Shown here piece by piece: positions 1 to 64,000 of a stretch of 64,000 nucleotides of DNA. Source of the DNA: Bradyrhizobium diversitatis (lineage in GTDB: Bacteria; Pseudomonadota; Alphaproteobacteria; Rhizobiales; Xanthobacteraceae); NCBI RefSeq assembly GCF_016031635.1, contig NZ_JACEGD010000043.1, positions 1 through 64,000 on the forward strand. The letters run 5' to 3'. The position numbers and the translations under genes are program-made. The notes beneath the pieces were generated by a model. That model worked only from the letters and a program-made list of their open reading frames with translations. It had not been told where the DNA came from and did not search any database. The stretch's first letter is position 1. The number at the start of each line of letters is the position of its first letter.

Positions 1-128
1 CCGTCGATCCAGTCCCAATCGACCTTGCCGGCAAGCTGAACCAGCTCGTGCTTCATATTGATGATCTGGTCCAGCCTGGCCCGGAACAGATCGCCCGATT
101 CCGTCGTCCTGTGCTTCTTCGGTCGCAT
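1..128 (-). CDS. IS5-family transposase, N-terminal part (runs off window)
   Basis: Reading leftwards from an ATG at 128, preceded by a GGAGG ribosome site, the frame starts MRPKKHRTTESGDLF and continues through a segment ending DWDWIDG at the window edge. This is the usual opening of IS5-family transposases common in Bradyrhizobium and other rhizobia; the DDE catalytic part would lie to the left. Only about 43 residues are visible. Family assignment is from recall of the N-terminal motif, not from a search. Confidence 0.75.
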   Translation of the reverse strand, partial: MRPKKHRTTESGDLFRARLDQIINMKHELVQLAGKVDWDWID

Positions 129-300
129 CGCCACCTCCGATGCGACGACGGAATCATGACTGGCGATTCGACGGAATCCTGAAAATGAAATTGCAAGGTT
201 CCGATGCCCCAAGCATCAAAACCCTGCAATCGCAAAACAGCCCACAAAGACAAATGCGATTCTAGCTCAATCGCTTAGCCGCTCTTCACGGACGACTCTG
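1..300 (-). mobile_element. IS5-like insertion sequence, one end only
   Basis: The left edge of the window holds the start of a transposase gene (1-128, minus strand) and its roughly 170-bp upstream end. The in-frame TctC-like reading frame resumes at about position 300 without its first third, so the IS end must lie between about 260 and 300, probably near the cttcacggacgact stretch at 284-297. The other IS end and the target duplication are outside the window, so the terminal inverted repeat cannot be confirmed. Confidence 0.7.
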
Positions 301-1107
301 CAGACCAAGCTCAACCGCATCGTCGTGGTCGAGAATAAATCGGGCGCAGCCGGCGCGCTCGGCGCGGCGCAGGTCGCCAAGAGCCCGGCGGACGGCTCGA
401 CCTTCCTGGTCACGTTCGATTCCCATGCGGTGATCCCGGCAATCCTCGACAAGCCGCCGGTCGATGTCGAGCGCGAACTGATGCCGGTGCTGCTGATCGG
501 CACCGCGCCTTACGTGATTGCCGCGGGCGCCGGCCGTCCCTACAAGAGTTTTGCCGACGTGGTCGCGGCCTGCAAGGCGACGCCGGGCGCGGTGAAATAT
601 GCCTCGGTCGGCATCGGCACGCTCGGCCATCTCGCCATGACCGTGCTCGGCAGCAAGGCCGGGGTCGAGATCATGCACGTGCCCTATCGCGGCGGTGGCC
701 CTGCGATGAACGACGTGCTCGGCGGCCATGTCGATCTCATCGCGGGCTCGGCCGCGCTGGTCGCCGCCCAGCTCGGCACCAACATGCTGCGTCCGATCCT
801 GCAGCTCGGCCGCGAGCGGCTGCCGGCGCTGCCTGATACTCAGACCGCGATCGAGGCCGGCTTTCCCGACTTCGAGACGCTCGCCTGGTGGGGCATCTTC
901 GTCCCCACGGGCACGCCGCCGGATGTCGTCGCGGCCTTCGCGGCGGCGTCCAAGGAGATCCTGAGCGAGCCCGCGACCGCTGCCCAGCTCAAGGACACCC
1001 AGCACATGACGCTGCTGCTCCAGGACGGCGCGGCCTTCAAGACCTTCTTCGACAAGCAAGTCGCCACTTGGGGCAAGGTGGTGAAGGACAACAATATCAG
1101 AGCATGA
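301..1107 (+). pseudogene. TctC/Bug-type solute receptor, 5' end lost to IS
   Basis: About 268 residues match the C-terminal four fifths of periplasmic tripartite tricarboxylate receptor (Bug/TctC) proteins: VVVENKSGAAG near the start, then YASVGIGTLGHL, HVPYRGGGPAMNDVLGG and a late WWGIFVPTGTP. Family members are about 320 residues and begin with a signal peptide; here the signal peptide and first strand are missing and the frame upstream of about 300 is IS sequence. A GTG at 325 could serve as a start but would give a protein without export signal. No TctA/TctB genes are adjacent, as is usual for orphan Bug receptors. Confidence 0.75.
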
Positions 1108-1176
1108 GATGCCTCTGCCCGGGATTGCCATCCCGGGTCCGATGTCAGGTCCGGTGCGCTCGCGCGGGCCTGAGCC

Positions 1177-1470
1177 TCAGAGCATCCTGCCAACGATCTT
1201 TGTCATATCCGCTGCCGAAAACGCGCGCAGCGTTTCGGTGCGGACGTTGCCGAGTGCGCTGATACTAAGGCTGAGCGACATCGCGGCAGCCTCATCTGGA
1301 GCCTCGAGAACGGTCACAACGTCATATCGTCCCTGCGTCCAGACGATCTCTTTCACAGTCACGCCGAACGTTTTGGCCATCTCCTTGAAGGCGTCGGCCC
1401 GCTTCGGCGAGTCCTTGACGTTGCGGGCTCCCTGATCCGTGAAGTTTCCCAGCACAACATAGGTTACCAT
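1177..1470 (-). CDS. GYD domain protein
   Basis: A 97-residue protein with the GYD-family pattern: an opening beta strand (TYVVLGNFTDQG), a helix rich in Lys/Asp (PKRADAFKEMAKTFG) and the WTQGRYDVVTVLEAPDE segment that names the family. The fold is ferredoxin-like and no reaction is established for it. A GGGAGG ribosome site precedes the ATG. It stands alone, convergent with the truncated receptor gene. Confidence 0.8.
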   Translation of the reverse strand: MVTYVVLGNFTDQGARNVKDSPKRADAFKEMAKTFGVTVKEIVWTQGRYDVVTVLEAPDEAAAMSLSLSISALGNVRTETLRAFSAADMTKIVGRML

Positions 1471-1576
1471 GGTCGTCCTCCCTGGTTAGAGCATGAGGAA
1501 ACCGCGCGGAGCTTGCCACGGCGGCTGAGACAGCGCTAGCTGCGCGTTGGAACGTCAGCAGATGCGACTTATTCGG

Positions 1577-1930
1577 TCAGGACAACGGCCGTGCGAAACT
1601 GAGCTCATGGCCGTCGGGGTCGGTGAGATGGAAGTAGCGCTCACCCCATTCGGCATCACGGGGCGTGGTCGACGGCTGCCATCCCGCAGCGCGCGCCTGC
1701 TGATAGGTCGCGTCCACGTCGGCGACATGGAAGATGACGCGGCCCCACCAGGACCAGCGCTTGTCGTCCGGCTGCGCCGTCAGGTTGAGATAGCCGCTGC
1801 CGGCGCGAAAGCTCGTGAATGCCGCGGCCTCGCCGCCATAGAGAAGCTCGAACCCGAGCGAGCGGTAGAAGTGCACGGCGCACGCCATGTCATGGGTGCC
1901 GAGCGTGATGGCGCTGATGCTCTCGATCAT
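1577..1930 (-). CDS. VOC/glyoxalase-fold protein
   Basis: 117 residues with the vicinal-oxygen-chelate layout of two beta-alpha-beta-beta-beta units: THDMACAVHFYRSLGF in the first, FHVADVDATYQQARAAG and YFHLTDPDGHELSFARP in the second. His/Glu residues at the expected metal positions (HVADVD, HELSF) are present. Substrate is unknown; the family covers glyoxalase, bleomycin/fosfomycin resistance and extradiol dioxygenase proteins. Start chosen at the ATG preceded by CGGAG. Monocistronic. Confidence 0.8.
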   Translation of the reverse strand: MIESISAITLGTHDMACAVHFYRSLGFELLYGGEAAAFTSFRAGSGYLNLTAQPDDKRWSWWGRVIFHVADVDATYQQARAAGWQPSTTPRDAEWGERYFHLTDPDGHELSFARPLS

Positions 1931-2072
1931 GTGGGCTGCTCCGCCGAGAGGGACCTGGAGGCGATTGTATAGCCGCCCTGTTCAGGTTGACGATGGCTTG
2001 GCCCGCCTGACGGCTGGCGAACCGCATTTTGCTCTGCTATGAGGGGGCCGAACCCGCTCCTCCGGGTTCCGC

Positions 2073-2149
2073 GGTCCCGTAGCTCAGCCGGATAGAGCGA
2101 CGGTTTCCTAAACCGTAGGTCGGAAGTTCGAGTCTTCCCGGGATCGCCA
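2073..2149 (+). tRNA. tRNA-Arg (anticodon CCU)
   Basis: A full 77-nt cloverleaf can be folded by hand: acceptor GGTCCCG with CGGGATC (one G-U pair), D arm GCTC/GAGC, anticodon stem ACGGT/ACCGT with loop TTCCTAA (anticodon CCT), five-base variable loop AGGTC, T arm GGAAG-TTCGAGT-CTTCC, discriminator G and an encoded CCA. It decodes AGG. Such tRNA genes are common integration sites, but the next gene downstream is an ordinary chromosomal regulator and no repeated 3' end is seen. Confidence 0.95.
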
Positions 2150-2175
2150 TTCTCATTTTTCCCTCGTATCGCGTA

Positions 2176-3159
2176 TCAGGCGGGGATCCGCGCAAAGCGC
2201 TTGCGATATTCGGCTGGCGTCACGCCGACATGGCGGGCGAATGCGCGGCGCAGCGTGTCCGCGTCGGCAAAGCCGCAATGCAGGGCCACCTGCTTGGGCG
2301 CTTCGTTTCCAAGCTCCAGCAGGCGTCTCGCGGCGTTGACGCGGGCCTCCTCGACCCAGGTTGCGGGGGTGATTCCGACTTCGGCACGGAATAGCCGCGC
2401 AAAGTGACGCGGGCTGATGTCCATGCGCGCCGCGAGGCTCGCGACGCTGTGGTCCAGTCCAGGATTGGCGGCAACCCAGCGCTGTAGTTCCTGCAGTGCG
2501 GCACGGCCAGCGGGGACGGTCTCGCCCTTGCGGCTGAACTGCATCTGTCCGCCCGGGCGCTTGAAGAACATGACCAGCTGGCTCGCAACCTTCATCGCCG
2601 TCTCGCGCCCGAGATCCTCCTCGACGAGAGCGAGCGCGAGATCGAGCCCCGCAGTGACGCCGGCAGCCGTGCGAAGCTTGCCGTCGGTGACGTAGATCGC
2701 GTCCCTGTCCACGGTGACTGACGGGTATTTTTCGGCAAGTCGGTCGGCGACTGCCCAGTGTGTCGTGACTCGTCTGCCGTCGAGGAGGCCCGCCGCTGCA
2801 AGGAAGAAGGCGCCGCTGCAAACCGATCCGAAGCGCCGGGTCCTGGTCGCCCGCCGGCGGAGCCAATCGGTCATCACGCCGCCTGCCGGCACGTCGGCGG
2901 CGTGCGGGCATCCCGCGATCAGCAACGTGTCGATACTCTCCTGGAAACCGCGATCGATGATCCGGTCCGGCATCAGTCGCACGCCTGAAGAGCTGTGGAT
3001 CGGGCCGGGCGCCGCCCCCGCCACCAAAAGCACATAGGCCTGATGGCCGGCCTGCACGTTGGCCTCGGCGAAAACGTCGAGCGGCCCCGCCACGTCGAGA
3101 AGCTGCACCCCGGGCAACGCTACGATCACAACTGTCCTCGGTTTCGGCTTCCCGCTCAT
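2176..3159 (-). CDS. GlxA-type regulator (DJ-1/PfpI domain plus AraC HTH)
   Basis: 327 residues. Residues about 8-175 form a DJ-1/PfpI-like domain with the nucleophile-elbow motif GSVCSGAFFLAAAG (Cys114) and the early PLDVFAEAN segment; residues about 225-320 carry two AraC helix-turn-helix units (SLAARMDISPRHFARLF and VALHCGFADADTLRRAFARHVGV). Family members control amine or amino-acid derivative catabolism, the domain probably sensing a small molecule rather than acting as a protease. Divergent from the HD-domain/catalase pair, which it might control; that is inference from position only. Confidence 0.88.
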   Translation of the reverse strand: MSGKPKPRTVVIVALPGVQLLDVAGPLDVFAEANVQAGHQAYVLLVAGAAPGPIHSSSGVRLMPDRIIDRGFQESIDTLLIAGCPHAADVPAGGVMTDWLRRRATRTRRFGSVCSGAFFLAAAGLLDGRRVTTHWAVADRLAEKYPSVTVDRDAIYVTDGKLRTAAGVTAGLDLALALVEEDLGRETAMKVASQLVMFFKRPGGQMQFSRKGETVPAGRAALQELQRWVAANPGLDHSVASLAARMDISPRHFARLFRAEVGITPATWVEEARVNAARRLLELGNEAPKQVALHCGFADADTLRRAFARHVGVTPAEYRKRFARIPA

Positions 3160-3264
3160 GTCCGCCTCGGTCGGTATTTGTCCGCTTTAGACGTATTACG
3201 TCAATTGAAGACAGAATAGCGCGGATTTAGCTTGCGGGCGACCAGAGATTTTCAGGAGACCCTC

Positions 3265-3906
3265 ATGCCGCAGATTGCCAAAGCCGCCGCCATTCCCGAC
3301 AGCAAGCTCGCGCGCGCCATCACCGACTACATCCGTGACACCGAGACGGACCTGCTCTTCAATCATTCCAGCCGCGTCTATCATTTCGGCGCGCTGGCCG
3401 GCATTCGCCGCGGGCTGAAATTCGACCGCGAGCTGCTCTACGCAGGTGCGATGTTCCACGACATCGGCCTGATGCCGGGCCATGGCAGCAAGCACGAACG
3501 GTTCGAAGTGGACGGCGCGCACGCCGCTCGTGACTTCCTGCGCAGCCATGGCATCTCCGAAGCCGACGCCTACACGGTCTGGACCGCGATCGCGTTGCAC
3601 ACGACGCCGGGCGTGCCGCAGTATATGCATCCCGTCGTCGCTCTGGTGACCGCCGGCGTCGAGATGGACGTTCTCGGCCTCAGCTACGAGGATTATTCCA
3701 ACGACGAACGCGAGGCGGTGGTGAAGGCGTTTCCGCGAACGCCGCACTTCAAGGAGGACATCATCCAGGCGTTCTACGACGGCATCAAGCACAGGCCGGA
3801 AACCACCTTCGGCAACGTCAAGGCCGACGTCATCGCCGACAAGGAGCCGCATTTCCATCGCGGCAATTTCTGCAGCGTCATCCGCGGCTCGCATTGGCAC
3901 GGTTGA
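3265..3906 (+). CDS. HD-domain phosphohydrolase-like protein
   Basis: 213 residues from the ATG at 3265, chosen over an upstream in-frame start because AGGAG sits 6-7 bases before it. Metal-binding HD motif residues are visible: His34 in [10 protein letters not shown], His65-Asp66 in AMFHDIGLM, a later ALHTTPG. The arrangement recalls the cyanamide hydratase branch of HD proteins, but the substrate cannot be read from sequence. The catalase start lies 68 bases downstream on the same strand, so the two are probably co-transcribed. Confidence 0.8.
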
Positions 3907-3974
3907 GCCGGCGCTCGGCGCTGCCGCGCGGCCCCACCGCCTCTTTCTCCAAATCACCGATCGGGAATCATCAC

Positions 3975-5435
3975 ATGAGCGACAAGCCACCCCATCTCAC
4001 GCACGCGACCGGCGCTCCCGTCAGCGACAACCTGAACATCATGACCGCGGGCCGTCGTGGCCCCGCTCTTCTCCAGGACATCTGGCTGATCGAGAAGCTG
4101 GCTCATTTCGACCGCGAAGTGATCCCCGAGCGGCGGATGCATGCCAAGGGATCGGGTGCCTTCGGCAGCTTCACCGTAACCCATGACATCACCCGCTACA
4201 CCAAGGCGAAGATCTTCTCGAAAGTCGGCAAGCAGACGCCGATGTTCGCGCGGTTCTCGACCGTCGCCGGCGAGCGCGGCGCGGCCGACGCCGAGCGCGA
4301 CATCCGTGGCTTTGCGTTGAAATTCTACACCGAGGAAGGCAACTGGGACATGGTGGGCAACAACACCCCCGTATTCTTCTTCCGCGATCCCTTGCGCTTC
4401 CCCGATCTCAATCACGCAATCAAGCGCGACCCGCGGACGGGGATGCGCAGCGCCGACAACAACTGGGATTTCTGGACGTTGCTGCCGGAGGCGCTGCATC
4501 AAGTCACCATCGTCATGAGCGAGCGCGGCATTCCCAAGAGCTATCGTCACATGCACGGGTTCGGCAGCCATACCTACAGTTTCCTCAACGCTGCCAATGA
4601 GCGGACCTGGGTGAAGTTTCACTTCCGCACGCAGCAGGGCATCGAGAACCTGACGGATGCCGAGGCCGAGGCGCTCGTCGGCAAGGACCGCGAGTCTCAT
4701 CAACGCGACCTGTTCGGGAGCATAGAACGTGGCGATTTTCCGCGCTGGACCATGTTCGTGCAGGTCATGACGGATGACGAAGCCAAAGCGTTTCCGTTCA
4801 ACCCGTTCGATCTGACCAAGGTCTGGCCCAAGGCGGATTTTCCGTTGATCGAGGTCGGATATTTCGAGTTGAACCGGAATCCGGAAAACGTCTTCGCCGA
4901 GGTCGAGCAGGCGTCCTTCTCGCCGGCCCATGTCGTTCCCGGCATCGGCTTCTCGCCCGACAAGATGCTGCAGGCTCGTCTGTTCTCCTATGGAGACGCG
5001 GCGCGCTATCGCCTCGGCGTCAACCATCACCTGATTCCAGTCAATGCCCCGAAATGTCCGTATCACAGTTACCACCGCGACGGCGCAATGCGGACGGACG
5101 GCAATCTGGGGAGAACGCCGACCTATTTCCCCAACAGTCACGGCGAGTGGACCGATCAGCCCGATCTCAACGAGCCTCCGCTGGAGATCGACGGCGCCGC
5201 CGCCCACTGGGATCATCGGGTCGACGACGACCACTATCAGCAGCCCGGAGACTTGTTCCGCAAGATGAACGCGGCGCAGCGGCAGGTCCTGTTCGACAAT
5301 ACGGCACGTGCCGTCGGCGGTGCAGCCATCCACATCCAGGAGCGCCACATCGCGAATTGCACGAAAGCCGATCCGGCCTATGGCGCCGGCGTCCGCAAAG
5401 CGTTGATGCGTCTTGCCACGGTTCGCTCTGAATAG
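3975..5435 (+). CDS. katA: monofunctional haem catalase
   Basis: 486 residues from the ATG at 3975, a typical length for small-subunit catalases. Catalytic His56 ([11 protein letters not shown]), Asn129 ([13 protein letters not shown]) and the proximal haem ligand Tyr in [14 protein letters not shown] are all present, with the active-site signature [12 protein letters not shown] near residue 91. It breaks down hydrogen peroxide in the cytoplasm. It follows the HD gene closely; no OxyR-type gene is adjacent. The longer frame starting at 3894 is ignored because it overlaps the HD gene and lacks homology upstream of MSDKPP. Confidence 0.95.
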
Positions 5436-5587
5436 GTGCATCGACAGCATCCCCGGGGTTGCTGATTTGTCATGGGTCTCGTCTCGATTTGCCAAGGGAC
5501 TTCGGCGCAAAAATTGCTAGAGGTGTGGGGATTCCTTCCTCTCGGCTGACCAGTCGGCCGCCCCTTAGCCACATCCCGGAGACCACG

Positions 5588-6727
5588 ATGCCTTTCGACT
5601 TGATCCTGCGCGGGGGGCGGGTGATCGACCCGTCCCAGAAGCTCGATGCCGTGACCGATGTCGCCTTTGCCGGCGGCAAGGTCGCTGCGATCGGCAGTGG
5701 GCTCAAGGCCGATCCTGCCACGCAGGTGCGCGACGTTTCTCAGTTCATCGTGACGCCGGGGCTGATCGATCTGCACACCCATGTCTATTGGGGCGGCACC
5801 TCGCTCGGCATCGATGCCGAGGAATTCTGCCGTCTCTCCGGCGTCACCACGGCGGTCGATACCGGCAGCGCCGGGCCCGGCAATTTCGCCGGCTTCCGCA
5901 AGCACGTGATCGAGCCGAGCCAGGTCCGCATTCTCGCTTATCTGCACGTCTCGCATGCCGGCATCTTCGGCTTCTCGCACCGGATCATGGTCGGCGAGAG
6001 CGAGGAGCTGCGGCTGATGAATCCGATCGAGGCGGCCAGGGTGGCCGATGCCAACCGCGATCTCATCGTCGGCATCAAGGTGCGCGTCGGCTTGCACTCC
6101 TCGGGCACCTCAGGGGCCGTGCCGCTCGACATCGCGCTGGAGGTTGCCAACGAGGTCGGCATGCCCCTGATGGCGCATATCGACCACCCGCCGCCGAGCT
6201 ATGAGGACGTGCTCGCCCGCCTGCGCCCCGGCGACGTGCTGACCCACGCGTTCCGTCCCTTCCCCAACACGCCCGCGACCGCGCAGGGCACGGTGAAGAA
6301 GGCGGTGCTGGATGCGCGCGAGCGCGGCGTGCTGTTCGACATCGGCCACGGCAAGGGCTCGTTCGCCTTCAAGACCGCGCGCGCGATGCTCGCCAACGGC
6401 TTCTATCCCGACACCATCTCCTCCGACATCCATCAGCTCTGCATCGACGGCCCGGCCTATGACCAGGTCACGACCATGTCGAAATTCCTGTGCATGGGCA
6501 TGGAGCTGCCGGATGTGATCGCGGCCTCGACGGTGAACGCGGCGATGGCGCTGCGCCGCCCCGAGCTCGGCAGCCTCAAGCCGGGCAGCGTCGGCGACGC
6601 CACGCTTGTTACGGTGAAGCAAGGTCAGTTCGACTACGAGGACGTCGTCGGCGAGCACCTGATCGGTGACCGCAAGATCGTCTCCGAGGGCGTCGTCATC
6701 GGCGGCCGCTGGTGGCATCCGAATTGA
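5588..6727 (+). CDS. amidohydrolase/deacetylase family metallohydrolase
   Basis: 379 residues from ATG 5588, preceded by GGAGA. Dihydroorotase-like TIM-barrel amidohydrolase: metal ligands His63 and His65 (GLIDLHTHVYWG), a likely carbamylated Lys (VGIKVR), a further His in MAHIDHPPP, and late DIGHGKGSF and SSDIHQ motifs. The C terminus carries the beta-sandwich return (LKPGSVGDATLVTV). The group includes putative adenine/N-acyl deacetylases; substrate unproven. Monocistronic between catalase and a convergent hydrolase. Confidence 0.85.
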   Translation: MPFDLILRGGRVIDPSQKLDAVTDVAFAGGKVAAIGSGLKADPATQVRDVSQFIVTPGLIDLHTHVYWGGTSLGIDAEEFCRLSGVTTAVDTGSAGPGNFAGFRKHVIEPSQVRILAYLHVSHAGIFGFSHRIMVGESEELRLMNPIEAARVADANRDLIVGIKVRVGLHSSGTSGAVPLDIALEVANEVGMPLMAHIDHPPPSYEDVLARLRPGDVLTHAFRPFPNTPATAQGTVKKAVLDARERGVLFDIGHGKGSFAFKTARAMLANGFYPDTISSDIHQLCIDGPAYDQVTTMSKFLCMGMELPDVIAASTVNAAMALRRPELGSLKPGSVGDATLVTVKQGQFDYEDVVGEHLIGDRKIVSEGVVIGGRWWHPN

Positions 6728-6762
6728 GCGCCAGGGATCGAGAGGTGCATCAGGGCGCGCTG

Positions 6763-7488
6763 TCAGTCGCGTCCCGCTTCCATGATCGCCTTGGCGAGCC
6801 GTGCCGGATCGGAGAAGCACAGCTCATGGCTTCCCGGCACCTGCACCAGGCGGAACAGGCCGAGCTTTTCCGACAGCCGCGGATGCCAGGGATGGCTGTG
6901 CGGCATCGCGACGTCCTCGGTGCAGTTGATGTAGGATTTGGCCAGCGGCATCTCGGCCGGATTGGCCTTGAGCGCGATCTTGTCGGTGAACGTCGCGAGC
7001 GGATGCGGGTTGAGGACGTCGTAGGCGCGCTGTGCCATCTCCAGATCGGCATCGTTGATGAACGCCTCGCGCCAGATCGGGAACGGCAAGACCACCGAGC
7101 CGTCGCCGCGTTCGGCCGCGATTGCGTCGAACAGCCCGATATAGTGCGGCGGCACCATGTCGTTGAGGCATTCGCCGTTGTTGGGCACGAAGGCATTCCA
7201 GTAGACCAGGCGGCGGATGCGCTCGGGCGCGAGATCGGCGACGCCCGTGATGATCATGCCGCCATAGGAATGGCCGAGCAGGATGACGTCCTTGAGATTG
7301 TTTTCGGCGAGATAGTCGGCGATCGACTGGATCGCCTCCTTCAGCCCGGTCGTCTTGGCATCGCCCGGGCGGTTGCCCTTGATGGTGGGGGTGTGAACCT
7401 GATGGCCGGCCGCACGGATCGGTGCGGCGACGGGCTCGAACTCGGCACCGGTGTGCCAGGCGCCATGGACGAGAACATAGGTCGACAT
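6763..7488 (-). CDS. alpha/beta hydrolase
   Basis: 241 residues from the ATG at 7488, with GGAGG upstream. Alpha/beta hydrolase fold: oxyanion segment VLVHGAWHTG at residues 5-14, nucleophile elbow LGHSYGG (Ser74), and a C-terminal GSHELCFSDP holding the catalytic His. The size and motif pattern resemble plant-type methyl-ester esterases and related small esterases. It is divergent from an AraC regulator whose upstream region carries a direct repeat, so it is a plausible target of that regulator. Confidence 0.85.
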   Translation of the reverse strand: MSTYVLVHGAWHTGAEFEPVAAPIRAAGHQVHTPTIKGNRPGDAKTTGLKEAIQSIADYLAENNLKDVILLGHSYGGMIITGVADLAPERIRRLVYWNAFVPNNGECLNDMVPPHYIGLFDAIAAERGDGSVVLPFPIWREAFINDADLEMAQRAYDVLNPHPLATFTDKIALKANPAEMPLAKSYINCTEDVAMPHSHPWHPRLSEKLGLFRLVQVPGSHELCFSDPARLAKAIMEAGRD

Positions 7489-7595
7489 GTTGTGACTCCT
7501 CCCGAGGGTGTGATTAGATCGGCGCATAATGGCCTTGGCTGGGCAGCGTGGCCGCGCGGCAAATCTGGACCGGTCACGAATTCGTTGCTTGGCTG

Positions 7596-7627
7596 GGAGT
7601 GAACCGGATTGGTCTCGGAGTGAACCG
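7596..7627 (+). promoter_or_regulatory. direct repeat ggagtgaaccg x2, candidate AraC operator
   Basis: The 11-mer ggagtgaaccg occurs at 7596-7606 and again at 7617-7627, 21 bases apart (two helical turns), each preceded by ttgg. Direct repeats with this spacing are what AraC-family dimers commonly bind. The second copy touches the start codon of the AraC gene at 7628, consistent with autoregulation. Confidence 0.45.
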
Positions 7628-8608
7628 ATGCAGCAGATCGAGCGCGCCATTCCGTCACGCCAATCCGCCTGGAATACTGCGGGTGTGCGGCCAACCGAGC
7701 AATTCGCCTATTATCGCGAGGCGATCTGCCAGGCCTTCATGAATCTGACGCCGGAGCCGGCGGCCGCAGCCGGCTTTCCGGCCAGCGTCGAGCACATCCG
7801 CCTCGGCGATGCCGCGATCAATCGCGTCAGCTTTCCCGAACACGTGGTGCGGCGCTCTGCGGCCGACATCGCGGCATCCGACCGCAGCTGCTTCTACCTC
7901 AACCTGAAGCTGGCGGGCCGCTGTCGCATCCAGCAAGGGGATCGCGAGATCAGCCTTTCGTCGGGACAGGTCGGCATCTTCGACAGCGATCGGCAGTTCG
8001 CGCTTCTGCACGACCGCGGACCACAGTTGCGCGTTGCCTCGTTCTGGGTGCCGGCAGAAGCCTTGCGCGAGCGCTTGCCGGCCTCCTTCGACGTCGGAGC
8101 AGCGCGCGTCTCCGACGATCCCTTCGTCGGCCATCTCATCGTCGAGACCGCGCGCACGCTCAGCGAGAGCGCGCTGCGCATGACCGAAGACGAGGGCGTG
8201 CGGCTGTTCCGGGTTCTGATCGAGCTGGTCGCCGTGAGCCTGTCGCGGCGCAGCCGGGCAGGCGCTGCGGAGTCCGAGAGTCTTGCCGATGCAACCACGC
8301 TGGCGCTGAAGCGCGCCATCCGCCGGCGGCTCCGCGAGCCCGGCCTTGCGGTTGCCGATGTCGCCGAGGCCGTCGGCATCAGCGAACGCTACGTCCACAA
8401 GCTGCTGGCGCGATCAGGCTCCAGCTTCACCGACTACGTCATTGACCACCGGCTCGACGGCGCGGCCAGGGATCTCGGGGATCCCGCGATGGCGGATCGT
8501 GCGATCGGCGCCATCGCGTTCGACTGGGGCTTCTCGGACCTCTCCCACTTCACCCGACGCTTCAAGCAGCGCTTCGGCTGCCGGCCGCGCGACTGGCGCG
8601 CGCGGTGA
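7628..8608 (+). CDS. AraC-family transcriptional regulator
   Basis: 326 residues from ATG 7628. N-terminal cupin-like AraC-binding domain (FYLNLKLAGRCRIQQGDRE, then LSSGQVGIFDSDRQFALL), C-terminal AraC HTH pair (VADVAEAVGISERYVHKLLA and IAFDWGFSDLSHFTRRFKQRFG). This is the layout of regulators that respond to hydrophobic or aromatic effectors. Divergent from the alpha/beta hydrolase gene; probable ligand-dependent control of that gene and of itself is inferred. Confidence 0.88.
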   Translation: MQQIERAIPSRQSAWNTAGVRPTEQFAYYREAICQAFMNLTPEPAAAAGFPASVEHIRLGDAAINRVSFPEHVVRRSAADIAASDRSCFYLNLKLAGRCRIQQGDREISLSSGQVGIFDSDRQFALLHDRGPQLRVASFWVPAEALRERLPASFDVGAARVSDDPFVGHLIVETARTLSESALRMTEDEGVRLFRVLIELVAVSLSRRSRAGAAESESLADATTLALKRAIRRRLREPGLAVADVAEAVGISERYVHKLLARSGSSFTDYVIDHRLDGAARDLGDPAMADRAIGAIAFDWGFSDLSHFTRRFKQRFGCRPRDWRAR

Positions 8609-8660
8609 GGAAGTTCGCGTGCGGGCCGCTCATGGCAACGCCGCAGCCCCGATCTCCGCT

Positions 8661-8706
8661 CGTCGTCCCGGATCGGCGCTCCGCTTCGCTTGTCCGGGAC
8701 GACGGG
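8661..8706. repeat. palindromic intergenic repeat (cgtcgtcccgga type), short form
   Basis: Arms cgtcgtcccgga and tccgggacgacg face each other around a short GC-rich centre. The same arms recur at 23855, 26354, 26553, 34132, 36314 and 57973. It lies between the converging AraC and acyl-CoA dehydrogenase genes and may act as a bidirectional stem-loop terminator. Confidence 0.8.
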
Positions 8707-8754
8707 TTGGGATTGCCGTGCAAGCGTGCGTGCCTCTCCCCGACAGCAATCTGA

Positions 8755-9900
8755 TTACAGCGATCTCGCGATCAAGAGCTTCATGATCTCGTTGGTGCCG
8801 CCATAGATCTTCTGGATGCGGGAGTCGATGAAGATGCGCGAGATCGGGTATTCCTGCATGTAGCCGTAGCCGCCGAACAGCTGCAGGCATTCGTCGGCGG
8901 TCTCGACCTGCTTCTCCGAGCACCAGTATTTCGCCATCGACGCCGTGACGGTGTCGAGATCCCCGGCGATCAGGCGCTCGATGCACCAGTCGACGAAGAC
9001 GCGCGCGATCATCGCCTCGGTCTTGCGCTCGGCCAGCGTGAAGGCGGTGTTCTGGAAATCCATCAGTGGCTTGCCGAACGCCTTCCGCTCCTTGGTGTAC
9101 TCCGTCGTGAGCTTGACTGCCCGCTCCATCGAGGCGACGGCGCCGACCGCGAGCGCGAGCCGTTCCTGCGGCAATTGCTGCATCAGCTGGACGAAGCCCT
9201 GGCCTTCCTCCTTGCCGAGCAGGTTGTCCGGCGGAACGGTCACGTTGTCGAAAAACAGCTCCGACGTATCGGACGCATGCAGGCCGATCTTGTCGAGGTT
9301 GCGCCCGCGCTTGTAGCCGTCCGCGCCCGCGGTCTCGACCACGATCAGCGAGATGCCCTTGGCACCGGCGTCGCCGGTGCGCGTGACTACGATGACGAGG
9401 TCGGCGGCCTGGCCGTTGGTGATGAACGTCTTCTGGCCGTTGATGACGTAGGAATTGCCCTGCTTCTTCGCCGTGGTCTTCACGGCCTGCAGGTCCGAGC
9501 CGGTACCGGGCTCGGTCATGGCGATGGCGCCGACCATCTCGCCGGAGGCCATCTTCGGCAGCCAGCGCTTCTTCTGCTCCTCCGAGCCGTAGTTGAGGAT
9601 GTAATGCGCGACGATGGCGCTGTGCACGGAGACGCCGGTGGTCAGTTCCGGCACCGTGCTTTCGAGATCGTCCAGTACGGCCGCGTCATAGGCGAAGGTG
9701 GCACCCAGGCCGCCATATTCCTCCGGCACGCTCGCCAGCAGCGCGCCCATCTCACCGAGCCCGCGCCAGGCGAAGCGGTCGACCATCTTCTGCTCGCGCC
9801 ATTTCTCGGCATGCGGCGCCAGGTCCTTGGCGAGATATTTCCGGAACTGGTCGCGGAAGGTGTCCAGCTCTTCGGTCATCCACGACGATCGGTATTGCAT
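8755..9900 (-). CDS. acyl-CoA dehydrogenase
   Basis: 381 residues from ATG 9900; a TTG at 9921 would add seven residues. Classic acyl-CoA dehydrogenase fold: AIAMTEPGTGSDLQAVKT (FAD/substrate signature), TFITNGQAADLV, and the C-terminal LFGGYGYMQEYP and YGGTNEIMKLL, where the Glu is the catalytic base. It introduces the alpha-beta double bond into an acyl-CoA using FAD. Last gene of the minus-strand run that starts with the SCP2-type thiolase; the SDR stop lies 13 bases upstream. Confidence 0.93.
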   Translation of the reverse strand: MQYRSSWMTEELDTFRDQFRKYLAKDLAPHAEKWREQKMVDRFAWRGLGEMGALLASVPEEYGGLGATFAYDAAVLDDLESTVPELTTGVSVHSAIVAHYILNYGSEEQKKRWLPKMASGEMVGAIAMTEPGTGSDLQAVKTTAKKQGNSYVINGQKTFITNGQAADLVIVVTRTGDAGAKGISLIVVETAGADGYKRGRNLDKIGLHASDTSELFFDNVTVPPDNLLGKEEGQGFVQLMQQLPQERLALAVGAVASMERAVKLTTEYTKERKAFGKPLMDFQNTAFTLAERKTEAMIARVFVDWCIERLIAGDLDTVTASMAKYWCSEKQVETADECLQLFGGYGYMQEYPISRIFIDSRIQKIYGGTNEIMKLLIARSL

Positions 9901-9913
9901 CAGCGCCTCGCTC

Positions 9914-10741
9914 TCAGACAATCAGGCCGCCGCCGGCGACGACCACCTGGCCGCTGATATAATTGGATTCCGGGCTGCAGAACAGATAGACGGCGTCGGC
10001 TGCCTCTTCCGGCGTGCCACCGCGGCCGAGCGGGATCATGCGCGACATGGCCTCCAGCATGTGCGGCTGCACACCCACCTTGATGTCGCGGCCGGCGACG
10101 TCGATGGTCTTCTGCTGCGCCTCGATCGGCTGGGTCAGACGGGTGTTGATGAGACCGAAGGCAACGCAATTGACGTTGACCTTGTAGCGGCCCCACTCCT
10201 TGCACATGGTCCGGGTCAGCCCGATCAGCGAGGCCTTGGCCGACGAATAGCTCGCCTGTCCGGCGTTGCCGTAGAGGCCCGCGATCGAGGAGATGTTCAC
10301 GACCTTGCGGAACACCTCGCGCCCTTCCTCGGCTTCCTTCCTGGCAAAGACGCGGATCGGCTCGGCGGCCGCACGCAGGATGCGGAACGGGGCCACCAGA
10401 TGGACGTCGAGCATGGCCTGGAACTGCTCGTCCGTCATTTTCTGGATGGTGGAGTCCCAAGTGTAGCCGGCATTGTTGACGATGATGTCGAGCCCGCCGA
10501 ACTTGTCCAGCGCGGCGCCGACGAAGCGGTCGGCGAAACCCGCCTCCGCGACGCTGCCGTTCACGGCGGCGGCGGCGCCACCGAGCGCCTTGATCTCCGC
10601 CACCACGGCGTTGCCCGGTTCGGCATCGAGGTCGTTGACGACGACCCTGGCGCCTTCGCGCGCGAGCTTGAGTGCGATCGCACGTCCGATACCGCGGCCC
10701 GAGCCGGTGACGAGCGCGACCTTTCCTTGTAGCTTTGCCAT
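9914..10741 (-). CDS. short-chain dehydrogenase (3-hydroxyacyl-CoA type)
   Basis: 275 residues. NAD(P)-binding TGSGRGIGRAIA at about 12-23, NNAG, catalytic Ser in VVNISSIAG and the YSSAK Tyr-Lys pair. The insertion around EPIRVFARKEAEEGREVFRKVVN is seen in FabG-like enzymes resembling the dehydrogenase part of peroxisomal multifunctional enzyme 2. In this operon it would oxidise the 3-hydroxyacyl-CoA made by the MaoC hydratases. Start ATG 10741, 19 bases after the MaoC stop. Confidence 0.88.
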   Translation of the reverse strand: MAKLQGKVALVTGSGRGIGRAIALKLAREGARVVVNDLDAEPGNAVVAEIKALGGAAAAVNGSVAEAGFADRFVGAALDKFGGLDIIVNNAGYTWDSTIQKMTDEQFQAMLDVHLVAPFRILRAAAEPIRVFARKEAEEGREVFRKVVNISSIAGLYGNAGQASYSSAKASLIGLTRTMCKEWGRYKVNVNCVAFGLINTRLTQPIEAQQKTIDVAGRDIKVGVQPHMLEAMSRMIPLGRGGTPEEAADAVYLFCSPESNYISGQVVVAGGGLIV

Positions 10742-10760
10742 GTGGTCTCCCTGGATTCTG

Positions 10761-11171
10761 TTACAGCGCGATGACGGCGCTGCCGTCGAGCTTGACCTCG
10801 CCGCGTTCGTCCCTGGTGGTGAGCGCGAGCCTTGCGCGCCGCTCGCCGGCTTCGGCGAAGAGCTCGGTCACGGTGCCTTCGCAAGTCAGCCTGGCGCCGA
10901 GCTGAGTTATCGAGACGAAGCGGGTCGCAAAGCTGCGGAGCTTCGGCGGCGGCACCGCGTCCGTGAGCGCCTGTCCGAGATAGGCCATGACCAGCATGCC
11001 GTGGGCGAACACGTCAGGAAATCCGGCCGCCTTGGCAAAGTCGATATCGACGTGGATCGGATTGTGATCGCCCGATGCGCCGCAATAGAGCGCGAGGGTG
11101 TGGCGGGTGATCGGCGGAAAGACCTTTTGGACGATGCGGTCGCCAGGCTTGATGTCTCCGGACGCCGTCAT
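10761..11171 (-). CDS. MaoC-type (R)-enoyl-CoA hydratase
   Basis: 136 residues from ATG 11171. Single hotdog domain with the hydratase-2 motif SGDHNPIHVDIDFAKAAGF followed by FAHGML; Asp and His of this motif are the expected catalytic pair. It overlaps the upstream MaoC-like gene by four bases (ATGA), so the two are translationally coupled and probably form a heteromer, as do paired MaoC proteins in steroid side-chain degradation. Confidence 0.88.
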   Translation of the reverse strand: MTASGDIKPGDRIVQKVFPPITRHTLALYCGASGDHNPIHVDIDFAKAAGFPDVFAHGMLVMAYLGQALTDAVPPPKLRSFATRFVSITQLGARLTCEGTVTELFAEAGERRARLALTTRDERGEVKLDGSAVIAL

Positions 11172-11623
11172 GACGCCACCTCGTTGCGGACGACGATGGT
11201 GCGCGCGGTATCGGCGACGTGCACGCCGTCCTGGTTGGTCACCTCGCACCGGATGCCGATCAGCGTCATTGCGCCGCCCTTCTTCTCCGTCACGCTGGCC
11301 ACGCGTGGCCGGAACGTCAGGGTGTCGCCGACCAGAACCGGCGCGTGATAGACGAAGCTCTGCTCGCCATGCAGCACGCGGGCGAGATCGATGCCGAGCG
11401 CGCTGAACATCTCGAAGGGGTCGTCGACGTCCATCATCTCCAGGCAGAACAAATAGGTCGGCGGCACCGGCATGCCGGCAAATCCGGCCGCGCGCGCAGC
11501 ATCTGCGTTGCGGTAGACCGGATTCTGTTCACCCAGCGTATTCAGGAAGTAGCGAAGACGACCCGGCTCCACGCGCGCGGTGACGGGCGTGAAGCTGCGC
11601 CCTACGGCGGACTGATCGACCAT
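11168..11623 (-). CDS. MaoC-like N-terminal hotdog (FAS1-type dehydratase domain) protein
   Basis: 151 residues from ATG 11623. Hotdog fold of the kind seen as the N-terminal, non-catalytic half of double-hotdog hydratases: LRYFLNTLGEQNPVYRN, then AGMPVPPTYLFCLEM, with HGEQSFVYHAPVLVGDTL on the central strand. The partner gene holds the intact D-x-N-x-x-H motif while this one does not, which supports a structural role in a heterodimer. Spacing to the thiolase remnant is 7 bases. Confidence 0.82.
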   Translation of the reverse strand: MVDQSAVGRSFTPVTARVEPGRLRYFLNTLGEQNPVYRNADAARAAGFAGMPVPPTYLFCLEMMDVDDPFEMFSALGIDLARVLHGEQSFVYHAPVLVGDTLTFRPRVASVTEKKGGAMTLIGIRCEVTNQDGVHVADTARTIVVRNEVAS

Positions 11624-11630
11624 GCGGATA

Positions 11631-12594
11631 TCAGTGCCGCTTGTAGAGCGTGACGACGCAGGCGCCGCCGAGGCCCAGATTGTGCTGGAGCGCGACCTTG
11701 GCACCCTCGACCTGCGTGGAACCGGCCGTGCCGCGCAGCTGCCGCGTCAGCTCGTAGCACTGCGCAAGCCCGGTGGCGCCGAGCGGATGTCCCTTCGACA
11801 GCAATCCGCCGGACGGATTGGTCACGATCCGGCCGCCATAGGTGTTGTCGCCGTCATTGATGAACTTGCGCGATACGCACTTGCTTGCCGATGCCATGCT
11901 GGTCCGCAAACCGCTCGGACACCAGCACGGCGGCAGCGCCGCCGCAGGTCGGCGGGCACGCCATCAGGCGCGTCATCACGCCCGGCCAGATCACCTGGTC
12001 GTTCATCACGTCCTCCGCGCTGACTTCCTTGCGGAAGAGTGCGAGTGGATTGTTCCTGGCATGGCGGCTCGCCTTGGCGCGCACCTTGGCGAAGGCGTCG
12101 AGCGGCGTGCCGTATTTCTTCATGTGGCTGAGCCCGGCGCCGCCGAAATAGCGTAGCGCCAACGGAATACCGGGAGCGTCGATCAGCTGGTCCGCAGCCG
12201 CGTCGAACTCCTCGAACGCGCTCGGGCGATCGGTATAGACGCTGCCGAGCGCGCCCGGCTTCATCTGCTCGAAGCCGACCGCCAGCACGCAGTCCAGTGC
12301 GCCGCTCGCGATCATTTGCCGCGCCATGAACAGTGCGGTCGAACCGGTCGAGCAGTTGTTGTTGACGTTGACGATCGGGATGCCGGTCATCCCGACAGGG
12401 TAGAGCGCGCGCTGCCCGCAGGTGGAATCGCCGTAGACGTAGCCAGCATAGGCCTGCTGCACCTTGTCGTAACCGAGGCCGGCATCGGCGAGCGCCAGCT
12501 TGACCGCCTCCGTCCCCATCTCGTGATAGGGCGCGCTGGCGCCCGGCTTGGCGAAGGGGATCATGCCGACCCCTGCGACGATCACCTCAGACAT
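11631..12594 (-). pseudogene. SCP2-type thiolase / lipid-transfer protein, internal deletion with frameshift
   Basis: The frame from ATG 12594 (strong GGAGGA site) gives the N-terminal 246 residues of an SCPx-type thiolase, with Cys81 in NVNNNCSTG, and stops at 11854. A different frame carries the matching C terminus: [38 protein letters not shown] to 11631. The roughly 75 residues expected between them, including the HDCF-type catalytic His region, are absent; the junction lies near 11860-11880. Family length is about 390. Not active as written, unless this is an assembly error. Confidence 0.82.
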
Positions 12595-12610
12595 GGCTTC
12601 CTCCAGAAAA

Positions 12611-12643
12611 TTACCCATTGGACTTTTTCTTACCCGTGGGTAA
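12611..12643. promoter_or_regulatory. candidate TetR operator
   Basis: TTACCCGTGGGTAA at 12630-12643 is an inverted repeat with perfect 6-bp arms, and a third TTACCC half-site lies at 12611. It sits in the divergent region between the thiolase gene and the TetR gene, where a TetR repressor would control both directions. Confidence 0.6.
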
Positions 12644-12681
12644 CATATCGGTCGATGCCCACGAGAGTCAACCGACCGAGC

Positions 12682-13419
12682 ATGGATTCAGCGCCGCCCG
12701 CTCCGCCCTCATCGCCGTCGCCCTGGCTGCCGTTCGAGAGCCGCCGCCGCGCCCGGGACGAGAAGCGCGAGGCGGTGCTGCGCGCCGCCGTGCAGCTGTT
12801 CCTGGAGCAGGGCTATCATCGCGTGACGCTGAACGAGGTCGCCGAGCGGCTGAACATCACCAAGCCCGCGCTCTATAATTACTTCCGGGGCAAGGACGAG
12901 ATCCTGTTCGAATGCTGGTCGATGGGCGCCGAGCTCGTCGACAGCGTCATCACTGAGATCAACGCCGGCGGTGGTTCGGGCCTCGCCAAGCTGCGCAAGC
13001 TGGTGCACGCCTATGCCGGGCTGATGGCGACCGATTTCGGCGCGAGCCTGGTGCGTTTCGATCTGCGCGACCTGACCGAGCGGAACGCTGGTGTCGCGCG
13101 CGCCGCCAAGAAGCGCATCGATACCACGTTCCGGAAGTATATCTCCGGGGGCATCGACGACGGCTCGATCAGGCCTTGCGATCCCAAGCTTGCAGCGTTC
13201 GCGATCGCGGGCGCGCTCAACTGGATCGGCCATTGGTATCGCCGTGACGGCGGACTGTCGCCGAGCGAAATCGCCGACGAGTTCACGGTTCGGCTGACGG
13301 AAGGCCTGGCGACCGAGGGCCGGCAGCAGATGACAAAGAAGACGCCGAGAGCGCCGCAACGGCGCAACTCAGGTCGCGCCACGACAGGGAAGAAGCGCAC
13401 AGGAGGAGGAACGCGATGA
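12682..13419 (+). CDS. TetR-family transcriptional regulator
   Basis: 245 residues from ATG 12682; an ATG at 12655 would add nine. N-terminal TetR HTH at about 27-75 (AVLRAAVQLFLEQGYHRVTL, then LNITKPALYNYFRGKDEIL), followed by an all-helical ligand domain and a basic C-terminal tail (KKTPRAPQRR, TTGKKRT). The stop overlaps the start of the acyl-CoA synthetase by four bases. Members next to acyl-CoA genes usually sense acyl-CoA; inferred here. Confidence 0.9.
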   Translation: MDSAPPAPPSSPSPWLPFESRRRARDEKREAVLRAAVQLFLEQGYHRVTLNEVAERLNITKPALYNYFRGKDEILFECWSMGAELVDSVITEINAGGGSGLAKLRKLVHAYAGLMATDFGASLVRFDLRDLTERNAGVARAAKKRIDTTFRKYISGGIDDGSIRPCDPKLAAFAIAGALNWIGHWYRRDGGLSPSEIADEFTVRLTEGLATEGRQQMTKKTPRAPQRRNSGRATTGKKRTGGGTR

Positions 13420-14972
13420 ACATCACGCACGGGCTGCGGCGCGCGCTGCAGATCAACCCGAACGGGCTCGCCACCGTCTATGGCCAGCGGCGGCGCAGCT
13501 GGGGCGAGCTCGGCGAACGCGTTGCCAGGCTGGCCGGCGGCCTGCGCATGCGCGGTGTCAAGGATGGCGATCGCGTCGCCGTGCTGTCCTTCAACTCGGA
13601 CCGCTATCTCGAGCTTTATCTGGCGACCGGCTGGGCCGGCGGCGTGATCGTGCCGCTCAACATCCGCTGGAGCGCCCTCGAAAACGAAGATGCGCTGCGC
13701 GACTGCCGTGCCTCCGTGCTGCTGGTCGACAAGGCCTTTGCGCAGGTCGGCGCGCAGCTCGCCGGCGCCATTCCGGGGCTGAAGCTGGTCTATGCCGACG
13801 ACGGCGAGGTGCCGGCCGGAATGGAAAGCTATGAGGATCTGGTCGCGGGCAACGCTCCGGTCGCCGATGCTATGCGCAAGGGCGAGGATCTCGCCGGCAT
13901 CTTCTACACCGGCGGCACCACCGGGCGTTCCAAGGGCGTGATGCTCAGCCACCAGAACCTGATGGCCAACGCGCTCAATGCTCTCGGCGAAGGACTGTTT
14001 CCGGTGAGCACGACCTATCTGCATGCTGCGCCGATGTTTCACCTCGCCAACGGTGCGGCGATGTATTCGCTGCTGCTCTCCGGCGGCTCAAACGTGATCG
14101 TTCAGGGCTTCACCCCTGAAGGGGTGATGGCCGCGATGCAAAACGAGCGCGTGACCGACGTGCTGCTGGTGCCCACGATGATCCAGATGTTCGTCGATCA
14201 CCCCGCGATCGGCAACTACGATCTGTCTTCGCTCAAGCACATCATCTACGGGGCCTCGCCGATCAGCGAGGCGGTGCTCGACCGTGCCGCGCGCGCACTG
14301 CCGCATGTGCGTTTCACCCAGGCTTATGGCATGACCGAATTGTCGCCGATCGCGACGCTGCTGCACGCCGGTGAGCATGTCGGGGAGGGGCGCCGAAAGG
14401 GACGTCATCGCGGTGCCGGCCGTGCCACGCTCGGTTGCGAGGTCCGGATCGTCGACGAGAACGACCGGCCGGTGCCGGCAGGGGCCGTCGGCGAGATCGT
14501 GGTGCGCGGCGACACCGTGATGATGGGCTATTGGGAGCGGCCGGAGGAGACCGCGCGTGCCGTCGTCGATGGCTGGATGCACACGGGCGATGGCGGCTAC
14601 ATGGACGAGGACGGGTTCATCTATGTCGTCGACCGCGTGAAGGACATGATCATCTCGGGCGGCGAGAATGTGTACTCGGTCGACGTCGAGAACGCGCTGG
14701 CGCAGCATCCGTCGGTGCTGCAATGCGCCGTCATCGGGATTCCCAATGAGCAATGGGGAGAGCAGGTCCATGCCGTCGTGGTCAGACGCAGCGGCGTGGA
14801 AGTTTCGGCCGGCGAGCTCATCGAGTTCACGAAGACGTTGATTGCCGGCTACAAATGTCCCCGCAGTATCGAGATCACGGAGACACCGCTGCCGCTGTCG
14901 GGCGCGGGCAAGGTGCTGAAGCGCGAGCTGCGCCGGCCGTTCTGGGAGGGGAGGGAACGGCGGGTCAGCTGA
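13416..14972 (+). CDS. AMP-forming acyl-CoA synthetase
   Basis: 518 residues. ANL-superfamily motifs in order: FYTGGTTGRSKGVMLSH (P-loop) near 167, AYGMTELSP near 307, WMHTGDGGYMDEDG, RVKDMIISGGENVYS, and the C-terminal catalytic Lys in LPLSGAGKVLKRELR. It activates a carboxylic acid to its CoA thioester and so feeds the divergent oxidation genes. Translationally coupled to the TetR gene by an ATGA overlap. Chain length or aromatic preference cannot be told from sequence. Confidence 0.93.
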   Translation: MNITHGLRRALQINPNGLATVYGQRRRSWGELGERVARLAGGLRMRGVKDGDRVAVLSFNSDRYLELYLATGWAGGVIVPLNIRWSALENEDALRDCRASVLLVDKAFAQVGAQLAGAIPGLKLVYADDGEVPAGMESYEDLVAGNAPVADAMRKGEDLAGIFYTGGTTGRSKGVMLSHQNLMANALNALGEGLFPVSTTYLHAAPMFHLANGAAMYSLLLSGGSNVIVQGFTPEGVMAAMQNERVTDVLLVPTMIQMFVDHPAIGNYDLSSLKHIIYGASPISEAVLDRAARALPHVRFTQAYGMTELSPIATLLHAGEHVGEGRRKGRHRGAGRATLGCEVRIVDENDRPVPAGAVGEIVVRGDTVMMGYWERPEETARAVVDGWMHTGDGGYMDEDGFIYVVDRVKDMIISGGENVYSVDVENALAQHPSVLQCAVIGIPNEQWGEQVHAVVVRRSGVEVSAGELIEFTKTLIAGYKCPRSIEITETPLPLSGAGKVLKRELRRPFWEGRERRVS

Positions 14973-15016
14973 CGGCTTCCGCGCGTTACGGCATGCGCGT
15001 CGAGGACGCGTGAAGA

Positions 15017-15754
15017 TTGATGTTTCCAGATCGCGGTCGCGCGAGTATCTCTTGCAGGACTCATCGGGAACATCCAATCTTGATCCAGAGGCGAGAGCTC
15101 AAGTTCGACATCGAGCGCATCGGTACGGTCTCGGCGATCCTGACTCAGCCGGGCCGTGCCCGCGCCTGTTACGTGCTGGCGCACGGTGCGGGCGCCGATA
15201 TGCGGCACTCCTTCATGGAGAAGGTCGCAGAAGGTCTCGCGAGCCGCGGCATCGCGACCTTCCGCTTCAATTTCCCGTACATGGAAAAGAAGCAGGGGCG
15301 CCCGGACCAGCCCGCGGTCGCGCACGCCGCCATCCGCGCGGCGGTCGAGGAGGCGGCGCGACTGTGCCCCGGGCTAAAGCTCGTCGCCGGCGGAAAGTCG
15401 TTCGGCGGGCGCATGACCTCGCAGGCGCAGTCCAAGGCTGCATTGCCTGATGTCAAAGGGCTCGCCTTCCTCGGCTTCCCCCTGCATGCCGACAAGAAAC
15501 CGTCGAGCGAGCGCGCCGAGCATCTCGCCGGCATCGTAATCCCCATGCTGTTCCTGCAAGGCACGCGCGATGGCCTTGCCGATCTCGGTCACCTCAAGCC
15601 CGTGATCGAGAGGCTCGGCGCGAGGGCAACGCTGCATGAAATCGCAGGCGGCGATCACTCCTTCGCGGTCCTGAGAAAGTCGGGCCGCAGCAACGACGAA
15701 GCGCTGACGGAAGTGCTGGACGTGCTTGCGGCCTGGATCGACGAGCTCGCCTGA
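15017..15754 (+). CDS. alpha/beta hydrolase, Tex30/KANL3-like
   Basis: Up to 245 residues; possible starts are 15017, 15020 or a TTG at 15080 just before the conserved part. Motifs: YVLAHGAGADMRHSFMEK, nucleophile elbow GGKSFGGRM and GGDHSFAVLRKSG with the catalytic His. This matches the small Tex30/KANL3-like alpha/beta hydrolases (dienelactone-hydrolase-like). Function unknown. Transcribed in the same direction as the acyl-CoA synthetase, 44 bases downstream. Confidence 0.8.
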   Translation: MMFPDRGRASISCRTHREHPILIQRRELKFDIERIGTVSAILTQPGRARACYVLAHGAGADMRHSFMEKVAEGLASRGIATFRFNFPYMEKKQGRPDQPAVAHAAIRAAVEEAARLCPGLKLVAGGKSFGGRMTSQAQSKAALPDVKGLAFLGFPLHADKKPSSERAEHLAGIVIPMLFLQGTRDGLADLGHLKPVIERLGARATLHEIAGGDHSFAVLRKSGRSNDEALTEVLDVLAAWIDELA

Positions 15755-15757
15755 GCT

Positions 15758-16732
15758 TCACGCCGCATAAAGCCCCTTGTCGCGCGCCTTCTGAATCGCC
15801 AGCGCGGCGATCAGGTCGAGCGTCGGCGTCGACAGGCCGGCGGTGCGCGCGAAGGCTTGGGGCGCCCTTACCAGTACGTCGATCTCCATGGCGCGGCCAA
15901 GCTCGTAGTCCTGGAGCAGCGACGGCTTGTGGTTGGGGGCGGGGCCGCTGCGGGTCACGCGCTTGACCTCGGGAATGAAGTGCTGGGCGATCTCGTTGGC
16001 CTCGTTGAGCATGCGCGGAATCACCTCCGCGAAGGCGGGGTCGTCGCGCACGCCGCGCGCGGTCTGGCCGGTGAGCAGGCACAGCACCGAGAGCGACATG
16101 TTGGTCAGCAGCTTTGACCAGATCGCTTCGCGGATCTCGGCCACCGGCGGCGATTCCAGCCTGGCATCGTTGAGGACGTTGCGGAGCCTCGTGATGCGCT
16201 CGCAATTGCGATCGTCGCATTCGCCGATCAAGACGCGATTGCGGTCCGGCGTCAGGTTCTGCACCACACCCGGCGCGGTCACTTCGTTCGAGGAGAAGAT
16301 CACGCCGCCGATGATCCGCTCTTTCGGGATGCAGGCGCGCAAGCGTCCGCCGGGATCGAGGAAGGAAATGTCCGGCGGCGTCGGGTGCCGCGGCGGCAGG
16401 CCGATGCCATACCACCAGGGAATGCCGTTCTGCGCGAACACGATCGCGGTGTCGTCCTGGAGCAACGGCTTGATGCTGCCGACCAGCCCCGGAAGCGCGG
16501 TGGCCTTCAGCGTCGAGATCACGACATCCTGCGGGCCGAGCTGGGCCGGATCGCCGGATGCGTTCACCCTGGCGCCGACCTCGGAATCGCCGACGCGCAG
16601 CTTGAGCCCGCCTGCGCGAGCCGCCTCCAGATGCGCCCCCCGCATGACGCACGAGACCTCGTGGCCGGCGCGCGCCAGCCGGACCGCAATGTGGCTGCCG
16701 ACGGCGCCCGCGCCGAAAATGCAGATGCGCAT
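15758..16732 (-). CDS. 2-dehydropantoate 2-reductase family protein (PanE-like)
   Basis: 324 residues from ATG 16732. Starts directly with the Rossmann motif MRICIFGAGAVGSHIAVRLARAGHEV; later VISTLKATALPGLV and FAQNGIPWWYG, then the C-terminal helical domain with WSKLLTNMSLSVLCLLTG, where the Lys is the expected catalytic residue. ApbA/PanE enzymes reduce ketopantoate with NADPH, but many paralogues of this size act on other 2-oxo acids. The gene is solitary, so a catabolic paralogue is as likely as true PanE. Confidence 0.85.
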   Translation of the reverse strand: MRICIFGAGAVGSHIAVRLARAGHEVSCVMRGAHLEAARAGGLKLRVGDSEVGARVNASGDPAQLGPQDVVISTLKATALPGLVGSIKPLLQDDTAIVFAQNGIPWWYGIGLPPRHPTPPDISFLDPGGRLRACIPKERIIGGVIFSSNEVTAPGVVQNLTPDRNRVLIGECDDRNCERITRLRNVLNDARLESPPVAEIREAIWSKLLTNMSLSVLCLLTGQTARGVRDDPAFAEVIPRMLNEANEIAQHFIPEVKRVTRSGPAPNHKPSLLQDYELGRAMEIDVLVRAPQAFARTAGLSTPTLDLIAALAIQKARDKGLYAA

Positions 16733-16882
16733 GATGAGTCCTGTCCCTTGATGCCGCCCCGGCGCCAGCATGACACAAGCCGCCATGCGATGGGCGCGGC
16801 CGCCCCACGCCGGAAAGCTATGGATCAAGCGACGCGGCCTCGGCCATAGTGCGGGGCAAACAAACGACCGGAGGGACCGCCG

Positions 16883-17680
16883 ATGACTGCAAACCCCGTG
16901 CTATGGGCCCTCGATGAGCGTGGGGTCGCGACCGTCACGTTGAACCGGCCGGAGGTCAACAACGCCTATGACGGCGCGCTGATCGCGGGCGTGCTCGCGG
17001 CCATGGACGATCTCGGCAGAAAGCCGGCGTTGCGCGTCGTCGTGCTCAGGGGCAACGGCAGGCATTTCCAGGCCGGCGCCGACCTCAAATGGATCAACGG
17101 CGTGCGGCCGCAATCGGCTGAAGCGAACGAAGCGGCGTCGCGGGCCACCTTCGAGGCGGTGCAACGGCTCAACACGCTGCCGATCCCGACCGTCGCGTTG
17201 GTGCAGGGCGGCTGCTTTGGCGGCGGCACCGGCGTGATCGCGGCCTGCGATGTCGTGATCGCCGCGGACAACGCCCTGTTCTCGATCACCGAAGTGCGCT
17301 GGGGCCTGACCGCGGCGATCATCATCCCGCAGCTCTGCGACGCCATCGGCGTCCGGCAGGTGCGCCGCTACGCGCTGACCGGCGAGCGCTTCGGTGCCGA
17401 GGACGCCCGTCGCATCGGCCTCGTCCACGAGGTGGTGCCGCTCGCCGATCTCGAGGCCGCAGGCAGCAAGGTGGTCGAGCAACTGCTCGCCAACGGGCCC
17501 GAGGCGATGGCCGAGACCAAGAAGCTCGCGCTGGAGAGCTCGTTCGGCGGCATGGCGGTGGACGATGCCGCTTACACCCGGCTCGTGCAACTGCACTCGC
17601 TCAAGCGCCAGAGTGCGGAGGCGGCGGAGGGGCTGGCATCGTTCGCGGAGAAGCGCGCGGCGAATTGGAACGGCGGCTAG
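16883..17680 (+). CDS. enoyl-CoA hydratase/isomerase family protein
   Basis: 265 residues. Crotonase fold: TVTLNRPEVNNAYD at the start, oxyanion-hole segments HFQAGADLKWING and VQGGCFGGGTGVIAACDVVIA, and FSITEVRWGL with the Glu commonly used for water activation. The pattern resembles methylglutaconyl-CoA hydratase-type members, but the exact substrate is not resolvable. Preceded by GGAGG. Convergent with the NADAR gene, overlapping it by four bases. Confidence 0.88.
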   Translation: MTANPVLWALDERGVATVTLNRPEVNNAYDGALIAGVLAAMDDLGRKPALRVVVLRGNGRHFQAGADLKWINGVRPQSAEANEAASRATFEAVQRLNTLPIPTVALVQGGCFGGGTGVIAACDVVIAADNALFSITEVRWGLTAAIIIPQLCDAIGVRQVRRYALTGERFGAEDARRIGLVHEVVPLADLEAAGSKVVEQLLANGPEAMAETKKLALESSFGGMAVDDAAYTRLVQLHSLKRQSAEAAEGLASFAEKRAANWNGG

Positions 17681-18240
17681 GCCGCCCGCTCTTTCGTCTG
17701 AAGCGACTGACGAGCTTTCATGAGCGCAAAACCCAGCAGATTGAGCCCGGGCCAAGCATGCGGGTCTCCGGCTCGCTTGTCGTCGGCGGCAAGACCAATT
17801 CCCCAAATGCTGTCGACGGGACTGGCTTCCACAAGGACGGTCTCGCCGGTCGCGAGCAGCCAGTCTCTGAGTTCGGGATTTTGGCCGAACTTCGCCAGAT
17901 TCCCGCGCACTGCCACATCGAAGCGATGAGCGATCCAGCGCTCATCGTCGTAGTTTTTCACCAATCGACCGAGCTTTTTCGCCTGCGATGGAGCAGGTGC
18001 AGCAAGGATGGCGTCGAGGGTGTCTCGATCCCCAAAGAGTTCGGCTTTCTGCGCCATCATGTAGTGTTCGGCCGTTGCATAGGCCTGGCCATCAATGATG
18101 AACGTCGCTGGCCACCACTGGCTGAGCACGTGCTTGTCGACCCTGTGATCCTTGGGCGTGTGTCCCCAGAAGAAAAGAAACTCCGCAACCCATCCAGAGC
18201 TGACGGCACTCTTCAGTGCGTCCAACCCGTCGATTTCCAT
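17677..18240 (-). CDS. NADAR family protein (YbiA-like N-glycosidase)
   Basis: 187 residues with NADAR-family motifs: EFLFFWGHTP, LSQWWPATF, YATAEHYMMAQKAELFGD, WGIGLAADD and GLNLLGFALMKAR. In E. coli YbiA and plant/archaeal homologues the domain cleaves an N-glycosidic bond in riboflavin intermediates; some NADAR proteins reverse ADP-ribosylation and occur in phage-defence settings. No defence partner is adjacent here, so housekeeping metabolite repair is the simpler reading. Confidence 0.87.
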   Translation of the reverse strand: MEIDGLDALKSAVSSGWVAEFLFFWGHTPKDHRVDKHVLSQWWPATFIIDGQAYATAEHYMMAQKAELFGDRDTLDAILAAPAPSQAKKLGRLVKNYDDERWIAHRFDVAVRGNLAKFGQNPELRDWLLATGETVLVEASPVDSIWGIGLAADDKRAGDPHAWPGLNLLGFALMKARQSLQTKERAA

Positions 18241-18270
18241 TCATCCTCTCCTTCCATCATCATGGTACGC

Positions 18271-18534
18271 TCAGCAGCCGCGGCAGATGTTGTTGATGCT
18301 GCGGTAGACTGCGTCGTCATCCTGCCGCAGCTGGCGCATCGTTTCGAGTGTCTTGCTCTCGTCCGCCGCAGGTGCAGGTTTGCGCTTTGTAGCCAGCTCT
18401 TCCTCCTGACGCTTGTAGCAGGCCTCGCGATCAGGCTTGGCCTGGATGAAGCGGCAGTTCTGCTCGAGGGCTGCGGCGGGTGTGGTTGAGAGCGCGAGGA
18501 CGACGACGGCGGGCAGGGCATGTTTCAAGAGCAT
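18271..18534 (-). CDS. small secreted Cys-containing protein
   Basis: 87 residues from ATG 18534. A signal peptide is visible (MLLKHALPAVVVLALS, then TTPAAALEQ, cleavage after AAA/LEQ likely). The mature part is charged and has four Cys: NCRF, ACYK and a C-terminal ICRGC. The ending DDAVYRSINNICRGC resembles that of the very short frame at 46422-46595 (DDALLNKKIKGICHGC). Function unknown. Confidence 0.65.
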   Translation of the reverse strand: MLLKHALPAVVVLALSTTPAAALEQNCRFIQAKPDREACYKRQEEELATKRKPAPAADESKTLETMRQLRQDDDAVYRSINNICRGC

Positions 18535-18566
18535 CGAATCCGTTCGTTGAGATGAGCGCGGCACAT

Positions 18567-18641
18567 GTAGCCCGGATGAGCGAAGCGACATCCGGGAATG
18601 CAGCGGGCGGTCCCGCATATCGCTTCGCTCATGCGGGCTAC
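18567..18641. repeat. gtagcccggatg-type palindromic repeat
   Basis: The sequence runs gtagcccggatgagcgaagc, then acatccggg, an inner spacer, and a mirrored end cgcttcgctcatgcgggctac. This inverted-repeat family is widespread between Bradyrhizobium genes. A second, short copy is at 63220-63257. Confidence 0.75.
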
Positions 18642-18723
18642 GGCCTCCGCCTACATGGTGTACCTTCTCTCAGGTCCATTCTGCGAGAGCAACCGCCATC
18701 TTGTGACACCTTCGCGACGCAGC

Positions 18724-19608
18724 CTACAGCGACCGCGCCAGTAACGTTTTCAGGAGGGTGAGCAGCGCCTGCACCGCGGCGGCATTGCGCCGCCGCTCGG
18801 GAATCGCGGCCTTCACCCACAATTCGGGAATCGGAAAGTCGCGCAGCACCGGCTTGAGCGTGCCGTCGCGTAATGAGTCCGCGACGAGATAATGCGAGAG
18901 CAGCGCGATCCCGTTGCCAGCGATGGCGCTGCGCGCCAATACATGGCCCTCGTTGGACGACAGCAGCGGGCTGACCTGGACGCTGATGCGGCCGCGCGGT
19001 CCGTCGAAGACCCATTCGGGGCCGGTCGGCATGAAACTGAGGCAGCGATGCTCGACGAGGTCGCGCGGATGTTTTGGTGTGCCGTGCTTCTTCAGGTAAG
19101 CCGGCGAGGCGCAGAGCAGCCGCTTCAGCGGGCACAATGGCTCGTCGATGACGCCGCCGAAGGAATGCGGGAAGGCGCCGATGGCGATGTCAAAACCTTC
19201 GGCCACAGGATCGACCGGACGATCGATCAGCACGATCTCGAGTTTTAGCCGCGGGTTCTGGGTCTGGAAGGCGCTGAAGGCATCGGCGAGGCGCGCCACG
19301 GTCAACGAGGTCGGCGCCTTGATGCGCAGGTGATCGACGAGGTCGTGGCCCTTCTCGCCCATGCGCGAGAGCAGGTCGGTGGCGTCGGCCACGACGCCAC
19401 GCGCGCGATGCACATAGCGCTGCCCGGCTTCGGTGAGCCGCAATTGCCGCGTCGAACGATGAAACAGCGGCGTGCCGATTCGGGCCTCCAGTTGCGTGAC
19501 GCGCTTGGCGACGACCGAGGTCGAAACATTGAGCTTTCGTGCAGCGGCGGAGAAGCCGGCCGCATCCGCGGTGGCGAGGAAGGCCTGAAGGTTCACCAGG
19601 ATGTCCAT
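18724..19608 (-). CDS. LysR-family transcriptional regulator
   Basis: 294 residues from ATG 19608 (AAAGG ribosome site; a GTG at 19614 is too close to it). N-terminal HTH (FLATADAAGFSAAARKLNVS, then VAKRVTQLEARIGTPLF), followed by a LysR substrate-binding domain with VDPVAEGFDIAIGAF and LCASPAYLKKHGTP. It belongs to the CrgA-like group of short LysR proteins. Divergent from the FAD oxidoreductase/ABC operon at 19720, which it may control. Confidence 0.9.
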   Translation of the reverse strand: MDILVNLQAFLATADAAGFSAAARKLNVSTSVVAKRVTQLEARIGTPLFHRSTRQLRLTEAGQRYVHRARGVVADATDLLSRMGEKGHDLVDHLRIKAPTSLTVARLADAFSAFQTQNPRLKLEIVLIDRPVDPVAEGFDIAIGAFPHSFGGVIDEPLCPLKRLLCASPAYLKKHGTPKHPRDLVEHRCLSFMPTGPEWVFDGPRGRISVQVSPLLSSNEGHVLARSAIAGNGIALLSHYLVADSLRDGTLKPVLRDFPIPELWVKAAIPERRRNAAAVQALLTLLKTLLARSL

Positions 19609-19719
19609 ATCCACCTTTCTCGATTCGCGAAAGCTGATCGCGTATTTTGGTAGATTGTAGCTTGCTGCGCGTTAATTCATAGTCGCCCTCAAGCAAGAGA
19701 TTTCGGGAGCGGACGCGCC

Positions 19720-21087
19720 ATGCGGGCCACGATGATCGAAGAGCCGGCACGACAAGTGCCGCTCTATGGCGAATACGAAGTTGTCGTGCTCGGCGGCGGA
19801 CCGGCCGGCATCGTGGCGGCAGCGTCAGCGGCGCGCGCGGGACGGAAGACGCTGCTGATCGAGCGTTACGGCTTCCTCGGCGGCATGGGCACCGCGGCCG
19901 GCGTCACCAATTTCTGCGGCCTGCATGGCAATGTCCATGGCGAGCACCGGCGGCTGGTGCAGGGCATGGCGTCGGATCTGTTGGCGCGGATTGATCGGCT
20001 GAACGGCCTCAACACGCCGCATCTGATCCTCGGCAAGGTCTTCGCGCAGGCCTATGACACCGCCGCGTACAAGATCGCCGCTGACCAGCTTCTCGCCAGT
20101 CACAAGGTGCACATCCTCTTTCATGCGCTCGGTGCCGGCGTCGTGATGGGCGATGACCGCCGCGTTGACGCTCTGCTGGTGGAGACCAAGGGCGGCCGGC
20201 AGGCGGTGCGATCAGAAATCTTCATCGACTGCTCGGGCGATGGCGATCTCGCCGTGTGGGCCGGCGCGCCGTTCGAGATCGGCGACGAGCAGGGGCATCC
20301 GCTCTATCCCTCGATGATGCTCCGCCTCAACGGCATCGATCCCGGGAAGGCGGGCGAGGCCTGGCGGACCATCCCGCAACTGATGGAGAAGGCGCTCGCG
20401 GCCGGCACGCACACATTCCCGCGCAAGAGCGCCATCGTGCGGCCGCAAAAATCCGGCATCGAATGGCGCGTGAACTTTACGCAGGTTGCGCGCGAGGACG
20501 GCCACGCCATCAACGGCATCGAGCCCGACGATCTCACCCGCGGTGAGATCGAGGGCCGCAAGCAGGCGCTCGCCGCGTTCGAATTCCTGCGCAGCACCGT
20601 ACCGGGCTTTGAAAAATCCTACATCGTCGACCTGCCGCCGCAGCTCGGCATCCGCGAGACCCGCCGCATCGAGGGCGGTTATCAGCTCAGCGGCGAGGAC
20701 GTGCTCGGCTGCGCCTCGTTCGAGGATTCGATTGGCGTTAACGGCTGGCCGATCGAGGCCCATGTTCCCGGCGACGTCGTCTTCACATTTCCGCCAATTC
20801 CGGAATCGCGCGGCTACAATGAGCTGCCCTACCGGATGCTGGTGCCCCAGGGCGTCGACAATCTCCTGGTCGCCGGCCGTTGTGCCTCGATGACACATGA
20901 AGGCCAGTCGGCGGCGCGTGTCTCCGGTGCCTGTTTCGTGATGGGCGAGGCTGCCGGTTCCGCCGCCGCGCTGGCGCTCTCCGGAAACCGAATCCCGCGT
21001 GACATCCCCATTGAAAAGCTGCAGGAAACGTTGAAGCAACAGGGCGCCTTCATCGGGCGGGACCAGGCCGTCTCCGAAGGGCTGTAG
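19720..21087 (+). CDS. FAD-dependent oxidoreductase
   Basis: 455 residues. N-terminal FAD-binding VVVLGGGPAGIVAAASAARAG at about 23-43, then ERYGFLGGMGTAAGVTNFCG, typical of the FAD_oxidored family that includes TIGR-type putative thiazole/heterodisulfide-like flavoproteins. A second FAD contact is LLVAGRCASMTHEGQSAARV near the C terminus. Reaction unknown. It is the first gene of a run with an ABC importer 34 bases downstream, so it probably acts on the imported compound. Confidence 0.82.
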   Translation: MRATMIEEPARQVPLYGEYEVVVLGGGPAGIVAAASAARAGRKTLLIERYGFLGGMGTAAGVTNFCGLHGNVHGEHRRLVQGMASDLLARIDRLNGLNTPHLILGKVFAQAYDTAAYKIAADQLLASHKVHILFHALGAGVVMGDDRRVDALLVETKGGRQAVRSEIFIDCSGDGDLAVWAGAPFEIGDEQGHPLYPSMMLRLNGIDPGKAGEAWRTIPQLMEKALAAGTHTFPRKSAIVRPQKSGIEWRVNFTQVAREDGHAINGIEPDDLTRGEIEGRKQALAAFEFLRSTVPGFEKSYIVDLPPQLGIRETRRIEGGYQLSGEDVLGCASFEDSIGVNGWPIEAHVPGDVVFTFPPIPESRGYNELPYRMLVPQGVDNLLVAGRCASMTHEGQSAARVSGACFVMGEAAGSAAALALSGNRIPRDIPIEKLQETLKQQGAFIGRDQAVSEGL

Positions 21088-21121
21088 CGGACTGCAGGAC
21101 AGCGGCGGCGGAGGAAATTGA

Positions 21122-22126
21122 ATGATCGGGATGGCGCGGCTCGCGATAGCGGGCCTGGTGGCGATCATGGCGATGGGCACGGCGCGGGCCGAGGATGTGC
21201 TGAAGGCCAGGATCGGCGTGCTCCGCCTGTCCTCCTCCGCGCCCGTTTTCATCGCGCAGGACAAGGGCTATTTCCGCGACGCCGGCCTGGAGGTCGAGCT
21301 GAAATTCTTCGACGCGGCGCAGCCGATCGCGGTAGCGACGACCTCGGGCGATGTCGATTTCGGCGTCACCGCCTTCACCGCGGGCCTCTACAATCTCGCC
21401 GGCAAGGGCGTGCTGAAGGTGATCGGCGGCATGAGCCGTGAGAAGCCCGGCTATCCCCTGATCGGCTATTTCGCCAGCAACAACGCCTATGCCGCCGGGC
21501 TGAAGACGCCGAAGGACCTCGCCGGCAAGCGCGTGGCGGTAACCCAGGTCGGATCGAGCTTTCACTATTCGCTCGGCCTGCTCGCCGATAAATACGGCTT
21601 CAAGCTCTCTGAGGTGAAGATCGTTCCGCTGCAATCGCTGTCGAATGCGGCGGCTGCGCTGAAGGGCGAGACTGTCGACGCCGCGCTGCTTCCGATCTCC
21701 ACGGCGCGAAAGCTGATGGACGAGGGCGGCGCGAAGTTCCTGGGCTGGGTCGGCGACGAGACGCCGTGGCAGCTGGGGGCGGTGTTCGCCTCGCCGAAGA
21801 CGCTGGCCAGCAAGACGCTGGTGACGAAGCTGCTCGGCGCGCTCGCCAAGGCCGATCGCGAATATCACTATGTCATCCTTGCCGCGATGAAGGACGGTGT
21901 CGCCCCGATCAACGAGCAGACAAAGCCGCTGCTGGAGATCATCGCCAAGTACACCAATTTGCCGGTCGAGCAGGTGGTCGGCAATTGCGCCTATGTCGAT
22001 CCCGACGGCAAGCTGGACGTCAAGAATGTCGACAACCAGATCAAATGGCTCCAGGAGCAGGGCTTTGCCGACAAGGGTTTTGACGTGAATGCGATCATCG
22101 CCAAGGACTATGTGAGGGCGGATTGA
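21122..22126 (+). CDS. ABC transporter substrate-binding protein, NMT1/SsuA type
   Basis: 334 residues with a signal peptide (MIGMARLAIAGLVAIMAM, then GTARAED). Family motifs: PVFIAQDKGYFRDAGLEVEL, VDFGVTAFTAGLYN, LAGKRVAVTQVGSSFHYSL. These periplasmic proteins serve nitrate/sulfonate/taurine and pyrimidine-precursor-type importers; the ligand is not resolvable. First component of the importer completed by the next two genes. Confidence 0.9.
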   Translation: MIGMARLAIAGLVAIMAMGTARAEDVLKARIGVLRLSSSAPVFIAQDKGYFRDAGLEVELKFFDAAQPIAVATTSGDVDFGVTAFTAGLYNLAGKGVLKVIGGMSREKPGYPLIGYFASNNAYAAGLKTPKDLAGKRVAVTQVGSSFHYSLGLLADKYGFKLSEVKIVPLQSLSNAAAALKGETVDAALLPISTARKLMDEGGAKFLGWVGDETPWQLGAVFASPKTLASKTLVTKLLGALAKADREYHYVILAAMKDGVAPINEQTKPLLEIIAKYTNLPVEQVVGNCAYVDPDGKLDVKNVDNQIKWLQEQGFADKGFDVNAIIAKDYVRAD

Positions 22127-22150
22127 TCGATGCGAGCACGTCTCTCTCCC

Positions 22151-22228
22151 CGTCATCCTGAGGTGCGAGCAGCGCAGTGCATCGGCTCGACTTGCGGCGC
22201 GCCGCAAGTCGAGCACCTCAGGATGACG
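22151..22228. repeat. long palindromic repeat inside the ABC operon
   Basis: Outer arms cgtcatcctgaggtgc (22151-22166) and gcacctcaggatgacg (22213-22228) are exact complements. Inside is a perfect 30-bp palindrome at 22185-22214 (arm gctcgacttgcggcg). The RNA would fold into a very stable hairpin between the binding-protein and ATPase genes. Confidence 0.9.
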
Positions 22229-22253
22229 GAGATAGAGTGAGAGGACGCAGCTC

Positions 22254-23027
22254 ATGGACCTGATTGCCAACCACATCTCCCATCGCTTCGGCGATCTCGC
22301 CGTGCTCGACGACGTCTCCTTCACCGTCAGCGCCGGCGAGGTGGTGGCGATCGTGGGGCCATCGGGATGCGGCAAGAGCACGCTGCTGTCGATCCTGGGC
22401 GGCCTCTTGCTGCCGACCTCCGGCGCGGCGGAGCTGCGCGGGGCGCCGCCGGCGGACAGTCTCAATCCGCTGACCTTCGTGTTCCAGGATTTTGCGCTGC
22501 TGCCCTGGGCCACGGTGGAGGAGAACGTCGAATTCCCGCTGCTGCATGCCCAGCTTGGCGCTGCGCAACGCCGTGCGCTGGTCGAGGACGCGCTGCGCCG
22601 CACCGGCCTGACCGATTTCCGCACCACCTATCCAAAGCAGCTCTCCGGCGGCATGCGCCAGCGCGTCGGCATCTCACGCGCGCTTGCGGTGAGACCTGCG
22701 ATCCTGCTGATGGACGAGCCGCTCTCGGCGCTGGATTCGCAGACCCGCGAGCTCCTCATGGAAGACTTTGTCCGCCTGCTCGCCGATGGCGGCATGGGCG
22801 CGGTCTACGTCACCCACAATCTCGAGGAAGCCGCACGGCTTGCCGACCGCATCGTGGTGCTGTCGCGGCGGCCGGGACGCATCCGCGAGGTCGTAACCGT
22901 GCCGATGACGCGCGCGGCCCGCGGCGAAATTGCTGCGCGTGAACGGCTGCTCGCGCTTCAGAACCAGATCTGGTCGCTGATCCGCAACGAGGCGATCGAT
23001 GCCGAGCGCGAGGTCCAGCATGCTTGA
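22254..23027 (+). CDS. ABC transporter ATP-binding protein (NitT/TauT type)
   Basis: 257 residues. Walker A GPSGCGKST near 38, Q-loop FVFQDFALLPW, ABC signature LSGGMRQRVG, Walker B AILLMDEPLSALD and the switch His in VYVTHNLEEA. The cytoplasmic motor of the importer. It overlaps the permease gene by eight bases at 23020-23027 and follows the large palindrome. Confidence 0.93.
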   Translation: MDLIANHISHRFGDLAVLDDVSFTVSAGEVVAIVGPSGCGKSTLLSILGGLLLPTSGAAELRGAPPADSLNPLTFVFQDFALLPWATVEENVEFPLLHAQLGAAQRRALVEDALRRTGLTDFRTTYPKQLSGGMRQRVGISRALAVRPAILLMDEPLSALDSQTRELLMEDFVRLLADGGMGAVYVTHNLEEAARLADRIVVLSRRPGRIREVVTVPMTRAARGEIAARERLLALQNQIWSLIRNEAIDAEREVQHA

Positions 23028-23841
23028 CCGCGCGCCGGCGGAGATTGCGAAGGACACTGCGACGCGCCGCGTCCGCTTCCGCGGCGCGGGCTTCGTGCCG
23101 GACTCGAGCCGCCACGGCGGTTGGATCGCGCTCGCCCTCGTCATCGCGATCTGGCAGGTCGCGGGCAGCGACGGCCTCGTCAATCCGTTGTTTCTGCCGC
23201 CGCCTTCCGCCATCGCCCGCGCGATCTACCAACTCGCGGTGTCGGGCGCGCTCTGGCAGCACGTCTCGGCCTCGCTGCTGCGCATCGGCGTCGGCTGGCT
23301 GCTCGGCACCGCGGCCGGTGTCGCCGTCGGCTTTGCCATCGGCCTGTCGCGGCTGGCGCGTAGCGTCGGCATCACCTTCATCTCGGCGCTGTTCCCGATT
23401 CCCAAGATCGCGCTGTTGCCGCTGTTGATCCTCTGGCTCGGCATCGGCGAAGAGCCGAAGATCGCGACCATTGCGCTCGGCGTCTTCTTCTCGACTGCGA
23501 TCTCGGTCTATAGCGGCGTCGATGCGGTACCGCGCAACCTCATCCGCATGGCGCAGAGCTTCAACGTTCCATTTGCCACCATCGTGCGCAAGGTGATCTG
23601 GCCGGGCGCGCTGCCCGCGATCCTCGCCGGCTTCCGCATCACCGCCTCCGTGGCGCTGCTGCTCGTCGTCAGCGCCGAGATGATCGGCGCGCAATACGGC
23701 ATCGGCGCCTTCGTGCTGCAGGCCGGAAATCTGATGCAGACCGATCAGCTGCTCGCGGGCGTGGTGATCCTGTCGGTGTTCGGGCTCGCAGTCGGCAAGG
23801 TGATCGGCTGGCTGGAGACGCGGCTGTTGCACTGGCGATAG
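23020..23841 (+). CDS. ABC transporter permease (NitT/TauT type)
   Basis: 273 residues from ATG 23020, overlapping the ATPase gene. About six membrane segments, e.g. IALALVIAIWQVAG, LLRIGVGWLLGTAAGVAVGF and VALLLVVSAEMIG; the coupling EAA-like loop is NLIRMAQSFNVPFATIVRKV, then IWPGALPAI. BPD_transp_1 inner-membrane channel component. Last gene of the operon, followed by a palindromic repeat. Confidence 0.92.
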   Translation: MLDRAPAEIAKDTATRRVRFRGAGFVPDSSRHGGWIALALVIAIWQVAGSDGLVNPLFLPPPSAIARAIYQLAVSGALWQHVSASLLRIGVGWLLGTAAGVAVGFAIGLSRLARSVGITFISALFPIPKIALLPLLILWLGIGEEPKIATIALGVFFSTAISVYSGVDAVPRNLIRMAQSFNVPFATIVRKVIWPGALPAILAGFRITASVALLLVVSAEMIGAQYGIGAFVLQAGNLMQTDQLLAGVVILSVFGLAVGKVIGWLETRLLHWR

Positions 23842-23854
23842 CTACCGTCACAAC

Positions 23855-24012
23855 CGTCGTCCCGGGCAAGCGCAAGCGCAGACCCGGGACCCATAACCAC
23901 AGGCAATCGTGATTAAGGGGACTCGGAGTTATTCGCTTGGCGCCCTCATTACTCCCTATGGCTATGGATCCCGGATCGGCGCGCGCTTAGGGCGCGCTTG
24001 TCCGGGACGACA
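23855..24012. repeat. composite palindromic repeat, about 158 bp
   Basis: Left unit cgtcgtcccgggcaagcg followed by agacccgggacccataacca; right unit mirrors it (ctatggatcccggatc, then gcgcgcttgtccgggacgac). The same two-unit structure with a variable middle recurs at 26553, 34132, 36314 and 57973. It fills the gap between the converging permease and gentisate dioxygenase genes. Confidence 0.85.
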
Positions 24013-24035
24013 CCGGGTATTGCTCAATACCCGCC

Positions 24036-25076
24036 TCACGCGTTCCCGCGATCTTCCCTGAACAAATCCAGCTTCTGCTGCACGGGCCGGTCCGAGAAGC
24101 TGAACAGCACGGCGTCGTCGTCGGCCTCGTGCGTCACCCAGTGCCAGCTCGGCACCACGAACAGATCGCGCGGGCCCCACTCGAAAACGGCATCGCCGAT
24201 CCGGCTGCAGCCCTTGCCTTCGATCGGGCAGAACACCGTCGCGTCGGTCGCGCGATAGCGCGCGGTCTTGAATCCCCTGGGCAACAGCTGAATGAAGGTG
24301 CCGATGGTCGGCATGGCGAAATCGCCGGTCTCGGGGTTGCTGAACTTCAGCTTGAGCCCGTGACAGGCGTCCCACTCCTGGCTCGCGCGGGCCTTCTCCA
24401 GCGCCTCGCGGGTGTAGGCATAGGGATAGCTGAAGATCGGCGAGGTCTTCGAGCTCCGCTTCAAATCGACCGGCAAGAGGTTGTGGCCGTAGCGCGCAAA
24501 GCTGTCGCCGGCAGGTTTCGTGATCTTCTGCTGGTCTTCCTTCGATCCTTCCGCGAAGGAGCAGTCGAAGAACTGCACCAAGGGGATATCGAGGCCGTCG
24601 AGCCAGAACATCGGCTGGTCGGTCTCGTTGGAATGATCGTGCCAGGTCATGGACGGCGTGATGATGAAATCGCCGGGCTCCATCGCGGTGCGTTCGCCAT
24701 CGACGGCGGTGTGGGCGCCCTTGCCTTCGAGCACGAAGCGCAGCGCGGACTGGCTGTGCCGGTGCGCAGGGGCGACGTCGCCGGGCACCACCATCTGCAC
24801 CCCCGCGTAGAGCGAGGTCGTGATCTTGGATTGGCCGCGCAACCCCGGGTTCTCCAGCACCAGCACGCGCCGCTCGGCTTCCTTGGCGGTGATGAGCTTG
24901 CCGGCCTCCGTCATGTAATCGCGGATGACGTCGAACTTCCAAAGGTGCGGCCGGCAGGCGCTCTTCGGCTCCGGCGTGATCAGGTCGCTCATCACCGTCC
25001 ACAGCGCGGTGAGATTCTCGCCGTCGATCTTCTTGTAGAACGCCTCGCGTTCCGGCGTCTTGGTCACGGCTTCCAT
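24036..25076 (-). CDS. gtdA: gentisate 1,2-dioxygenase
   Basis: 346 residues from ATG 25076. Bicupin with metal-binding His residues in the first cupin (VVPGDVAPAHRHSQSALRFV, then MTWHDHSN) and a second cupin holding FVVPSWHWVTHEADDDAVLF. Length and motifs fit gentisate dioxygenases, which cleave the gentisate ring to maleylpyruvate with Fe(II). Divergent from the maleylpyruvate/maleylacetoacetate isomerase remnant and MarR gene; a near-consensus promoter and a shared dyad precede it. Confidence 0.88.
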   Translation of the reverse strand: MEAVTKTPEREAFYKKIDGENLTALWTVMSDLITPEPKSACRPHLWKFDVIRDYMTEAGKLITAKEAERRVLVLENPGLRGQSKITTSLYAGVQMVVPGDVAPAHRHSQSALRFVLEGKGAHTAVDGERTAMEPGDFIITPSMTWHDHSNETDQPMFWLDGLDIPLVQFFDCSFAEGSKEDQQKITKPAGDSFARYGHNLLPVDLKRSSKTSPIFSYPYAYTREALEKARASQEWDACHGLKLKFSNPETGDFAMPTIGTFIQLLPRGFKTARYRATDATVFCPIEGKGCSRIGDAVFEWGPRDLFVVPSWHWVTHEADDDAVLFSFSDRPVQQKLDLFREDRGNA

Positions 25077-25099
25077 GGTTGCTGCTCCCGATCGTTTGT

Positions 25100-25135
25100 T
25101 GATTGACAGTATACTGACGATCTGGCTAGCGTCAA
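25100..25135 (-). promoter_or_regulatory. gtdA promoter with overlapping dyad operator
   Basis: On the minus strand a -35 TTGACG (25130-25135) is followed after 16 bases by -10 TATACT (25108-25113). The -10 lies inside a dyad (24 bp at 25100-25123, core AGTATACT, flanks GAT/ATC). Twenty-two of the 24 bases recur before the monooxygenase gene at 29494-29517. Overlap of operator and -10 suits repression by the nearby MarR protein. Confidence 0.65.
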
Positions 25136-25157
25136 CGTGACGGATGACATACAAGGT

Positions 25158-25270
25158 CGTCATTCCGGGGCGACGGGACCGCGCAAACGCGCGGCCCGGA
25201 GAGCCCGGAATCCATAACCACGATCGGGAGTATGGATTCCGGGCTCTCGCTGCGCGAGCCCCGGAATGAC
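25158..25270. repeat. cgtcattccgggg-type palindromic repeat
   Basis: Arms cgtcattccggggc and gagccccggaatgac with an inner mirrored pair (gagcccggaatccat / atggattccgggctc). A sister copy is at 62707-62809. It separates the gtdA operator from the isomerase remnant. Confidence 0.85.
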
Positions 25271-25290
25271 AGAAATAACAGGGAGGCCCA

Positions 25291-25807
25291 ATGAAGCTGC
25301 ACGGCTATTTCCGCTCCAGCGCCGCCTATCGGGTGCGGATCGCGCTGAACCTCAAGGGGCTCGGCGCCGAGCATCTGCCGCATCATCTTCGCAAGGGCGA
25401 ACAATGCGCGCCCGCTTATCTGGCCATCAACCCGCAGGGCCTGGTGCCGGCGCTGGAGGATGATGCGGGTACGGTGCTGACCCAATCGGTCGCCATCATC
25501 GAATGGCTCGACGAGACCCACCCCAATCCGCCGCTGCTGCCGAAGGATCCGCTTCGCCGCGCCAGCCTGGGTCAATCGCGAGGGCCTGTCAGCCTGCGAG
25601 ACCCTGATCCGAGACGAGAAGGGGCCGTTCTGCTTCGGAAATGCGCCGACGCTGGCCGATCTCTGCCTCGTACCGCAGCTTACCAATGCGCGCCGCTTCG
25701 GCGTCGACGTCCCCGCCTATCCGCGCCTGCTCGAAGCCGAGGCTGCCGCCAAGGCGCTGCCCGCCTTCGCCGACGCCGCACCGGAGAAGCAGCCCGATGC
25801 CGAGTAA
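25291..25807 (+). pseudogene. maiA: maleylpyruvate/maleylacetoacetate isomerase, internal deletion with frameshift
   Basis: The frame from ATG 25291 opens as a zeta-class glutathione transferase: MKLHGYFRSSAAYRVRIALN with the SSAAYRVRIAL signature, then NPQGLVPALEDD and QSVAIIEWLDE. It leaves the family after about residue 91 (near 25563). From 25565 a second frame gives the family C terminus (AWVNREGLSACETL, GNAPTLADLCLVPQL) to a stop at 25807. About 40 central residues are missing (about 171 of some 212). The enzyme would isomerise maleylpyruvate in the gentisate pathway; as written it is broken. Confidence 0.82.
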
Positions 25808-26309
25808 GCCTGCCGCTCCGATCACCATGGACGCGGTCTATGCCGCGCCGGGCTATCTGTTCCGGCGCATGCAGCAGATCGCGGTCTCGATCTTCATGGA
25901 GGAGTGCAAGGCGTTCGATCTCACCCCGGTGCAATATGCCGCTTTGGTCGCGATCCATACCCATCCCGGCATCGACGCGACGCGGCTGTCGGCGGTGATC
26001 GCCTTCGACCGCTCTACGCTCGGCAGCGTGATCGAGCGGCTTCAAGCCAAGGGCTATATCGAGCGCAAGCCGGCGCCGGAAGACAGGCGGATCAAGTTGC
26101 TCCACCTGACAAAATCGGGCGGCGCGATCCTGCGCGACATCATCCCCGCCGTCGAACGCGCCCAGGCGCGGATGCTGGAGCCGCTGAAGCCCGCCGACCG
26201 CAAGGCGCTGATGGGGCTGTTGGTGCAGCTCGTCGATCTCAACAACGAGGCCTCGCGCGTGCCGCTGCGGGCGGAGGATGCACTGGAGCATCTGGGGAAG
26301 AGCGGCTGA
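25797..26309 (+). CDS. MarR-family transcriptional regulator
   Basis: 170 residues from ATG 25797, overlapping the isomerase remnant by 11 bases; MDAVYAAPG at 25827 is an alternative start. Winged-helix MarR core: LTPVQYAALVAIHTHPGIDA, TRLSAVIAFDRSTLGSVIER and the wing GYIERKPAPEDRRIKLLHLT. The best candidate to bind the shared dyads at 25100 and 29494; likely ligand is an aryl-CoA or aromatic acid. Inference from position and family. Confidence 0.9.
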   Translation: MPSKPAAPITMDAVYAAPGYLFRRMQQIAVSIFMEECKAFDLTPVQYAALVAIHTHPGIDATRLSAVIAFDRSTLGSVIERLQAKGYIERKPAPEDRRIKLLHLTKSGGAILRDIIPAVERAQARMLEPLKPADRKALMGLLVQLVDLNNEASRVPLRAEDALEHLGKSG

Positions 26310-26353
26310 GGGGATGTGAGTGAGCGGGTCTCCGCTCGCGCCTCATTCATCGC

Positions 26354-26402
26354 CGTCGTCCCGGATCGGCGCGCGCTTAAGGCGCGCTTGTCCGGGACGA
26401 CA
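26354..26402. repeat. cgtcgtcccgga palindrome, short form
   Basis: Arms cgtcgtcccggatcggcgcg and cgcgcttgtccgggacgac around a gcttaag centre. It lies just after the MarR gene and inside the 37-bp direct-repeat interval. Confidence 0.8.
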
Positions 26403-26427
26403 GCGAATGTGTGGCGGCGCCGTCGCC

Positions 26428-26527
26428 TCACATCCGCAGCAATGCCTGCCGCTCGATCTTGCCCGTGCCCGTCTTCGGCGGCTCGTCGATGAAGATCACC
26501 TCGCGCGGATATTTGTAGGGAAGCAGC
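26428..26527 (-). pseudogene. 3' remnant of a second aryl-CoA ligase gene
   Basis: Read on the minus strand this encodes the last 32 codons of an ANL ligase (LLPYKYPREVIFIDEPPKTG, then TGKIERQALLRM, stop). It matches the end of the intact ligase at 26732 with four residue changes (ELPKT to EPPKT, KIDRQ to KIERQ, LLRI to LLRM). No ligase sequence lies upstream of 26527, only repeat DNA, so this is a leftover of a tandem paralogue. Confidence 0.85.
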
Positions 26528-26552
26528 TCTCCGCTCGCGCCTCATTCATCGC

Positions 26553-26706
26553 CGTCGTCCCGGACAAGCGGAGCGCAGATCCGGGACCCATTACCACAGG
26601 AAGGAGTTGGGCGCGAGCAGATAACTCCGCGTCCCCGTAACCACGTTCGCCTGTGGCTATGGGTCCCGGATCGGCGCGCGCTTAAGGCGCGCTTGTCCGG
26701 GACGAC
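26553..26706. repeat. composite palindromic repeat, about 154 bp
   Basis: Left unit cgtcgtcccggacaagcg with gatccgggacccattacca; right unit tggctatgggtcccggatc with gcgcgcttgtccgggacgac. Same architecture as at 23855 and 34132. It separates the ligase remnant from the intact ligase 3' end. Confidence 0.85.
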
Positions 26707-26731
26707 ACCGAATGTGGGCAGCATCCTCGCC

Positions 26732-28345
26732 TCAGATCCGCAGCAATGCCTGCCGGTCGATCTTGCCCGTGCCCGTCTTCGGCAACTCGTCGATGAAGAT
26801 CACCTCGCGCGGATATTTGTAGGGCAAGAGCTTGCCCTTCACATAGTCCTGCAGCCTGCGCGTCGCCTCACCCTGGTCGACGGCGCGGTTGTTCATCACC
26901 ACGACTGCCTTCAGCGTCATGCGCCGGTCCGGCAGTTCGGCAGCGAACACCGCGCATTCGCGAATGTCGGGGTGGTCGGCCAGACACAGCTCGACTTCGA
27001 GCGGATAGACCCACTGGCCTGAGATCTTGATGAGATCGTCGGCGCGGCCGCGGAAGAAGTGGAAGCCGTCGGCATCGCGGATGAAGCGGTCGCCGGTGTA
27101 GATCCAGCCGCCCTCGCGAATCGTTTCCGCGGACTTGTCCGGCCGGTTCCAGTACAGCGGCGTGTTGGAATCGCCGCGCACCCACAGGATGCCTTCCTCG
27201 CCGTCGCCGACCTCGTTCCCGTCCTTGTCGCGCAGGGCAACCTCGTAGCCGGGCACGCGCAGGCCGGCGGCGCCGAGCTTCTTCTGCTCGGGCCTGTTGG
27301 AGAGATAGATGTGCAGCACCTCGGTCGAGCCGAGGCCTTCGACGATTTCGAGCCCCGTGAGCGTCTTCCAGCCGTTGAAGACCTCCGCCGAGAGCACCTC
27401 GGCGGCGGAGAGCGCCATGCGCAGCGACGAGAAGTCCGTCCTGTCCGCGCCGTCGGCCTTGGTCAGCGATGTATAAAGCGTCGGCAGGCCGAAGAAGAGC
27501 GTCGGCTTGTATCGCGCGATCGCCGCGAAGATCGACGCAGGCTTGGGTTGGCCCGGCAACAGCAGCGTCGCGGCGCCGGCCGAGAACGGGAAGGTGACGG
27601 AGTTGCCGAAGCCGTAGGCAAAGAAGATCTTCGGCACCGAGAAGCAGATGTCGTCAGGCGTCAGCTTCAGCACGTTCTGCGCAAAGGCGGCATCGCTATA
27701 GGCCATGTCGTGCTGCAGATGCACGATGCCCTTGGGCCTGCCGGTCGAGCCGGAGGAGTACATCCAGAACGCCATCTCGTTGCGATGCGTGTCGGCTTCG
27801 GCGAGATCAGCCGGGAATTGCGCGAGCCAGTCCGCTGCCGCCAGCGCCGCAGGCGCGGCATGCTCGCCCGCTGCCCCATTGACGACGATCAGCGTATGGA
27901 GCGTCGTATCCTTGCACGCCTCCGCGTTGAAGCGCGCCGCGAACTCGGCATCCGCGACCGCGACAGCCGCGCCGGAATCGGCCAGATAGAATTGCAGGAG
28001 GTCCGGCGGCGTCAACGTGTTGATCAGGAGCGGCACGAAGCCGGCCCGCACCGCGCCGAAGAAGGCGGCCGGGTAGGCCGGCGTGTCGTCGAGGAACAGG
28101 AGCACGCGATCGCCGCGCTTCAGGCCAAGCGAGGCAAGACCGTTGCCCCAGCGGCAGGCTTCGCCGCACAGCTCGGCATAGGTCCGCGTGCCTGCCGGGC
28201 CCATGAGCGCGATCTTGTCGCCGCGGCCCTTGCCGAGATTGTCGAACAGCACGCGGCTGGCATTGTAGATTTCAGGAACGGCAAAGCCGATTTCGCGTGC
28301 GCCCGGGCTGTCCGCGGGCACCTGGTCGCGGATCTCGTCGCTCAT
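26732..28345 (-). CDS. benzoate-CoA ligase family protein (aryl-CoA ligase)
   Basis: 537 residues from ATG 28345; the longer open frame upstream overlaps the monooxygenase and is ignored. ANL motifs: MYSSGSTGRPKGIVH, EGLGSTEVLHIYLSN, GWIYTGDRFIRDADG, GRADDLIKISGQWVYPLEVE and catalytic Lys in PKTGTGKIDR. The EGLGSTEVLH and GQWVYP motifs are typical of benzoate/4-hydroxybenzoate-CoA ligases. It overlaps the monooxygenase stop by four bases. In this locus salicylate, 3-hydroxybenzoate or 2-aminobenzoate are plausible substrates. Confidence 0.88.
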   Translation of the reverse strand: MSDEIRDQVPADSPGAREIGFAVPEIYNASRVLFDNLGKGRGDKIALMGPAGTRTYAELCGEACRWGNGLASLGLKRGDRVLLFLDDTPAYPAAFFGAVRAGFVPLLINTLTPPDLLQFYLADSGAAVAVADAEFAARFNAEACKDTTLHTLIVVNGAAGEHAAPAALAAADWLAQFPADLAEADTHRNEMAFWMYSSGSTGRPKGIVHLQHDMAYSDAAFAQNVLKLTPDDICFSVPKIFFAYGFGNSVTFPFSAGAATLLLPGQPKPASIFAAIARYKPTLFFGLPTLYTSLTKADGADRTDFSSLRMALSAAEVLSAEVFNGWKTLTGLEIVEGLGSTEVLHIYLSNRPEQKKLGAAGLRVPGYEVALRDKDGNEVGDGEEGILWVRGDSNTPLYWNRPDKSAETIREGGWIYTGDRFIRDADGFHFFRGRADDLIKISGQWVYPLEVELCLADHPDIRECAVFAAELPDRRMTLKAVVVMNNRAVDQGEATRRLQDYVKGKLLPYKYPREVIFIDELPKTGTGKIDRQALLRI

Positions 28346-29481
28346 GCCGCATCCCCGCCGTTCTTGGCCGCCTCGTAGCGGGCCATGAAGGCCGGCGACA
28401 TCGCGCGCAGCCGCGAATCGTCGATGCGGCCGGAGCGGGTGATGTAGCTGTAGGCGAAGTCCATCAGGGGAAGCTTCATGTGTTCGGCGAAGTGCTCGTA
28501 CCAGAACGCGCTCGTGCGCGCGGCATCGACGAGCTTCTGCACGATGGGCTTGCGAACGGCCTGATAGCGATGCAGCGCGGTCGCAAGATGCGCATCCGAC
28601 TCCAGCGCCTTGACCAGCGCGATCGCGTCCTCGATCGCGAGCCGCGTGCCCGAGCCGATCGAGAAATGTGCCGAATGCAGGGCGTCGCCGAGCAGCACCA
28701 TGTTCTTGAACGACCAGTGCTCGTTCCAGACCCAGGGAAAGTTGCGCCAGACCGATTTGTTGGAGACGAGGCAGTGGCCGCCAAGCGTGTCGGCGAAGAC
28801 CTCCTCGCAGACACCCTTGGACTGCTCGACGTCCTTGTAGGCGAAGCCATAGGCCTGCCAGGTTGCGTGATCGCATTCGACCAGGAACGTGCTCATGCCC
28901 GGCGAATAGCGGTAGTGATGGGCGTTGAAGGCACCGCGGTCGGTCTTCACGAAGGTCTGCGACAGCGTGTCGAAGCGTTTCGAGGTGCCGTACCAGACGA
29001 ACTTGTTGGAGGAGTAGGACAGCGACGTCCCGAAATCGCCTTCGAAGGCGCGGCGGACCAGCGAGTTCAGGCCATCAGCGGCGACGATCAGATCGTGGCC
29101 GTTGAGCTGGTCGATGCCCTGGATCGGCGTGTCGAAGCGCGGCGTGGCGCCGACATCGAGCGCACGCTGCTGCAGGAACCTGAGCAGCTCGAGGCGCCCG
29201 ATCGAGGAGAAGCCGACCCCGTCGATGGCGACGCTGTCGCCGTGCAGGTTCAGCGTGATGTTCTCCCAGCTCTCCATATGCGGGGCGATCGCATCGACCG
29301 TCTCGGGGTCGTCGGCTCGCAGGAATTCCAGCGCCTGGTCGGAGAACACGACGCCAAAGCCCCAGGTCGCGTCGGCCGGGTTCTGTTCGAACAGGTCGAC
29401 CTGATCCTCGGGATGACGCTTGTTCCAAAGATAGGCGAAGTAGAGCCCACCGGGCCCCCCGCCAATCACGGCGATCCGCAA
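28342..29481 (-). CDS. FAD monooxygenase, salicylyl-CoA 5-hydroxylase / 2-aminobenzoyl-CoA monooxygenase type
   Basis: 379 residues from a TTG at 29481 with GGGAGG six bases upstream. FAD motif RIAVIGGGPGGLYFAYLWNK, then WGFGVVFSDQALEFL, GFSSIGRLELLRFLQ, the DG motif LIVAADGLNSLVRR and the GD motif MVLLGDALHSAHFSIGSG. The VVFSDQALEF and GFSSIGR segments are characteristic of flavin hydroxylases that act on CoA-activated aromatics (SdgC-like) rather than on free salicylate. Coupled to the aryl-CoA ligase; product gentisyl-CoA would hydrolyse to gentisate for gtdA. The substrate call is family inference. Confidence 0.8.
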   Translation of the reverse strand: MRIAVIGGGPGGLYFAYLWNKRHPEDQVDLFEQNPADATWGFGVVFSDQALEFLRADDPETVDAIAPHMESWENITLNLHGDSVAIDGVGFSSIGRLELLRFLQQRALDVGATPRFDTPIQGIDQLNGHDLIVAADGLNSLVRRAFEGDFGTSLSYSSNKFVWYGTSKRFDTLSQTFVKTDRGAFNAHHYRYSPGMSTFLVECDHATWQAYGFAYKDVEQSKGVCEEVFADTLGGHCLVSNKSVWRNFPWVWNEHWSFKNMVLLGDALHSAHFSIGSGTRLAIEDAIALVKALESDAHLATALHRYQAVRKPIVQKLVDAARTSAFWYEHFAEHMKLPLMDFAYSYITRSGRIDDSRLRAMSPAFMARYEAAKNGGDAA

Positions 29482-29493
29482 CGTCTGCCTCCC

Positions 29494-29517
29494 TGATTGA
29501 CAGTATACTTACTATCT
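29494..29517 (-). promoter_or_regulatory. dyad operator shared with gtdA
   Basis: tgattgacagtatact plus tactatct; 22 of 24 bases equal the gtdA site at 25100-25123, in the same orientation relative to the gene. A -10 TATACT is again inside the dyad (29502-29507), with a weak -35 (TTAGTC) 17 bases upstream. It lies 13 bases before the TTG start of the monooxygenase. Confidence 0.65.
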
Positions 29518-29670
29518 AGGGATAGACTAATGTGCTCCGGCGCTCGGCGCCAGCGGAATTATCGGCAAGGCCGGCACGCGAAAGCTCGCCTTCGAACACC
29601 CGTTTCGCCGGTGTCCGAAACCTCAGGTGCGAACCATAGCCAAACCGGGGCGAATTGGCCACCGGGGGCG

Positions 29671-29886
29671 TCAGACGCAGCGCTTCACATAGACCCCGTT
29701 CACCAGCACCCTGGTGCAACGGACCGCGGGCACGGGCTTGCGGACCACGACGGCCGCGTTCGGACCGGCGCAGCCGGCGCGATACACGCCGCGGGCGCAT
29801 ACCACCGCATTGGCATCGGTGGCCTCGAACGTCATGGTCGCGGCGAAGGCGAAGAGAGCAGAACCAACGAGCAGCAATGAACGCAT
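29671..29886 (-). CDS. small secreted Cys-rich protein
   Basis: 71 residues from ATG 29886 (GGGAGG upstream). Signal peptide MRSLLLVGSALFAFAATM, cleavage probably after DANA. The mature part of about 45 residues has four Cys (VVCARG, AGCAGP, VRCTRV, KRCV), suggesting two disulfides. No known domain recognised; similar short proteins are frequent in Bradyrhizobium. Monocistronic. Confidence 0.65.
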   Translation of the reverse strand: MRSLLLVGSALFAFAATMTFEATDANAVVCARGVYRAGCAGPNAAVVVRKPVPAVRCTRVLVNGVYVKRCV

Positions 29887-30000
29887 GTTGTCCTCCCGAT
29901 CTTGTCGTTATCGAAATGGTGCTTGCAAAAGGCTTGTCGTTGCGGGCGTGCAGCAGCTCATTTTCGCACGCCGACCATCATCGCCGCGCGGCGCGCCGCC

Positions 30001-30855
30001 TCATCGTGCCGCGAACGGGGCGAGCACGTCCTTGCACGCGGGCGACAGCGAGGCGGCCCTGTTGGAAATGCATTGTATGATGCGGCCGCCGCCGGGCGCG
30101 ACACCGGCGCAGAGCGTGCGGATGTCGGCGCCGCAGGCGGACCTCACGATGAACAGCTCCTCTCGCGGCAGCAAGGGGCGCAAGACGATGACGGCTGGCG
30201 CGGCCGTTGCCGCCGCTGCAGCCGGCGTTGTGCCCGCAGGCGCTGTCGTTGCTGCTGCGCCGCCGCCGGCTGCGGCGCTCACGGCCTTCTCGCAGGCCGG
30301 CGAGACCTTGGCCTTGTTCTTCTCCAGGCATTCGAGCGCCGCCGCGCCGCCCGGCGTCACGCTGGCGCAGACCTTGGAATAGTCGGCGCGGCACGCGCTC
30401 TTGACGGCCGCAACCTGCGCGCTGCTGGGCTGCTTGGCGGCAGCGGCCTTCGGCGTCGGTGCAGCGGCGGGCTGCGCTGCGGGCGCGGGCTCAGCCTTGG
30501 ACGCAGCAGGCGGCGCCGTTTCCACCTTGGGAGCGGCTTCCTTGGGCGCAGCCTCGGTCTTCGGCGCGGCGGGCGCGGCTTCGGTCTTCGGAGCCGCAGC
30601 GGGCTCGACGGCGCGAACCGCGGTCTGGCATCCCGATGACAGGCTGGACATGTTTTTCGCCAGGCATTGAAACGCTTCCGTGCCGCCGGGCGTCACGCTC
30701 GCGCAGTGCGCGATGAAATCCGAGCGGCAAGCGGAGCGAATGGCGCTCTTCTGGGCCTCGGTCGGCGCTTGCGCGGCTGCCGATGTCGCGGCTGCAAGGA
30801 GTGCCGCCGCCAGCAGCGCCTTGCGCCGCGATGCATGCTTCAACGTGTTGAACAT
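30001..30855 (-). CDS. exported protein with three Cys-rich (FGFR-type) repeats
   Basis: 284 residues from ATG 30855, chosen because the signal peptide ALLAAALLAAATSAAAQA follows. Three repeats of about 42 residues, each with four Cys: IRSACRSDFIAHCASVTPGG, VKSACRADYSKVCASVTPGG and VRSACGADIRTLCAGVAPGG, each ending in a QCLxxN/ECLEKN-type segment and a final Cys. These match the cysteine-rich GLG1/FGFR-type repeat found in many rhizobial periplasmic proteins. The linkers are low-complexity Ala/Pro/Lys/Glu. Function unknown. Confidence 0.85.
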   Translation of the reverse strand: MFNTLKHASRRKALLAAALLAAATSAAAQAPTEAQKSAIRSACRSDFIAHCASVTPGGTEAFQCLAKNMSSLSSGCQTAVRAVEPAAAPKTEAAPAAPKTEAAPKEAAPKVETAPPAASKAEPAPAAQPAAAPTPKAAAAKQPSSAQVAAVKSACRADYSKVCASVTPGGAAALECLEKNKAKVSPACEKAVSAAAGGGAAATTAPAGTTPAAAAATAAPAVIVLRPLLPREELFIVRSACGADIRTLCAGVAPGGGRIIQCISNRAASLSPACKDVLAPFAAR

Positions 30856-31000
30856 CTGAATGATTTCCTGCCCGTCGGGTGAGCCGAGGATTCTTGAAAT
30901 GTAATGTAATCGCAATCGTCGCGAGTAACGCCTCGCAAGGCAGCATCATTCGCCGCTTTGACCTCACCCGCAAGTCAATTGTGCCAGCGCCGACCGCGTC

Positions 31001-32002
31001 TCAGAGCCTGACCATGCGCTTGCCGCGGTTCTCGCCCGCGAGCAGCCCGATCAGCGCCTTCGGTGTGTTCTCGAAGCCGTCGATGATGTCCTCCTGCACG
31101 CTCAGCTTGCCGGACTTGACCCACCTCTGGAGGTCGGCGAGCGCACGCTGGCTCTCCTTCATGTAGTCCATCACGATGAAGCCCTGCATGACGAGCCGCT
31201 TCACCACGATCAGCCCGGGCACGCCGCGCGGGCCGTGCGCGGCAGGAGCGCCGTCATACTGCGAGATCGCGCCGCAGCAGGCGATGCGGCCGTAATTGTT
31301 CATCTGTGGCAGGCAGGCTTCGAGGATGTCGCCGCCGACATTGTCGAAATAGACGTCGATGCCCTTCGGCGCCGCTGCGCGCAGCGCCTTGAACACCGCG
31401 CCGTCCTTGTAGTCCACCGCGGCATCGAAGCCGAGCTCGGAGGTCAGCCATCTGCACTTGTCCGCGCCGCCGGCGATGCCGATGACGCGGCATCCCTTGA
31501 TCTTCGCGATCTGTCCGACGATCGAGCCGACCGAGCCCGCAGCGGCGGAGACCACGACCGTCTCGCCTTCCCTGGGCTTGCCGATCTCCAGCAGGCCGAA
31601 ATAGGCGGTGAGGCCCGCGATGCCGAACACGCTGAGCAGGTGCGTCATCGGCTCGAGCTTGGGCATCTTGGTGAGATGCTTGGCCGGCACCGCGGCAAAT
31701 TCCTGCCAGCCGGTGTCGCCAAACACGATGTCGCCAGGCGCAAGATCCGGCGCCTTCGAGCTGACGACCTCGGCGATGGAACCGCCGGCCATCACGCTGT
31801 TGGCCTCGACCGCGGAACGATAGGTCGCGCCGTGCATCCAGGCGCGGTTGGCGGCATCGAGCGAGATGTAGCGCACGCGCAGCAACGCCTCGCCGTCCTT
31901 CGGCTCCGGCATTGTGCCCTCGACCATCTTGAAATGCTCGGGGCCGAGCTTGCCGCTGGGCTTCTCCACCAGCAGAATCTGGCGATTAACGTTGCCGTTC
32001 AT
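31001..32002 (-). CDS. zinc-free NADP-dependent oxidoreductase (MDR family, CurA/leukotriene-B4 dehydrogenase-like)
   Basis: 333 residues from ATG 32002. NADPH-binding VVVSAAAGSVGSIVGQIAKI, then GIAGGADKCRWL, and the family signature VYFDNVGGDILEACLPQMN followed by GRIACCGAISQYD. These enzymes reduce alpha-beta double bonds of enones with NADPH. No zinc-ligand Cys cluster is present, in line with the family. Solitary gene. Confidence 0.88.
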   Translation of the reverse strand: MNGNVNRQILLVEKPSGKLGPEHFKMVEGTMPEPKDGEALLRVRYISLDAANRAWMHGATYRSAVEANSVMAGGSIAEVVSSKAPDLAPGDIVFGDTGWQEFAAVPAKHLTKMPKLEPMTHLLSVFGIAGLTAYFGLLEIGKPREGETVVVSAAAGSVGSIVGQIAKIKGCRVIGIAGGADKCRWLTSELGFDAAVDYKDGAVFKALRAAAPKGIDVYFDNVGGDILEACLPQMNNYGRIACCGAISQYDGAPAAHGPRGVPGLIVVKRLVMQGFIVMDYMKESQRALADLQRWVKSGKLSVQEDIIDGFENTPKALIGLLAGENRGKRMVRL

Positions 32003-32111
32003 GGCGTTCCCCTCTTTGATTCCTTGACGACCATTAATGCAGCCGCCGCGAACAAGACCTGCAGGCCGCATTTGCTGTGCGCGGCTCAAGGCTAGAGCGC
32101 TGCGTTCCATT

Positions 32112-32930
32112 TCACAACTGGAACATCCGCTCATCTTCCCCGAACACCCGGTCCAGCGCCGCGTCATATGTTGCCTGCACCAATTCCGGATGCAGCTTGC
32201 CCAGCGCTTCCATCATCACGCCGGAATTGATCTCGAGCACTTTCCATTCGCCGTCGACACGCACCACGTCGATCGACGCGAAGACGATGCCGATGGCGCT
32301 CGCGGCATCGGCCGCGAGCTTCACGCAAGCCGTTCGAACCTCGCCGTCCTCCAGCAGCACGGGTTTTGCGGTGGCATCGAGATTGTGCCGCCAATCCGAG
32401 CCACGCTGCTTGCTGTAGACGACGAGGGGCAGATCGCCGAGTTGCACGACACGGACCTCGTCCTCGATCGCCAGATAGGGCGAGATCGCAAGTCCGGCGC
32501 TCATCGAGAAAACGTCGTCAACCGCGTGATCGAGTTCCGCCTCGGTCGACACCTTGAACACCGACCGTCCCGACGTTCCCTCGTTCGGCTTCACCACCAC
32601 GCCTTGCGGATGGTCGCGAAGCAGTTCGAGCATGGCATCGCGCCAGGTGGGGCCAACGACATTCCTGCCGAGCCTCGGGTTGAGGAATAGCCGATGGGGA
32701 ACGCATGGCACACCGGCCATCTCCAGCGCCTCGGCGGTGGCCGATTTGTCGTTGGCGAGGCGGTGGGCGATGGCGCTGTTGAGGCCGATGTCATAGCCGA
32801 AGGCGAGGTGGCGCCTGTCGTCCCGGCGCATCGCGATCAGCCAGCCGCCGGGGCGGACATCGACCGTGATCCCGTGCTGGGCGCAATAGCGCCTGATCGC
32901 CTGGACGAAGATCCGCTCGCCGTCTGCCAT
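32112..32930 (-). CDS. ATP-grasp family protein (RimK/cyanophycin-synthetase-like)
   Basis: 272 residues. ATP-grasp features: AHRLANDKSATAEALEMAGV before the central domain, GVVVKPNEGTSGRSVFKV (ATP-binding Lys), and VRVDGEWKVLEINSGVMMEA with the Glu-x-Asn metal site. The protein is short, like stand-alone RimK-type ligases, which join a carboxylate to an amine. Substrate unknown; no peptide precursor gene is seen nearby. Start ATG 32930. Confidence 0.82.
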   Translation of the reverse strand: MADGERIFVQAIRRYCAQHGITVDVRPGGWLIAMRRDDRRHLAFGYDIGLNSAIAHRLANDKSATAEALEMAGVPCVPHRLFLNPRLGRNVVGPTWRDAMLELLRDHPQGVVVKPNEGTSGRSVFKVSTEAELDHAVDDVFSMSAGLAISPYLAIEDEVRVVQLGDLPLVVYSKQRGSDWRHNLDATAKPVLLEDGEVRTACVKLAADAASAIGIVFASIDVVRVDGEWKVLEINSGVMMEALGKLHPELVQATYDAALDRVFGEDERMFQL

Positions 32931-33315
32931 CTGCTCCCGTCGCTCTTCAGTCGCCCCTGCGCCAAAAGCCGCAAAAATGCGGGAATCGGCGCCACACCGG
33001 GGTAAAAATCAGAGCTATTCTTAATGAAATTCTCGCGAGCGCGACGGAAATTAAGTGCTGCCATCGAGCCCCACAGGGAAAAGAAATTGCCTGCCTCCCG
33101 CCGCCGGCAGCAGATTCATTGATGATCTGACCAGTTCTGCTGCAAATGCCGGTTTGACCGGCATCAATTGCATCCGAAACGAGGTTGATTATTGGTCTCA
33201 ATGGCGTAGATCACACACGCGAAATCCTCCGCCATGGCAGATGGTGCCCGCCCAGCGTCAGGGGCCGGGCAGTGCTTTTGCCCTAAAACCGCAGTTATTC
33301 GGAATATCGAAAATC
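32931..33315. other. intergenic region without a supported gene (385 bp)
   Basis: Between the divergent ATP-grasp and ferredoxin-NADP reductase genes. It is less GC-rich than its surroundings, and the short frames here overlap each other without recognisable content. It presumably holds both promoters; no clear -35/-10 pair, repeat or stem-loop terminator was found by eye. Confidence 0.5.
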
Positions 33316-34089
33316 ATGAGCGCGTTTTACCGAGAGAAGGTTCTTTCCGTCCACCACTGGACCGACACGCTGTTCAGCTTCCGCGCCACCCGCGATACCG
33401 GCTTCCGCTTCCAGAACGGCCAGTTCGCCATGATCGGCCTCGAGGTCGACGGCCGTCCGCTGCTGCGCGCCTACAGCATGGCGAGCGCCAACCACGAGGA
33501 AGAACTCGAGTTCTTCTCGATCAAGGTTCAGGACGGCCCGCTCACCTCGCGCCTCCAGAAGATCAAGGAAGGCGACACCATCCTGGTCGGCCGCAAGGCG
33601 ACCGGCACTCTGATCACCGACAATTTGCTTCCCGGCAAGCGGCTGATGCTGCTCTCGACCGGCACGGGCCTCGCGCCCTTCGCGAGCCTGATCAAGGATC
33701 CCGAGGTCTACGACCAGTTCGAGTCGATCGTCCTGGTGCACGGCTGCCGCCAGGTCTCCGAGCTCGCCTATGGCGAGAAGCTCGTCGCGACCTTGCGCGA
33801 GGATGAGCTGTTCGGCGAGCTGCTCGCGGACAAGCTCGTCTATTATCCGACCGTGACCCGTGAGCCGTTCAAGAACCGCGGCCGCATCACCGACCTCATC
33901 AGCTCCGAGCAGATCTTCAACGACATCGGCCAGGGCCCGCTCGATATCGAGACCGATCGCATCATGATGTGCGGCAGCCCGGCGATGCTCGAAGAGCTCA
34001 AGGCGATGTTCGAGAGCCGCGACTTCGTCGAGGGAAGCGGCAACAAGCCTGGCCATTTCGTGATCGAGAAGGCCTTCGTCGAGCGGTAA
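33316..34089 (+). CDS. fpr: ferredoxin--NADP+ reductase
   Basis: 257 residues from ATG 33316, the usual bacterial Fpr length; the upstream extension to 33055 has no family content. FAD-binding RAYSMASANHEEELEF (R-x-Y-S), phosphate-binding LLSTGTGLAPFASLIKDP (NADP), and a C terminus ending in EKAFVER, short and acidic-aromatic as in subclass I bacterial enzymes. Exchanges electrons between NADPH and ferredoxin/flavodoxin. Solitary, followed by a palindromic repeat. Confidence 0.93.
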   Translation: MSAFYREKVLSVHHWTDTLFSFRATRDTGFRFQNGQFAMIGLEVDGRPLLRAYSMASANHEEELEFFSIKVQDGPLTSRLQKIKEGDTILVGRKATGTLITDNLLPGKRLMLLSTGTGLAPFASLIKDPEVYDQFESIVLVHGCRQVSELAYGEKLVATLREDELFGELLADKLVYYPTVTREPFKNRGRITDLISSEQIFNDIGQGPLDIETDRIMMCGSPAMLEELKAMFESRDFVEGSGNKPGHFVIEKAFVER

Positions 34090-34131
34090 GCTCTGTCGAG
34101 GAAGTGGCGTGATCGCGCGCCACACCCAACT

Positions 34132-34286
34132 CGTCGTCCCGGACAAGCGCGCCTAAGCGCGCGTAGATCCGGGACCCATAACCACAGGCCGTGATTATGC
34201 GACGAGTCGGAGCGGACAGCTTTCCCAGCCCCAAAATCTCGTGGTTATGGATCCCGGGTCTGCGCTGACGCTTGCCCGGGACGACG
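34132..34286. repeat. composite palindromic repeat, about 155 bp
   Basis: cgtcgtcccggacaagcgcg with agatccgggacccataacca on the left; tggttatggatcccgggtc with gcttgcccgggacgacgg on the right; the middle differs from the other copies. It follows fpr. The rest of the 34090-34498 gap (about 210 bp) shows no gene and should contain the promoter of the next gene. Confidence 0.85.
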
Positions 34287-34498
34287 GCTGAGCTTGTGGA
34301 TCCAGTCTGGCCCGCTCGCGGCCTCCTAGGAGCCTTGCGGCCTGCGGTCTCTTCCCCCAACCCTTCTGTTGCGGTGCAGCAGCCCGCGATCGAGGCTGAT
34401 TGATTTGTCTCCGCCGAATTCGCTAGCCTGAAACAAGGGCCACGTCATATCCGTATGACAGGCGCAGGCGTATCGTACCGCCTTCTGCTGGCGAGAGG

Positions 34499-36211
34499 AT
34501 GGGAATCGTGGCCGACGACAACAAGACGCGGGAATCGCCCGAACACTCATCCCCCAAACGCCTGCCGCTGGCGGAAGAAGGGATCATGGAAACCCTGCTG
34601 CTGCCCTTCTCGCCGCGCTACATCGTGCTGACGATTTGCGCGGTGGTCACCGCTCTCCTGATCGGCATCGGCCTCGCGGATCGCAAGATCTTCGACATCA
34701 TGCTGGTCCCGATCCTGATCTTCGGCGCGCTGACGCTGCTCGGTGTCCGCGATCTCCTGCAGAAGAGCCACGCGGTGCTGCGCAATTACCCGATCTCCGC
34801 GCATATCCGCTTCCTGCTGGAAGAAATCCGGCCCGAGATGCGGCAATATTTCTTCGAGAGCGAGAAGGACGGCATGCCGTTCTCGCGCGACACCCGCGCG
34901 GTGGTCTATCAGCGCGCCAAGATGGAGCTCGACAAGCGTCCCTTCGGCACGCAGGAGGACGTCTACCGCGACGGCTACGAGTGGATGCATCACTCGGTCG
35001 CGCCGAAGACGCATGCCACGGAGAAATTCCGCATCACCATCGGCGGCCCCGATTGCACCAAGCCCTATTCGGCTTCGGTGTTCAACATTTCGGCGATGAG
35101 CTTTGGCGCGCTCAGCCCGAACGCGGTGCGGGCGCTGAATGCCGGCGCCAGGAAGGGCGGCTTCGCGCACGACACCGGCGAGGGCGGTGTCAGCCCCTAT
35201 CACCGCGAGATGGGCGGCGACATCATCTGGGAGATCGGCTCGGGCTATTTCGGCTGCCGTCGTCTCGACGGCACGTTTGATCCCGAGGCGTTCGCGCGCG
35301 TCGCCGGCGACGACCAGATCAAGATGGTCGAGCTCAAGATCAGCCAGGGCGCCAAGCCCGGCCATGGCGGCGTGCTGCCGGCGGCCAAGGTCTCTGAGGA
35401 GATCTCCAAGATCCGCGGCGTCGCCATGGGCGAGGATTGCATCTCGCCGGCCTCGCACCGCGTCTTCTCCACGCCTGTGGGCATGATGCAGTTCATCGCC
35501 GAGATGCGCCGCCTGTCCGGCGGCAAGCCGGCCGGCTTCAAGCTGTGCATCGGCCATCCCTGGGAGTTTCTGGCGATCTGCAAGGCGATGATCGAGACCG
35601 GCATCTACCCTGATTTCATCGTCGTCGACGGCAATGAGGGCGGCACCGGCGCCGCACCGCTGGAGTTTATGGATCATCTGGGCATGCCGATGCGCGAGGG
35701 CGTCAACTTCGTCCACAATGCGCTGGTCGGCATCAACGCGCGCGATCGCATCAAGATCGGCGCCTCCGGCAAGATCGCGACCGCGTTCGACATGGCGCGC
35801 GCCATGGCGATCGGCGCCGACTGGTGCAATTCGGCGCGCGGATTCATGTTCTCGCTCGGCTGCATCCAGTCGCTGAGCTGCCACACCGACCGCTGCCCGA
35901 CCGGGGTTGCGACGCAGGACCCGACGCGGGCGCGCGCGCTCTATGTGCCGCTCAAGATCGACCGCGTACAAAATTACCATCATGCGACGCTGCACTCGCT
36001 GACGGAGCTCATTGCCGCCGCCGGCCTCGAACATCCGCAGCAGCTGCGCCCGATTCACTTCAGCCAGCGGACGTCGACGACCCAGGTGCAATCCTTTGCG
36101 CAGCTCTATCCGGCACTGCGCCCGGGCGAGCTGCTCGAAGGTACGGAAGACCCGCGCTTCCGCGACGCCTGGCGCATGGCGCGCGCCGAGACGTTCCAGC
36201 CGGCGCTGTAG
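34499..36211 (+). CDS. membrane-anchored FMN-binding glutamate-synthase-like protein
   Basis: Up to 570 residues (ATG 34499; a GTG at 34508 is better spaced from GAGAGG). Two membrane segments near residues 40-80 (YIVLTICAVVTALLIGIGLA and IFDIMLVPILIFGALTLLGV). Residues about 140-500 form the glutamate-synthase FMN barrel: GEGGVSPYHREMGGDI, GAKPGHGGVLPAAKV, DGNEGGTGAAP, and a 3Fe-4S Cys cluster CIQSLSCHTDRCPTG. No glutaminase domain and no GltD partner, so it is probably a redox enzyme of unknown substrate. Confidence 0.85.
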   Translation: MGIVADDNKTRESPEHSSPKRLPLAEEGIMETLLLPFSPRYIVLTICAVVTALLIGIGLADRKIFDIMLVPILIFGALTLLGVRDLLQKSHAVLRNYPISAHIRFLLEEIRPEMRQYFFESEKDGMPFSRDTRAVVYQRAKMELDKRPFGTQEDVYRDGYEWMHHSVAPKTHATEKFRITIGGPDCTKPYSASVFNISAMSFGALSPNAVRALNAGARKGGFAHDTGEGGVSPYHREMGGDIIWEIGSGYFGCRRLDGTFDPEAFARVAGDDQIKMVELKISQGAKPGHGGVLPAAKVSEEISKIRGVAMGEDCISPASHRVFSTPVGMMQFIAEMRRLSGGKPAGFKLCIGHPWEFLAICKAMIETGIYPDFIVVDGNEGGTGAAPLEFMDHLGMPMREGVNFVHNALVGINARDRIKIGASGKIATAFDMARAMAIGADWCNSARGFMFSLGCIQSLSCHTDRCPTGVATQDPTRARALYVPLKIDRVQNYHHATLHSLTELIAAAGLEHPQQLRPIHFSQRTSTTQVQSFAQLYPALRPGELLEGTEDPRFRDAWRMARAETFQPAL

Positions 36212-36313
36212 AATTCTGGTCGCGTAATTTCATCGCGATCGCGGCTGGTGCGGATCGGGGTGAGGTTCGGGTGACGCTCGCTGTGTGACGCGCGCTCGAG
36301 CCACAACTCAGCT

Positions 36314-36472
36314 GTCGTCCCGGACAAGCACCAGCGCAGATCCGGGATCCATACCGCGTGATCTGGCGTGCGGCTGGTGGCAGTACCGAACTGCGGGTCT
36401 TCGCCAAACCCCTCCCTGTGGTTATGGGTCCTGGATCGGCGCGCGCTTGAGGCGCGCTTGTCCGGGACGACA
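36314..36472. repeat. composite palindromic repeat, about 159 bp
   Basis: tgtcgtcccggacaagca with gatccgggatccata on the left and gtggttatgggtcctggatc with gcgcgcttgtccgggacgaca on the right; same family as 34132. It lies between two converging genes and could end both transcripts. Confidence 0.85.
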
Positions 36473-36489
36473 GCTTGCTATTGCTCAAT

Positions 36490-37785
36490 TCACCCCGTCT
36501 CGACCTCACTCAACCGGCTCGCCAGGATCTTGTCGATCCTCCGCCCGTCGAGATCGACCACCTCGATGTGCCAGCCGCGGAAATCGAAGGCGTCGCCGGG
36601 GCTGGGGAGCGCGTTGAACTGTTGCAGCACCAGCCCCGCCACCGTGTTGTAGCGGTGCGGCGGCAGTTCGACGCCGAGCAGCTCGCCGAATTCGTCGGCC
36701 GGCATCCAGCCGGAGATCAGGAGCGAATCGTCGGCGCGCCTGACATAGGCCGGTTCCGGCGGCCCCGCCTCGGAATGGAAGGCGCCGACGATCGACTCGA
36801 GGATGTCGGTGGCGGTCACCACGCCTTCGAAGGCACCGTATTCGTCGTAGACGAAGCCGACGTGAACCGGAGCCGCTTTCAGGATGGTCAGCACGTCGCG
36901 CGCATCGGCCGACACCGGGATGCCGGGTGCCTCGCGCACGAGCGCGCGCAGATCCGGCGTGCGTTCGTTCATATAGGCCACCAGCAGGTCCTTGGCCTGG
37001 AGCACGCCGATCGGCTTGTCGCGGTCGCCGTCGGAAACGGGAAAGCGCGAATGCGGGCTGCCCGCAATGATCTCCTGGATGGTGGCGGGATCGTCGTTCA
37101 GGTCGATCTCGTCGACCTCCGTGCGCGGCGTCATGACGGCGCCGACAGGACGATCGCCGAGCCGCATCACGCCCGCGATCATCTCCTTCTCGCCCGGCTC
37201 GAGCACGCCCGCGCTCTCGGCCTCGCTGACGAGGTGATGGATCTCGTCCTCCGACACCTTCTCCTCGGCCTTGCCGCCGCGGCCGAGCAGCGTGAGGATC
37301 AGCCTTCCGGAGACGTCGAGCAGAAAGACGAGCGGCAGCGATATCTTCGCCAAGACATGCATCGCCGGCGCGACGCGGACCGCGATGCTTTCGGGATCGC
37401 GCAGCGCCACCTGCTTCGGCACCAGCTCGCCGACGATGAGGGTGGCGTAGGTGATGAGCGTGACCACGATGCCGACGCCGACGATGTCGGCAATGCCCTT
37501 GGAGAGGCCGAGCTCGAGCAGCCATTGCGTCAGCCGCTGCCCGAGCGTCGCGCCCGAGAACGCGCCGGAGAGCACACCGACCAGCGTGATCCCGATCTGC
37601 ACCGTCGACAGGAACTTGCCGGGATCGGCGGCCAGCGTCAGCGCCCGCTCGGCGCCGCGCACGCCCTTGGCCGCGAGCAGCGACAGCCGCGCCGGACGCG
37701 ACGAGACCACGGCCAGCTCGGACATGGAGAGCAGGCCGTTGATGACGATCAGGATGACGACGATGACGAGTTCGAGCGAGAGCAT
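36490..37785 (-). CDS. CNNM/CorC-type membrane protein with CBS pair (hemolysin-C family)
   Basis: 431 residues from ATG 37785 (GGAAGG upstream). DUF21 membrane domain over residues 1-180 with about four helices (LELVIVVILIVINGLLSMSE, IADIVGVGIVVTLITYATLI); CBS pair about 200-320 (MTPRTEVDEIDLNDDP, VYDEYGAFEGVVTATDILE); C-terminal CorC_HlyC domain about 340-425 (ISGWMPADEFGELLG, YNTVAGLVLQQFNALP). Known members are Mg2+/Co2+ exporters or their regulators rather than toxins. Confidence 0.9.
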   Translation of the reverse strand: MLSLELVIVVILIVINGLLSMSELAVVSSRPARLSLLAAKGVRGAERALTLAADPGKFLSTVQIGITLVGVLSGAFSGATLGQRLTQWLLELGLSKGIADIVGVGIVVTLITYATLIVGELVPKQVALRDPESIAVRVAPAMHVLAKISLPLVFLLDVSGRLILTLLGRGGKAEEKVSEDEIHHLVSEAESAGVLEPGEKEMIAGVMRLGDRPVGAVMTPRTEVDEIDLNDDPATIQEIIAGSPHSRFPVSDGDRDKPIGVLQAKDLLVAYMNERTPDLRALVREAPGIPVSADARDVLTILKAAPVHVGFVYDEYGAFEGVVTATDILESIVGAFHSEAGPPEPAYVRRADDSLLISGWMPADEFGELLGVELPPHRYNTVAGLVLQQFNALPSPGDAFDFRGWHIEVVDLDGRRIDKILASRLSEVETG

Positions 37786-38028
37786 TGACCTTCCGGAGGT
37801 AAGCAAGTGTGGCGCAGATGACAGCGCAAGCCATCGATATAGGTATTCGGTGAGGAGATGCTGGCGATTCCGCGCATTCGAGCACTGAAGGAACTGGCGT
37901 CCGGCAGTGTTCCCGAGGCCTCCGCGACGACCTGACACTCCGCGGAACTACGGATCGTTGCTTAACGCCCCCTTAGTGGCCGCCCGCTAGATTTTCGACA
38001 TTGCAGAAATCAATTGGGGGAAATCAGG

Positions 38029-40104
38029 ATGCGGATCGGGAAGCTCTTCGCGCTGTCGATGCTGACGGTGACGGTATTTGCGGTCATCCTTGGCGCCGAG
38101 GTGCTGATACCCCAGACGCGCATCTTCGCGAACCGCTCCGACGCGATCAAGACCGTCGATGCCTTTGGTGCGACCCTGATGGCCAGCCAGCACGTCGCCA
38201 GCCTTCGCGCACCCTATATCGGACCGATCTTCCAGGAGGGCGCCGCGACCCAGGCGCAGCTCGACGCTGCCACGAAGGCTACGAAAACGGCCGAGGCGGG
38301 CTTCGAGGCGGCAAGGCGGGCCGTGATGGTGCTGGATGACGGCGGCGCGATTGCGGAGAATCTCGATCGTGCTGCGCGGCGTCTGAAAGACATCACCGCC
38401 GCTGCCGATCGTGCGATGAGCGTTCCCCTCGCGATGCGCGATAGCGCCGCGACAAAGGGCTTCCTGCCCGGCGTTGCCGAGGTCCTCGCCAATCTCGAGC
38501 CTGTCATGAACCGGCTCGAGGCGAAGGTGATCAACGCCGATTCCTCGCTTGCGGCGCTGTTGAACCTGGCGCGGACGGCGCAGGATCTGCGCGTGTCGGC
38601 CGGCAGCCGTGCGGCCACGCTGTCCCCGGCGCTCTCCGCGCGCCGCCCGCTCACCGCTGCTGAACTGACGCTGATGGACCGGATGCAGGGACGCGTGGAG
38701 GCCGACCGCGAGCGTATCGAGGCCGGGATCGACCAGCTCGGAAAGCCCGCCCGTATCGCTGCCGCGTTCAAGGCGGCAACGGACTCCTATTTTGGGCAAG
38801 CAGCGGTTGCCGTGGACAAGGAGCTTCCTGCGGCCCGGAGTGACGGCAAGTACGGTGGCACCGCGGACGAGCTGGCGAAGGTCATCGTGCCGGCCATCCA
38901 GATGTTCTACGGCGTGCGCGACGCCGCGCTGGCGGAAGCCGCCGAGCGTGCCTCGGCCGCGCGCGACGGCGCGCTGGCGATGCTCGCGCTCGCCGGCGTC
39001 GCCGTGTTGGCCCTGCTCGGCACGCTGGGTGGCGTGACCATGATGCTGCGCAGGCGCGTGGTGACGCCGCTCGGCCGGATCGCCGACGTGATCGGCGCCC
39101 TCGCCGCCGGGCAGCACGAGGTCGAGATCCCGGCGACGGGCCGCAACGACGAGATCGGCCAGGTCGCAGGCTCGCTCCAGCACTTCAAGGATTCGCTGCT
39201 TGCCAAGAAGGCCGCCGACGAGGCTGCCGCGGTCGAAGCGGAAGCGAAGCTCAAACGCAGCCAGCGCATGGACCAGATCGCGCGCGAGTTCGAAGCCATG
39301 ATCGGCGACGTGATCAACACCGTCTCGTCGGCCTCCTCGGAGCTGGAAGCGTCCGCGGGAACGCTGACGAGCACCGCCGCGCAATCCGAAACGGTCACCG
39401 CGACCGTCGCGGCCGCCTCCGAACAGGCCTCCACCAACGTGCAGACCGTTGCAGCGGCGGCCGAGGAGATGGCCTCGTCGGTCGACGAGATCAGCCGTCA
39501 GGTCCAGGATTCCGCGCGCATCGCCGGCGAGGCGGTGCAGCAGGCCGGACGCACCAACGACCATGTCGGCGAGCTCGCCAGGGCCGCGGGCCGGATCGGC
39601 GACGTCGTCGAGCTCATCAGCCAGATCGCGGGCCAGACCAATCTTCTGGCGCTCAATGCCACCATCGAGGCGGCGCGCGCCGGCGAGGCCGGTCGCGGCT
39701 TCGCCGTCGTCGCTTCCGAGGTCAAGGCACTGGCCGAGCAGACCGCCAAGGCCACCGGCGAGATCAGCCAGCAGATCGCAGGGATTCAAGCTGCGACCGA
39801 AGATTCCGTCGGCGCCATCAAGGCGATCGGCGACACCATCTCCCGCATGTCCGAGATCGCGTCGGCCATCGCCGCGGCGGTCGAGGAGCAGGGCGCGGCG
39901 ACGCGGGAGATCTCCCGCAACGTGCAGCAGGCCGCGCGCGGCACCCAGCAGGTCTCCGCCAGCATCGTCGACGTGCAGCGCGGCGCGAGCCAGACCGGAT
40001 CGGCTTCCTCCAACGTGCTCGCGTCGGCAAGGTCGCTCTCGGGCGAAAGCAGCCGTCTCAAGACCGAGGTCGGAAAATTCCTGGACGCGATCCGTGCGGC
40101 GTAG
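38029..40104 (+). CDS. methyl-accepting chemotaxis protein
   Basis: 691 residues from ATG 38029 (GGGGGAAATCAGG upstream). First membrane helix 5-27, a large helical periplasmic sensor to about 310, second membrane helix near 320-345 ([17 protein letters not shown]), HAMP ([20 protein letters not shown]), then the signalling coiled coil with the hairpin tip [20 protein letters not shown] and [20 protein letters not shown]. No C-terminal CheR-binding pentapeptide. Ligand unknown; no che genes nearby. Confidence 0.94.
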
Positions 40105-40219
40105 AGGTCCATTGCGAATGGAAGCAGCTTCACCTAGACTTGCATCACGGGGATGTCGCAGCCTCCCCGTCAAGTGGTGATCCCACGCAAGCGCTGCTCG
40201 CTGACGTATGGAGCGAGCA

Positions 40220-40951
40220 ATGGACGGGATCGCTGTCGAGCTTCCAATCTTCCTGTTGGCCACTTTTGCCGGCGCATTCGTGGCCGGACTTTCCGGCTTC
40301 GCCTTCGGCCTGGTCGCAGCGTCGCTGTGGCTCTATGTGCTGACGCCGTTGCAAAGCGCCAGCCTCATCGTCGGTTTCGGTCTTCTGGTGCAAGGCTACT
40401 CGGTCTGGAAGCTGCGCGCCGCAATCGATTGGCGCAGGCTGCTGCCCTTTTTGCTCGGCGGCGCCGCGGGAGTGCCGGTCGGCGTGTCGTTCCTGACCTG
40501 GGCCGACCCGAAGAGCGTCCGCATCGCGGTTGGCGCGATCCTCATCGCCTACAGCCTCTATGCCTCCTTCAGACCGCAGCTCAACGTGGCGACCGTCGTG
40601 CCGCCGGCCGCGGAGACGACGGTCGGCTTCCTCAACGGCCTGCTCGGCGGGCTGACCGGCCTTGCCGGCATCGTCATCACCATCTGGTGCAATCTGCGAG
40701 GCCTGCCCAAGGACATCCAGCGCGCGACATTCCAGCCGGTCGCAGTCGCGGTGTTCGCCATGGCGGCATTGCTGCTGGGTACGACGGGGGCGCTCACGCT
40801 GGACACGGCAAGGCTCTTTGCGCTCGGCCTGCCGTTTCTGTTTGCCGGGACGTGGCTCGGGCTGAAGCTGTTCGGCCGGATCGACGAGACCACGTTCCGC
40901 CGGATCGTGCTCGTATTGCTGTTCGTCTCGGGCGTCGCGCTGCTGTTCTGA
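40220..40951 (+). CDS. TauE/SafE (TSUP) family transporter
   Basis: 243 residues from ATG 40220 (GGAG six bases upstream); ATG 40208 would add four. About eight hydrophobic segments, beginning PIFLLATFAGAFVAGLSGFA and including NGLLGGLTGLAGIVITIW, the repeated Gly-rich motif of the family (FVAGLSGFAFG / NGLLGGLTGLAG). TSUP proteins move small organic or sulfur oxyanions out of or into the cell; substrate not determinable. Confidence 0.88.
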   Translation: MDGIAVELPIFLLATFAGAFVAGLSGFAFGLVAASLWLYVLTPLQSASLIVGFGLLVQGYSVWKLRAAIDWRRLLPFLLGGAAGVPVGVSFLTWADPKSVRIAVGAILIAYSLYASFRPQLNVATVVPPAAETTVGFLNGLLGGLTGLAGIVITIWCNLRGLPKDIQRATFQPVAVAVFAMAALLLGTTGALTLDTARLFALGLPFLFAGTWLGLKLFGRIDETTFRRIVLVLLFVSGVALLF

Positions 40952-40983
40952 GCCGCGGTCACCCGGATCATGGCAGGCGGAAA

Positions 40984-42303
40984 TCAGGCGCTTTCGCCCG
41001 GATTCTCCAGGCTGAACGTCTCGGACTGCTCGTCGTAGGCGAACAGCTCGGCGTAGCGTCCCCAGGACACGACCGTCTTCAGCGTCTCGTCCGCATAGTC
41101 CTCGGACATGTAGTCCTCGAGTTCGTTGCGGAAACGCGCGGCCGGTGCGGTGTGCGAGGGACGTTCGTCGAGCACACGGCGGATCAATCCGATGACCGGC
41201 ACATAGGAAACCAGATGCTCCGCGAACAATCGCTTGCGTGCGTCGGTCTCGAGATAGGCGAAGCGCCGGCCGGCATCGGTGAGCATCAAATCGCCCTCGC
41301 TGAGCTGGGCGAAGCGCAGCAGCTGCAAGGACTCGCCGAGATGCAGGATCTCGTCGGCCTCGAACTGGAGCTGGCTTGCGAGCACGGGCAGATCGGCGTG
41401 TCCGTGATAGGGTGGGCTCGCCAGGGCCTCGATCAGACCGGACAACACGTTCGACGACACGTGGTGCAGCGTCATGCCGACGCCGGTGCCCGGGATCCCG
41501 TCATGGGAGGGCATTTTGGGCTCGGCGCGCTGGGTCATGCGCGCGTAGATGTTGTCGACGAGCTGCCGGAAGGAGGGGTCGAGCCGGTTGCGCGGATGCG
41601 GCATGTCGACCTTGATCTCGGCGGCAACGCGGCCCGGATTGGACGAGAACACCAGGATGCGATCGCACATCAGAACCGCTTCCTCGATATTGTGCGTCAC
41701 CATCAGGACCGACTTGATCGGCAACCGGCCCTCGGTCCAGAGGTCGATCAGGTCCGTGCGCAGCGTCTCGGCGGTGAGGACGTCGAGTGCGGAGAATGGC
41801 TCGTCCATCAGCAAGAGATCGGGGTGGACGACCAGCGCACGGGCAAAGCCGACGCGCTGGCGCATGCCGCCCGACAATTCCTTGGGGTAGGCGGATTCGA
41901 AGCCGTCGAGGCCGATCAGGTCGATCGCGGCGAGCGCGCGCTTGCGCCGCACGGCGGAATCGACACCGAGTGCCTCCAGTCCGAGCTCGACGTTCTGGAG
42001 CACCGTCAGCCAGGGAAACAGCGCGAACGACTGGAATACCATGGCGACGCCGTTCGGCGGACCGACGATGGTCTCGCCGCGGCATGCCGCGCTGCCCGAG
42101 GAGGGTGTGACGAGGCCCGCGATGATCCGCAGCAAGGTGGACTTGCCGGATCCGGAGCGGCCGAGCAGGCCGACGATCTCACCGGAATGGATGGTGAGGT
42201 CGACCTGTTCGAGCACCAGCAGCTGCTCGCCGCTGCCCTTCGGAAACGACCGGCAGACGTTCCGGATGTCGATGAGGGCGGATGGCTTTGGCTGGTCAAG
42301 CAT
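40984..42303 (-). CDS. ABC transporter ATP-binding protein with C-terminal AAA-associated domain
   Basis: 439 residues from ATG 42303 (GAGGAGGAAT). Residues about 8-245: NitT/TauT-type ATPase with Walker A LLGRSGSGKST, Q-loop VFQSFALFPW, signature LSGGMRQRVG and Walker B LLLMDEPFSALD. Residues about 290-430: the AAA-associated C-terminal domain (LPVLASQLQFEADEILHLGE and HLVSYVPVIGLIRRVLDERP), probably regulatory. The permease gene ends 13 bases upstream. No binding-protein gene is present in this cluster. Confidence 0.9.
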   Translation of the reverse strand: MLDQPKPSALIDIRNVCRSFPKGSGEQLLVLEQVDLTIHSGEIVGLLGRSGSGKSTLLRIIAGLVTPSSGSAACRGETIVGPPNGVAMVFQSFALFPWLTVLQNVELGLEALGVDSAVRRKRALAAIDLIGLDGFESAYPKELSGGMRQRVGFARALVVHPDLLLMDEPFSALDVLTAETLRTDLIDLWTEGRLPIKSVLMVTHNIEEAVLMCDRILVFSSNPGRVAAEIKVDMPHPRNRLDPSFRQLVDNIYARMTQRAEPKMPSHDGIPGTGVGMTLHHVSSNVLSGLIEALASPPYHGHADLPVLASQLQFEADEILHLGESLQLLRFAQLSEGDLMLTDAGRRFAYLETDARKRLFAEHLVSYVPVIGLIRRVLDERPSHTAPAARFRNELEDYMSEDYADETLKTVVSWGRYAELFAYDEQSETFSLENPGESA

Positions 42304-42316
42304 GTATTCCTCCTCA

Positions 42317-44050
42317 TCAGCCGAGACGAAGGCGGCGCTCGCCGTAGGCATAGAGTGGCCGCCAGAGCAGTCGATTGAAAAGCGTCACCATGATACACAT
42401 CGTGGCGACGCCGAGCACGACCCGCGGAAAGTCGCCGGCCTCCGTCGCCGCGGCGATATAGGCTCCCAGCCCGGTGGCCTGCAGATGCGTGTCGCCCCAG
42501 CTGGCGACCTCCGCGACGATGGACGCGTTCCAAGAGCCGCCGGACGCCGTGATCGCGCCGGTGATGTAGTAGGGGAAAATGCCGGGCAGGATCACCTTGA
42601 ACCACCAGCGCCATCCGCCGAGATGGAAGCTGCTCGCGGCCTCGCGCAAATCGCCTGGAAAGGCGCTCGCACCCGCGATCACGTTGAACAGGATGTACCA
42701 CTGCGTGCCCAGGATCATCAGCGGGCTCAGCCAGACATTGGCGCTCAACCCGTAGTGGACGATGAGGGAGACGAAGACCGGAAAGGCGAGGTTGGCCGGG
42801 AAGGCGGCGAAGAACTGCGCGAGCGGCTGCACACGCTCGGCAAGCTTCGGGCGGAGCCCGATCCACACGCCGACGGGCACCCAGATCAGCGTGGCGAGGC
42901 TGATCAGCACGACGACGCGCAACAACGTGACGAGCCCGTCCCCGATCACGACGAGAACGTCGGACATTCCGAGGCTGGCCGAGAGGTAGCGATAGGTCAG
43001 CCAGGCGGCATAGGCCGTGCCGGCGAGGATCAGCACGATCCACAGCGCGTCGACGAGGCGAGACGGGCGGCCCTTGCCGCTTCCCGCAGGAGACAGTCTC
43101 GGCAGGGGGATGCGCAAATTCGAAATCATCCTGTTCGCCGCGGCGAAGGGGCGCGTGAGGGCGCGCAGCGCGCGGGTGCGACGGAACAGGTCGAGCATCC
43201 AGGAGGTCGGCGCGTCGCCGGAGGCGGTCTGCTCGAAGCGGAATTTGTCCGCCCAGGCGACGATCGGGCGGAACAGCAGCTGATCATAGGCGATGATCAC
43301 GAGCAGCATGGCCAGGATGGCATAGAGGATTGCGGACAGGTTCTGCTGCTGGATGGCCAGCGCAACGTAAGAGCCGACACCCGGCAGCGTCACCGTGGTG
43401 TTGCCGACGGTGATCGCCTCCGAGGCCACCACGAAGAACCAGCCGCCCGACATCGACATCATCGCGTTCCAAATCAGGCCCGGCATCGCGAAGGGCACGT
43501 CGAGGCGCCAGAAGCGCTGCCAGCCGGAGAGGTGGAAGCTCCGCGTGGCCTCCTCGAGATCCTTCGGCACGTTGCGCATCGACTGGTACATACTGAAGGT
43601 CATGTTCCAGGCCTGGCTGGTGAAGATCGCAAACACGGACGCGAGCTCGGCGCCGAGCACCTGGCCAGGAAACAGGTTCATGAAGAACACGACGGTGAAG
43701 GTCAGAAAGCCCAGGATCGGCACCGATTGCAGGATGTCGAGCAGCGGGATCAACACCATCTCGGCGCGCCGGCTCTTGGCGGCGATCGCCGCATAGACGA
43801 AGGTGAAGATGGTGGAGCAGACGATCGCGAGCAGCATCCGCAACGTCGTGCGCAGCGCGTAAAGCGGCAGGTTCGACGGGTCGAGCGATACCGGCATCAG
43901 CTCGAGCTCCGACAGCGGCGCCGTGGTCTGCTCGCCGCCATAGACGATCAGCACCAGGGCGCCGACCACCAGGATCAGCGCGGCGATGTCCCAGACATTG
44001 GGACGTAGCGCCTGCCCGATCGCGGCGCCACGAAAATCCTGGAGTCTCAT
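42317..44050 (-). CDS. fused double ABC permease
   Basis: 577 residues holding two complete BPD_transp_1 permease halves. The first coupling loop is EEATRSFHLSGWQRFWRLDV, the second REAASSFHLGGWRWWFKVIL; each is preceded by its own set of membrane helices (e.g. LLAIVCSTIFTFVYAAIAAK; VVVLISLATLIWVPVGVWIG). A single polypeptide could therefore supply the whole channel. Forms an operon with the AAA-associated ATPase downstream; the porin gene lies 39 bases upstream. Confidence 0.9.
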   Translation of the reverse strand: MRLQDFRGAAIGQALRPNVWDIAALILVVGALVLIVYGGEQTTAPLSELELMPVSLDPSNLPLYALRTTLRMLLAIVCSTIFTFVYAAIAAKSRRAEMVLIPLLDILQSVPILGFLTFTVVFFMNLFPGQVLGAELASVFAIFTSQAWNMTFSMYQSMRNVPKDLEEATRSFHLSGWQRFWRLDVPFAMPGLIWNAMMSMSGGWFFVVASEAITVGNTTVTLPGVGSYVALAIQQQNLSAILYAILAMLLVIIAYDQLLFRPIVAWADKFRFEQTASGDAPTSWMLDLFRRTRALRALTRPFAAANRMISNLRIPLPRLSPAGSGKGRPSRLVDALWIVLILAGTAYAAWLTYRYLSASLGMSDVLVVIGDGLVTLLRVVVLISLATLIWVPVGVWIGLRPKLAERVQPLAQFFAAFPANLAFPVFVSLIVHYGLSANVWLSPLMILGTQWYILFNVIAGASAFPGDLREAASSFHLGGWRWWFKVILPGIFPYYITGAITASGGSWNASIVAEVASWGDTHLQATGLGAYIAAATEAGDFPRVVLGVATMCIMVTLFNRLLWRPLYAYGERRLRLG

Positions 44051-44089
44051 GCGGCCTGCCGTTCTGGAAGGTTGGGCTGAAGTGCTGGG

Positions 44090-46102
44090 CTAGAACTCGG
44101 CGTGCAGGCGGCCCGAGAAGATCGAGACCGGGCCGCGGTCGGCGTTATAGGCCGGGTTCGTGATGAACTGGTAATCGAACGTCATCGTCGTCCAGGAATT
44201 GAGCTTCCAGGCATAGTAGGCTTCGAGGATGCGTTCCGGACTGTAGTTGAGCCGCCCGTCGCCGATCAGCAGGCCGGTGCCGCCGGCGGCGAGAAAATCG
44301 CGATGCGCGTCGGAAAGTCCGTTGACGGCGCCGCCGATGCCGATCGTATCGTCCGGCCGCCCCCAATGGCTGCCCTTGATCGACAGGCCGCCCGATACGC
44401 TGCGGTCGATGTCGGTGAAGGACAGGATCTGGTTCTGGCCGTCATTCCAGCTTGCGCGCGCGAACAGCCCGACGTCCTTGACGATCTGCTGCTCGAGGTT
44501 GACGTAGAAGCCGTATTTCGAACGGTCGCGCTGGTTGGCGATCGTGATGTCGTTGATGTCGAGCGCAGGGTTGGCAGCGGCGATCGCGACCACCTGGCGG
44601 TAGTTGGCGGTATTGCCGCTGTTGTAGAACGTGCCGACCCGCAACTTGCCGGGTTGGTCGAAGATCGAATGGCGCTCTTCGAGCTCGACGACGGCGCCGC
44701 CGGTCTTGAAGACCAGCACGTCGCTGTTGGGCGCATCGGGGACCTGGAACAGCCCGGCGCGCACCGCCCAGTCCTTGCGGTTGAGCTCGACCACGGCGCC
44801 ACGGGTGTAGCCGGGCAGATCGGCGGGGAAGTCGTAAGCGGCCGACGACCACATCGCCCAGTTCATGAAGTCGGCGCGCGGATCCTTGGCGTAGGCATTG
44901 CCGTCGAAGAAATCGCCGACGGCGAAGCGGCCGACGATCAGAGTGACGCGGTCGATGTCGCGCTTGCCCGCGAGCTGGTTCGGGGCGTCGGGCACTTCCT
45001 CCTGCTCGCCGCCGAGGCCAAATGTCTGCCTCAAATAGTAGCGCTGTGCACGGATCTTCGGGAATGGCGCGCCGGCCTTTTGTGCCTCGCCGTTGGAGAA
45101 GCCGGCGAGACCGAGCGTGCCGTTGAGGCCGGAACCCTGCGCCAGTTCGGGATTGAAGTAGAACTCGCCGCCGTCCCACAGCCGTGCGCCGAGAAAGGCC
45201 GTGGTCGTCCAGGTCGCCTGAAACTGGCCACGGCCGGGAAGGCTCAGCGGGCTCGCATAGGGCGAGCGGATCGGCCCGTAGCCCTGCGGCAGCATGGTGG
45301 TCTGGGCGTGGACGTTCCAGTCGCCGGACTCCGGGAGCTTCGTCTTGCCGTTGACCGGCGCCATCCAGGGCGTGTCGCCGAAATTGTAGTTGAGGCCGAG
45401 CTTGAACAGATGGATGCGCGGATCGACGTCGACGTTGGCCATGCCGAAGGTGCCGAGATCGTAGGTCCGGCGCGACAATGCGACGTAGTCGTATTCGGCC
45501 TTCGCGCTCCAATTGCCGCTGACGGCGAATTCGAGGCCAAGTCCCGCCGTCCATCCGGTCTGGTAGTGGCCGACCGGAGAAAGCTCGGTGACGCCATCGG
45601 CGTCGTTGACGTTGATATGCGTGTGACCCCAGGCGAAACCGCCGGTGACGAAGGGCATGAAGCGATCGAAGGCATAGCCCAGACGGCCGCGCACGGTGCC
45701 GACATAGTCGATGGTGGTGTTGAACGGAGCCGGTGCGCGCTCGTGCGCGGGAAAATCGAGCGGACTGGTGAACGTGGCGTCCGCTTCGACGCCGAGAACG
45801 ACGCGGTTCGCAAGCTGGCGGTTGTAGCCGAGCTGGTAGCCGCCGGTCAGGCCGGTGGCGCTGTGCGGCAGGCCCGCGCCCTGCAAGGGCAGCGGGTTGG
45901 TGCCCGGTCCGAAGCCGGCGTCGCCATAGCCGAAATGACCGCCCACATAGAACCCGGTCCAGTCATAGACGGTTTTCGCCGCGCGCGCCTTCAGCGGCAG
46001 GTCGGCTGCCAAGCTTGCACACGGCAGTGCCAGTACGCCCGTGGCAATTGCCGCGGCCGTCCGCAAGTACCGGTGTCGGTAACCCCTCAACGTCAAACGC
46101 AC
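44090..46102 (-). CDS. two-domain outer-membrane protein: Omp25-like barrel fused to OprB-type porin
   Basis: About 670 residues if started at GTG 46102; there is no ATG near the signal peptide (YLRTAAAIATGVLALPCASLA) and TTG 46096 or TTG 46243 are alternatives. Residues about 50-250 look like a small beta-barrel of the Omp25/OmpW sort (WTGFYVGGHFGYG, YDYVALSRRTYDLG, FKLGLNYNFGD). Residues about 260-670 match carbohydrate-selective OprB porins (WNVHAQTTMLPQGY, YYLRQTFGLGG, NRKDWAVRAGLFQVPDAPNS, LEAYYAWKL) and end in Phe, as outer-membrane proteins do. Probably transcribed with the ABC genes downstream. Confidence 0.82.
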   Translation of the reverse strand: MRLTLRGYRHRYLRTAAAIATGVLALPCASLAADLPLKARAAKTVYDWTGFYVGGHFGYGDAGFGPGTNPLPLQGAGLPHSATGLTGGYQLGYNRQLANRVVLGVEADATFTSPLDFPAHERAPAPFNTTIDYVGTVRGRLGYAFDRFMPFVTGGFAWGHTHINVNDADGVTELSPVGHYQTGWTAGLGLEFAVSGNWSAKAEYDYVALSRRTYDLGTFGMANVDVDPRIHLFKLGLNYNFGDTPWMAPVNGKTKLPESGDWNVHAQTTMLPQGYGPIRSPYASPLSLPGRGQFQATWTTTAFLGARLWDGGEFYFNPELAQGSGLNGTLGLAGFSNGEAQKAGAPFPKIRAQRYYLRQTFGLGGEQEEVPDAPNQLAGKRDIDRVTLIVGRFAVGDFFDGNAYAKDPRADFMNWAMWSSAAYDFPADLPGYTRGAVVELNRKDWAVRAGLFQVPDAPNSDVLVFKTGGAVVELEERHSIFDQPGKLRVGTFYNSGNTANYRQVVAIAAANPALDINDITIANQRDRSKYGFYVNLEQQIVKDVGLFARASWNDGQNQILSFTDIDRSVSGGLSIKGSHWGRPDDTIGIGGAVNGLSDAHRDFLAAGGTGLLIGDGRLNYSPERILEAYYAWKLNSWTTMTFDYQFITNPAYNADRGPVSIFSGRLHAEF

Positions 46103-46421
46103 GCCCCCAAACGCGAATGTCCAACTCGCCGCACGATCCCTGCCGATTCGCAACGGCTTTGTCTCAGGTCTCGCCTGCTCCCACGCAAGATGATTTCGAT
46201 CCCGCGTGACCACTTCCTTATTGCAATTAATTCGCAATAGCAACTAGTGCGCTGTCGTTGAGAATAGTTGGCATTGCTCTGTGACGGGACTGTTACATGG
46301 CAGGGACGTCTGGAATCCGGGGCAGCCGAGCGGATGCTTGGGACCGATCCAAGGCAGGGACGAGCGCGGGAGGCGGCGGAATTGCGTAAATCGACGGTCG
46401 GTTGCCCGCCAGCGGAAGCAC
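46103..46421. other. intergenic region with an AT-rich dyad upstream of the porin (319 bp)
   Basis: Contains the near-palindrome TTGCAATTAATTCGCAA at 46221-46237 (one mismatch), a likely regulator site for the porin/ABC operon. If the porin really starts at TTG 46243, the first 140 bases would be coding, but they lack family content. No other gene seen. Confidence 0.45.
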
Positions 46422-46595
46422 TTAGCAGCCGTGGCAGATGCCCTTGATCTTCTTGTTGAGCAACGCGTCATCATTGCTGGCCGCACTGCTCTTGTCCTTG
46501 GCTGGCGTGTTCGTTTCCGAGCCGGGACCGTTCGTGGCCTTGGTCGCTGGACTGGCCGAGCCCAACCGTTGCTGCCAGAGCTTCTCGCCGATCAT
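46422..46595 (-). CDS. very short frame ending ICHGC (57 residues)
   Basis: From ATG 46595 to TAA 46422. The middle is polar and low complexity (PATKATNGPGSETNT); the end DDALLNKKIKGICHGC resembles the end of the secreted protein at 18271-18534. No signal peptide is encoded, and a strong hairpin lies five bases before the ATG, so it may be the surviving tail of a longer gene. Confidence 0.35.
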   Translation of the reverse strand: MIGEKLWQQRLGSASPATKATNGPGSETNTPAKDKSSAASNDDALLNKKIKGICHGC

Positions 46596-46599
46596 GGAT

Positions 46600-46631
46600 G
46601 ACCCCGCCCGGGGGGACAGCCGGGCGGGGTC
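46600..46631. terminator. GC-rich hairpin, possible terminator
   Basis: gaccccgcccgg and ccgggcggggtc form a perfect 12-bp stem with an 8-base loop. It lies about 75 bases after the stop of the small secreted gene at 46708. There is no following T run, so termination would be atypical. Confidence 0.5.
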
Positions 46632-46707
46632 GGGGGCACGACACGGGGTGGATGAGGCGCCCGTGTCGGACGCAGGAGCCAGGAGAGATCGGCCTCAGAT
46701 ACCCAGA

Positions 46708-46971
46708 TCAGTAGCAGGTACGAACGCGGCCGACGTACTGGCCGAAGGCGTTGTACTGGGCGACCCAGCCGCAGCGGTGATAGCCGTGGTAATAGGGGTC
46801 GTTGCTGGCGGCGATTGCGGAGCCGACGACGGCGGCGGTGGCGATGCCGGCGCCGACACCCCAGACCCAGCCGGGCTGCTTGGCTTCGGCAGAAGAGGTG
46901 GTGGACACGATGCTGCCGGTGACGGCGAGGGCAGCGAGAGCTGCGGCGGCAATCCTGGTCTTGATCGACAT
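46708..46971 (-). CDS. small exported protein with Gly/Ala helix
   Basis: 87 residues from ATG 46971 (GGATGGAG upstream). Signal peptide SIKTRIAAAALAALAVTGSI, then AEAKQPG; a Gly/Ala-rich stretch WGVGAGIATAAVVGSAIAAS that could insert in a membrane, and an aromatic C-terminal tail NDPYYHGYHRCGWVAQYNAF with two Cys. Such short YGYH-type proteins are common in Bradyrhizobium; function unknown. Confidence 0.7.
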   Translation of the reverse strand: MSIKTRIAAAALAALAVTGSIVSTTSSAEAKQPGWVWGVGAGIATAAVVGSAIAASNDPYYHGYHRCGWVAQYNAFGQYVGRVRTCY

Positions 46972-47112
46972 GTGTGAAACTCCATCCGGGTTGAGGCGGT
47001 CCGTTGTGGCCCGCATGCCCAGTTGGACGGAGGCTCTTCGCATCCGGTTCGAAGATCGCAGATGTGGCCGCGAAGACTCGACCTTTCCCGAATGAATCCA
47101 GGAGGATGCCGG

Positions 47113-47922
47113 CTAGCCGAGGGGGCCCTTGGCGAGCCTGTTCACGTCGAAGTTATCGACTTCACTCAGCAGCTCGCAGAAGGCGCGCGCACCCTGGTCG
47201 ATCAGCCGCTCGCCCTTCTCGGCCACGGCCAGCGTCGCATTGCCGACCGCGCCGCTGGGGTTGAGATCCTGCGCCTGCCAAGCGAATGGCGCGGGGCGCT
47301 GCGTCGAGAGCCAGCGATACTGCTGCTCCATCGCGACGCTGCTCGCAGGGAAATCCGCGATCGCATCCATGCGCACCTGATCGGGATAGCGCGCCAGCAT
47401 GATCGAGGTCTCGACCGCACCGCCGTGAATGCCGTGGCGCACTTCCTCGGCCGGGAACAATCCGTCCGCGCCGGAGAGCCGCGACCATGACGTCGTCACC
47501 ACGAAAAGCTTGTGATGCGCGCGCAGATCTTGCGCGACCAGCATCATGGCCGCGCTGTTGCCGCCATGGCTGGTGACGATGACGAGCTTCTTCACGCCGC
47601 GGCGTGCAACGTCCTCGCCGATCCCTGTCCATTTCTTCAGCGCAATTTCGGTCGGCAGCGTCTGCGTGCCCGGATAGTCGATATGCTCGGTGGAAATCCC
47701 GACCGGTTCAACCGGCAGAAATCCGGCGGGAATGCTCTCAGGCAGCAGCTCGCGCACGCGCGCGAGATAGGCCTCCGCGATCAGTATGTCGGTCGTGAGC
47801 GGCAGATGCGGACCGTGCTGCTCGGTCGCCGCCAGCGGCAGCACCGCGATCCAGCGCGACACCTCCGCAGGACCCGCATCGGGCCAGTTGATATCGATCC
47901 AGTCGCGGGAGGGCGTCTTCAA
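47113..47922 (-). CDS. creatininase family protein
   Basis: About 269 residues from TTG 47922, just before the conserved part (KTPSRDWIDINWPDAGP); GTG 47946 or ATG 47997 would extend it. Metal ligands of the family are visible: Glu and His in PLAATEQHGPHLPLTTD, His in VTSHGGNSAAMML and Glu in HGGAVETSIML. Creatininase-fold amidohydrolases open cyclic amides or cleave formamides. Divergent from the ABC/hydroxyacid-dehydrogenase operon, suggesting a shared substrate pathway. Confidence 0.85.
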   Translation of the reverse strand: MKTPSRDWIDINWPDAGPAEVSRWIAVLPLAATEQHGPHLPLTTDILIAEAYLARVRELLPESIPAGFLPVEPVGISTEHIDYPGTQTLPTEIALKKWTGIGEDVARRGVKKLVIVTSHGGNSAAMMLVAQDLRAHHKLFVVTTSWSRLSGADGLFPAEEVRHGIHGGAVETSIMLARYPDQVRMDAIADFPASSVAMEQQYRWLSTQRPAPFAWQAQDLNPSGAVGNATLAVAEKGERLIDQGARAFCELLSEVDNFDVNRLAKGPLG

Positions 47923-48072
47923 GGTTTCTTTGCCCGAATTTGTCACGTAATTTGGAGTATGAGGGGGCGCGGGCCTGGCCGGTTCGCGTCCCCTCATGTC
48001 ATGCGGTTCTATCGCGTTGCCTTCCCTTGAGCCAGACACGATTGGGCCAGCCACGATCGACGGAGTGCCATC

Positions 48073-49095
48073 ATGACCCCCTCTCATCTGCGGCGAGCGC
48101 TAATTGCGGGCTTGCTGGCCGCTTTCGCCTCCCTTGCACCGGCGCGCGCCGAAACGCTCGACAAGGTCACCTTCGGCACCAACTGGGTCGCCGAGGCCGA
48201 GCATGGTGGCTTCTTTCAGGCGGTCGCCGACGGCACCTACAGGAAATACGGGCTCGACGTGACCATCGTCCCCGGCGGTCCCAACGAGAACAACCGCATG
48301 CTGCTGATTGCCGGCAAGATCGATTTCTTCATGGCCGCGAACACGCTGATGTCGTTCGACGCCGTCGCCAACAACGTCCCCGTCGTGACCATCGCTGCGA
48401 TCTTCCAGAAGGATCCGCAGGTGATGCTGACGCATCCCGACGCCAAGGTCACGAAGATCGAGGATCTCAAGCCGCTGACGCTGTTCGTCTCCAAGGAGGG
48501 CATGGGCAGCTACTTCCAATGGCTGAAGTCCGAATACGGTTTCAACGAGAAGAACGTCCGCCCCTATAATTTCAATCCGCAGCCCTTCATCGCGAACCCG
48601 AAGAGCGCCATGCAGGGCTACGTCACCTCCGAGCCGTTCGCGGTCGAGAAGGCCGCCGGCTTCAAGCCCAACGTGCTGCTGCTCGCCGATTACGGCTTCA
48701 ACACCTATTCGACCCTGATCGAGACGCGCCGCGACATCGTCGAGAAGAAGCCCGATCTGGTCCAGCGCTTCGTCGATGCCTCCATGATCGGCTGGTACAA
48801 TTACATCTACCGCGACAATTCCGCCGGCAATGCCCTGATCAAGAAGCTGAATCCGGAGATGACCGACGATCTGCTCGCCTATTCCGTCGCCAAGATGAAG
48901 GAACACGGCATCGTCGATTCCGGCGACAGCTTGAAGAACGGCATCGGCGCGATGAGCGACGAGCGCTACACCTCCTTCTTCAACAAGATGGTGAAGGCCG
49001 GCGTCGTGAAGGCGGATCTCGACTTCCGCAAGTCCTATACGCTGCGCTTCGTCAACAAGGGCGTCGGCATCGAGCTGCGCCCGAACAAGCCGTAA
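48073..49095 (+). CDS. ABC transporter substrate-binding protein, NMT1 type
   Basis: 340 residues. Signal peptide SHLRRALIAGLLAAFASLAP, then ARAET. Family motifs: TFGTNWVAEAEHGGFFQAVA, GTYRKYGLDVTIVPGGPNEN, FFMAANTLMSFDAVAN and EKKPDLVQRFVDASMIGWYN. The closest family pattern is the thiamine-precursor/pyrimidine NMT1 group, but ligand is unknown. GGAG precedes ATG 48073. A repeat separates it from the ATPase gene. Confidence 0.9.
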   Translation: MTPSHLRRALIAGLLAAFASLAPARAETLDKVTFGTNWVAEAEHGGFFQAVADGTYRKYGLDVTIVPGGPNENNRMLLIAGKIDFFMAANTLMSFDAVANNVPVVTIAAIFQKDPQVMLTHPDAKVTKIEDLKPLTLFVSKEGMGSYFQWLKSEYGFNEKNVRPYNFNPQPFIANPKSAMQGYVTSEPFAVEKAAGFKPNVLLLADYGFNTYSTLIETRRDIVEKKPDLVQRFVDASMIGWYNYIYRDNSAGNALIKKLNPEMTDDLLAYSVAKMKEHGIVDSGDSLKNGIGAMSDERYTSFFNKMVKAGVVKADLDFRKSYTLRFVNKGVGIELRPNKP

Positions 49096-49200
49096 CGGAT
49101 GTTGAGATCAGGCACTGCGGTGCGGCTGGGGCCTACCCCCTCTCCCCGTCGGGGACAGGGCTATCGCATATTAGATGTAGCCATGGGCACCGACTGTATC

Positions 49201-49325
49201 CACGGCGTCATGGCCGGGCTTGACCCGGCCATCCACGCCTTTTCACGCAGCACAAAGAACGTGGATGCCCGGGACAAGCCCGGGCATGACGACCTCTGCA
49301 AAATTCAAACGCGATTGCCCTGCCG
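49201..49325. repeat. ggccgggcttgacccggcc-type palindromic element
   Basis: Contains atggccgggcttgacccggc, a middle catccacgcc...aagaacgtggatg, and gcccgggacaagcccgggc, then gcgattgccctgc. An inverted copy of the whole element is at 52798-52918, so the pair brackets the intervening 3.5 kb. Confidence 0.85.
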
Positions 49326-49370
49326 TCGGGGAGAGATGAAGGGGGCCCGAAACACAGCAGCCCGCTCTCA

Positions 49371-50231
49371 ATGGTAGAGCGCAACACCCCGCCCACCGTC
49401 GAGGCCAGCCTGACGGCTCTTGCCGTCAGTCTGCGCGGCGTGACGAAAGCCTATGACAACGGCATCACGGCACTCGGCCCGTTCGACCTCACTGTGCGCA
49501 AGGGCGAGTTCATCTCGCTGCTCGGCCCGTCCGGCTGCGGCAAGTCGACCGCGCTGCGCATCATCGCCGGGCTCAGTGCGCCGTCATCGGGCACTGTGCG
49601 GGTGGCGCGTCACAAGGGCTCGGTGCAGCCCGGCCATGTTCAACCAGGTCATGTTCAACCAGGTCATGTTCAACCAGGTCATGGCATCGGCTTCGTGTTT
49701 CAGGAGCCGACCCTGATGCCCTGGACCAGCGTCCGCGAGAACGTGCGGCTGCCCTTGAGGCTCGCACGCGTGCCGAAGGCAGACGCGCGCGCGCGTGCCG
49801 ACGAGGCGCTGGCGAGCGTCGGGCTCGCCGATTTCGCCGATGCCTATCCGCGCGAGCTCTCCGGCGGCATGAAGATGCGGGTATCGCTGGCGCGCGCGCT
49901 CGTCACCGACCCCGAGATCCTCCTGATGGACGAGCCGTTCGCAGCCCTCGACGAGATCACGCGCTTCCGCCTCAACAACGATCTGCTCGCCCTGTGGCGC
50001 CGCCTTGGCAAGACCGTCATCTTCGTCACCCATTCGGTGTTCGAGTCCGTCTATCTGTCGCAGCGCGTGGTGGTGATGACGGCCCGGCCCGGCCGCATCC
50101 AGGCTGACATCCGCATCGAGACGGTCGAGCCGCGCGGGGAGGAGTTTCGGACCTCAGCCGCCTATTCCGATTACTGCCGAAGAGTGTCAGCCGCGCTGGC
50201 GCCGTCGTATTCGGGACAGTCGACGCTATGA
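49371..50231 (+). CDS. ABC transporter ATP-binding protein with VQPGH repeat insert
   Basis: 286 residues. Walker A LLGPSGCGKST near 50, ABC signature LSGGMKMRVS, Walker B ILLMDEPFAALDE, switch His VIFVTHSVFE. Between Walker A and the Q-loop (FVFQEPTLMPW), residues 85-104 are four tandem VQPGH units, where relatives have a single short turn. All catalytic motifs remain intact and in frame. It overlaps the permease start by four bases (ATGA). Confidence 0.9.
   Translation: MVERNTPPTVEASLTALAVSLRGVTKAYDNGITALGPFDLTVRKGEFISLLGPSGCGKSTALRIIAGLSAPSSGTVRVARHKGSVQPGHVQPGHVQPGHVQPGHGIGFVFQEPTLMPWTSVRENVRLPLRLARVPKADARARADEALASVGLADFADAYPRELSGGMKMRVSLARALVTDPEILLMDEPFAALDEITRFRLNNDLLALWRRLGKTVIFVTHSVFESVYLSQRVVVMTARPGRIQADIRIETVEPRGEEFRTSAAYSDYCRRVSAALAPSYSGQSTL
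49623..49682 (+). repeat. 15-bp in-frame tandem repeat, four copies
   Basis: Copy 1 gtgcagcccggccat differs at synonymous positions; copies 2-4 are each gttcaaccaggtcat, identical. All encode Val-Gln-Pro-Gly-His. Identity of the last three implies recent expansion by slippage or unequal crossover. Confidence 0.95.
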
Positions 50232-51046
50232 GCGCGCAAGCGCCCATCACCGCGGGATCGTCCCGCGCGCAGCGCGCGATGCGCTACGTGCTTCCCGTCA
50301 TGGTGTTCGCGGCCGGCCTCGTCGCCTGGGAACTCGTGGTCCGCATCAAGGGGATCCCGCCTTACGTGCTGCCGGCGCCGTCCGTCATCGTCCTGACGCT
50401 GATCAGGGACTGGGCGGTTCTGTCACAATCGCTCGCCACCACGCTCCTGACCACGCTCGAGGGGTTCCTAGCGGCGAGTATCGGCGGCATCGCGCTGGCG
50501 CTGCTGTTCAACCAGTCGAAATGGGTGGAATATTCGCTGTTCCCCTATGCCGTGGTCCTGCAGGTGACGCCTGTCATCGCGATCGCGCCGCTGCTGCTGA
50601 TCTATCTGGAGCAGCAGACCGCGGTCGTGGTCTGCGCCTTCATCGTCGCCTTCTTTCCGGTGCTGTCCAACACCACGCTCGGGCTGAATTCGGTGGATCG
50701 CAATCTCGCCGGCCTGTTCCAGCTCTATGGTGCCTCGCCACAGCAGACGCTGCGCTTTCTCAAGCTGCCCGCGGCACTGCCCTACATTCTCGGGGGCCTG
50801 CGCATTGCCGGCGGCCTGTCGCTGATCGGCGCGGTCGTGGCCGAGATCGCGGCGGGAACAGCGGGCGCCGGCTCCGGCCTCGCCTACGGGATCGCCGAGT
50901 CCGGCTATCGCCTGAACATACCCCGCATGTTCGCGGCGCTGCTTCTGTTGTCGCTGGCCGGGATTGTCATCTATGGGGTGCTGGCGCTAGTTTCCCACCT
51001 CGTTTTACGGCGCTGGCATGAGAGCGCGCTTGGAAAGGAAAACTGA
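50228..51046 (+). CDS. ABC transporter permease (NitT/TauT type)
   Basis: 272 residues. About six membrane helices, e.g. LPVMVFAAGLVAWELVVRIK, FLAASIGGIALALLFNQSK and FAALLLLSLAGIVIYGVLAL; coupling loop DRNLAGLFQLYGASPQQTLR, then FLKLPAALPYI. Overlaps the ATPase gene upstream (ATGA) and the dehydrogenase downstream (stop/start share one base), so all three are translationally coupled. Confidence 0.92.
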   Translation: MSAQAPITAGSSRAQRAMRYVLPVMVFAAGLVAWELVVRIKGIPPYVLPAPSVIVLTLIRDWAVLSQSLATTLLTTLEGFLAASIGGIALALLFNQSKWVEYSLFPYAVVLQVTPVIAIAPLLLIYLEQQTAVVVCAFIVAFFPVLSNTTLGLNSVDRNLAGLFQLYGASPQQTLRFLKLPAALPYILGGLRIAGGLSLIGAVVAEIAAGTAGAGSGLAYGIAESGYRLNIPRMFAALLLLSLAGIVIYGVLALVSHLVLRRWHESALGKEN

Positions 51047-52035
51047 TGGCTGCCGGTTCGATTTCGTCCGAAAAGATCGACCTCCTGATCTATGGGCCGG
51101 TGCGGCCGATCCTCGAGAACGGCTTTTCCGATCATTTCGTCGTGCACAAGGCGGAGACGCGCGGCGATCTCGAGCGCCTGACGCCGGCGGTTCGCGACAG
51201 GATCCGCGGCGTCGCCGTGACCTATCACACCGTGCGTGCGGACAGGGATTCGCTGTCACAGCTGCCGAAGCTGGAGATGGTGGCGAGCTTCGGCGTCGGC
51301 TACGACCATGTCGACGCCAAATACGCGGCCGAGAACAATATCGTCGTCACCAATACGCCCGACGTGCTGACCGAGGAGGTCGCCGACGTCGCGATGGGTC
51401 TTCTGATCGCGACCTTGCGCGAGTTCGTCAAGGCCGACCGTTACGTCCGCTCCGGCCTCTGGCAGACGCAGAACTATCCGCTCAGCGTCGGCTCGCTGCG
51501 CGACCGCAAGGTCGGCATCGTCGGCATGGGCCGGATCGGCCAGGCCATCGCGCGCCGGCTCGACGCCTCGCTGGTGCCGGTGGTGTACCACTCGCGCAAT
51601 CCGTCCAAGGACGTCTCCTACAAGCACTACCCTGACCTGCTCGAGATGGCGAAGGCGGTGGACACGCTGATGGTGATCGTGCCCGGAGGCGCCGCCACGA
51701 ACAAGATGATCAATGAAGAGGTGCTGAAGGCGCTCGGTCCGCGCGGCGTGCTGGTCAACGTGGCGCGCGGCTCGGTGGTGGACGAGCCGGCGCTGATCCA
51801 GGCGCTGAAATCCGGCACCATCCTCGCCGCCGGCCTCGACGTGTTCGCGGCCGAGCCGAACGTGCCGGACGAGCTCAAGACCATGCAGAACGTCGTGCTG
51901 CTGCCGCATATCGGTTCGGCCTCGGTGGTGACGCGCAACGCGATGGACCAGCTCGTGGTCGACAATCTCAAGGCCTGGTTTGCCGGCAAGGCGCCGCTGA
52001 CGCCGGTTGCGGAAACGCCGGTCAAGGGGCGCTGA
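51046..52035 (+). CDS. D-isomer-specific 2-hydroxyacid dehydrogenase
   Basis: 329 residues. NAD(P) motif VGIVGMGRIGQAIARRLDA near 157, ARGSVVDEPALIQAL with catalytic Arg, Glu in GLDVFAAEPNVPDEL and catalytic His in VLLPHIGSAS. The family includes glyoxylate/hydroxypyruvate and phosphoglycerate dehydrogenases. Coupled to an importer, it probably acts on the imported hydroxy or oxo acid. Start and stop overlap both neighbours. Confidence 0.92.
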   Translation: MAAGSISSEKIDLLIYGPVRPILENGFSDHFVVHKAETRGDLERLTPAVRDRIRGVAVTYHTVRADRDSLSQLPKLEMVASFGVGYDHVDAKYAAENNIVVTNTPDVLTEEVADVAMGLLIATLREFVKADRYVRSGLWQTQNYPLSVGSLRDRKVGIVGMGRIGQAIARRLDASLVPVVYHSRNPSKDVSYKHYPDLLEMAKAVDTLMVIVPGGAATNKMINEEVLKALGPRGVLVNVARGSVVDEPALIQALKSGTILAAGLDVFAAEPNVPDELKTMQNVVLLPHIGSASVVTRNAMDQLVVDNLKAWFAGKAPLTPVAETPVKGR

Positions 52036-52757
52036 TGAGAGCTCTTCGGGTCGTTGCATCCGCCGTCGCGGCCTCCTTGGCCGCGATCGGCGCCGTAGCG
52101 GCCTCCCTGGCCGCGATCGGCCTTGCGCATGCACAGGATGCGACGAGCCTGAAGAAGCAGATGCCCGGCCAGTGGGAGCTCTCGACCACCGAGCGCAGCA
52201 AGACCTGCGTCGTCACGCTCAAGAGCGACGCGGCGGCGCAGGGCTTCAAGCTGGAGCTGGAGCCGGCCTGCAAGACCGCGCTGCCCTTCACGAAAGATAT
52301 CGTCGCCTGGAACGTCAGGGGCCTCGACATCGTCCGCTTGCAGGACGCGACCGGGGAAGCCGTGATCGACTTCACCGAGGTCGAGGCCGGCATCTTCGAG
52401 GGCCTGCGCCAGGGCGAGGGCGTCTATATCCTGCAGGATCTCGCGGCCGCGCGTTCGATGGCCAAGTCGATGGACCAGATGATCGGCGACTGGTCGATGG
52501 TGCGCGGCAACGGCCAGCCGGTCTGCGGGCTGACGCTGACCAACACCGAAGCGGACTCGGACAATTTCCAGGTCTTCCTCAAGCCGAAATGCGACGCGAC
52601 GATCGCGCAGTTCAACCCGACGCAATGGCGCCTCGAACGCGGCCAGATCATCCTGATGTCGAAATCAGGCGAGGCCTGGCAGTTCGAGGCCGACGACCAC
52701 GCGCAGTGGCGGCGCGTCCCCGACACCGCCGATCCCCTGATCATGCTGCGTCAGTAG
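52035..52757 (+). CDS. exported protein with two AprI/Inh-like inhibitor domains
   Basis: 240 residues. Signal peptide with an internal duplication (AVAASLAAIG twice), cleaved probably at AHAQD. Two domains of the AprI/Inh metalloprotease-inhibitor lipocalin-like fold: about 42-135 (MPGQWELSTTERSKTCVVTL ... PACKTALP) and about 150-240 (MIGDWSMVRGNGQPVCGLTL ... KPKCDATI), each with a Cys pair. Its start overlaps the dehydrogenase stop. Why an inhibitor-like protein is tied to this operon is unclear. Confidence 0.82.
   Translation: MRALRVVASAVAASLAAIGAVAASLAAIGLAHAQDATSLKKQMPGQWELSTTERSKTCVVTLKSDAAAQGFKLELEPACKTALPFTKDIVAWNVRGLDIVRLQDATGEAVIDFTEVEAGIFEGLRQGEGVYILQDLAAARSMAKSMDQMIGDWSMVRGNGQPVCGLTLTNTEADSDNFQVFLKPKCDATIAQFNPTQWRLERGQIILMSKSGEAWQFEADDHAQWRRVPDTADPLIMLRQ
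52062..52121 (+). repeat. 30-bp tandem duplication inside the signal peptide
   Basis: Units at 52062-52091 and 52092-52121 (gccgtcgcggcctccttggc and gccgtagcggcctccctggc, each then cgcgatcggc) differ at two bases. Each codes for AVAASLAAIG, so the hydrophobic core is doubled. Confidence 0.9.
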
Positions 52758-52797
52758 GCGCGGGCAGGCCGCAGGCTCTCCGGCCTTCCCCCGCAAG

Positions 52798-52918
52798 CGC
52801 AGGGCAATCGCATATGAAGACTTACAAGAGGTCGTTATGCCCGGGCTTGTCCCGGGCATCCACGTTCTTTGTGCCGTGTAGCCAGGCGTGGATGGCCGGG
52901 ACAGGCCCGGCCATGACG
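52798..52918. repeat. inverted copy of the element at 49201-49325
   Basis: gcagggcaatcgc, acgacct-type spacer, atgcccgggcttgtcccggg, catccacgttctttgtg, then gtggatggccgggacaggcc. It is the reverse complement arrangement of the copy at 49201. It lies between the converging inhibitor and muramidase-like genes. Confidence 0.85.
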
Positions 52919-52958
52919 CTGTGGAAACTGTCGACGTCCCTCGCGCCTCATCCGTGTT

Positions 52959-54350
52959 CTACGTCGTCACTCTCGGTGGCGGTGCGGTGCCTTGCGACCA
53001 TTTCTCCATCTTGCCGAGCACGCCCCAGACGGCGAGCGCGAGCGAGATCGGCATCGCGAACTGGCTGATGCCGGGCACGGCGGTCACGATCGTTCCGAGC
53101 AGTCCGGCGAGGCCGCCGGCGTTGGGGCTCGCCGTCACCGACGAGAGCAGCGCCGTGAGCAGCGAGCCGCCGATGCCGAGCGCGGTCTTCTTGCCGTCGA
53201 GCAGCTTGCCGACGGTCTCGCCGAGCGCGCCGTTGACCTGGCCCAGCATCGGCTTGCCTCTGCCCGTGTTGAGGAGAGTGCTGAGCAGGTCGACGACCTG
53301 CTTCAGTTGTTCGACGGGGGCGGGGCTCGCCGGGACGACCGGTCCCGGCACGGGCGCCGTCCTGTTGATGAGCGAGAAAAGCCGCTCGAACAGGCTGATC
53401 GGGTCATTCGTGGCAGGCAACGTCCTGCTCGGCACGGTCGTCGGCAGCGTCGCGCCGCCGGCCGACGGTCGCAGCAATTGCGCGAGGTCCTCCAGCCGCT
53501 TCAGGATCTGCGACAGGTCGACCGCCTGCACCGGGCCTCCAGCCTGCGTCGCGCGCGTGATCGCGGCGACCGTGGCCGCATCGAGAAGCCCGGTATCCCT
53601 CAGGCCGTTCTGTTCCTGAAACTGCGAGACGGCGGCCCTGGTCTTTGGTCCGCTGATGCCGTCCTCGGCGAGCGGCGGATTGGCACCGAGCTTGTTGAGC
53701 GCCTGCTGCATGAGAATGACCGTCGAGGCCACGTCGTCCTCGGGCTCGCCGCGGCCGGCGAATTGCGGGTTGCCGTCGAGCGTGATCGAGGAGTCGAGTG
53801 ACATCATCGCATGCAGGATCACCGCCGTGCCGAGCTGCGAATCGACGTGATCGGAGTCGAACACGTGGTCGCGAACGAATTTTCCTGCCCTTGCCTCCGG
53901 CGGGCCGTACAGCGTCGAGCCGCCATAGAGATAGGGCGAGTTGACGCCCTTGGCGTGATAGCCGAAGCCGTTGAACGCCTCAAGCCGGAACATCATCCGC
54001 GCGATGCTCCAATCGTTCGCACCAATGAAGTTCTGGATTCTGAACGCGTCCACGGCGCCGTCCACGAACGTGGCAAAGGGGCCGCGCCCCTTCGGAACGA
54101 GCTTCGTCACGCGATGAAGCGACTCACCGTTGCCGAGATAGGTGTCGAAATCGAAGTTGGACTCGCGGTAGTGGCAGAGTGCGGTGAAGAACCAGGGGAC
54201 GCCCGTCAACCGCTCGATCTGTTGATACGTCGCCTTGCCGTTGAGGGCCTTGCGGGCGACAGCATTCGCCTCGGCCATGCGTCCGGCCCGGATCTCGAGA
54301 CCGGCCCAATTCCGCTCATACTCGTTTTTCAATCTTTCGAATGAGATCAT
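52959..54350 (-). CDS. peptidoglycan-binding protein, putative muramidase
   Basis: 463 residues from ATG 54350 (GGGAG upstream). Residues about 15-210 look like a lysozyme-type catalytic core (PWFFTALCHYRESNFDFDTY with a plausible catalytic Glu, then SPYLYGGSTLYGPP). Residues about 225-275 are a PG_binding_1 domain (LNKLGANPPLAEDGISGPKT, then RAAVSQFQEQNGL). The C-terminal half is Pro/Leu/Gly rich and ends with a hydrophobic ISQFAMPISLALAVWGVLG. No signal peptide and no phage genes around it; holin-like partner not found. Confidence 0.75.
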   Translation of the reverse strand: MISFERLKNEYERNWAGLEIRAGRMAEANAVARKALNGKATYQQIERLTGVPWFFTALCHYRESNFDFDTYLGNGESLHRVTKLVPKGRGPFATFVDGAVDAFRIQNFIGANDWSIARMMFRLEAFNGFGYHAKGVNSPYLYGGSTLYGPPEARAGKFVRDHVFDSDHVDSQLGTAVILHAMMSLDSSITLDGNPQFAGRGEPEDDVASTVILMQQALNKLGANPPLAEDGISGPKTRAAVSQFQEQNGLRDTGLLDAATVAAITRATQAGGPVQAVDLSQILKRLEDLAQLLRPSAGGATLPTTVPSRTLPATNDPISLFERLFSLINRTAPVPGPVVPASPAPVEQLKQVVDLLSTLLNTGRGKPMLGQVNGALGETVGKLLDGKKTALGIGGSLLTALLSSVTASPNAGGLAGLLGTIVTAVPGISQFAMPISLALAVWGVLGKMEKWSQGTAPPPRVTT

Positions 54351-54601
54351 TTTCCGCTCCCGCAAATTGACTGAATGATCGCCTCTCCGTGCAAGCCAAA
54401 GTGAACCAGATGCCGTGATCAGCGTAACTCCAGCGTGATCTCCCGAAATCTGGCAGGTCGCCGGCCCGGCGCATGTGAAATGGCTTACAGCTTCGGCGGG
54501 AAATCATTGGTAGAACCGGGAGCGCGTGCGACCACCGTTCGGGGGAACCGGCTCGGCCCTCCACCCGTTAGCGATGAGACGGTCCGGCAAGGGAATCCTG
54601 C

Positions 54602-54976
54602 ATGGCCAAGCGCGTCCTCGCGATCGGCATCGAACCCGGCAATGCGGACTACAGCGCGTTTCCGCAGGTCACGCCGGCGCTCGTGCGCGGCCATATCGAG
54701 GCGCAGCTGTTGCGCCTGCGCGATCTCGGCTTTGAGGTCACGAGCTGCCTGATCGATCTCGACGCGACAGCCGAAGCCGCCGTCACGGCGGCGCTGCAGG
54801 AGGAGCGCTTCGACTGCATCGTCATCGGCGCCGGCCTGCGCGAGCCGAAGGAGCGCCTGCTGCTGTTCGAGAAGGTGCTCAACCTCGTCCATCGCATGGC
54901 GCCGAACGCCGCGATCTGCTTCAACACCACGCCGGCCGACACCGCGGAGGCGGTGCAGCGCTGGGTCGAGCCGTGA
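54602..54976 (+). CDS. conserved hypothetical protein (Rossmann-like)
   Basis: 124 residues from ATG 54602 (AGGGA upstream). Alternating beta-alpha pattern: KRVLAIGIEPGNADYSAFPQ, RLRDLGFEVTSCLIDLDATA, DCIVIGAGLREPKERLLLFE and NAAICFNTTP. Resembles a response-regulator or nucleotide-hydrolase-like Rossmann fold without its phosphoacceptor pattern. I do not recognise the family. The 236-bp gap upstream of it contains no visible gene. Confidence 0.65.
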   Translation: MAKRVLAIGIEPGNADYSAFPQVTPALVRGHIEAQLLRLRDLGFEVTSCLIDLDATAEAAVTAALQEERFDCIVIGAGLREPKERLLLFEKVLNLVHRMAPNAAICFNTTPADTAEAVQRWVEP

Positions 54977-54988
54977 AGTCAATCCGCT

Positions 54989-55465
54989 TTAGGAATAACC
55001 CCGCCCGTGCGGCAATCCGTCGAAAACATGGGGAAAGACTATTGAGGCGAGAGCGAGGATAACGGCAGCCCAAAAGGCAGCGTGCTCAACGTAAGTCCAG
55101 TACTCGGCCTTCATTTTCCTACACCAGGCGGGTCCGATGGACGAATCCCAGAATTTTTTATAGCTGCTAAAGCCGGGAATGCTGCTAGCAATAATACCTC
55201 CAGCGCCGCCCGCTATGCACACCAACACAGCGGAGCACAGGAGAAGTACGGGGCTGAAACGGATTGGGGCTTTGTCACTGGCCGCGAATAGCGCACCAAA
55301 AATCGTTGCTATGGTGGTGTACAGCCCGATGTGAAACTTCGTATAGTCAAACAAGAGCTTTAATTGCTCAAACTCGATATTCGCATCGTGAGGTTCCCCA
55401 TCCGTGTCCACGGTTGCCTCCAGATCATGAGTCGAGTTGCCACTGATTCCGTCGACTGAACCCAT
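54989..55465 (-). CDS. hypothetical inner-membrane protein, atypical composition
   Basis: 158 residues from ATG 55465. N-terminal 45 residues are acidic and soluble (DLEATVDTDGEPHDANIE); then about three membrane segments: FHIGLYTTIATIFGALFAAS, FSPVLLLCSAVLVCIAGGAG and AAFWAAVILALASIVFPHVF. Base composition is visibly lower in GC than its neighbours, suggesting recent arrival. No family recognised. Sits between a hypothetical gene and radC. Confidence 0.6.
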   Translation of the reverse strand: MGSVDGISGNSTHDLEATVDTDGEPHDANIEFEQLKLLFDYTKFHIGLYTTIATIFGALFAASDKAPIRFSPVLLLCSAVLVCIAGGAGGIIASSIPGFSSYKKFWDSSIGPAWCRKMKAEYWTYVEHAAFWAAVILALASIVFPHVFDGLPHGRGYS

Positions 55466-55494
55466 CACGTTCGCCTCCGCGTCATGAAAGATCG

Positions 55495-56208
55495 CTAGAT
55501 CAACCGCATCCCCCGCAGGCTGGCGTGCCCGTTCTTGCCGACGATGATGTGGTCGTGCACGGAAATGCCGAGCGGCTTGGCGATGTCGATGATCGCCTTC
55601 GTCATCTGGATGTCGGCTTGCGATGGCGAGGGATCACCCGAGGGGTGATTGTGGACCAGGATCAGCGCGGTCGCGGAGAGTTCGAGCGCGCGCTTGATCA
55701 CCTCGCGCGGATAGACCGGGGTGTGGTCGACCGTGCCGGTCTGCTGCACCTCGTCGGCGATCAGCTGGTTGCGCTTGTCGAGGAAGAGCAGGCGGAATTG
55801 CTCCTTCTCGGCAAACGCCATGCTGGTCCGGCAATAGTCGATCACCTCGTTCCAGGACGACAGTGCATTGCGGCTGTTGACCCCGCCCTTGGCGACGCGA
55901 TGCGCCGCTGCGGCGATCAGCTTCAGCTGGTTGATCGCGGACTCGCCGATACCGTCGACCTCGCGCAGCCGCGCCACCGGGGCATGGACAACCTCGGCGA
56001 ACGAGCCGAACGTCTTGATCAGGATTTTCGCCAGCGGCTTGGTGTCCCGCCGCGGCAGCGCCGGAAACAGCGCCATCTCGAGCAGCTCGTAGTCGCTGAG
56101 CGCATCCGCGCCCGCGCTGTAGAAGCGTTCGCGCAGCCGCTCGCGATGGCCGTGATAGTGCGGCACGTCCTCAGGCTTGCTCTTGTCGTGGTCGGACTTG
56201 GCGGGCAT
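55495..56208 (-). CDS. radC: RadC/JAB1-MPN domain protein
   Basis: 237 residues. N-terminal helix-hairpin-helix part ([38 protein letters not shown]) and a C-terminal JAMM metalloprotease-like domain with [18 protein letters not shown]. This is the chromosomal RadC layout, historically linked to DNA repair although the activity remains unproven. Solitary. Confidence 0.92.
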
Positions 56209-56263
56209 CGGCCGCCAGCATTGCCCTGTCGGAGGAATTTTTCAATCGGCAATTGTAATCGCT

Positions 56264-57184
56264 TCAAGGCTTCCGCATGGGTGCAGTCACCGCTATGACC
56301 CCAATGACGATGAGCAACATTCCGGCCAGCATCGACCAGGTGAAGCTCTCGCCAAGGAGCGTGGTCCCGAGCGCCACGGCGAAGCCCGCGCGCAGATAGC
56401 TGCCGCTCGTCGTGCCGAGCGGGCCCAGTGTGCGGATCAGGTGGAAATAGATCACCATTGCGAGCGCGGTGCAGACGATGGCAAGGCCGAGCACGGCTGC
56501 GATCGCCTGGCTCGTCGGTGCCAGCGTCCAGGGCCGGTCGAGGACGGTGGCGATGGGCAGCATCAGGGCGGCGGCGCAGCTCATCGCGCCGGCTGCCGTG
56601 ACGACCGCGGGAAGCCCCGCGAACCGCTGCCCCCAGATCGGTGCGAGCGCATAGCAGAAGCTCGCAGCCAGGACGGCGGCCTGCGCCAGCGGCGCGGTGG
56701 CGCCGATCCCTGAGAACGCGTCAACCCCCATGGTCAGGGCGACGCCCGCGAGGCCCAGCGCAACACCGATGATCTTGCGGCCGCTGATCGTCTGTCGTCC
56801 GCGCCCGGTCAACATCGCGATCGCAAGCACGAACATCGGCGGGGTCGCGTTGAGCACGCCGGCGAGACCGCTGGTGATGTGGGTCTCGCCCCAACTGATC
56901 AGGGTGAAGGGTAGCGCGCTCTGCAACAGCCCTTGCACGACGAAAGCCGCCCACACCGGCCCTTGGTTCGGCAGGGCGTGCCCCTGCGCGAGAGCGATCA
57001 TGATCAAGAGAACAGCCGCGATCGTCACCCGTACGGCGACCATGGTGAAGGGCGGAATCGTCGGGATCGCGACCTTAATCAGCGTGAACGAGCTGCCCCA
57101 GATCAGGGAGAGAAGCAGCAGCAGCCCGATCTCGAAAGCGAGACGGGTTTGCCCTGACGACGTCTGTTGCGCCTGTATGCTCAT
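56264..57184 (-). CDS. EamA/DMT-family transporter
   Basis: 306 residues from ATG 57184; the longer frame upstream has no family content and crosses the divergent regulatory region. Ten hydrophobic segments in two EamA repeats: IGLLLLLSLIWGSSFTLIKV and FTMVAVRVTIAAVLLIMIAL in the first, QAAVLAASFCYALAPIWGQR and MLAGMLLIVIGVIAVTAPM in the second. Exports small metabolites or drugs; substrate unknown. Divergent from the Ada-like regulator with two dyads between. Confidence 0.9.
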   Translation of the reverse strand: MSIQAQQTSSGQTRLAFEIGLLLLLSLIWGSSFTLIKVAIPTIPPFTMVAVRVTIAAVLLIMIALAQGHALPNQGPVWAAFVVQGLLQSALPFTLISWGETHITSGLAGVLNATPPMFVLAIAMLTGRGRQTISGRKIIGVALGLAGVALTMGVDAFSGIGATAPLAQAAVLAASFCYALAPIWGQRFAGLPAVVTAAGAMSCAAALMLPIATVLDRPWTLAPTSQAIAAVLGLAIVCTALAMVIYFHLIRTLGPLGTTSGSYLRAGFAVALGTTLLGESFTWSMLAGMLLIVIGVIAVTAPMRKP

Positions 57185-57241
57185 GCGATCTGCTCCGGGA
57201 TCCGTCGACACCATGATCGGGTGCGGCGATGCAGGCTGGCC

Positions 57242-57312
57242 GAATTCGGACCTCATCGCCCGGTCGAGTCCGAATTCAGCTACTCGGTGGCGCGCCTTGA
57301 AACTATAGTTTC
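57242..57312. promoter_or_regulatory. two dyads between the DMT exporter and Ada-like gene
   Basis: GAATTCGGAC (57242-57251) and GTCCGAATTC (57268-57277) are exact inverted repeats 16 bases apart. GAAACTATAGTTTC (57299-57312) is a perfect 14-bp palindrome ending three bases before ATG 57316. Both lie in the 131-bp divergent gap and are likely operators. Confidence 0.55.
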
Positions 57313-57315
57313 GGC

Positions 57316-57942
57316 ATGACGACAGGCTCTGCGCATCGGCAAACGCTGCCACCGCATCTCGATTGGGAAACCTGCGACCGGGCGCGGCTCGCACGGGCGC
57401 GCGCCTTCGACGGCCTGTTCTTCTCCGGCGTCCGCTCGACGCGGATCTATTGCCGGCCGGTGTGTCCGGTTCGGCCGGCCCGCTCCGAGAATGTCACCTT
57501 CTATGCGACCGCGGCGGCCGCCGAGCGGGCCGGCTTTCGCCCGTGCCTGCGCTGCCGGCCGGAAGCCGCGCCGGGCTCTCCGGCCTGGATGGGGACGGCC
57601 ACGACCGTTGCGCGCGGCATGCGGCTGATCCACGACGGTTTTCTGGATCGGGCGTCCATGACGGATCTCGCGGACGCGCTTGGCGTCGGACCGCGCCATC
57701 TCCTGCGTCTTTTCATGCGCCATGCCGGGGCGAGCCCCAGCGAGATTGCGGCAACGCGGCGCGTGCAGGAAGCCAAGCGTCTGATCGACCGGACTGACAT
57801 GACGTTGGCGGAGATCGCCTTCGCCGCGGGCTTCGGCAGCGTTCGGCGATTCAACGATGCGTTTATCGCGACCTACAAGAGGACGCCATCATCCTTCCGC
57901 CGCCGGTGGGGGCGCGATGAGTCTTGGTTGAATCGATGCTAG
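57316..57942 (+). CDS. Ada-like regulator (AdaA metal-binding domain plus AraC HTH)
   Basis: 208 residues. Residues 20-85 form the Ada zinc domain with its four Cys (IYCRPVCPVRP and FRPCLRCRPE); the first, YC, is the residue methylated by phosphotriesters in Ada. Residues about 95-195 are an AraC HTH pair (MTDLADALGVGPRHLLRLFM, LAEIAFAAGFGSVRRFNDAF). There is no C-terminal O6-methylguanine methyltransferase or AlkA domain, so it is an AdaA-type sensor-regulator. Divergent from the DMT exporter. Confidence 0.88.
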   Translation: MTTGSAHRQTLPPHLDWETCDRARLARARAFDGLFFSGVRSTRIYCRPVCPVRPARSENVTFYATAAAAERAGFRPCLRCRPEAAPGSPAWMGTATTVARGMRLIHDGFLDRASMTDLADALGVGPRHLLRLFMRHAGASPSEIAATRRVQEAKRLIDRTDMTLAEIAFAAGFGSVRRFNDAFIATYKRTPSSFRRRWGRDESWLNRC

Positions 57943-57972
57943 CGCGGGCAGAGGCATCGCGACACACTCCGG

Positions 57973-58130
57973 TGTCGTCCCGGACAAGCGTAAGCGCAGA
58001 TCCGGGACCCATATCCTCAGGAGAAAATTGTTCGAGCGAGCTGACAACCACGAGTTTTCGCCAAATCCAATCCTGTGGCTATGGGTCCCGGATCTGCGCG
58101 CGCTTAAGAGCGCGCTTGTCCGGGACGACA
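57973..58130. repeat. composite palindromic repeat, about 158 bp
   Basis: tgtcgtcccggacaagcg with gatccgggacccata on the left; ctatgggtcccggatctgcg with gcgcgcttgtccgggacgaca on the right. It lies between the Ada-like gene and an ada-like fragment. Confidence 0.85.
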
Positions 58131-58137
58131 GCGGAGG

Positions 58138-58185
58138 GACGGGAACGGCCACCACCGTGGCGCGCGGCATGCGCTTGATCAATGA
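58138..58185 (+). pseudogene. fragment of an ada-like gene
   Basis: About 45 bases (encoding GTATTVARGMRLIND) match 57588-57635 of the Ada-like gene (GTATTVARGMRLIHD) at roughly 35 of 40 positions, gap-free. The fragment starts right after the palindromic repeat and fades before the map stop codon. It looks like the residue of a second ada copy. Confidence 0.55.
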
Positions 58186-58222
58186 TATCGCAACAGCGCC
58201 AGGGGAATTCTGGCGATCGGAA

Positions 58223-59041
58223 TCACCCGATCTGCTTCTCGCCGTGCCGCTCCGACAGCGTGAAGATCTCGACGCCATCAGCGGTGACGCCGACCGAGTG
58301 CTCGAACTGCGCCGACAGCGAGCGGTCGCGGGTGACCGCGGTCCAGCCGTCGGAGAGAATCTTCACGTGCGGCTTGCCGAGATTGATCATCGGCTCGATG
58401 GTGAAGAACATGCCGGGCTTGAGCTGAACGCCTTCGCCGGGCCGGCCGACATGGATGATGTTCGGCTCGTCGTGGAACATGCGCCCGAGGCCATGGCCGC
58501 AGAAATCGCGCACCACGCTCATGCCCTGCGGCTCGACGAAGCTCTGGATCGCGTGGCCGATGTCGCCGGTGGTGGCGCCGGGCTTCACGGCGGCGATGCC
58601 GCGCATCATCGCTTCATAGGTGACCTCGATCAGCCGCTCGGCCTTGCGCGCGATCGGGCCGATCGCATACATCCGGCTGGAATCGCCATACCAGCCGTCG
58701 ACGATGAAGGTGACGTCGATGTTGACGATGTCGCCTTCCTTCAGCGGACGGTCGCCAGGCATGCCGTGGCAGACCACGTGGTTGAGCGAGGTGCAGGTCG
58801 AGTAGCGATAGCCGCGATACATCAACGTCGCCGGATAGGCGCCATGGCTGAAGGCGAAGTCGCGGACGAATTCGTCGATTCTCGAGGTCGGCACGCTCGG
58901 CCCGACGATGTCAGTGAGCTCGTCGAGGCATTTTGCCACCAGCGCGCCCGCCTTGCGCATGCCGGCAAAGGCGCTCGGCCCATGCAGCTTGATCTGTCCG
59001 GTCTTGCGCAGGGAGGTCTCGGTGGCTTCGACGTAGCTCAT
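58223..59041 (-). CDS. map: type I methionine aminopeptidase
   Basis: 272 residues from ATG 59041. Pita-bread fold with the five metal ligands: Asp in VNIDVTFIVDGWYGDSSRM (two Asp), His in CGHGLGRMFHDEPN, Glu in FTIEPMIN and Glu in QFEHSVGVT. Substrate-contact TSLNHVVCHGMPGDRPL is present. Removes the initiator Met from nascent proteins; essential in most bacteria. Confidence 0.95.
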   Translation of the reverse strand: MSYVEATETSLRKTGQIKLHGPSAFAGMRKAGALVAKCLDELTDIVGPSVPTSRIDEFVRDFAFSHGAYPATLMYRGYRYSTCTSLNHVVCHGMPGDRPLKEGDIVNIDVTFIVDGWYGDSSRMYAIGPIARKAERLIEVTYEAMMRGIAAVKPGATTGDIGHAIQSFVEPQGMSVVRDFCGHGLGRMFHDEPNIIHVGRPGEGVQLKPGMFFTIEPMINLGKPHVKILSDGWTAVTRDRSLSAQFEHSVGVTADGVEIFTLSERHGEKQIG

Positions 59042-59151
59042 GCGGATGCGGTCTTCCTCGATGTCGGTGGAAAGGCTTGATTTCAGGCCCCAATTTAATG
59101 ATTGGCGGCCTTCATGCAAGCCGAGCCTACCGGCCCCGGCCCGAAAGCGTC

Positions 59152-60468
59152 CTAATTCGGGACTTCCACGGTGGTTTCCACCGGCAGGGCGCCGCCGCGG
59201 ATGCGGATTTCGCGGACCGGATAGGGAACCCGGATGCCCTCGCGCTTGAACGCCTCCCACAGCTCCAGCATCACGTCGCTCTTGACCTTGTCCATGCCGT
59301 CGGGGTCAGCGATCCAGAAGGTCAGCGAGAACTTCATGCCGGCTTCCGCGAACTCGGTCAGGATGCAGGTCGGCGGCTTGCCCTTCTGCGCGCGCGGATG
59401 GGCGGCGGCGGTCTCGGCGGCGAGCGTGCAGACGAGGCGCGGGTCGGCATCGTAATTGGTGCCGAAGGCGATCTTCACCAGCGTGTTCTTGTCGGTATAG
59501 GTCCAGTTGACGACCTTCTGCGTCACCAGATCCTCGTTCGGCACCAGGAATTCGCGGCCGTCGCCGGCGGCGACGGAAATATAGCGCGTCTTCATCGCGC
59601 TGATGCGACCGGTATTGTCGCCGATGGTGACGAGATCACCGGGCTTCACTGATTTGTCGGCGAGCAGGATGATGCCCGAGATGAAATTGGCCACGATCTT
59701 CTGCAGGCCGATACCAATGCCGACGCCGACCGCGCCGGAGAACACCGCGAGCGCCGACAGGTCGATCCCGACGGCGCCGAGCGCGATCACGATCGCGACG
59801 GTGAGTAGCCCGATACGGATGATCTTGACCAGCAGCACCTGCACCGACGGCGTTAGGTCGGTGGTCGCGTTGATCCGGCTCTCGGCAAAATTGCTCGCGA
59901 TGTTGGTGGCCCAGAGTGCGATGAGGAGGAGCGCGCCGGCCTTGAGGGCCAGCAGCGGGGTCAGCCTGAGGCCGCCGAGCACGATCGCGAAGGAATCGAG
60001 CGCGTCGACCGTGGCGTCGAGCTGGCCGAGGATGGAGAGTGCGGCGACGAACCACGCCGCGATCGACACCAGCTTGACGATGAAGGCGTTGCGCAGCACC
60101 GAGGTCACGAGCCGGATCACGAGCCAGGCGAAGGCCAGCTTGGCTGCGACCATCAGGAGATAGCTACGGCTCGGCCAGGTCGCGTGGTACATCACCACGC
60201 GCGAGATGATCACGAGCAGCGTGAACACCGCCGTCGACACGCTGGAGACCATCACCCGGACGAAATGCCGGAGCGGCAGCGGCAAGCGCATCGCCAGCGA
60301 GGTCATGTCGATGCGGCTGCGAATCGCGGTCTCCGCGGCATAGGCGATGCCGGCGGCCGCCAGGATGAGACCGAATTGCAGGTAGAACCAGGGTGATGAG
60401 ATTTCCGCCCCGACGCTGCGTGCGGTCGTCTGCACGAACTCCACGAGGTCTTTGAGGTCCATGTCCAT
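59152..60468 (-). CDS. MscS-family mechanosensitive channel
   Basis: 438 residues from ATG 60468. Several N-terminal membrane helices (FGLILAAAGIAYAAETAIR, VSTAVFTLLVIISRVVMYH), then the MscS pore helix region (LAVFSGAVGVGIGIGLQKIV, then ANFISGIILLADKSVKPGD) with the typical Gly/Ala packing, and the cytosolic beta domain (GRISAMKTRYISV, GREFLVPNEDLVTQKVVNW). Releases solutes on hypo-osmotic shock. Solitary; the 436-bp gap upstream is described with the repeat at 60700. Confidence 0.92.
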   Translation of the reverse strand: MDMDLKDLVEFVQTTARSVGAEISSPWFYLQFGLILAAAGIAYAAETAIRSRIDMTSLAMRLPLPLRHFVRVMVSSVSTAVFTLLVIISRVVMYHATWPSRSYLLMVAAKLAFAWLVIRLVTSVLRNAFIVKLVSIAAWFVAALSILGQLDATVDALDSFAIVLGGLRLTPLLALKAGALLLIALWATNIASNFAESRINATTDLTPSVQVLLVKIIRIGLLTVAIVIALGAVGIDLSALAVFSGAVGVGIGIGLQKIVANFISGIILLADKSVKPGDLVTIGDNTGRISAMKTRYISVAAGDGREFLVPNEDLVTQKVVNWTYTDKNTLVKIAFGTNYDADPRLVCTLAAETAAAHPRAQKGKPPTCILTEFAEAGMKFSLTFWIADPDGMDKVKSDVMLELWEAFKREGIRVPYPVREIRIRGGALPVETTVEVPN

Positions 60469-60699
60469 CGGTCTCGTCGGCAAGCGGGGGAGGAATTGAT
60501 TCGAGGGAGCCGCAGAATCCCACAAGGGGCGCGGCCGGACCATCGATACACCGTCAAGTGAAGCGCGTTAAGGCCGCAAAATGCGGGCAGATTGCCGCGA
60601 ACCGCAGAAAATAGGTTGGCGCGCGAGTCCGCCGACGATAAGGATGCAGGAGCAGGATGATTGTTGGTTGAACAGGTCTGTCGGCAAGCGCGCTCGTCG

Positions 60700-60839
60700 C
60701 CTCTCCCCGCTTGCGGGGAGAGGCCGGATCGCATCGTCAGATGCGATCCGGGTGAGGGGGACTCTCCGCGAGTCCATCCGTCACCACCCCCGTGGAGAGT
60801 CCCCCTCACCCCAACCCTCTCCCCGCAGGCGGGGCGAGG
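60700..60839. repeat. string of four hairpins in a 436-bp gap
   Basis: Successive inverted repeats: cctctccccgc/gcggggagagg (60700-60723), cggatcgcat/atgcgatccg (60725-60750), gtgagggggactctcc (60752-60767) with ggagagtccccctcac (60794-60809), and ccctctccccgc/cggggcgaggg (60815-60839). This fits a repeated palindromic element of alphaproteobacteria. The rest of 60469-60904 shows no gene. Confidence 0.85.
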
Positions 60840-60904
60840 GGGCGCGCAGCCGCTGCCTCCCTGACCGATATCGTGTCCGTTTCCCGGAGTAACCGCAGCA
60901 CCGC

Positions 60905-62698
60905 ATGGCTTCCCTCGACTCCGTCAGTCTCGCCATATTGCTCGGCGCCGTTCTCGTCATGGCCGGCATCCTCTCCAGCCTGCTTGCGCTGCGCTTCGGC
61001 GCGCCGCTGCTGCTGGTGTTCCTTGTCATCGGCATGCTCGCCGGCGATTCCGGCCCCGGCCAGCTCCAGTTCGACGACGTCCGCACCACCTATCTGGTCG
61101 GCTCCGTCGCGCTCGCCCTGATTCTGTTCGACGGCGGCCTGCGGACGCGCTTTGCCAGCATCCGCACTGTGCTCGCCCCGTCCGTGATGCTCGCGACCGT
61201 CGGCGTGCTGCTGACCGCGCTTGTCACGGCGCCGTTCGCCAAATACGCGCTCGATCTCAACTGGTCGGAATCGCTGCTGGTCGGCGCCGTGGTGGCCTCG
61301 ACCGATGCGGCCGCGGTGTTTCTGCTGGTGCACACCCAGGGCCTGCGCCTGCGCCCGCGCGTCGGCGCGACGCTGGAGGCGGAATCCGGCACCAACGACC
61401 CGTTCGCGATCTTCCTCACGCTCATGCTGGTGGAATACATCTCGGTCGGCTCGAGCTCGCCCGGCCATGTGCTGGTGGAGTTCATTCAGGAGGCGGTCCT
61501 GGGCGCCATCGTCGGTGTCATCGGCGGACGCCTGGTCGTGATCGCCCTCAACAAGGTGGCGTTGCCGCAGGGCCTGCATGCCCCGTTCGTGACCACAGCT
61601 GCGCTCGTGATCTTCGGCGGTTCGCAGATCATGCACGCCTCCGGCTTCCTCGCGGTTTATCTCGCCGGCATCATCATCGGCAATCGGCCGACGCGCGCGC
61701 ATAATTCGGTGGTGACGTTCCTCGATGCCGCGACGTGGCTGGCGCAGATCGTGATGTTCGTGCTGCTCGGCCTCTTGGTCTCGCCGAGCCGGCTCGGCAC
61801 CAGCGTGCTGCCGGCCGTCGCCGTCGCGCTCGTGCTGATGCTGGTGGCGCGGCCGCTCGCGGTGTTCGTGTGCCTTTCTCCGTTCCGCTTCAACTGGCGC
61901 GAGAAGATCTTCATCGCCTGGACCGGCCTGCGCGGCGCGGTCGCGATCTTCCTGGCCTCGATCCCGATGCTGGTCGGGCTCTCCAAGGCCTATCTCTATT
62001 TCGACGTCGCCTTCGTCGTCGTCATCATCTCGCTCCTGCTGCAGGGCTGGACGCTGGCACCCGCGGCACGCAAGCTGCACGTGGCGCTGCCGCGCGCCGA
62101 GCGCGGCCCGCGGCGCGTCGAACTGGATCTGCCCGGCCAGCTCGAGCAGCAGCTGGTCGGCTATCCGGTGCGGCCCAAGAGCCTGTACTTCCGCCGCGGC
62201 CTGATCCCGTCCTGGTCCAAGCCGACGCTCGTCATCCGCAACGAGAACATCCTGACGCCGGCGGAAGCCGACCCGATCGCGCCCGGCGACTACATCTATC
62301 TGCTGGCCCCGCCGGAGAAGGCCGAGTCGCTCGACCGCTTCTTCGTCGACATGCAGCCGAGCACGGCGCCGGATCCGCATCTGCTCGGCGACTTCATGGT
62401 CTCCGGCGACCACACGCTTGCCGAGCTCGCCGAGATCTACGGCGTCAAGGTCGGTGAAGACGAAGGCAAGCTGACCTTGGCCGACTATTTCGACGTCCAT
62501 CTCGACCGCGCGCCGAAGGAGGGCGCCGAGCTCGCGCTGGACGAGATCGTTCTTGTCGCGCGCTCGATCTCGGGCGGTCGCGTCAATCTCGTCGGCTTGC
62601 GTCTGCCGGAAGAAGACGAGACGCCCGAGCCGCTGACGCGCGCGCAGGCGCTGCGGAAGAAACTTGCGGAGCTGTGGACCTCGGTGGCGGGGGTCTAG
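60905..62698 (+). CDS. K+/H+ antiporter, NhaP2/CvrA type
   Basis: 597 residues. About 12 membrane helices of the CPA1 exchanger fold up to about residue 390 (LEAESGTNDPFAIFLTLMLV holds the Asn-Asp ion site; ILFDGGLRTRF; FIAWTGLRGAVAIFLASIP). Then a TrkA_C-like segment (LTPAEADPIAPGDYIYLLAP) and a CorC_HlyC-like C terminus (DEIVLVARSISGGRVNLVGL). Cytosolic domains of this kind gate K+/H+ exchange. Solitary. Confidence 0.92.
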   Translation: MASLDSVSLAILLGAVLVMAGILSSLLALRFGAPLLLVFLVIGMLAGDSGPGQLQFDDVRTTYLVGSVALALILFDGGLRTRFASIRTVLAPSVMLATVGVLLTALVTAPFAKYALDLNWSESLLVGAVVASTDAAAVFLLVHTQGLRLRPRVGATLEAESGTNDPFAIFLTLMLVEYISVGSSSPGHVLVEFIQEAVLGAIVGVIGGRLVVIALNKVALPQGLHAPFVTTAALVIFGGSQIMHASGFLAVYLAGIIIGNRPTRAHNSVVTFLDAATWLAQIVMFVLLGLLVSPSRLGTSVLPAVAVALVLMLVARPLAVFVCLSPFRFNWREKIFIAWTGLRGAVAIFLASIPMLVGLSKAYLYFDVAFVVVIISLLLQGWTLAPAARKLHVALPRAERGPRRVELDLPGQLEQQLVGYPVRPKSLYFRRGLIPSWSKPTLVIRNENILTPAEADPIAPGDYIYLLAPPEKAESLDRFFVDMQPSTAPDPHLLGDFMVSGDHTLAELAEIYGVKVGEDEGKLTLADYFDVHLDRAPKEGAELALDEIVLVARSISGGRVNLVGLRLPEEDETPEPLTRAQALRKKLAELWTSVAGV

Positions 62699-62706
62699 CC
62701 TCCTCT

Positions 62707-62809
62707 CGTCATTCCGGGGCGCGCGTCGGCGCGAACCCGGAATCCATTTATCCTTTGAACGAGCGGCGAGATGGATTCCGGGCTCGCCCTTCGGGCGCCC
62801 CGGAATGAC
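62707..62809. repeat. cgtcattccgggg-type palindromic repeat
   Basis: Arms cgtcattccggggc and cgccccggaatgac, inner pair acccggaatccat / atggattccgggctc. Sister of the copy at 25158-25270. It follows the antiporter gene. Confidence 0.85.
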
Positions 62810-62943
62810 ATGATGGGGCAACCGCCACCAAATCGCCGCAACCGCTGAAGATTCGCGCAGCCTCGTGACCGTGGAACCCGGAACGCTCCGCGGCGCCGCT
62901 CGTTTTTCGCGTGACAGTCAACGTCTTTGACAGGAGCAGTTCC

Positions 62944-63204
62944 ATGCGCAAGTTCATCTTGCCCGCCATCGTCGCCATCGGTCTCGGCGCAGCGACGCCG
63001 GCGATGGCCTATGACACCGGCGATCAGATCTCGATGCAGGTCGCGCTCGATGTCGCGAGCGATCTCGGTGTTGTGACGGTCTCGCACACGAACTTCCTTG
63101 GCGATGAATGGGAGATCGAGGGGCGCGACCGCGCCGGTCGCTGGATGCAGGTCGACGTCGATGCCCGAACGGGCGAGGTTCGCAATGTCGACCGCGGCTG
63201 GTAG
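62944..63204 (+). CDS. exported PepSY-domain protein
   Basis: 86 residues from ATG 62944 (CAGGAG upstream). Signal peptide MRKFILPAIVAIGLGAATPA, then MAYD. The mature part is a single PepSY-like unit: helix ISMQVALDVASDLGVVTVS, strands DEWEIEGRDRAGRWMQVDVD and ARTGEVRNVDRGW. Such proteins bind or inhibit peptidases or act as periplasmic sensors. Confidence 0.8.
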   Translation: MRKFILPAIVAIGLGAATPAMAYDTGDQISMQVALDVASDLGVVTVSHTNFLGDEWEIEGRDRAGRWMQVDVDARTGEVRNVDRGW

Positions 63205-63219
63205 CTGAAAAGGAGCACT

Positions 63220-63257
63220 GTGGCCCGGATGGAGCCCAGCAGCGAAATCCGGGCTAC
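63220..63257. repeat. gtggcccggatgg-type repeat, short copy
   Basis: gtggcccggatgga facing aaatccgggctac. Degenerate short relative of the element at 18567-18641, lying between the PepSY and modC genes. Confidence 0.6.
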
Positions 63258-63264
63258 CGCCGCC

Positions 63265-63927
63265 TCACGTCAGCACCTTCACCCCGCCGAAACTGGTCAC
63301 GCGGCCCTGCTTCAGCATCACGATCTGCGTCGCGAGCTGGCGCAGCTCGGCGGCGTCGTGGCTGACATAGACCATCGGCACGTTGGCTTCATCCCGCAGC
63401 CGCACCAGATAAGGCAGGATCTCGAGCTTGCGGCCCTCGTCGAGCGCGCCGAGCGGCTCGTCGAGCAGCAGCAGCCGCGGCTTCGACAGCAGCGCGCGTC
63501 CGAGCGCGACGCGCTGGCGTTCGCCGCCGGAGAGCTTTCCGGGCCGGCGATCGAGCAGCGCACCGATGTCGAGCAGGTGGACGATGCGCTTGTGCTGGGA
63601 GGCATCGGGCGGCAGGCGGTTCATCCGCCGTCCATAGTCGAGATTCTGCGCGACGTTGAGATGCGGAAACAGCCGCGCGTCCTGGAACACATAGCCGATG
63701 CGGCGGCGCCAGGCCGGGACATGGATGCCGGCCGCGGTGTCGTCGACGGTTTCGCCGTCGATCACGATGGTGCCGCGGTCCGGCCGCAACAGCCCTGCGA
63801 TCATGTTGACCAGTGACGTCTTGCCGGCGCCCGAGGCGCCGAACAGGCCGATGGCACGGCCTTCGCTGGCGAAGGATGCATGCAGCGAGAACTCGCCGAG
63901 CTGCTTTTCGATGTCGACGCGCAGCAT
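63265..63927 (-). CDS. modC: molybdate ABC transporter ATP-binding protein
   Basis: 220 residues from ATG 63927. Walker A LFGASGAGKTS, Q-loop YVFQDARLFPHLNVAQNL, signature KLSGGERQRVALGRALL, Walker B RLLLLDEPLGALDE, switch His VYVSHDAAELRQLA. The VFQDARLFPHL and GRxLNRLP-type segments are typical of ModC. The C-terminal MOP/TOBE domain found in E. coli ModC is absent, giving a short form. The modB stop codon lies two bases upstream. Confidence 0.88.
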   Translation of the reverse strand: MLRVDIEKQLGEFSLHASFASEGRAIGLFGASGAGKTSLVNMIAGLLRPDRGTIVIDGETVDDTAAGIHVPAWRRRIGYVFQDARLFPHLNVAQNLDYGRRMNRLPPDASQHKRIVHLLDIGALLDRRPGKLSGGERQRVALGRALLSKPRLLLLDEPLGALDEGRKLEILPYLVRLRDEANVPMVYVSHDAAELRQLATQIVMLKQGRVTSFGGVKVLT

Positions 63928-63929
63928 GG

Positions 63930-64000
63930 TCAGTTTCCGTGCAGCCGCGCGGTGGCGCGGCGGGCGAACCACTCGGCGGCGATCAACGCGCCCAGCGCCA
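63930..64000 (-). CDS. modB: molybdate ABC transporter permease, C-terminal end only
   Basis: The last 22 residues (ALGALIAAEWFARRATARLH, then GN) and stop are visible at the window edge. The hydrophobic-then-basic tail and the position directly before modC fit ModB. Only the end can be seen, so the call rests mainly on context. Confidence 0.65.
   Translation of the reverse strand, partial: ALGALIAAEWFARRATARLHGN

Follow-up and report, generated by a model that had tools for sequence, protein, structure and literature searches.

A gentisate locus of Bradyrhizobium proposed to degrade a hydroxybenzoate, most likely salicylate, through CoA thioesters

The gentisate locus of Bradyrhizobium diversitatis described here probably serves the breakdown of a hydroxybenzoate through CoA thioesters, with salicylate as the likeliest substrate, and a MarR-family regulator is proposed to repress both of its transcription units. 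The Bradyrhizobium locus is a real, widespread variant of an already known pathway, and it was characterised through its observed gene content, family placement, synteny, operator conservation, and patterns of gene fusion and loss. Plants use salicylate as a defence hormone, and among the members of Bradyrhizobium are symbionts that live in root nodules, for instance those of soybean; if true, a widespread CoA route would give these bacteria a defined means to remove salicylate. A literature search returned no title on this locus among the matches listed, subscription journals being mostly outside its coverage.

Gene content and conservation of the locus

In the window (the whole stretch of 64,000 nucleotides that was analysed), the open reading frames for a CehH-like monooxygenase, an aryl-CoA ligase, a gentisate 1,2-dioxygenase and a MarR regulator were all found where the initial annotation had placed them. 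The features of the locus and its neighbours are as follows:

19720-21087, plus strand: FAD oxidoreductase, convergent neighbour, candidate for a link to the pathway
21122-22126, 22254-23027 and 22999-23841, plus strand: NMT1/SsuA-type ABC transporter, convergent neighbours, likewise candidates
24036..25076 (ORF opens at 25163), minus strand: gentisate 1,2-dioxygenase, 346 aa from the likelier start
25103..25120: putative palindromic operator in the gap between dioxygenase and isomerase-MarR, 2 mismatches to TTGACAGTATACTGTCAA
25291..25808, plus strand: remnant of a maleylacetoacetate/maleylpyruvate isomerase of the zeta-GST type, disrupted by a deletion of 116 bp
25827..26309, plus strand: MarR-family regulator, proposed repressor of both units (PF12802, 51.1 bits; PF01047, 48.6 bits)
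26732..28345, minus strand: AMP-forming aryl-CoA ligase, CehG-like, proposed salicylyl-CoA ligase, 537 aa
28342..29481, minus strand: single-domain FAD monooxygenase, CehH-like, proposed salicylyl-CoA 5-hydroxylase, 379 aa, TTG start
29497..29514: putative palindromic operator, 15 bp upstream of the start of the hydroxylase, with 3 mismatches to TTGACAGTATACTGTCAA

Misreading of the reading frames or a chance assembly is ruled out by the family scores and by conservation of the gene block: among the 72 loci whose sequence extends 5.5 kb or more downstream from the monooxygenase, the ligase is present in 69 and the MarR, isomerase and dioxygenase genes in all 72. Ring fission fed by a CoA-activated hydroxylation had been considered unusual; it is not rare, as the hydroxylase occurs at 77% or more in each of the six other same-genus genomes of the family sample. 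The convergent neighbours (19720..23841) are retained in 68-72 of 80 loci, and the palindrome search found no operator copy before them.

The dioxygenase scored 628.5 bits against TIGR02272 (cut-off 442.1). Its start is more likely at 25076, because the upstream extension holds the operator and the orthologue L036 begins there. In a residue check, the equivalents of R83, Q108, R127, H162 and D174 were kept together with a Tyr at 104, and the residues binding the carboxylate and the 5-hydroxyl are retained. Direct action on gentisyl-CoA is unlikely, as the residues that bind a free carboxylate are kept, and a salicylate or 5-nitrosalicylate dioxygenase was rejected because positions 104 and 174 (Tyr and Asp) are as in ordinary gentisate dioxygenases. 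With tblastn, the isomerase was recovered in two pieces that lie apart and in different frames, its N-terminal part scoring 118.7 bits to TIGR01262, and the deletion was read from an alignment with L033, L034 and L068. This remnant is absent from the gene list of the initial annotation.

The hydroxylase-ligase pair and the proposed pathway

The monooxygenase contains both motifs pointed out earlier, VVFSDQALEF and GFSSIGR, and an alignment of relatives together with the sequence itself located GGGPGG, ADGLNS and LLGDALH (the GxGxxG, DG and GD motifs), which we take to be marks of class A flavin monooxygenases. The former pair had been matched to hydroxylases of salicylyl-CoA and 2-aminobenzoyl-CoA; the alignment bears out a CehH-like enzyme, less like the Sdg-like or 2-aminobenzoyl-CoA types. 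The best match in a profile search was PRK08255, with 392.7 bits against a cut-off of 1078, a shortfall explained by the fact that only the first half of this bifunctional model is matched (positions 1-382 of 768), the reductase half being absent from the 379-aa protein. Models of free-acid enzymes scored far lower, at 42.2 bits for 3-hydroxybenzoate 6-monooxygenase (cut-off 459) and 32.5 bits for salicylate 1-monooxygenase, so a grouping with free-acid hydroxylases is disfavoured by model scores.

The monooxygenase is 53-54% identical to proteins annotated as CehH and 64% identical to the protein of an A. vitis cluster; the names cehH and cehG are automatic annotations, so that the likeness is to annotated relatives rather than to the proteins of Rhizobium sp. 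X9 themselves. In a tree of 55 rows, built without 3HB6H, NagG or the Streptomyces SdgC itself, the window enzyme and the CehH-type proteins shared a bipartition of 38 rows (support 98/94), within which the window enzyme falls in another subclade than the annotated CehH proteins. A distant outgroup, a free-standing FAD monooxygenase also encoded in this genome, disturbed the root and was left out. Membership of this family alone does not fix the reaction, because other members adjoin benzoyl-CoA epoxidase or housekeeping genes, some of them with no linked dioxygenase; in L037, L040, L047 and L048, a bifunctional-type paralogue lies within about 5 kb of the hydroxylase.

The ligase, whose ATG overlaps the monooxygenase stop, scored 486.5 bits to the benzoate-CoA ligase family TIGR02262 (cut-off 375.25) and is 55% identical to CehG and 66% to the A. 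vitis ligase. In a tree omitting L181, L189, L191, L195 and L200, it fell with the CehG types in a clade of 22 rows (support 100/99); judged by sequence, its grouping with ligases annotated as salicylyl-CoA ligase CehG does not contradict a route to gentisate. In four plasmid records (L163, L201, L226 and L227), hydroxylase and ligase form one fused frame of 905-916 aa. The ligase is missing from four loci, L131 and L133 included, and a second CehG/H/I-type cluster was found in all four genomes lacking a local ligase, compared with neither of two controls; in the genome of L112 this second cluster is L046. The CoA-thioester route suggested in the initial annotation is supported by the CehH/CehG placement, by the fusions and by these substitute clusters. 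A hydroxylase working on the free acid, beside a ligase belonging to another pathway, would agree with the habit of most flavin hydroxylases of the superfamily, but it is very unlikely in view of the fusions, the restriction of ligase loss to genomes that have a substitute, and the low scores to free-acid models.

In the CoA-thioester route, the ligase would convert salicylate to salicylyl-CoA, and the FAD monooxygenase would turn this into gentisyl-CoA by hydroxylation at C5. Gentisate would be released by a thioesterase from another part of the genome, and the dioxygenase would open its ring to give maleylpyruvate. The latter would then be isomerised and hydrolysed, in this strain necessarily by enzymes from outside the locus. 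From the annotated relatives we infer salicylate as the probable substrate, and we likewise infer the regiochemistry of the hydroxylation.

The same gentisyl-CoA could arise from 3-hydroxybenzoate, by way of 3-hydroxybenzoyl-CoA and hydroxylation at C6, para to the hydroxyl. This para-hydroxylation is chemically equivalent, the ligase gave 368.9 bits to the 3-hydroxybenzoate-CoA ligase model HbdA, though far under its cut-off of 1000, and no 3-hydroxybenzoate 6-monooxygenase in the genome exceeds its cut-off (best 327.8, cut-off 459), leaving no competing direct route. We nevertheless consider this substrate unlikely, as the annotated relatives are named for salicylyl-CoA and the sub-threshold monooxygenase homologue at C47 could handle the acid directly.

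Two further substrates were weighed. For anthranilate, hydroxylation of 2-aminobenzoyl-CoA would be followed by a deamination on the way to gentisate, in keeping with the distant relationship (39%) of the hydroxylase to 2-aminobenzoyl-CoA monooxygenase/reductase; however, a separate bifunctional enzyme on contig 40 exceeds the cut-off of that model (1133.4 bits) and adjoins a ligase of its own that falls among ligases of this type, and the window enzyme is devoid of the reductase half, making anthranilate highly improbable. An NIH-shift route from 4-hydroxybenzoate, in which C1 hydroxylation of 4-hydroxybenzoyl-CoA with thioester migration gives gentisyl-CoA, is found in Brevibacillus. Neither the genes required nor the end product would differ, but the annotated relatives point to salicylate, and we regard this route as the least probable of all.

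Comparison with known systems and the release of CoA

As judged from sequence comparison, the nearest known system is the CehG/CehH/CehI route of Rhizobium sp. X9, rather than Sdg or 2-aminobenzoyl-CoA monooxygenase/reductase; a CoA-mediated salicylate route is reported for that strain (Zhou et al. 2021, Mol Microbiol 116:783). Annotated clusters of this type hold cehG, cehH and cehI together with dioxygenase, FAHD and isomerase genes. As in Bradyrhizobium, a ligase and a single-domain hydroxylase of the same clades are adjacent in the same order, with a dioxygenase and an isomerase nearby. However, these clusters carry linked CehI, FAHD and IclR genes and TRAP genes, whereas in Bradyrhizobium none of the first three is linked, a MarR gene and a common palindrome being present instead, and an ABC transporter lies nearby; moreover, the dioxygenase of the window is only 36% identical to that of L159, a cehG/H/I cluster.

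The Sdg salicylate route of Streptomyces, reportedly described by Ishiyama and colleagues in 2004, had been put forward as the known logic. Its proposed logic is indeed alike (CoA ester, 5-hydroxylation, gentisate), but it gives way to CehG/CehH/CehI as the closer system. Two actinobacterial clusters, L184 and L194, taken as Sdg-like by gene content only, have longer hydroxylases (536 and 524 aa) as well as a PaaX regulator and one more CoA ligase, of the ADP-forming type; their hydroxylases are 38-39% identical to that of the window and lie on another branch, with the bifunctional enzymes. The 2-aminobenzoyl-CoA monooxygenase/reductase (PRK08255 type) has a flavin half that is homologous to the window enzyme and likewise acts on an aryl-CoA, but it is a bifunctional protein of about 780 aa, whereas the latter has no second half and is about 38-42% identical. 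Direct routes, through 3-hydroxybenzoate 6-monooxygenase or salicylate 5-hydroxylase NagGH, the latter a multicomponent Rieske enzyme, also yield gentisate but use no CoA ester.

The scheme for Bradyrhizobium needs a thioesterase and the locus has no recognisable one, leaving a clear gap at the CoA-release enzyme. No CehI-, FAHD- (fumarylpyruvate hydrolase) or IclR-like gene was found at any of the 80 loci within the flanks available. By comparison, Bacillus halodurans has a gentisate cluster with a gentisyl-CoA intermediate and a linked gentisyl-CoA thioesterase, BH1999 (PMC516016). In the B. diversitatis genome, CehI homologues occur only at C2 (36%, unlinked to the locus) and C112 (23%), and none of nine PF13279 matches lies on the contig of the window. 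Orthologues of the C2 thioesterase, at 78-98%, were present for each of the 11 loci examined, which come from 10 Bradyrhizobium genomes and from G112; the thioesterase tree, with rows L224 and L225 left out, was weakly supported. This hot-dog thioesterase (C2:152593) appears to be the best candidate for CoA removal.

We tentatively suggest, as a plausible account, that CoA release in Bradyrhizobium is unlinked: an ancestral CehI-type thioesterase and IclR would have been lost, the hydroxylase-ligase pair captured by the gentisate MarR regulon via a gained operator, and gentisyl-CoA hydrolysed either by C2:152593, an aryl-CoA thioesterase belonging to a different aromatic pathway, or by some non-homologous enzyme. 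The slot for CoA release seems to be exchangeable within the family, being occupied by a hot-dog CehI, an alpha/beta hydrolase (L227), an ADP-forming CoA ligase (L199) or nothing linked. The locus illustrates the movement of a hydroxylase-ligase module between regulators and release enzymes.

The MarR regulator and the common palindrome

Both MarR domain scores exceed their cut-offs. The palindrome common to the two transcription units is presumably bound by this regulator, which would keep the hydroxylase-ligase unit and the dioxygenase and isomerase-MarR unit off until the substrate or a CoA intermediate, its proposed effector, is present. Among the 80 named loci, the operator was found with at most 4 mismatches on the dioxygenase side in 75 of 75 and on the hydroxylase side in 77 of 80; the three exceptions, L115, L131 and L133, have 5-6 mismatches, and the last two are also without the ligase. 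With up to 5 mismatches allowed, the counts were 86/98 hydroxylase regions and 83/84 dioxygenase regions, which take in other genera and duplicate loci (L033/L080 and L035/L112). In the whole genome, the palindrome occurs at three places, and the backward control gave 0. When the operator was used as a guide to the missing thioesterase, it led to nothing but the third site (G000:C36:45731), the sole one outside the locus, a palindrome that has 3 mismatches and is centred differently.

Gene content and family placement of the gentisate locus

The window is part of contig 71 (75,738 bp) in a 133-contig genome of 8.45 Mb, and its nearest named relatives are Bradyrhizobium. The four genes that the initial annotation had assigned to a gentisate locus (ligase, FAD monooxygenase, dioxygenase and MarR regulator) are indeed all present, with the following arrangement:

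19720-23841: convergent FAD oxidoreductase and NMT1/SsuA-type ABC transporter
24036-25076, minus strand: gentisate 1,2-dioxygenase, 628.5 bits (cut-off 442.1)
25291-25808, plus strand: isomerase gene, broken
25827-26309, plus strand: MarR gene
26732-28345, minus strand: aryl-CoA ligase, 537 aa, 486.5 bits to the benzoate-CoA ligase family (cut-off 375.25)
28342-29481, minus strand: FAD monooxygenase (hydroxylase), 379 aa, 392.7 bits to PRK08255

The ligase start overlaps the hydroxylase stop, and the hydroxylase covers only the first half of the 768-position PRK08255 model of bifunctional 2-aminobenzoyl-CoA enzymes. The 3' terminus of the ligase gene has a second copy downstream, forming a direct repeat of 116 nt (91%; window 26413-26528 and 26717-26832), adjoined by a palindromic repeat pair of 54 nt (98%).

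The nearest named relatives of the two enzymes are plasmid genes annotated cehH and cehG (salicylyl-CoA hydroxylase and ligase) in Agrobacterium tumefaciens Sta004 and Salipiger abyssi, with an adjoining thioesterase annotated cehI (gentisyl-CoA thioesterase) in the former. The CehH names are automatic annotation, and a search with one CehH-annotated protein placed no Rhizobium X9 record among the best 25 of 254. The window hydroxylase shares 53-54% identity with annotated CehH proteins and 64% with its counterpart in an A. vitis cluster; for the ligase, the values are 55% to the CehG type and 66% to the A. vitis cluster ligase. In a tree of 55 hydroxylases (midpoint-rooted for drawing only), a 38-row bipartition (98/94) unites the window enzyme with CehH-type proteins, whereas bifunctional, Sdg-like and Streptomyces enzymes form a separate group of 12 (100/99). 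The ligase groups with CehG types in a clade of 22 rows (100/99), which excludes ligases linked to box (benzoyl-CoA epoxidase) genes and those beside bifunctional enzymes. These placements support the proposed action through CoA thioesters, but not the Streptomyces Sdg route as its closest model.

Among the 15 of 55 alignment rows shown, CehH-type rows read GFGVVFS followed by [DEA][QR]A[LM] at the first motif and GF[STA][SA][IV]GR at the second, whereas the first motif is GFGVVFSD[AE]TL in Sdg-like and bifunctional rows, and SR or HR replaces GR in their second. Thus, the VVFS and GR motifs do distinguish the types, and at both the window enzyme resembles the CehH type more than it does the Sdg-like or 2-aminobenzoyl-CoA enzymes.

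Conservation and proposed regulation in Bradyrhizobium

Scanning named genomes for the hydroxylase gave 126 confirmed relatives, of which the best 80 are the loci counted here; by title, 78 are Bradyrhizobium, one is a Bradyrhizobiaceae MAG and one carries the label Frankia. The ligase, MarR, isomerase and dioxygenase genes were each found in 75 of the 80, and at the 72 loci with at least 5.5 kb downstream, the ligase was present in 69 and each of the other three in all. In 68-72 of the 80 loci, the dioxygenase again has as neighbours the FAD oxidoreductase and the ABC transporter, which possibly serves in aromatic acid uptake. The Frankia sp. RB7 record (L142, JAUEPE010000018.1) has the Bradyrhizobium block with a 92% identical hydroxylase and is probably mislabelled or contaminated.

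Across a family-wide sample, a hydroxylase match of some kind turned up in 136 of 149 genomes. Among the matches listed, at least 31 places cover almost the full query at 52-100% identity and have frames of 377-455 aa; the next (36-43%) are mostly frames near 790 aa, the bifunctional form. All six other same-genus genomes in this sample carry the hydroxylase at 77% or more.

Both the hydroxylase start (at 15 bp) and the dioxygenase start (at 26 bp) are preceded by a palindrome close to TTGACAGTATACTGTCAA. Allowing up to 4 mismatches, it precedes the hydroxylase in 77/80 loci and the dioxygenase in 75/75 named loci. Across the whole own genome, three places fall within 3 mismatches, two of them at this locus, and the backward control gave none. 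At IclR-bearing loci of other genera, mismatches at the hydroxylase site number 6-9 in L037, L040, L041, L042, L044 and L045, as they do in the IclR-bearing second cluster L046; in L043 there are 4, and the left half differs. L044 combines the two regulators and shows 3 mismatches at the dioxygenase site and 8 at the hydroxylase site. We read this distribution as capture of the hydroxylase-ligase unit by a MarR regulon in Bradyrhizobium, with MarR presumably binding at the palindrome.

Probable coupling of ligase and hydroxylase, CoA release and the lower pathway

Four plasmid records (L163:7983-10733; L201:7001 onwards; L226:5998-8727; L227:5983-8727), from Nitratireductor, Sinorhizobium sojae, Rhizobium leguminosarum and Pseudosulfitobacter, encode hydroxylase and ligase as a single fused open frame of 905-916 aa. 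The ligase is missing from four loci (L112, L114, L131, L133); L115 also lacks a visible ligase but has only 1.6 kb of downstream flank and was left out of this count. All four genomes concerned carry another ligase at 62-63%, compared with 41-42% for the next ligase in two control genomes with an intact locus, and in each it is clustered with a hydroxylase, CehI-type thioesterase, IclR, dioxygenase and FAHD (L046, L228, L229, L230). Ligase loss occurred where a substitute exists in 4/4 cases, and this, together with the fusions, supports the view that ligase and hydroxylase work in series.

The locus represents a known pathway in variant form, with CoA release as its clear gap. In alignment, the residues for binding the free carboxylate and 5-hydroxyl of gentisate are conserved in the dioxygenase (roles as described in section 3.2 of PMC10306065), so CoA should leave before ring opening. 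CehI-, IclR- and FAHD-like genes were found at none of the 80 loci within the flanking sequence examined; in 74 of them this sequence extends 3 kb or more upstream of the hydroxylase, and CehI lies on that side in other clusters. In 11 Bradyrhizobium genomes, CehI homologues reach at best 31-36% identity, which does not exclude function because CehI types from different clusters share only about 35% identity; genome G112 has an unlinked homologue at 31% only, and G064, G043, G095 and G114 have one at 52-56% beside a hydroxylase. The own homologue (contig 2, C2:152593) adjoins a PRK12582-like acyl-CoA synthetase (752 bits, just below the cut-off of 777), an enoyl-CoA hydratase and an SDR, a neighbourhood that we take for a hydroxycinnamate-type cluster, in which an aryl-CoA thioesterase would be expected. 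In other clusters, an alpha/beta hydrolase (plasmid L227) or an ADP-forming-type CoA ligase (L199, L184, L194) may take over the release step, the gene tables of these records being incomplete.

Compared with L033, L034 and L068, the isomerase gene has a 116-bp deletion that breaks its frame, and its spacing to MarR is 258 bp, against 368-428 bp in 75/75 other loci, including the 98-99% relative L068; the break may be a real loss or an assembly fault. As the next best isomerase in the own genome reaches only 31% and the nearest FAHD (C40:78340, 57%) is unlinked, the lower pathway also needs help.

Substrate and related clusters

Salicylate is the favoured substrate, on the strength of the annotated relatives. 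3-Hydroxybenzoate would yield the same product, and no 3-hydroxybenzoate 6-monooxygenase in the own genome exceeds the cut-off; however, a homologue there scores 327.8 of 459 bits, and we regard this substrate as less likely than salicylate. Anthranilate is unlikely because the own genome has a separate bifunctional 2-aminobenzoyl-CoA-type enzyme with its ligase on contig 40 (cluster L052, G000:C40:183000-202500). 4-Hydroxybenzoyl-CoA, processed by an NIH-shift route, is a very remote candidate beside salicylate.

Close relatives of the hydroxylase adjoin box or housekeeping genes, and thus the family does not imply a fixed reaction. CehH-type hydroxylases occur in box clusters L047, L048 and L055 (model-checked for boxA, boxB in L055 and boxC in L048), where, speculatively, they possibly repair hydroxybenzoyl-CoA formed from the epoxide. 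Others have no linked ligase (L050, L051, L053, L056, L057, L058, L059, L060), and conserved neighbours at these loci include phosphohexomutase, HrpB helicase and prephenate dehydratase. On a Variovorax plasmid (L200:141-9747), the hydroxylase lies amid beta-oxidation genes, gentisate dioxygenase, FAHD and a thioesterase, where salicylyl-CoA might arise from 2-hydroxyphenylpropanoid side chains.
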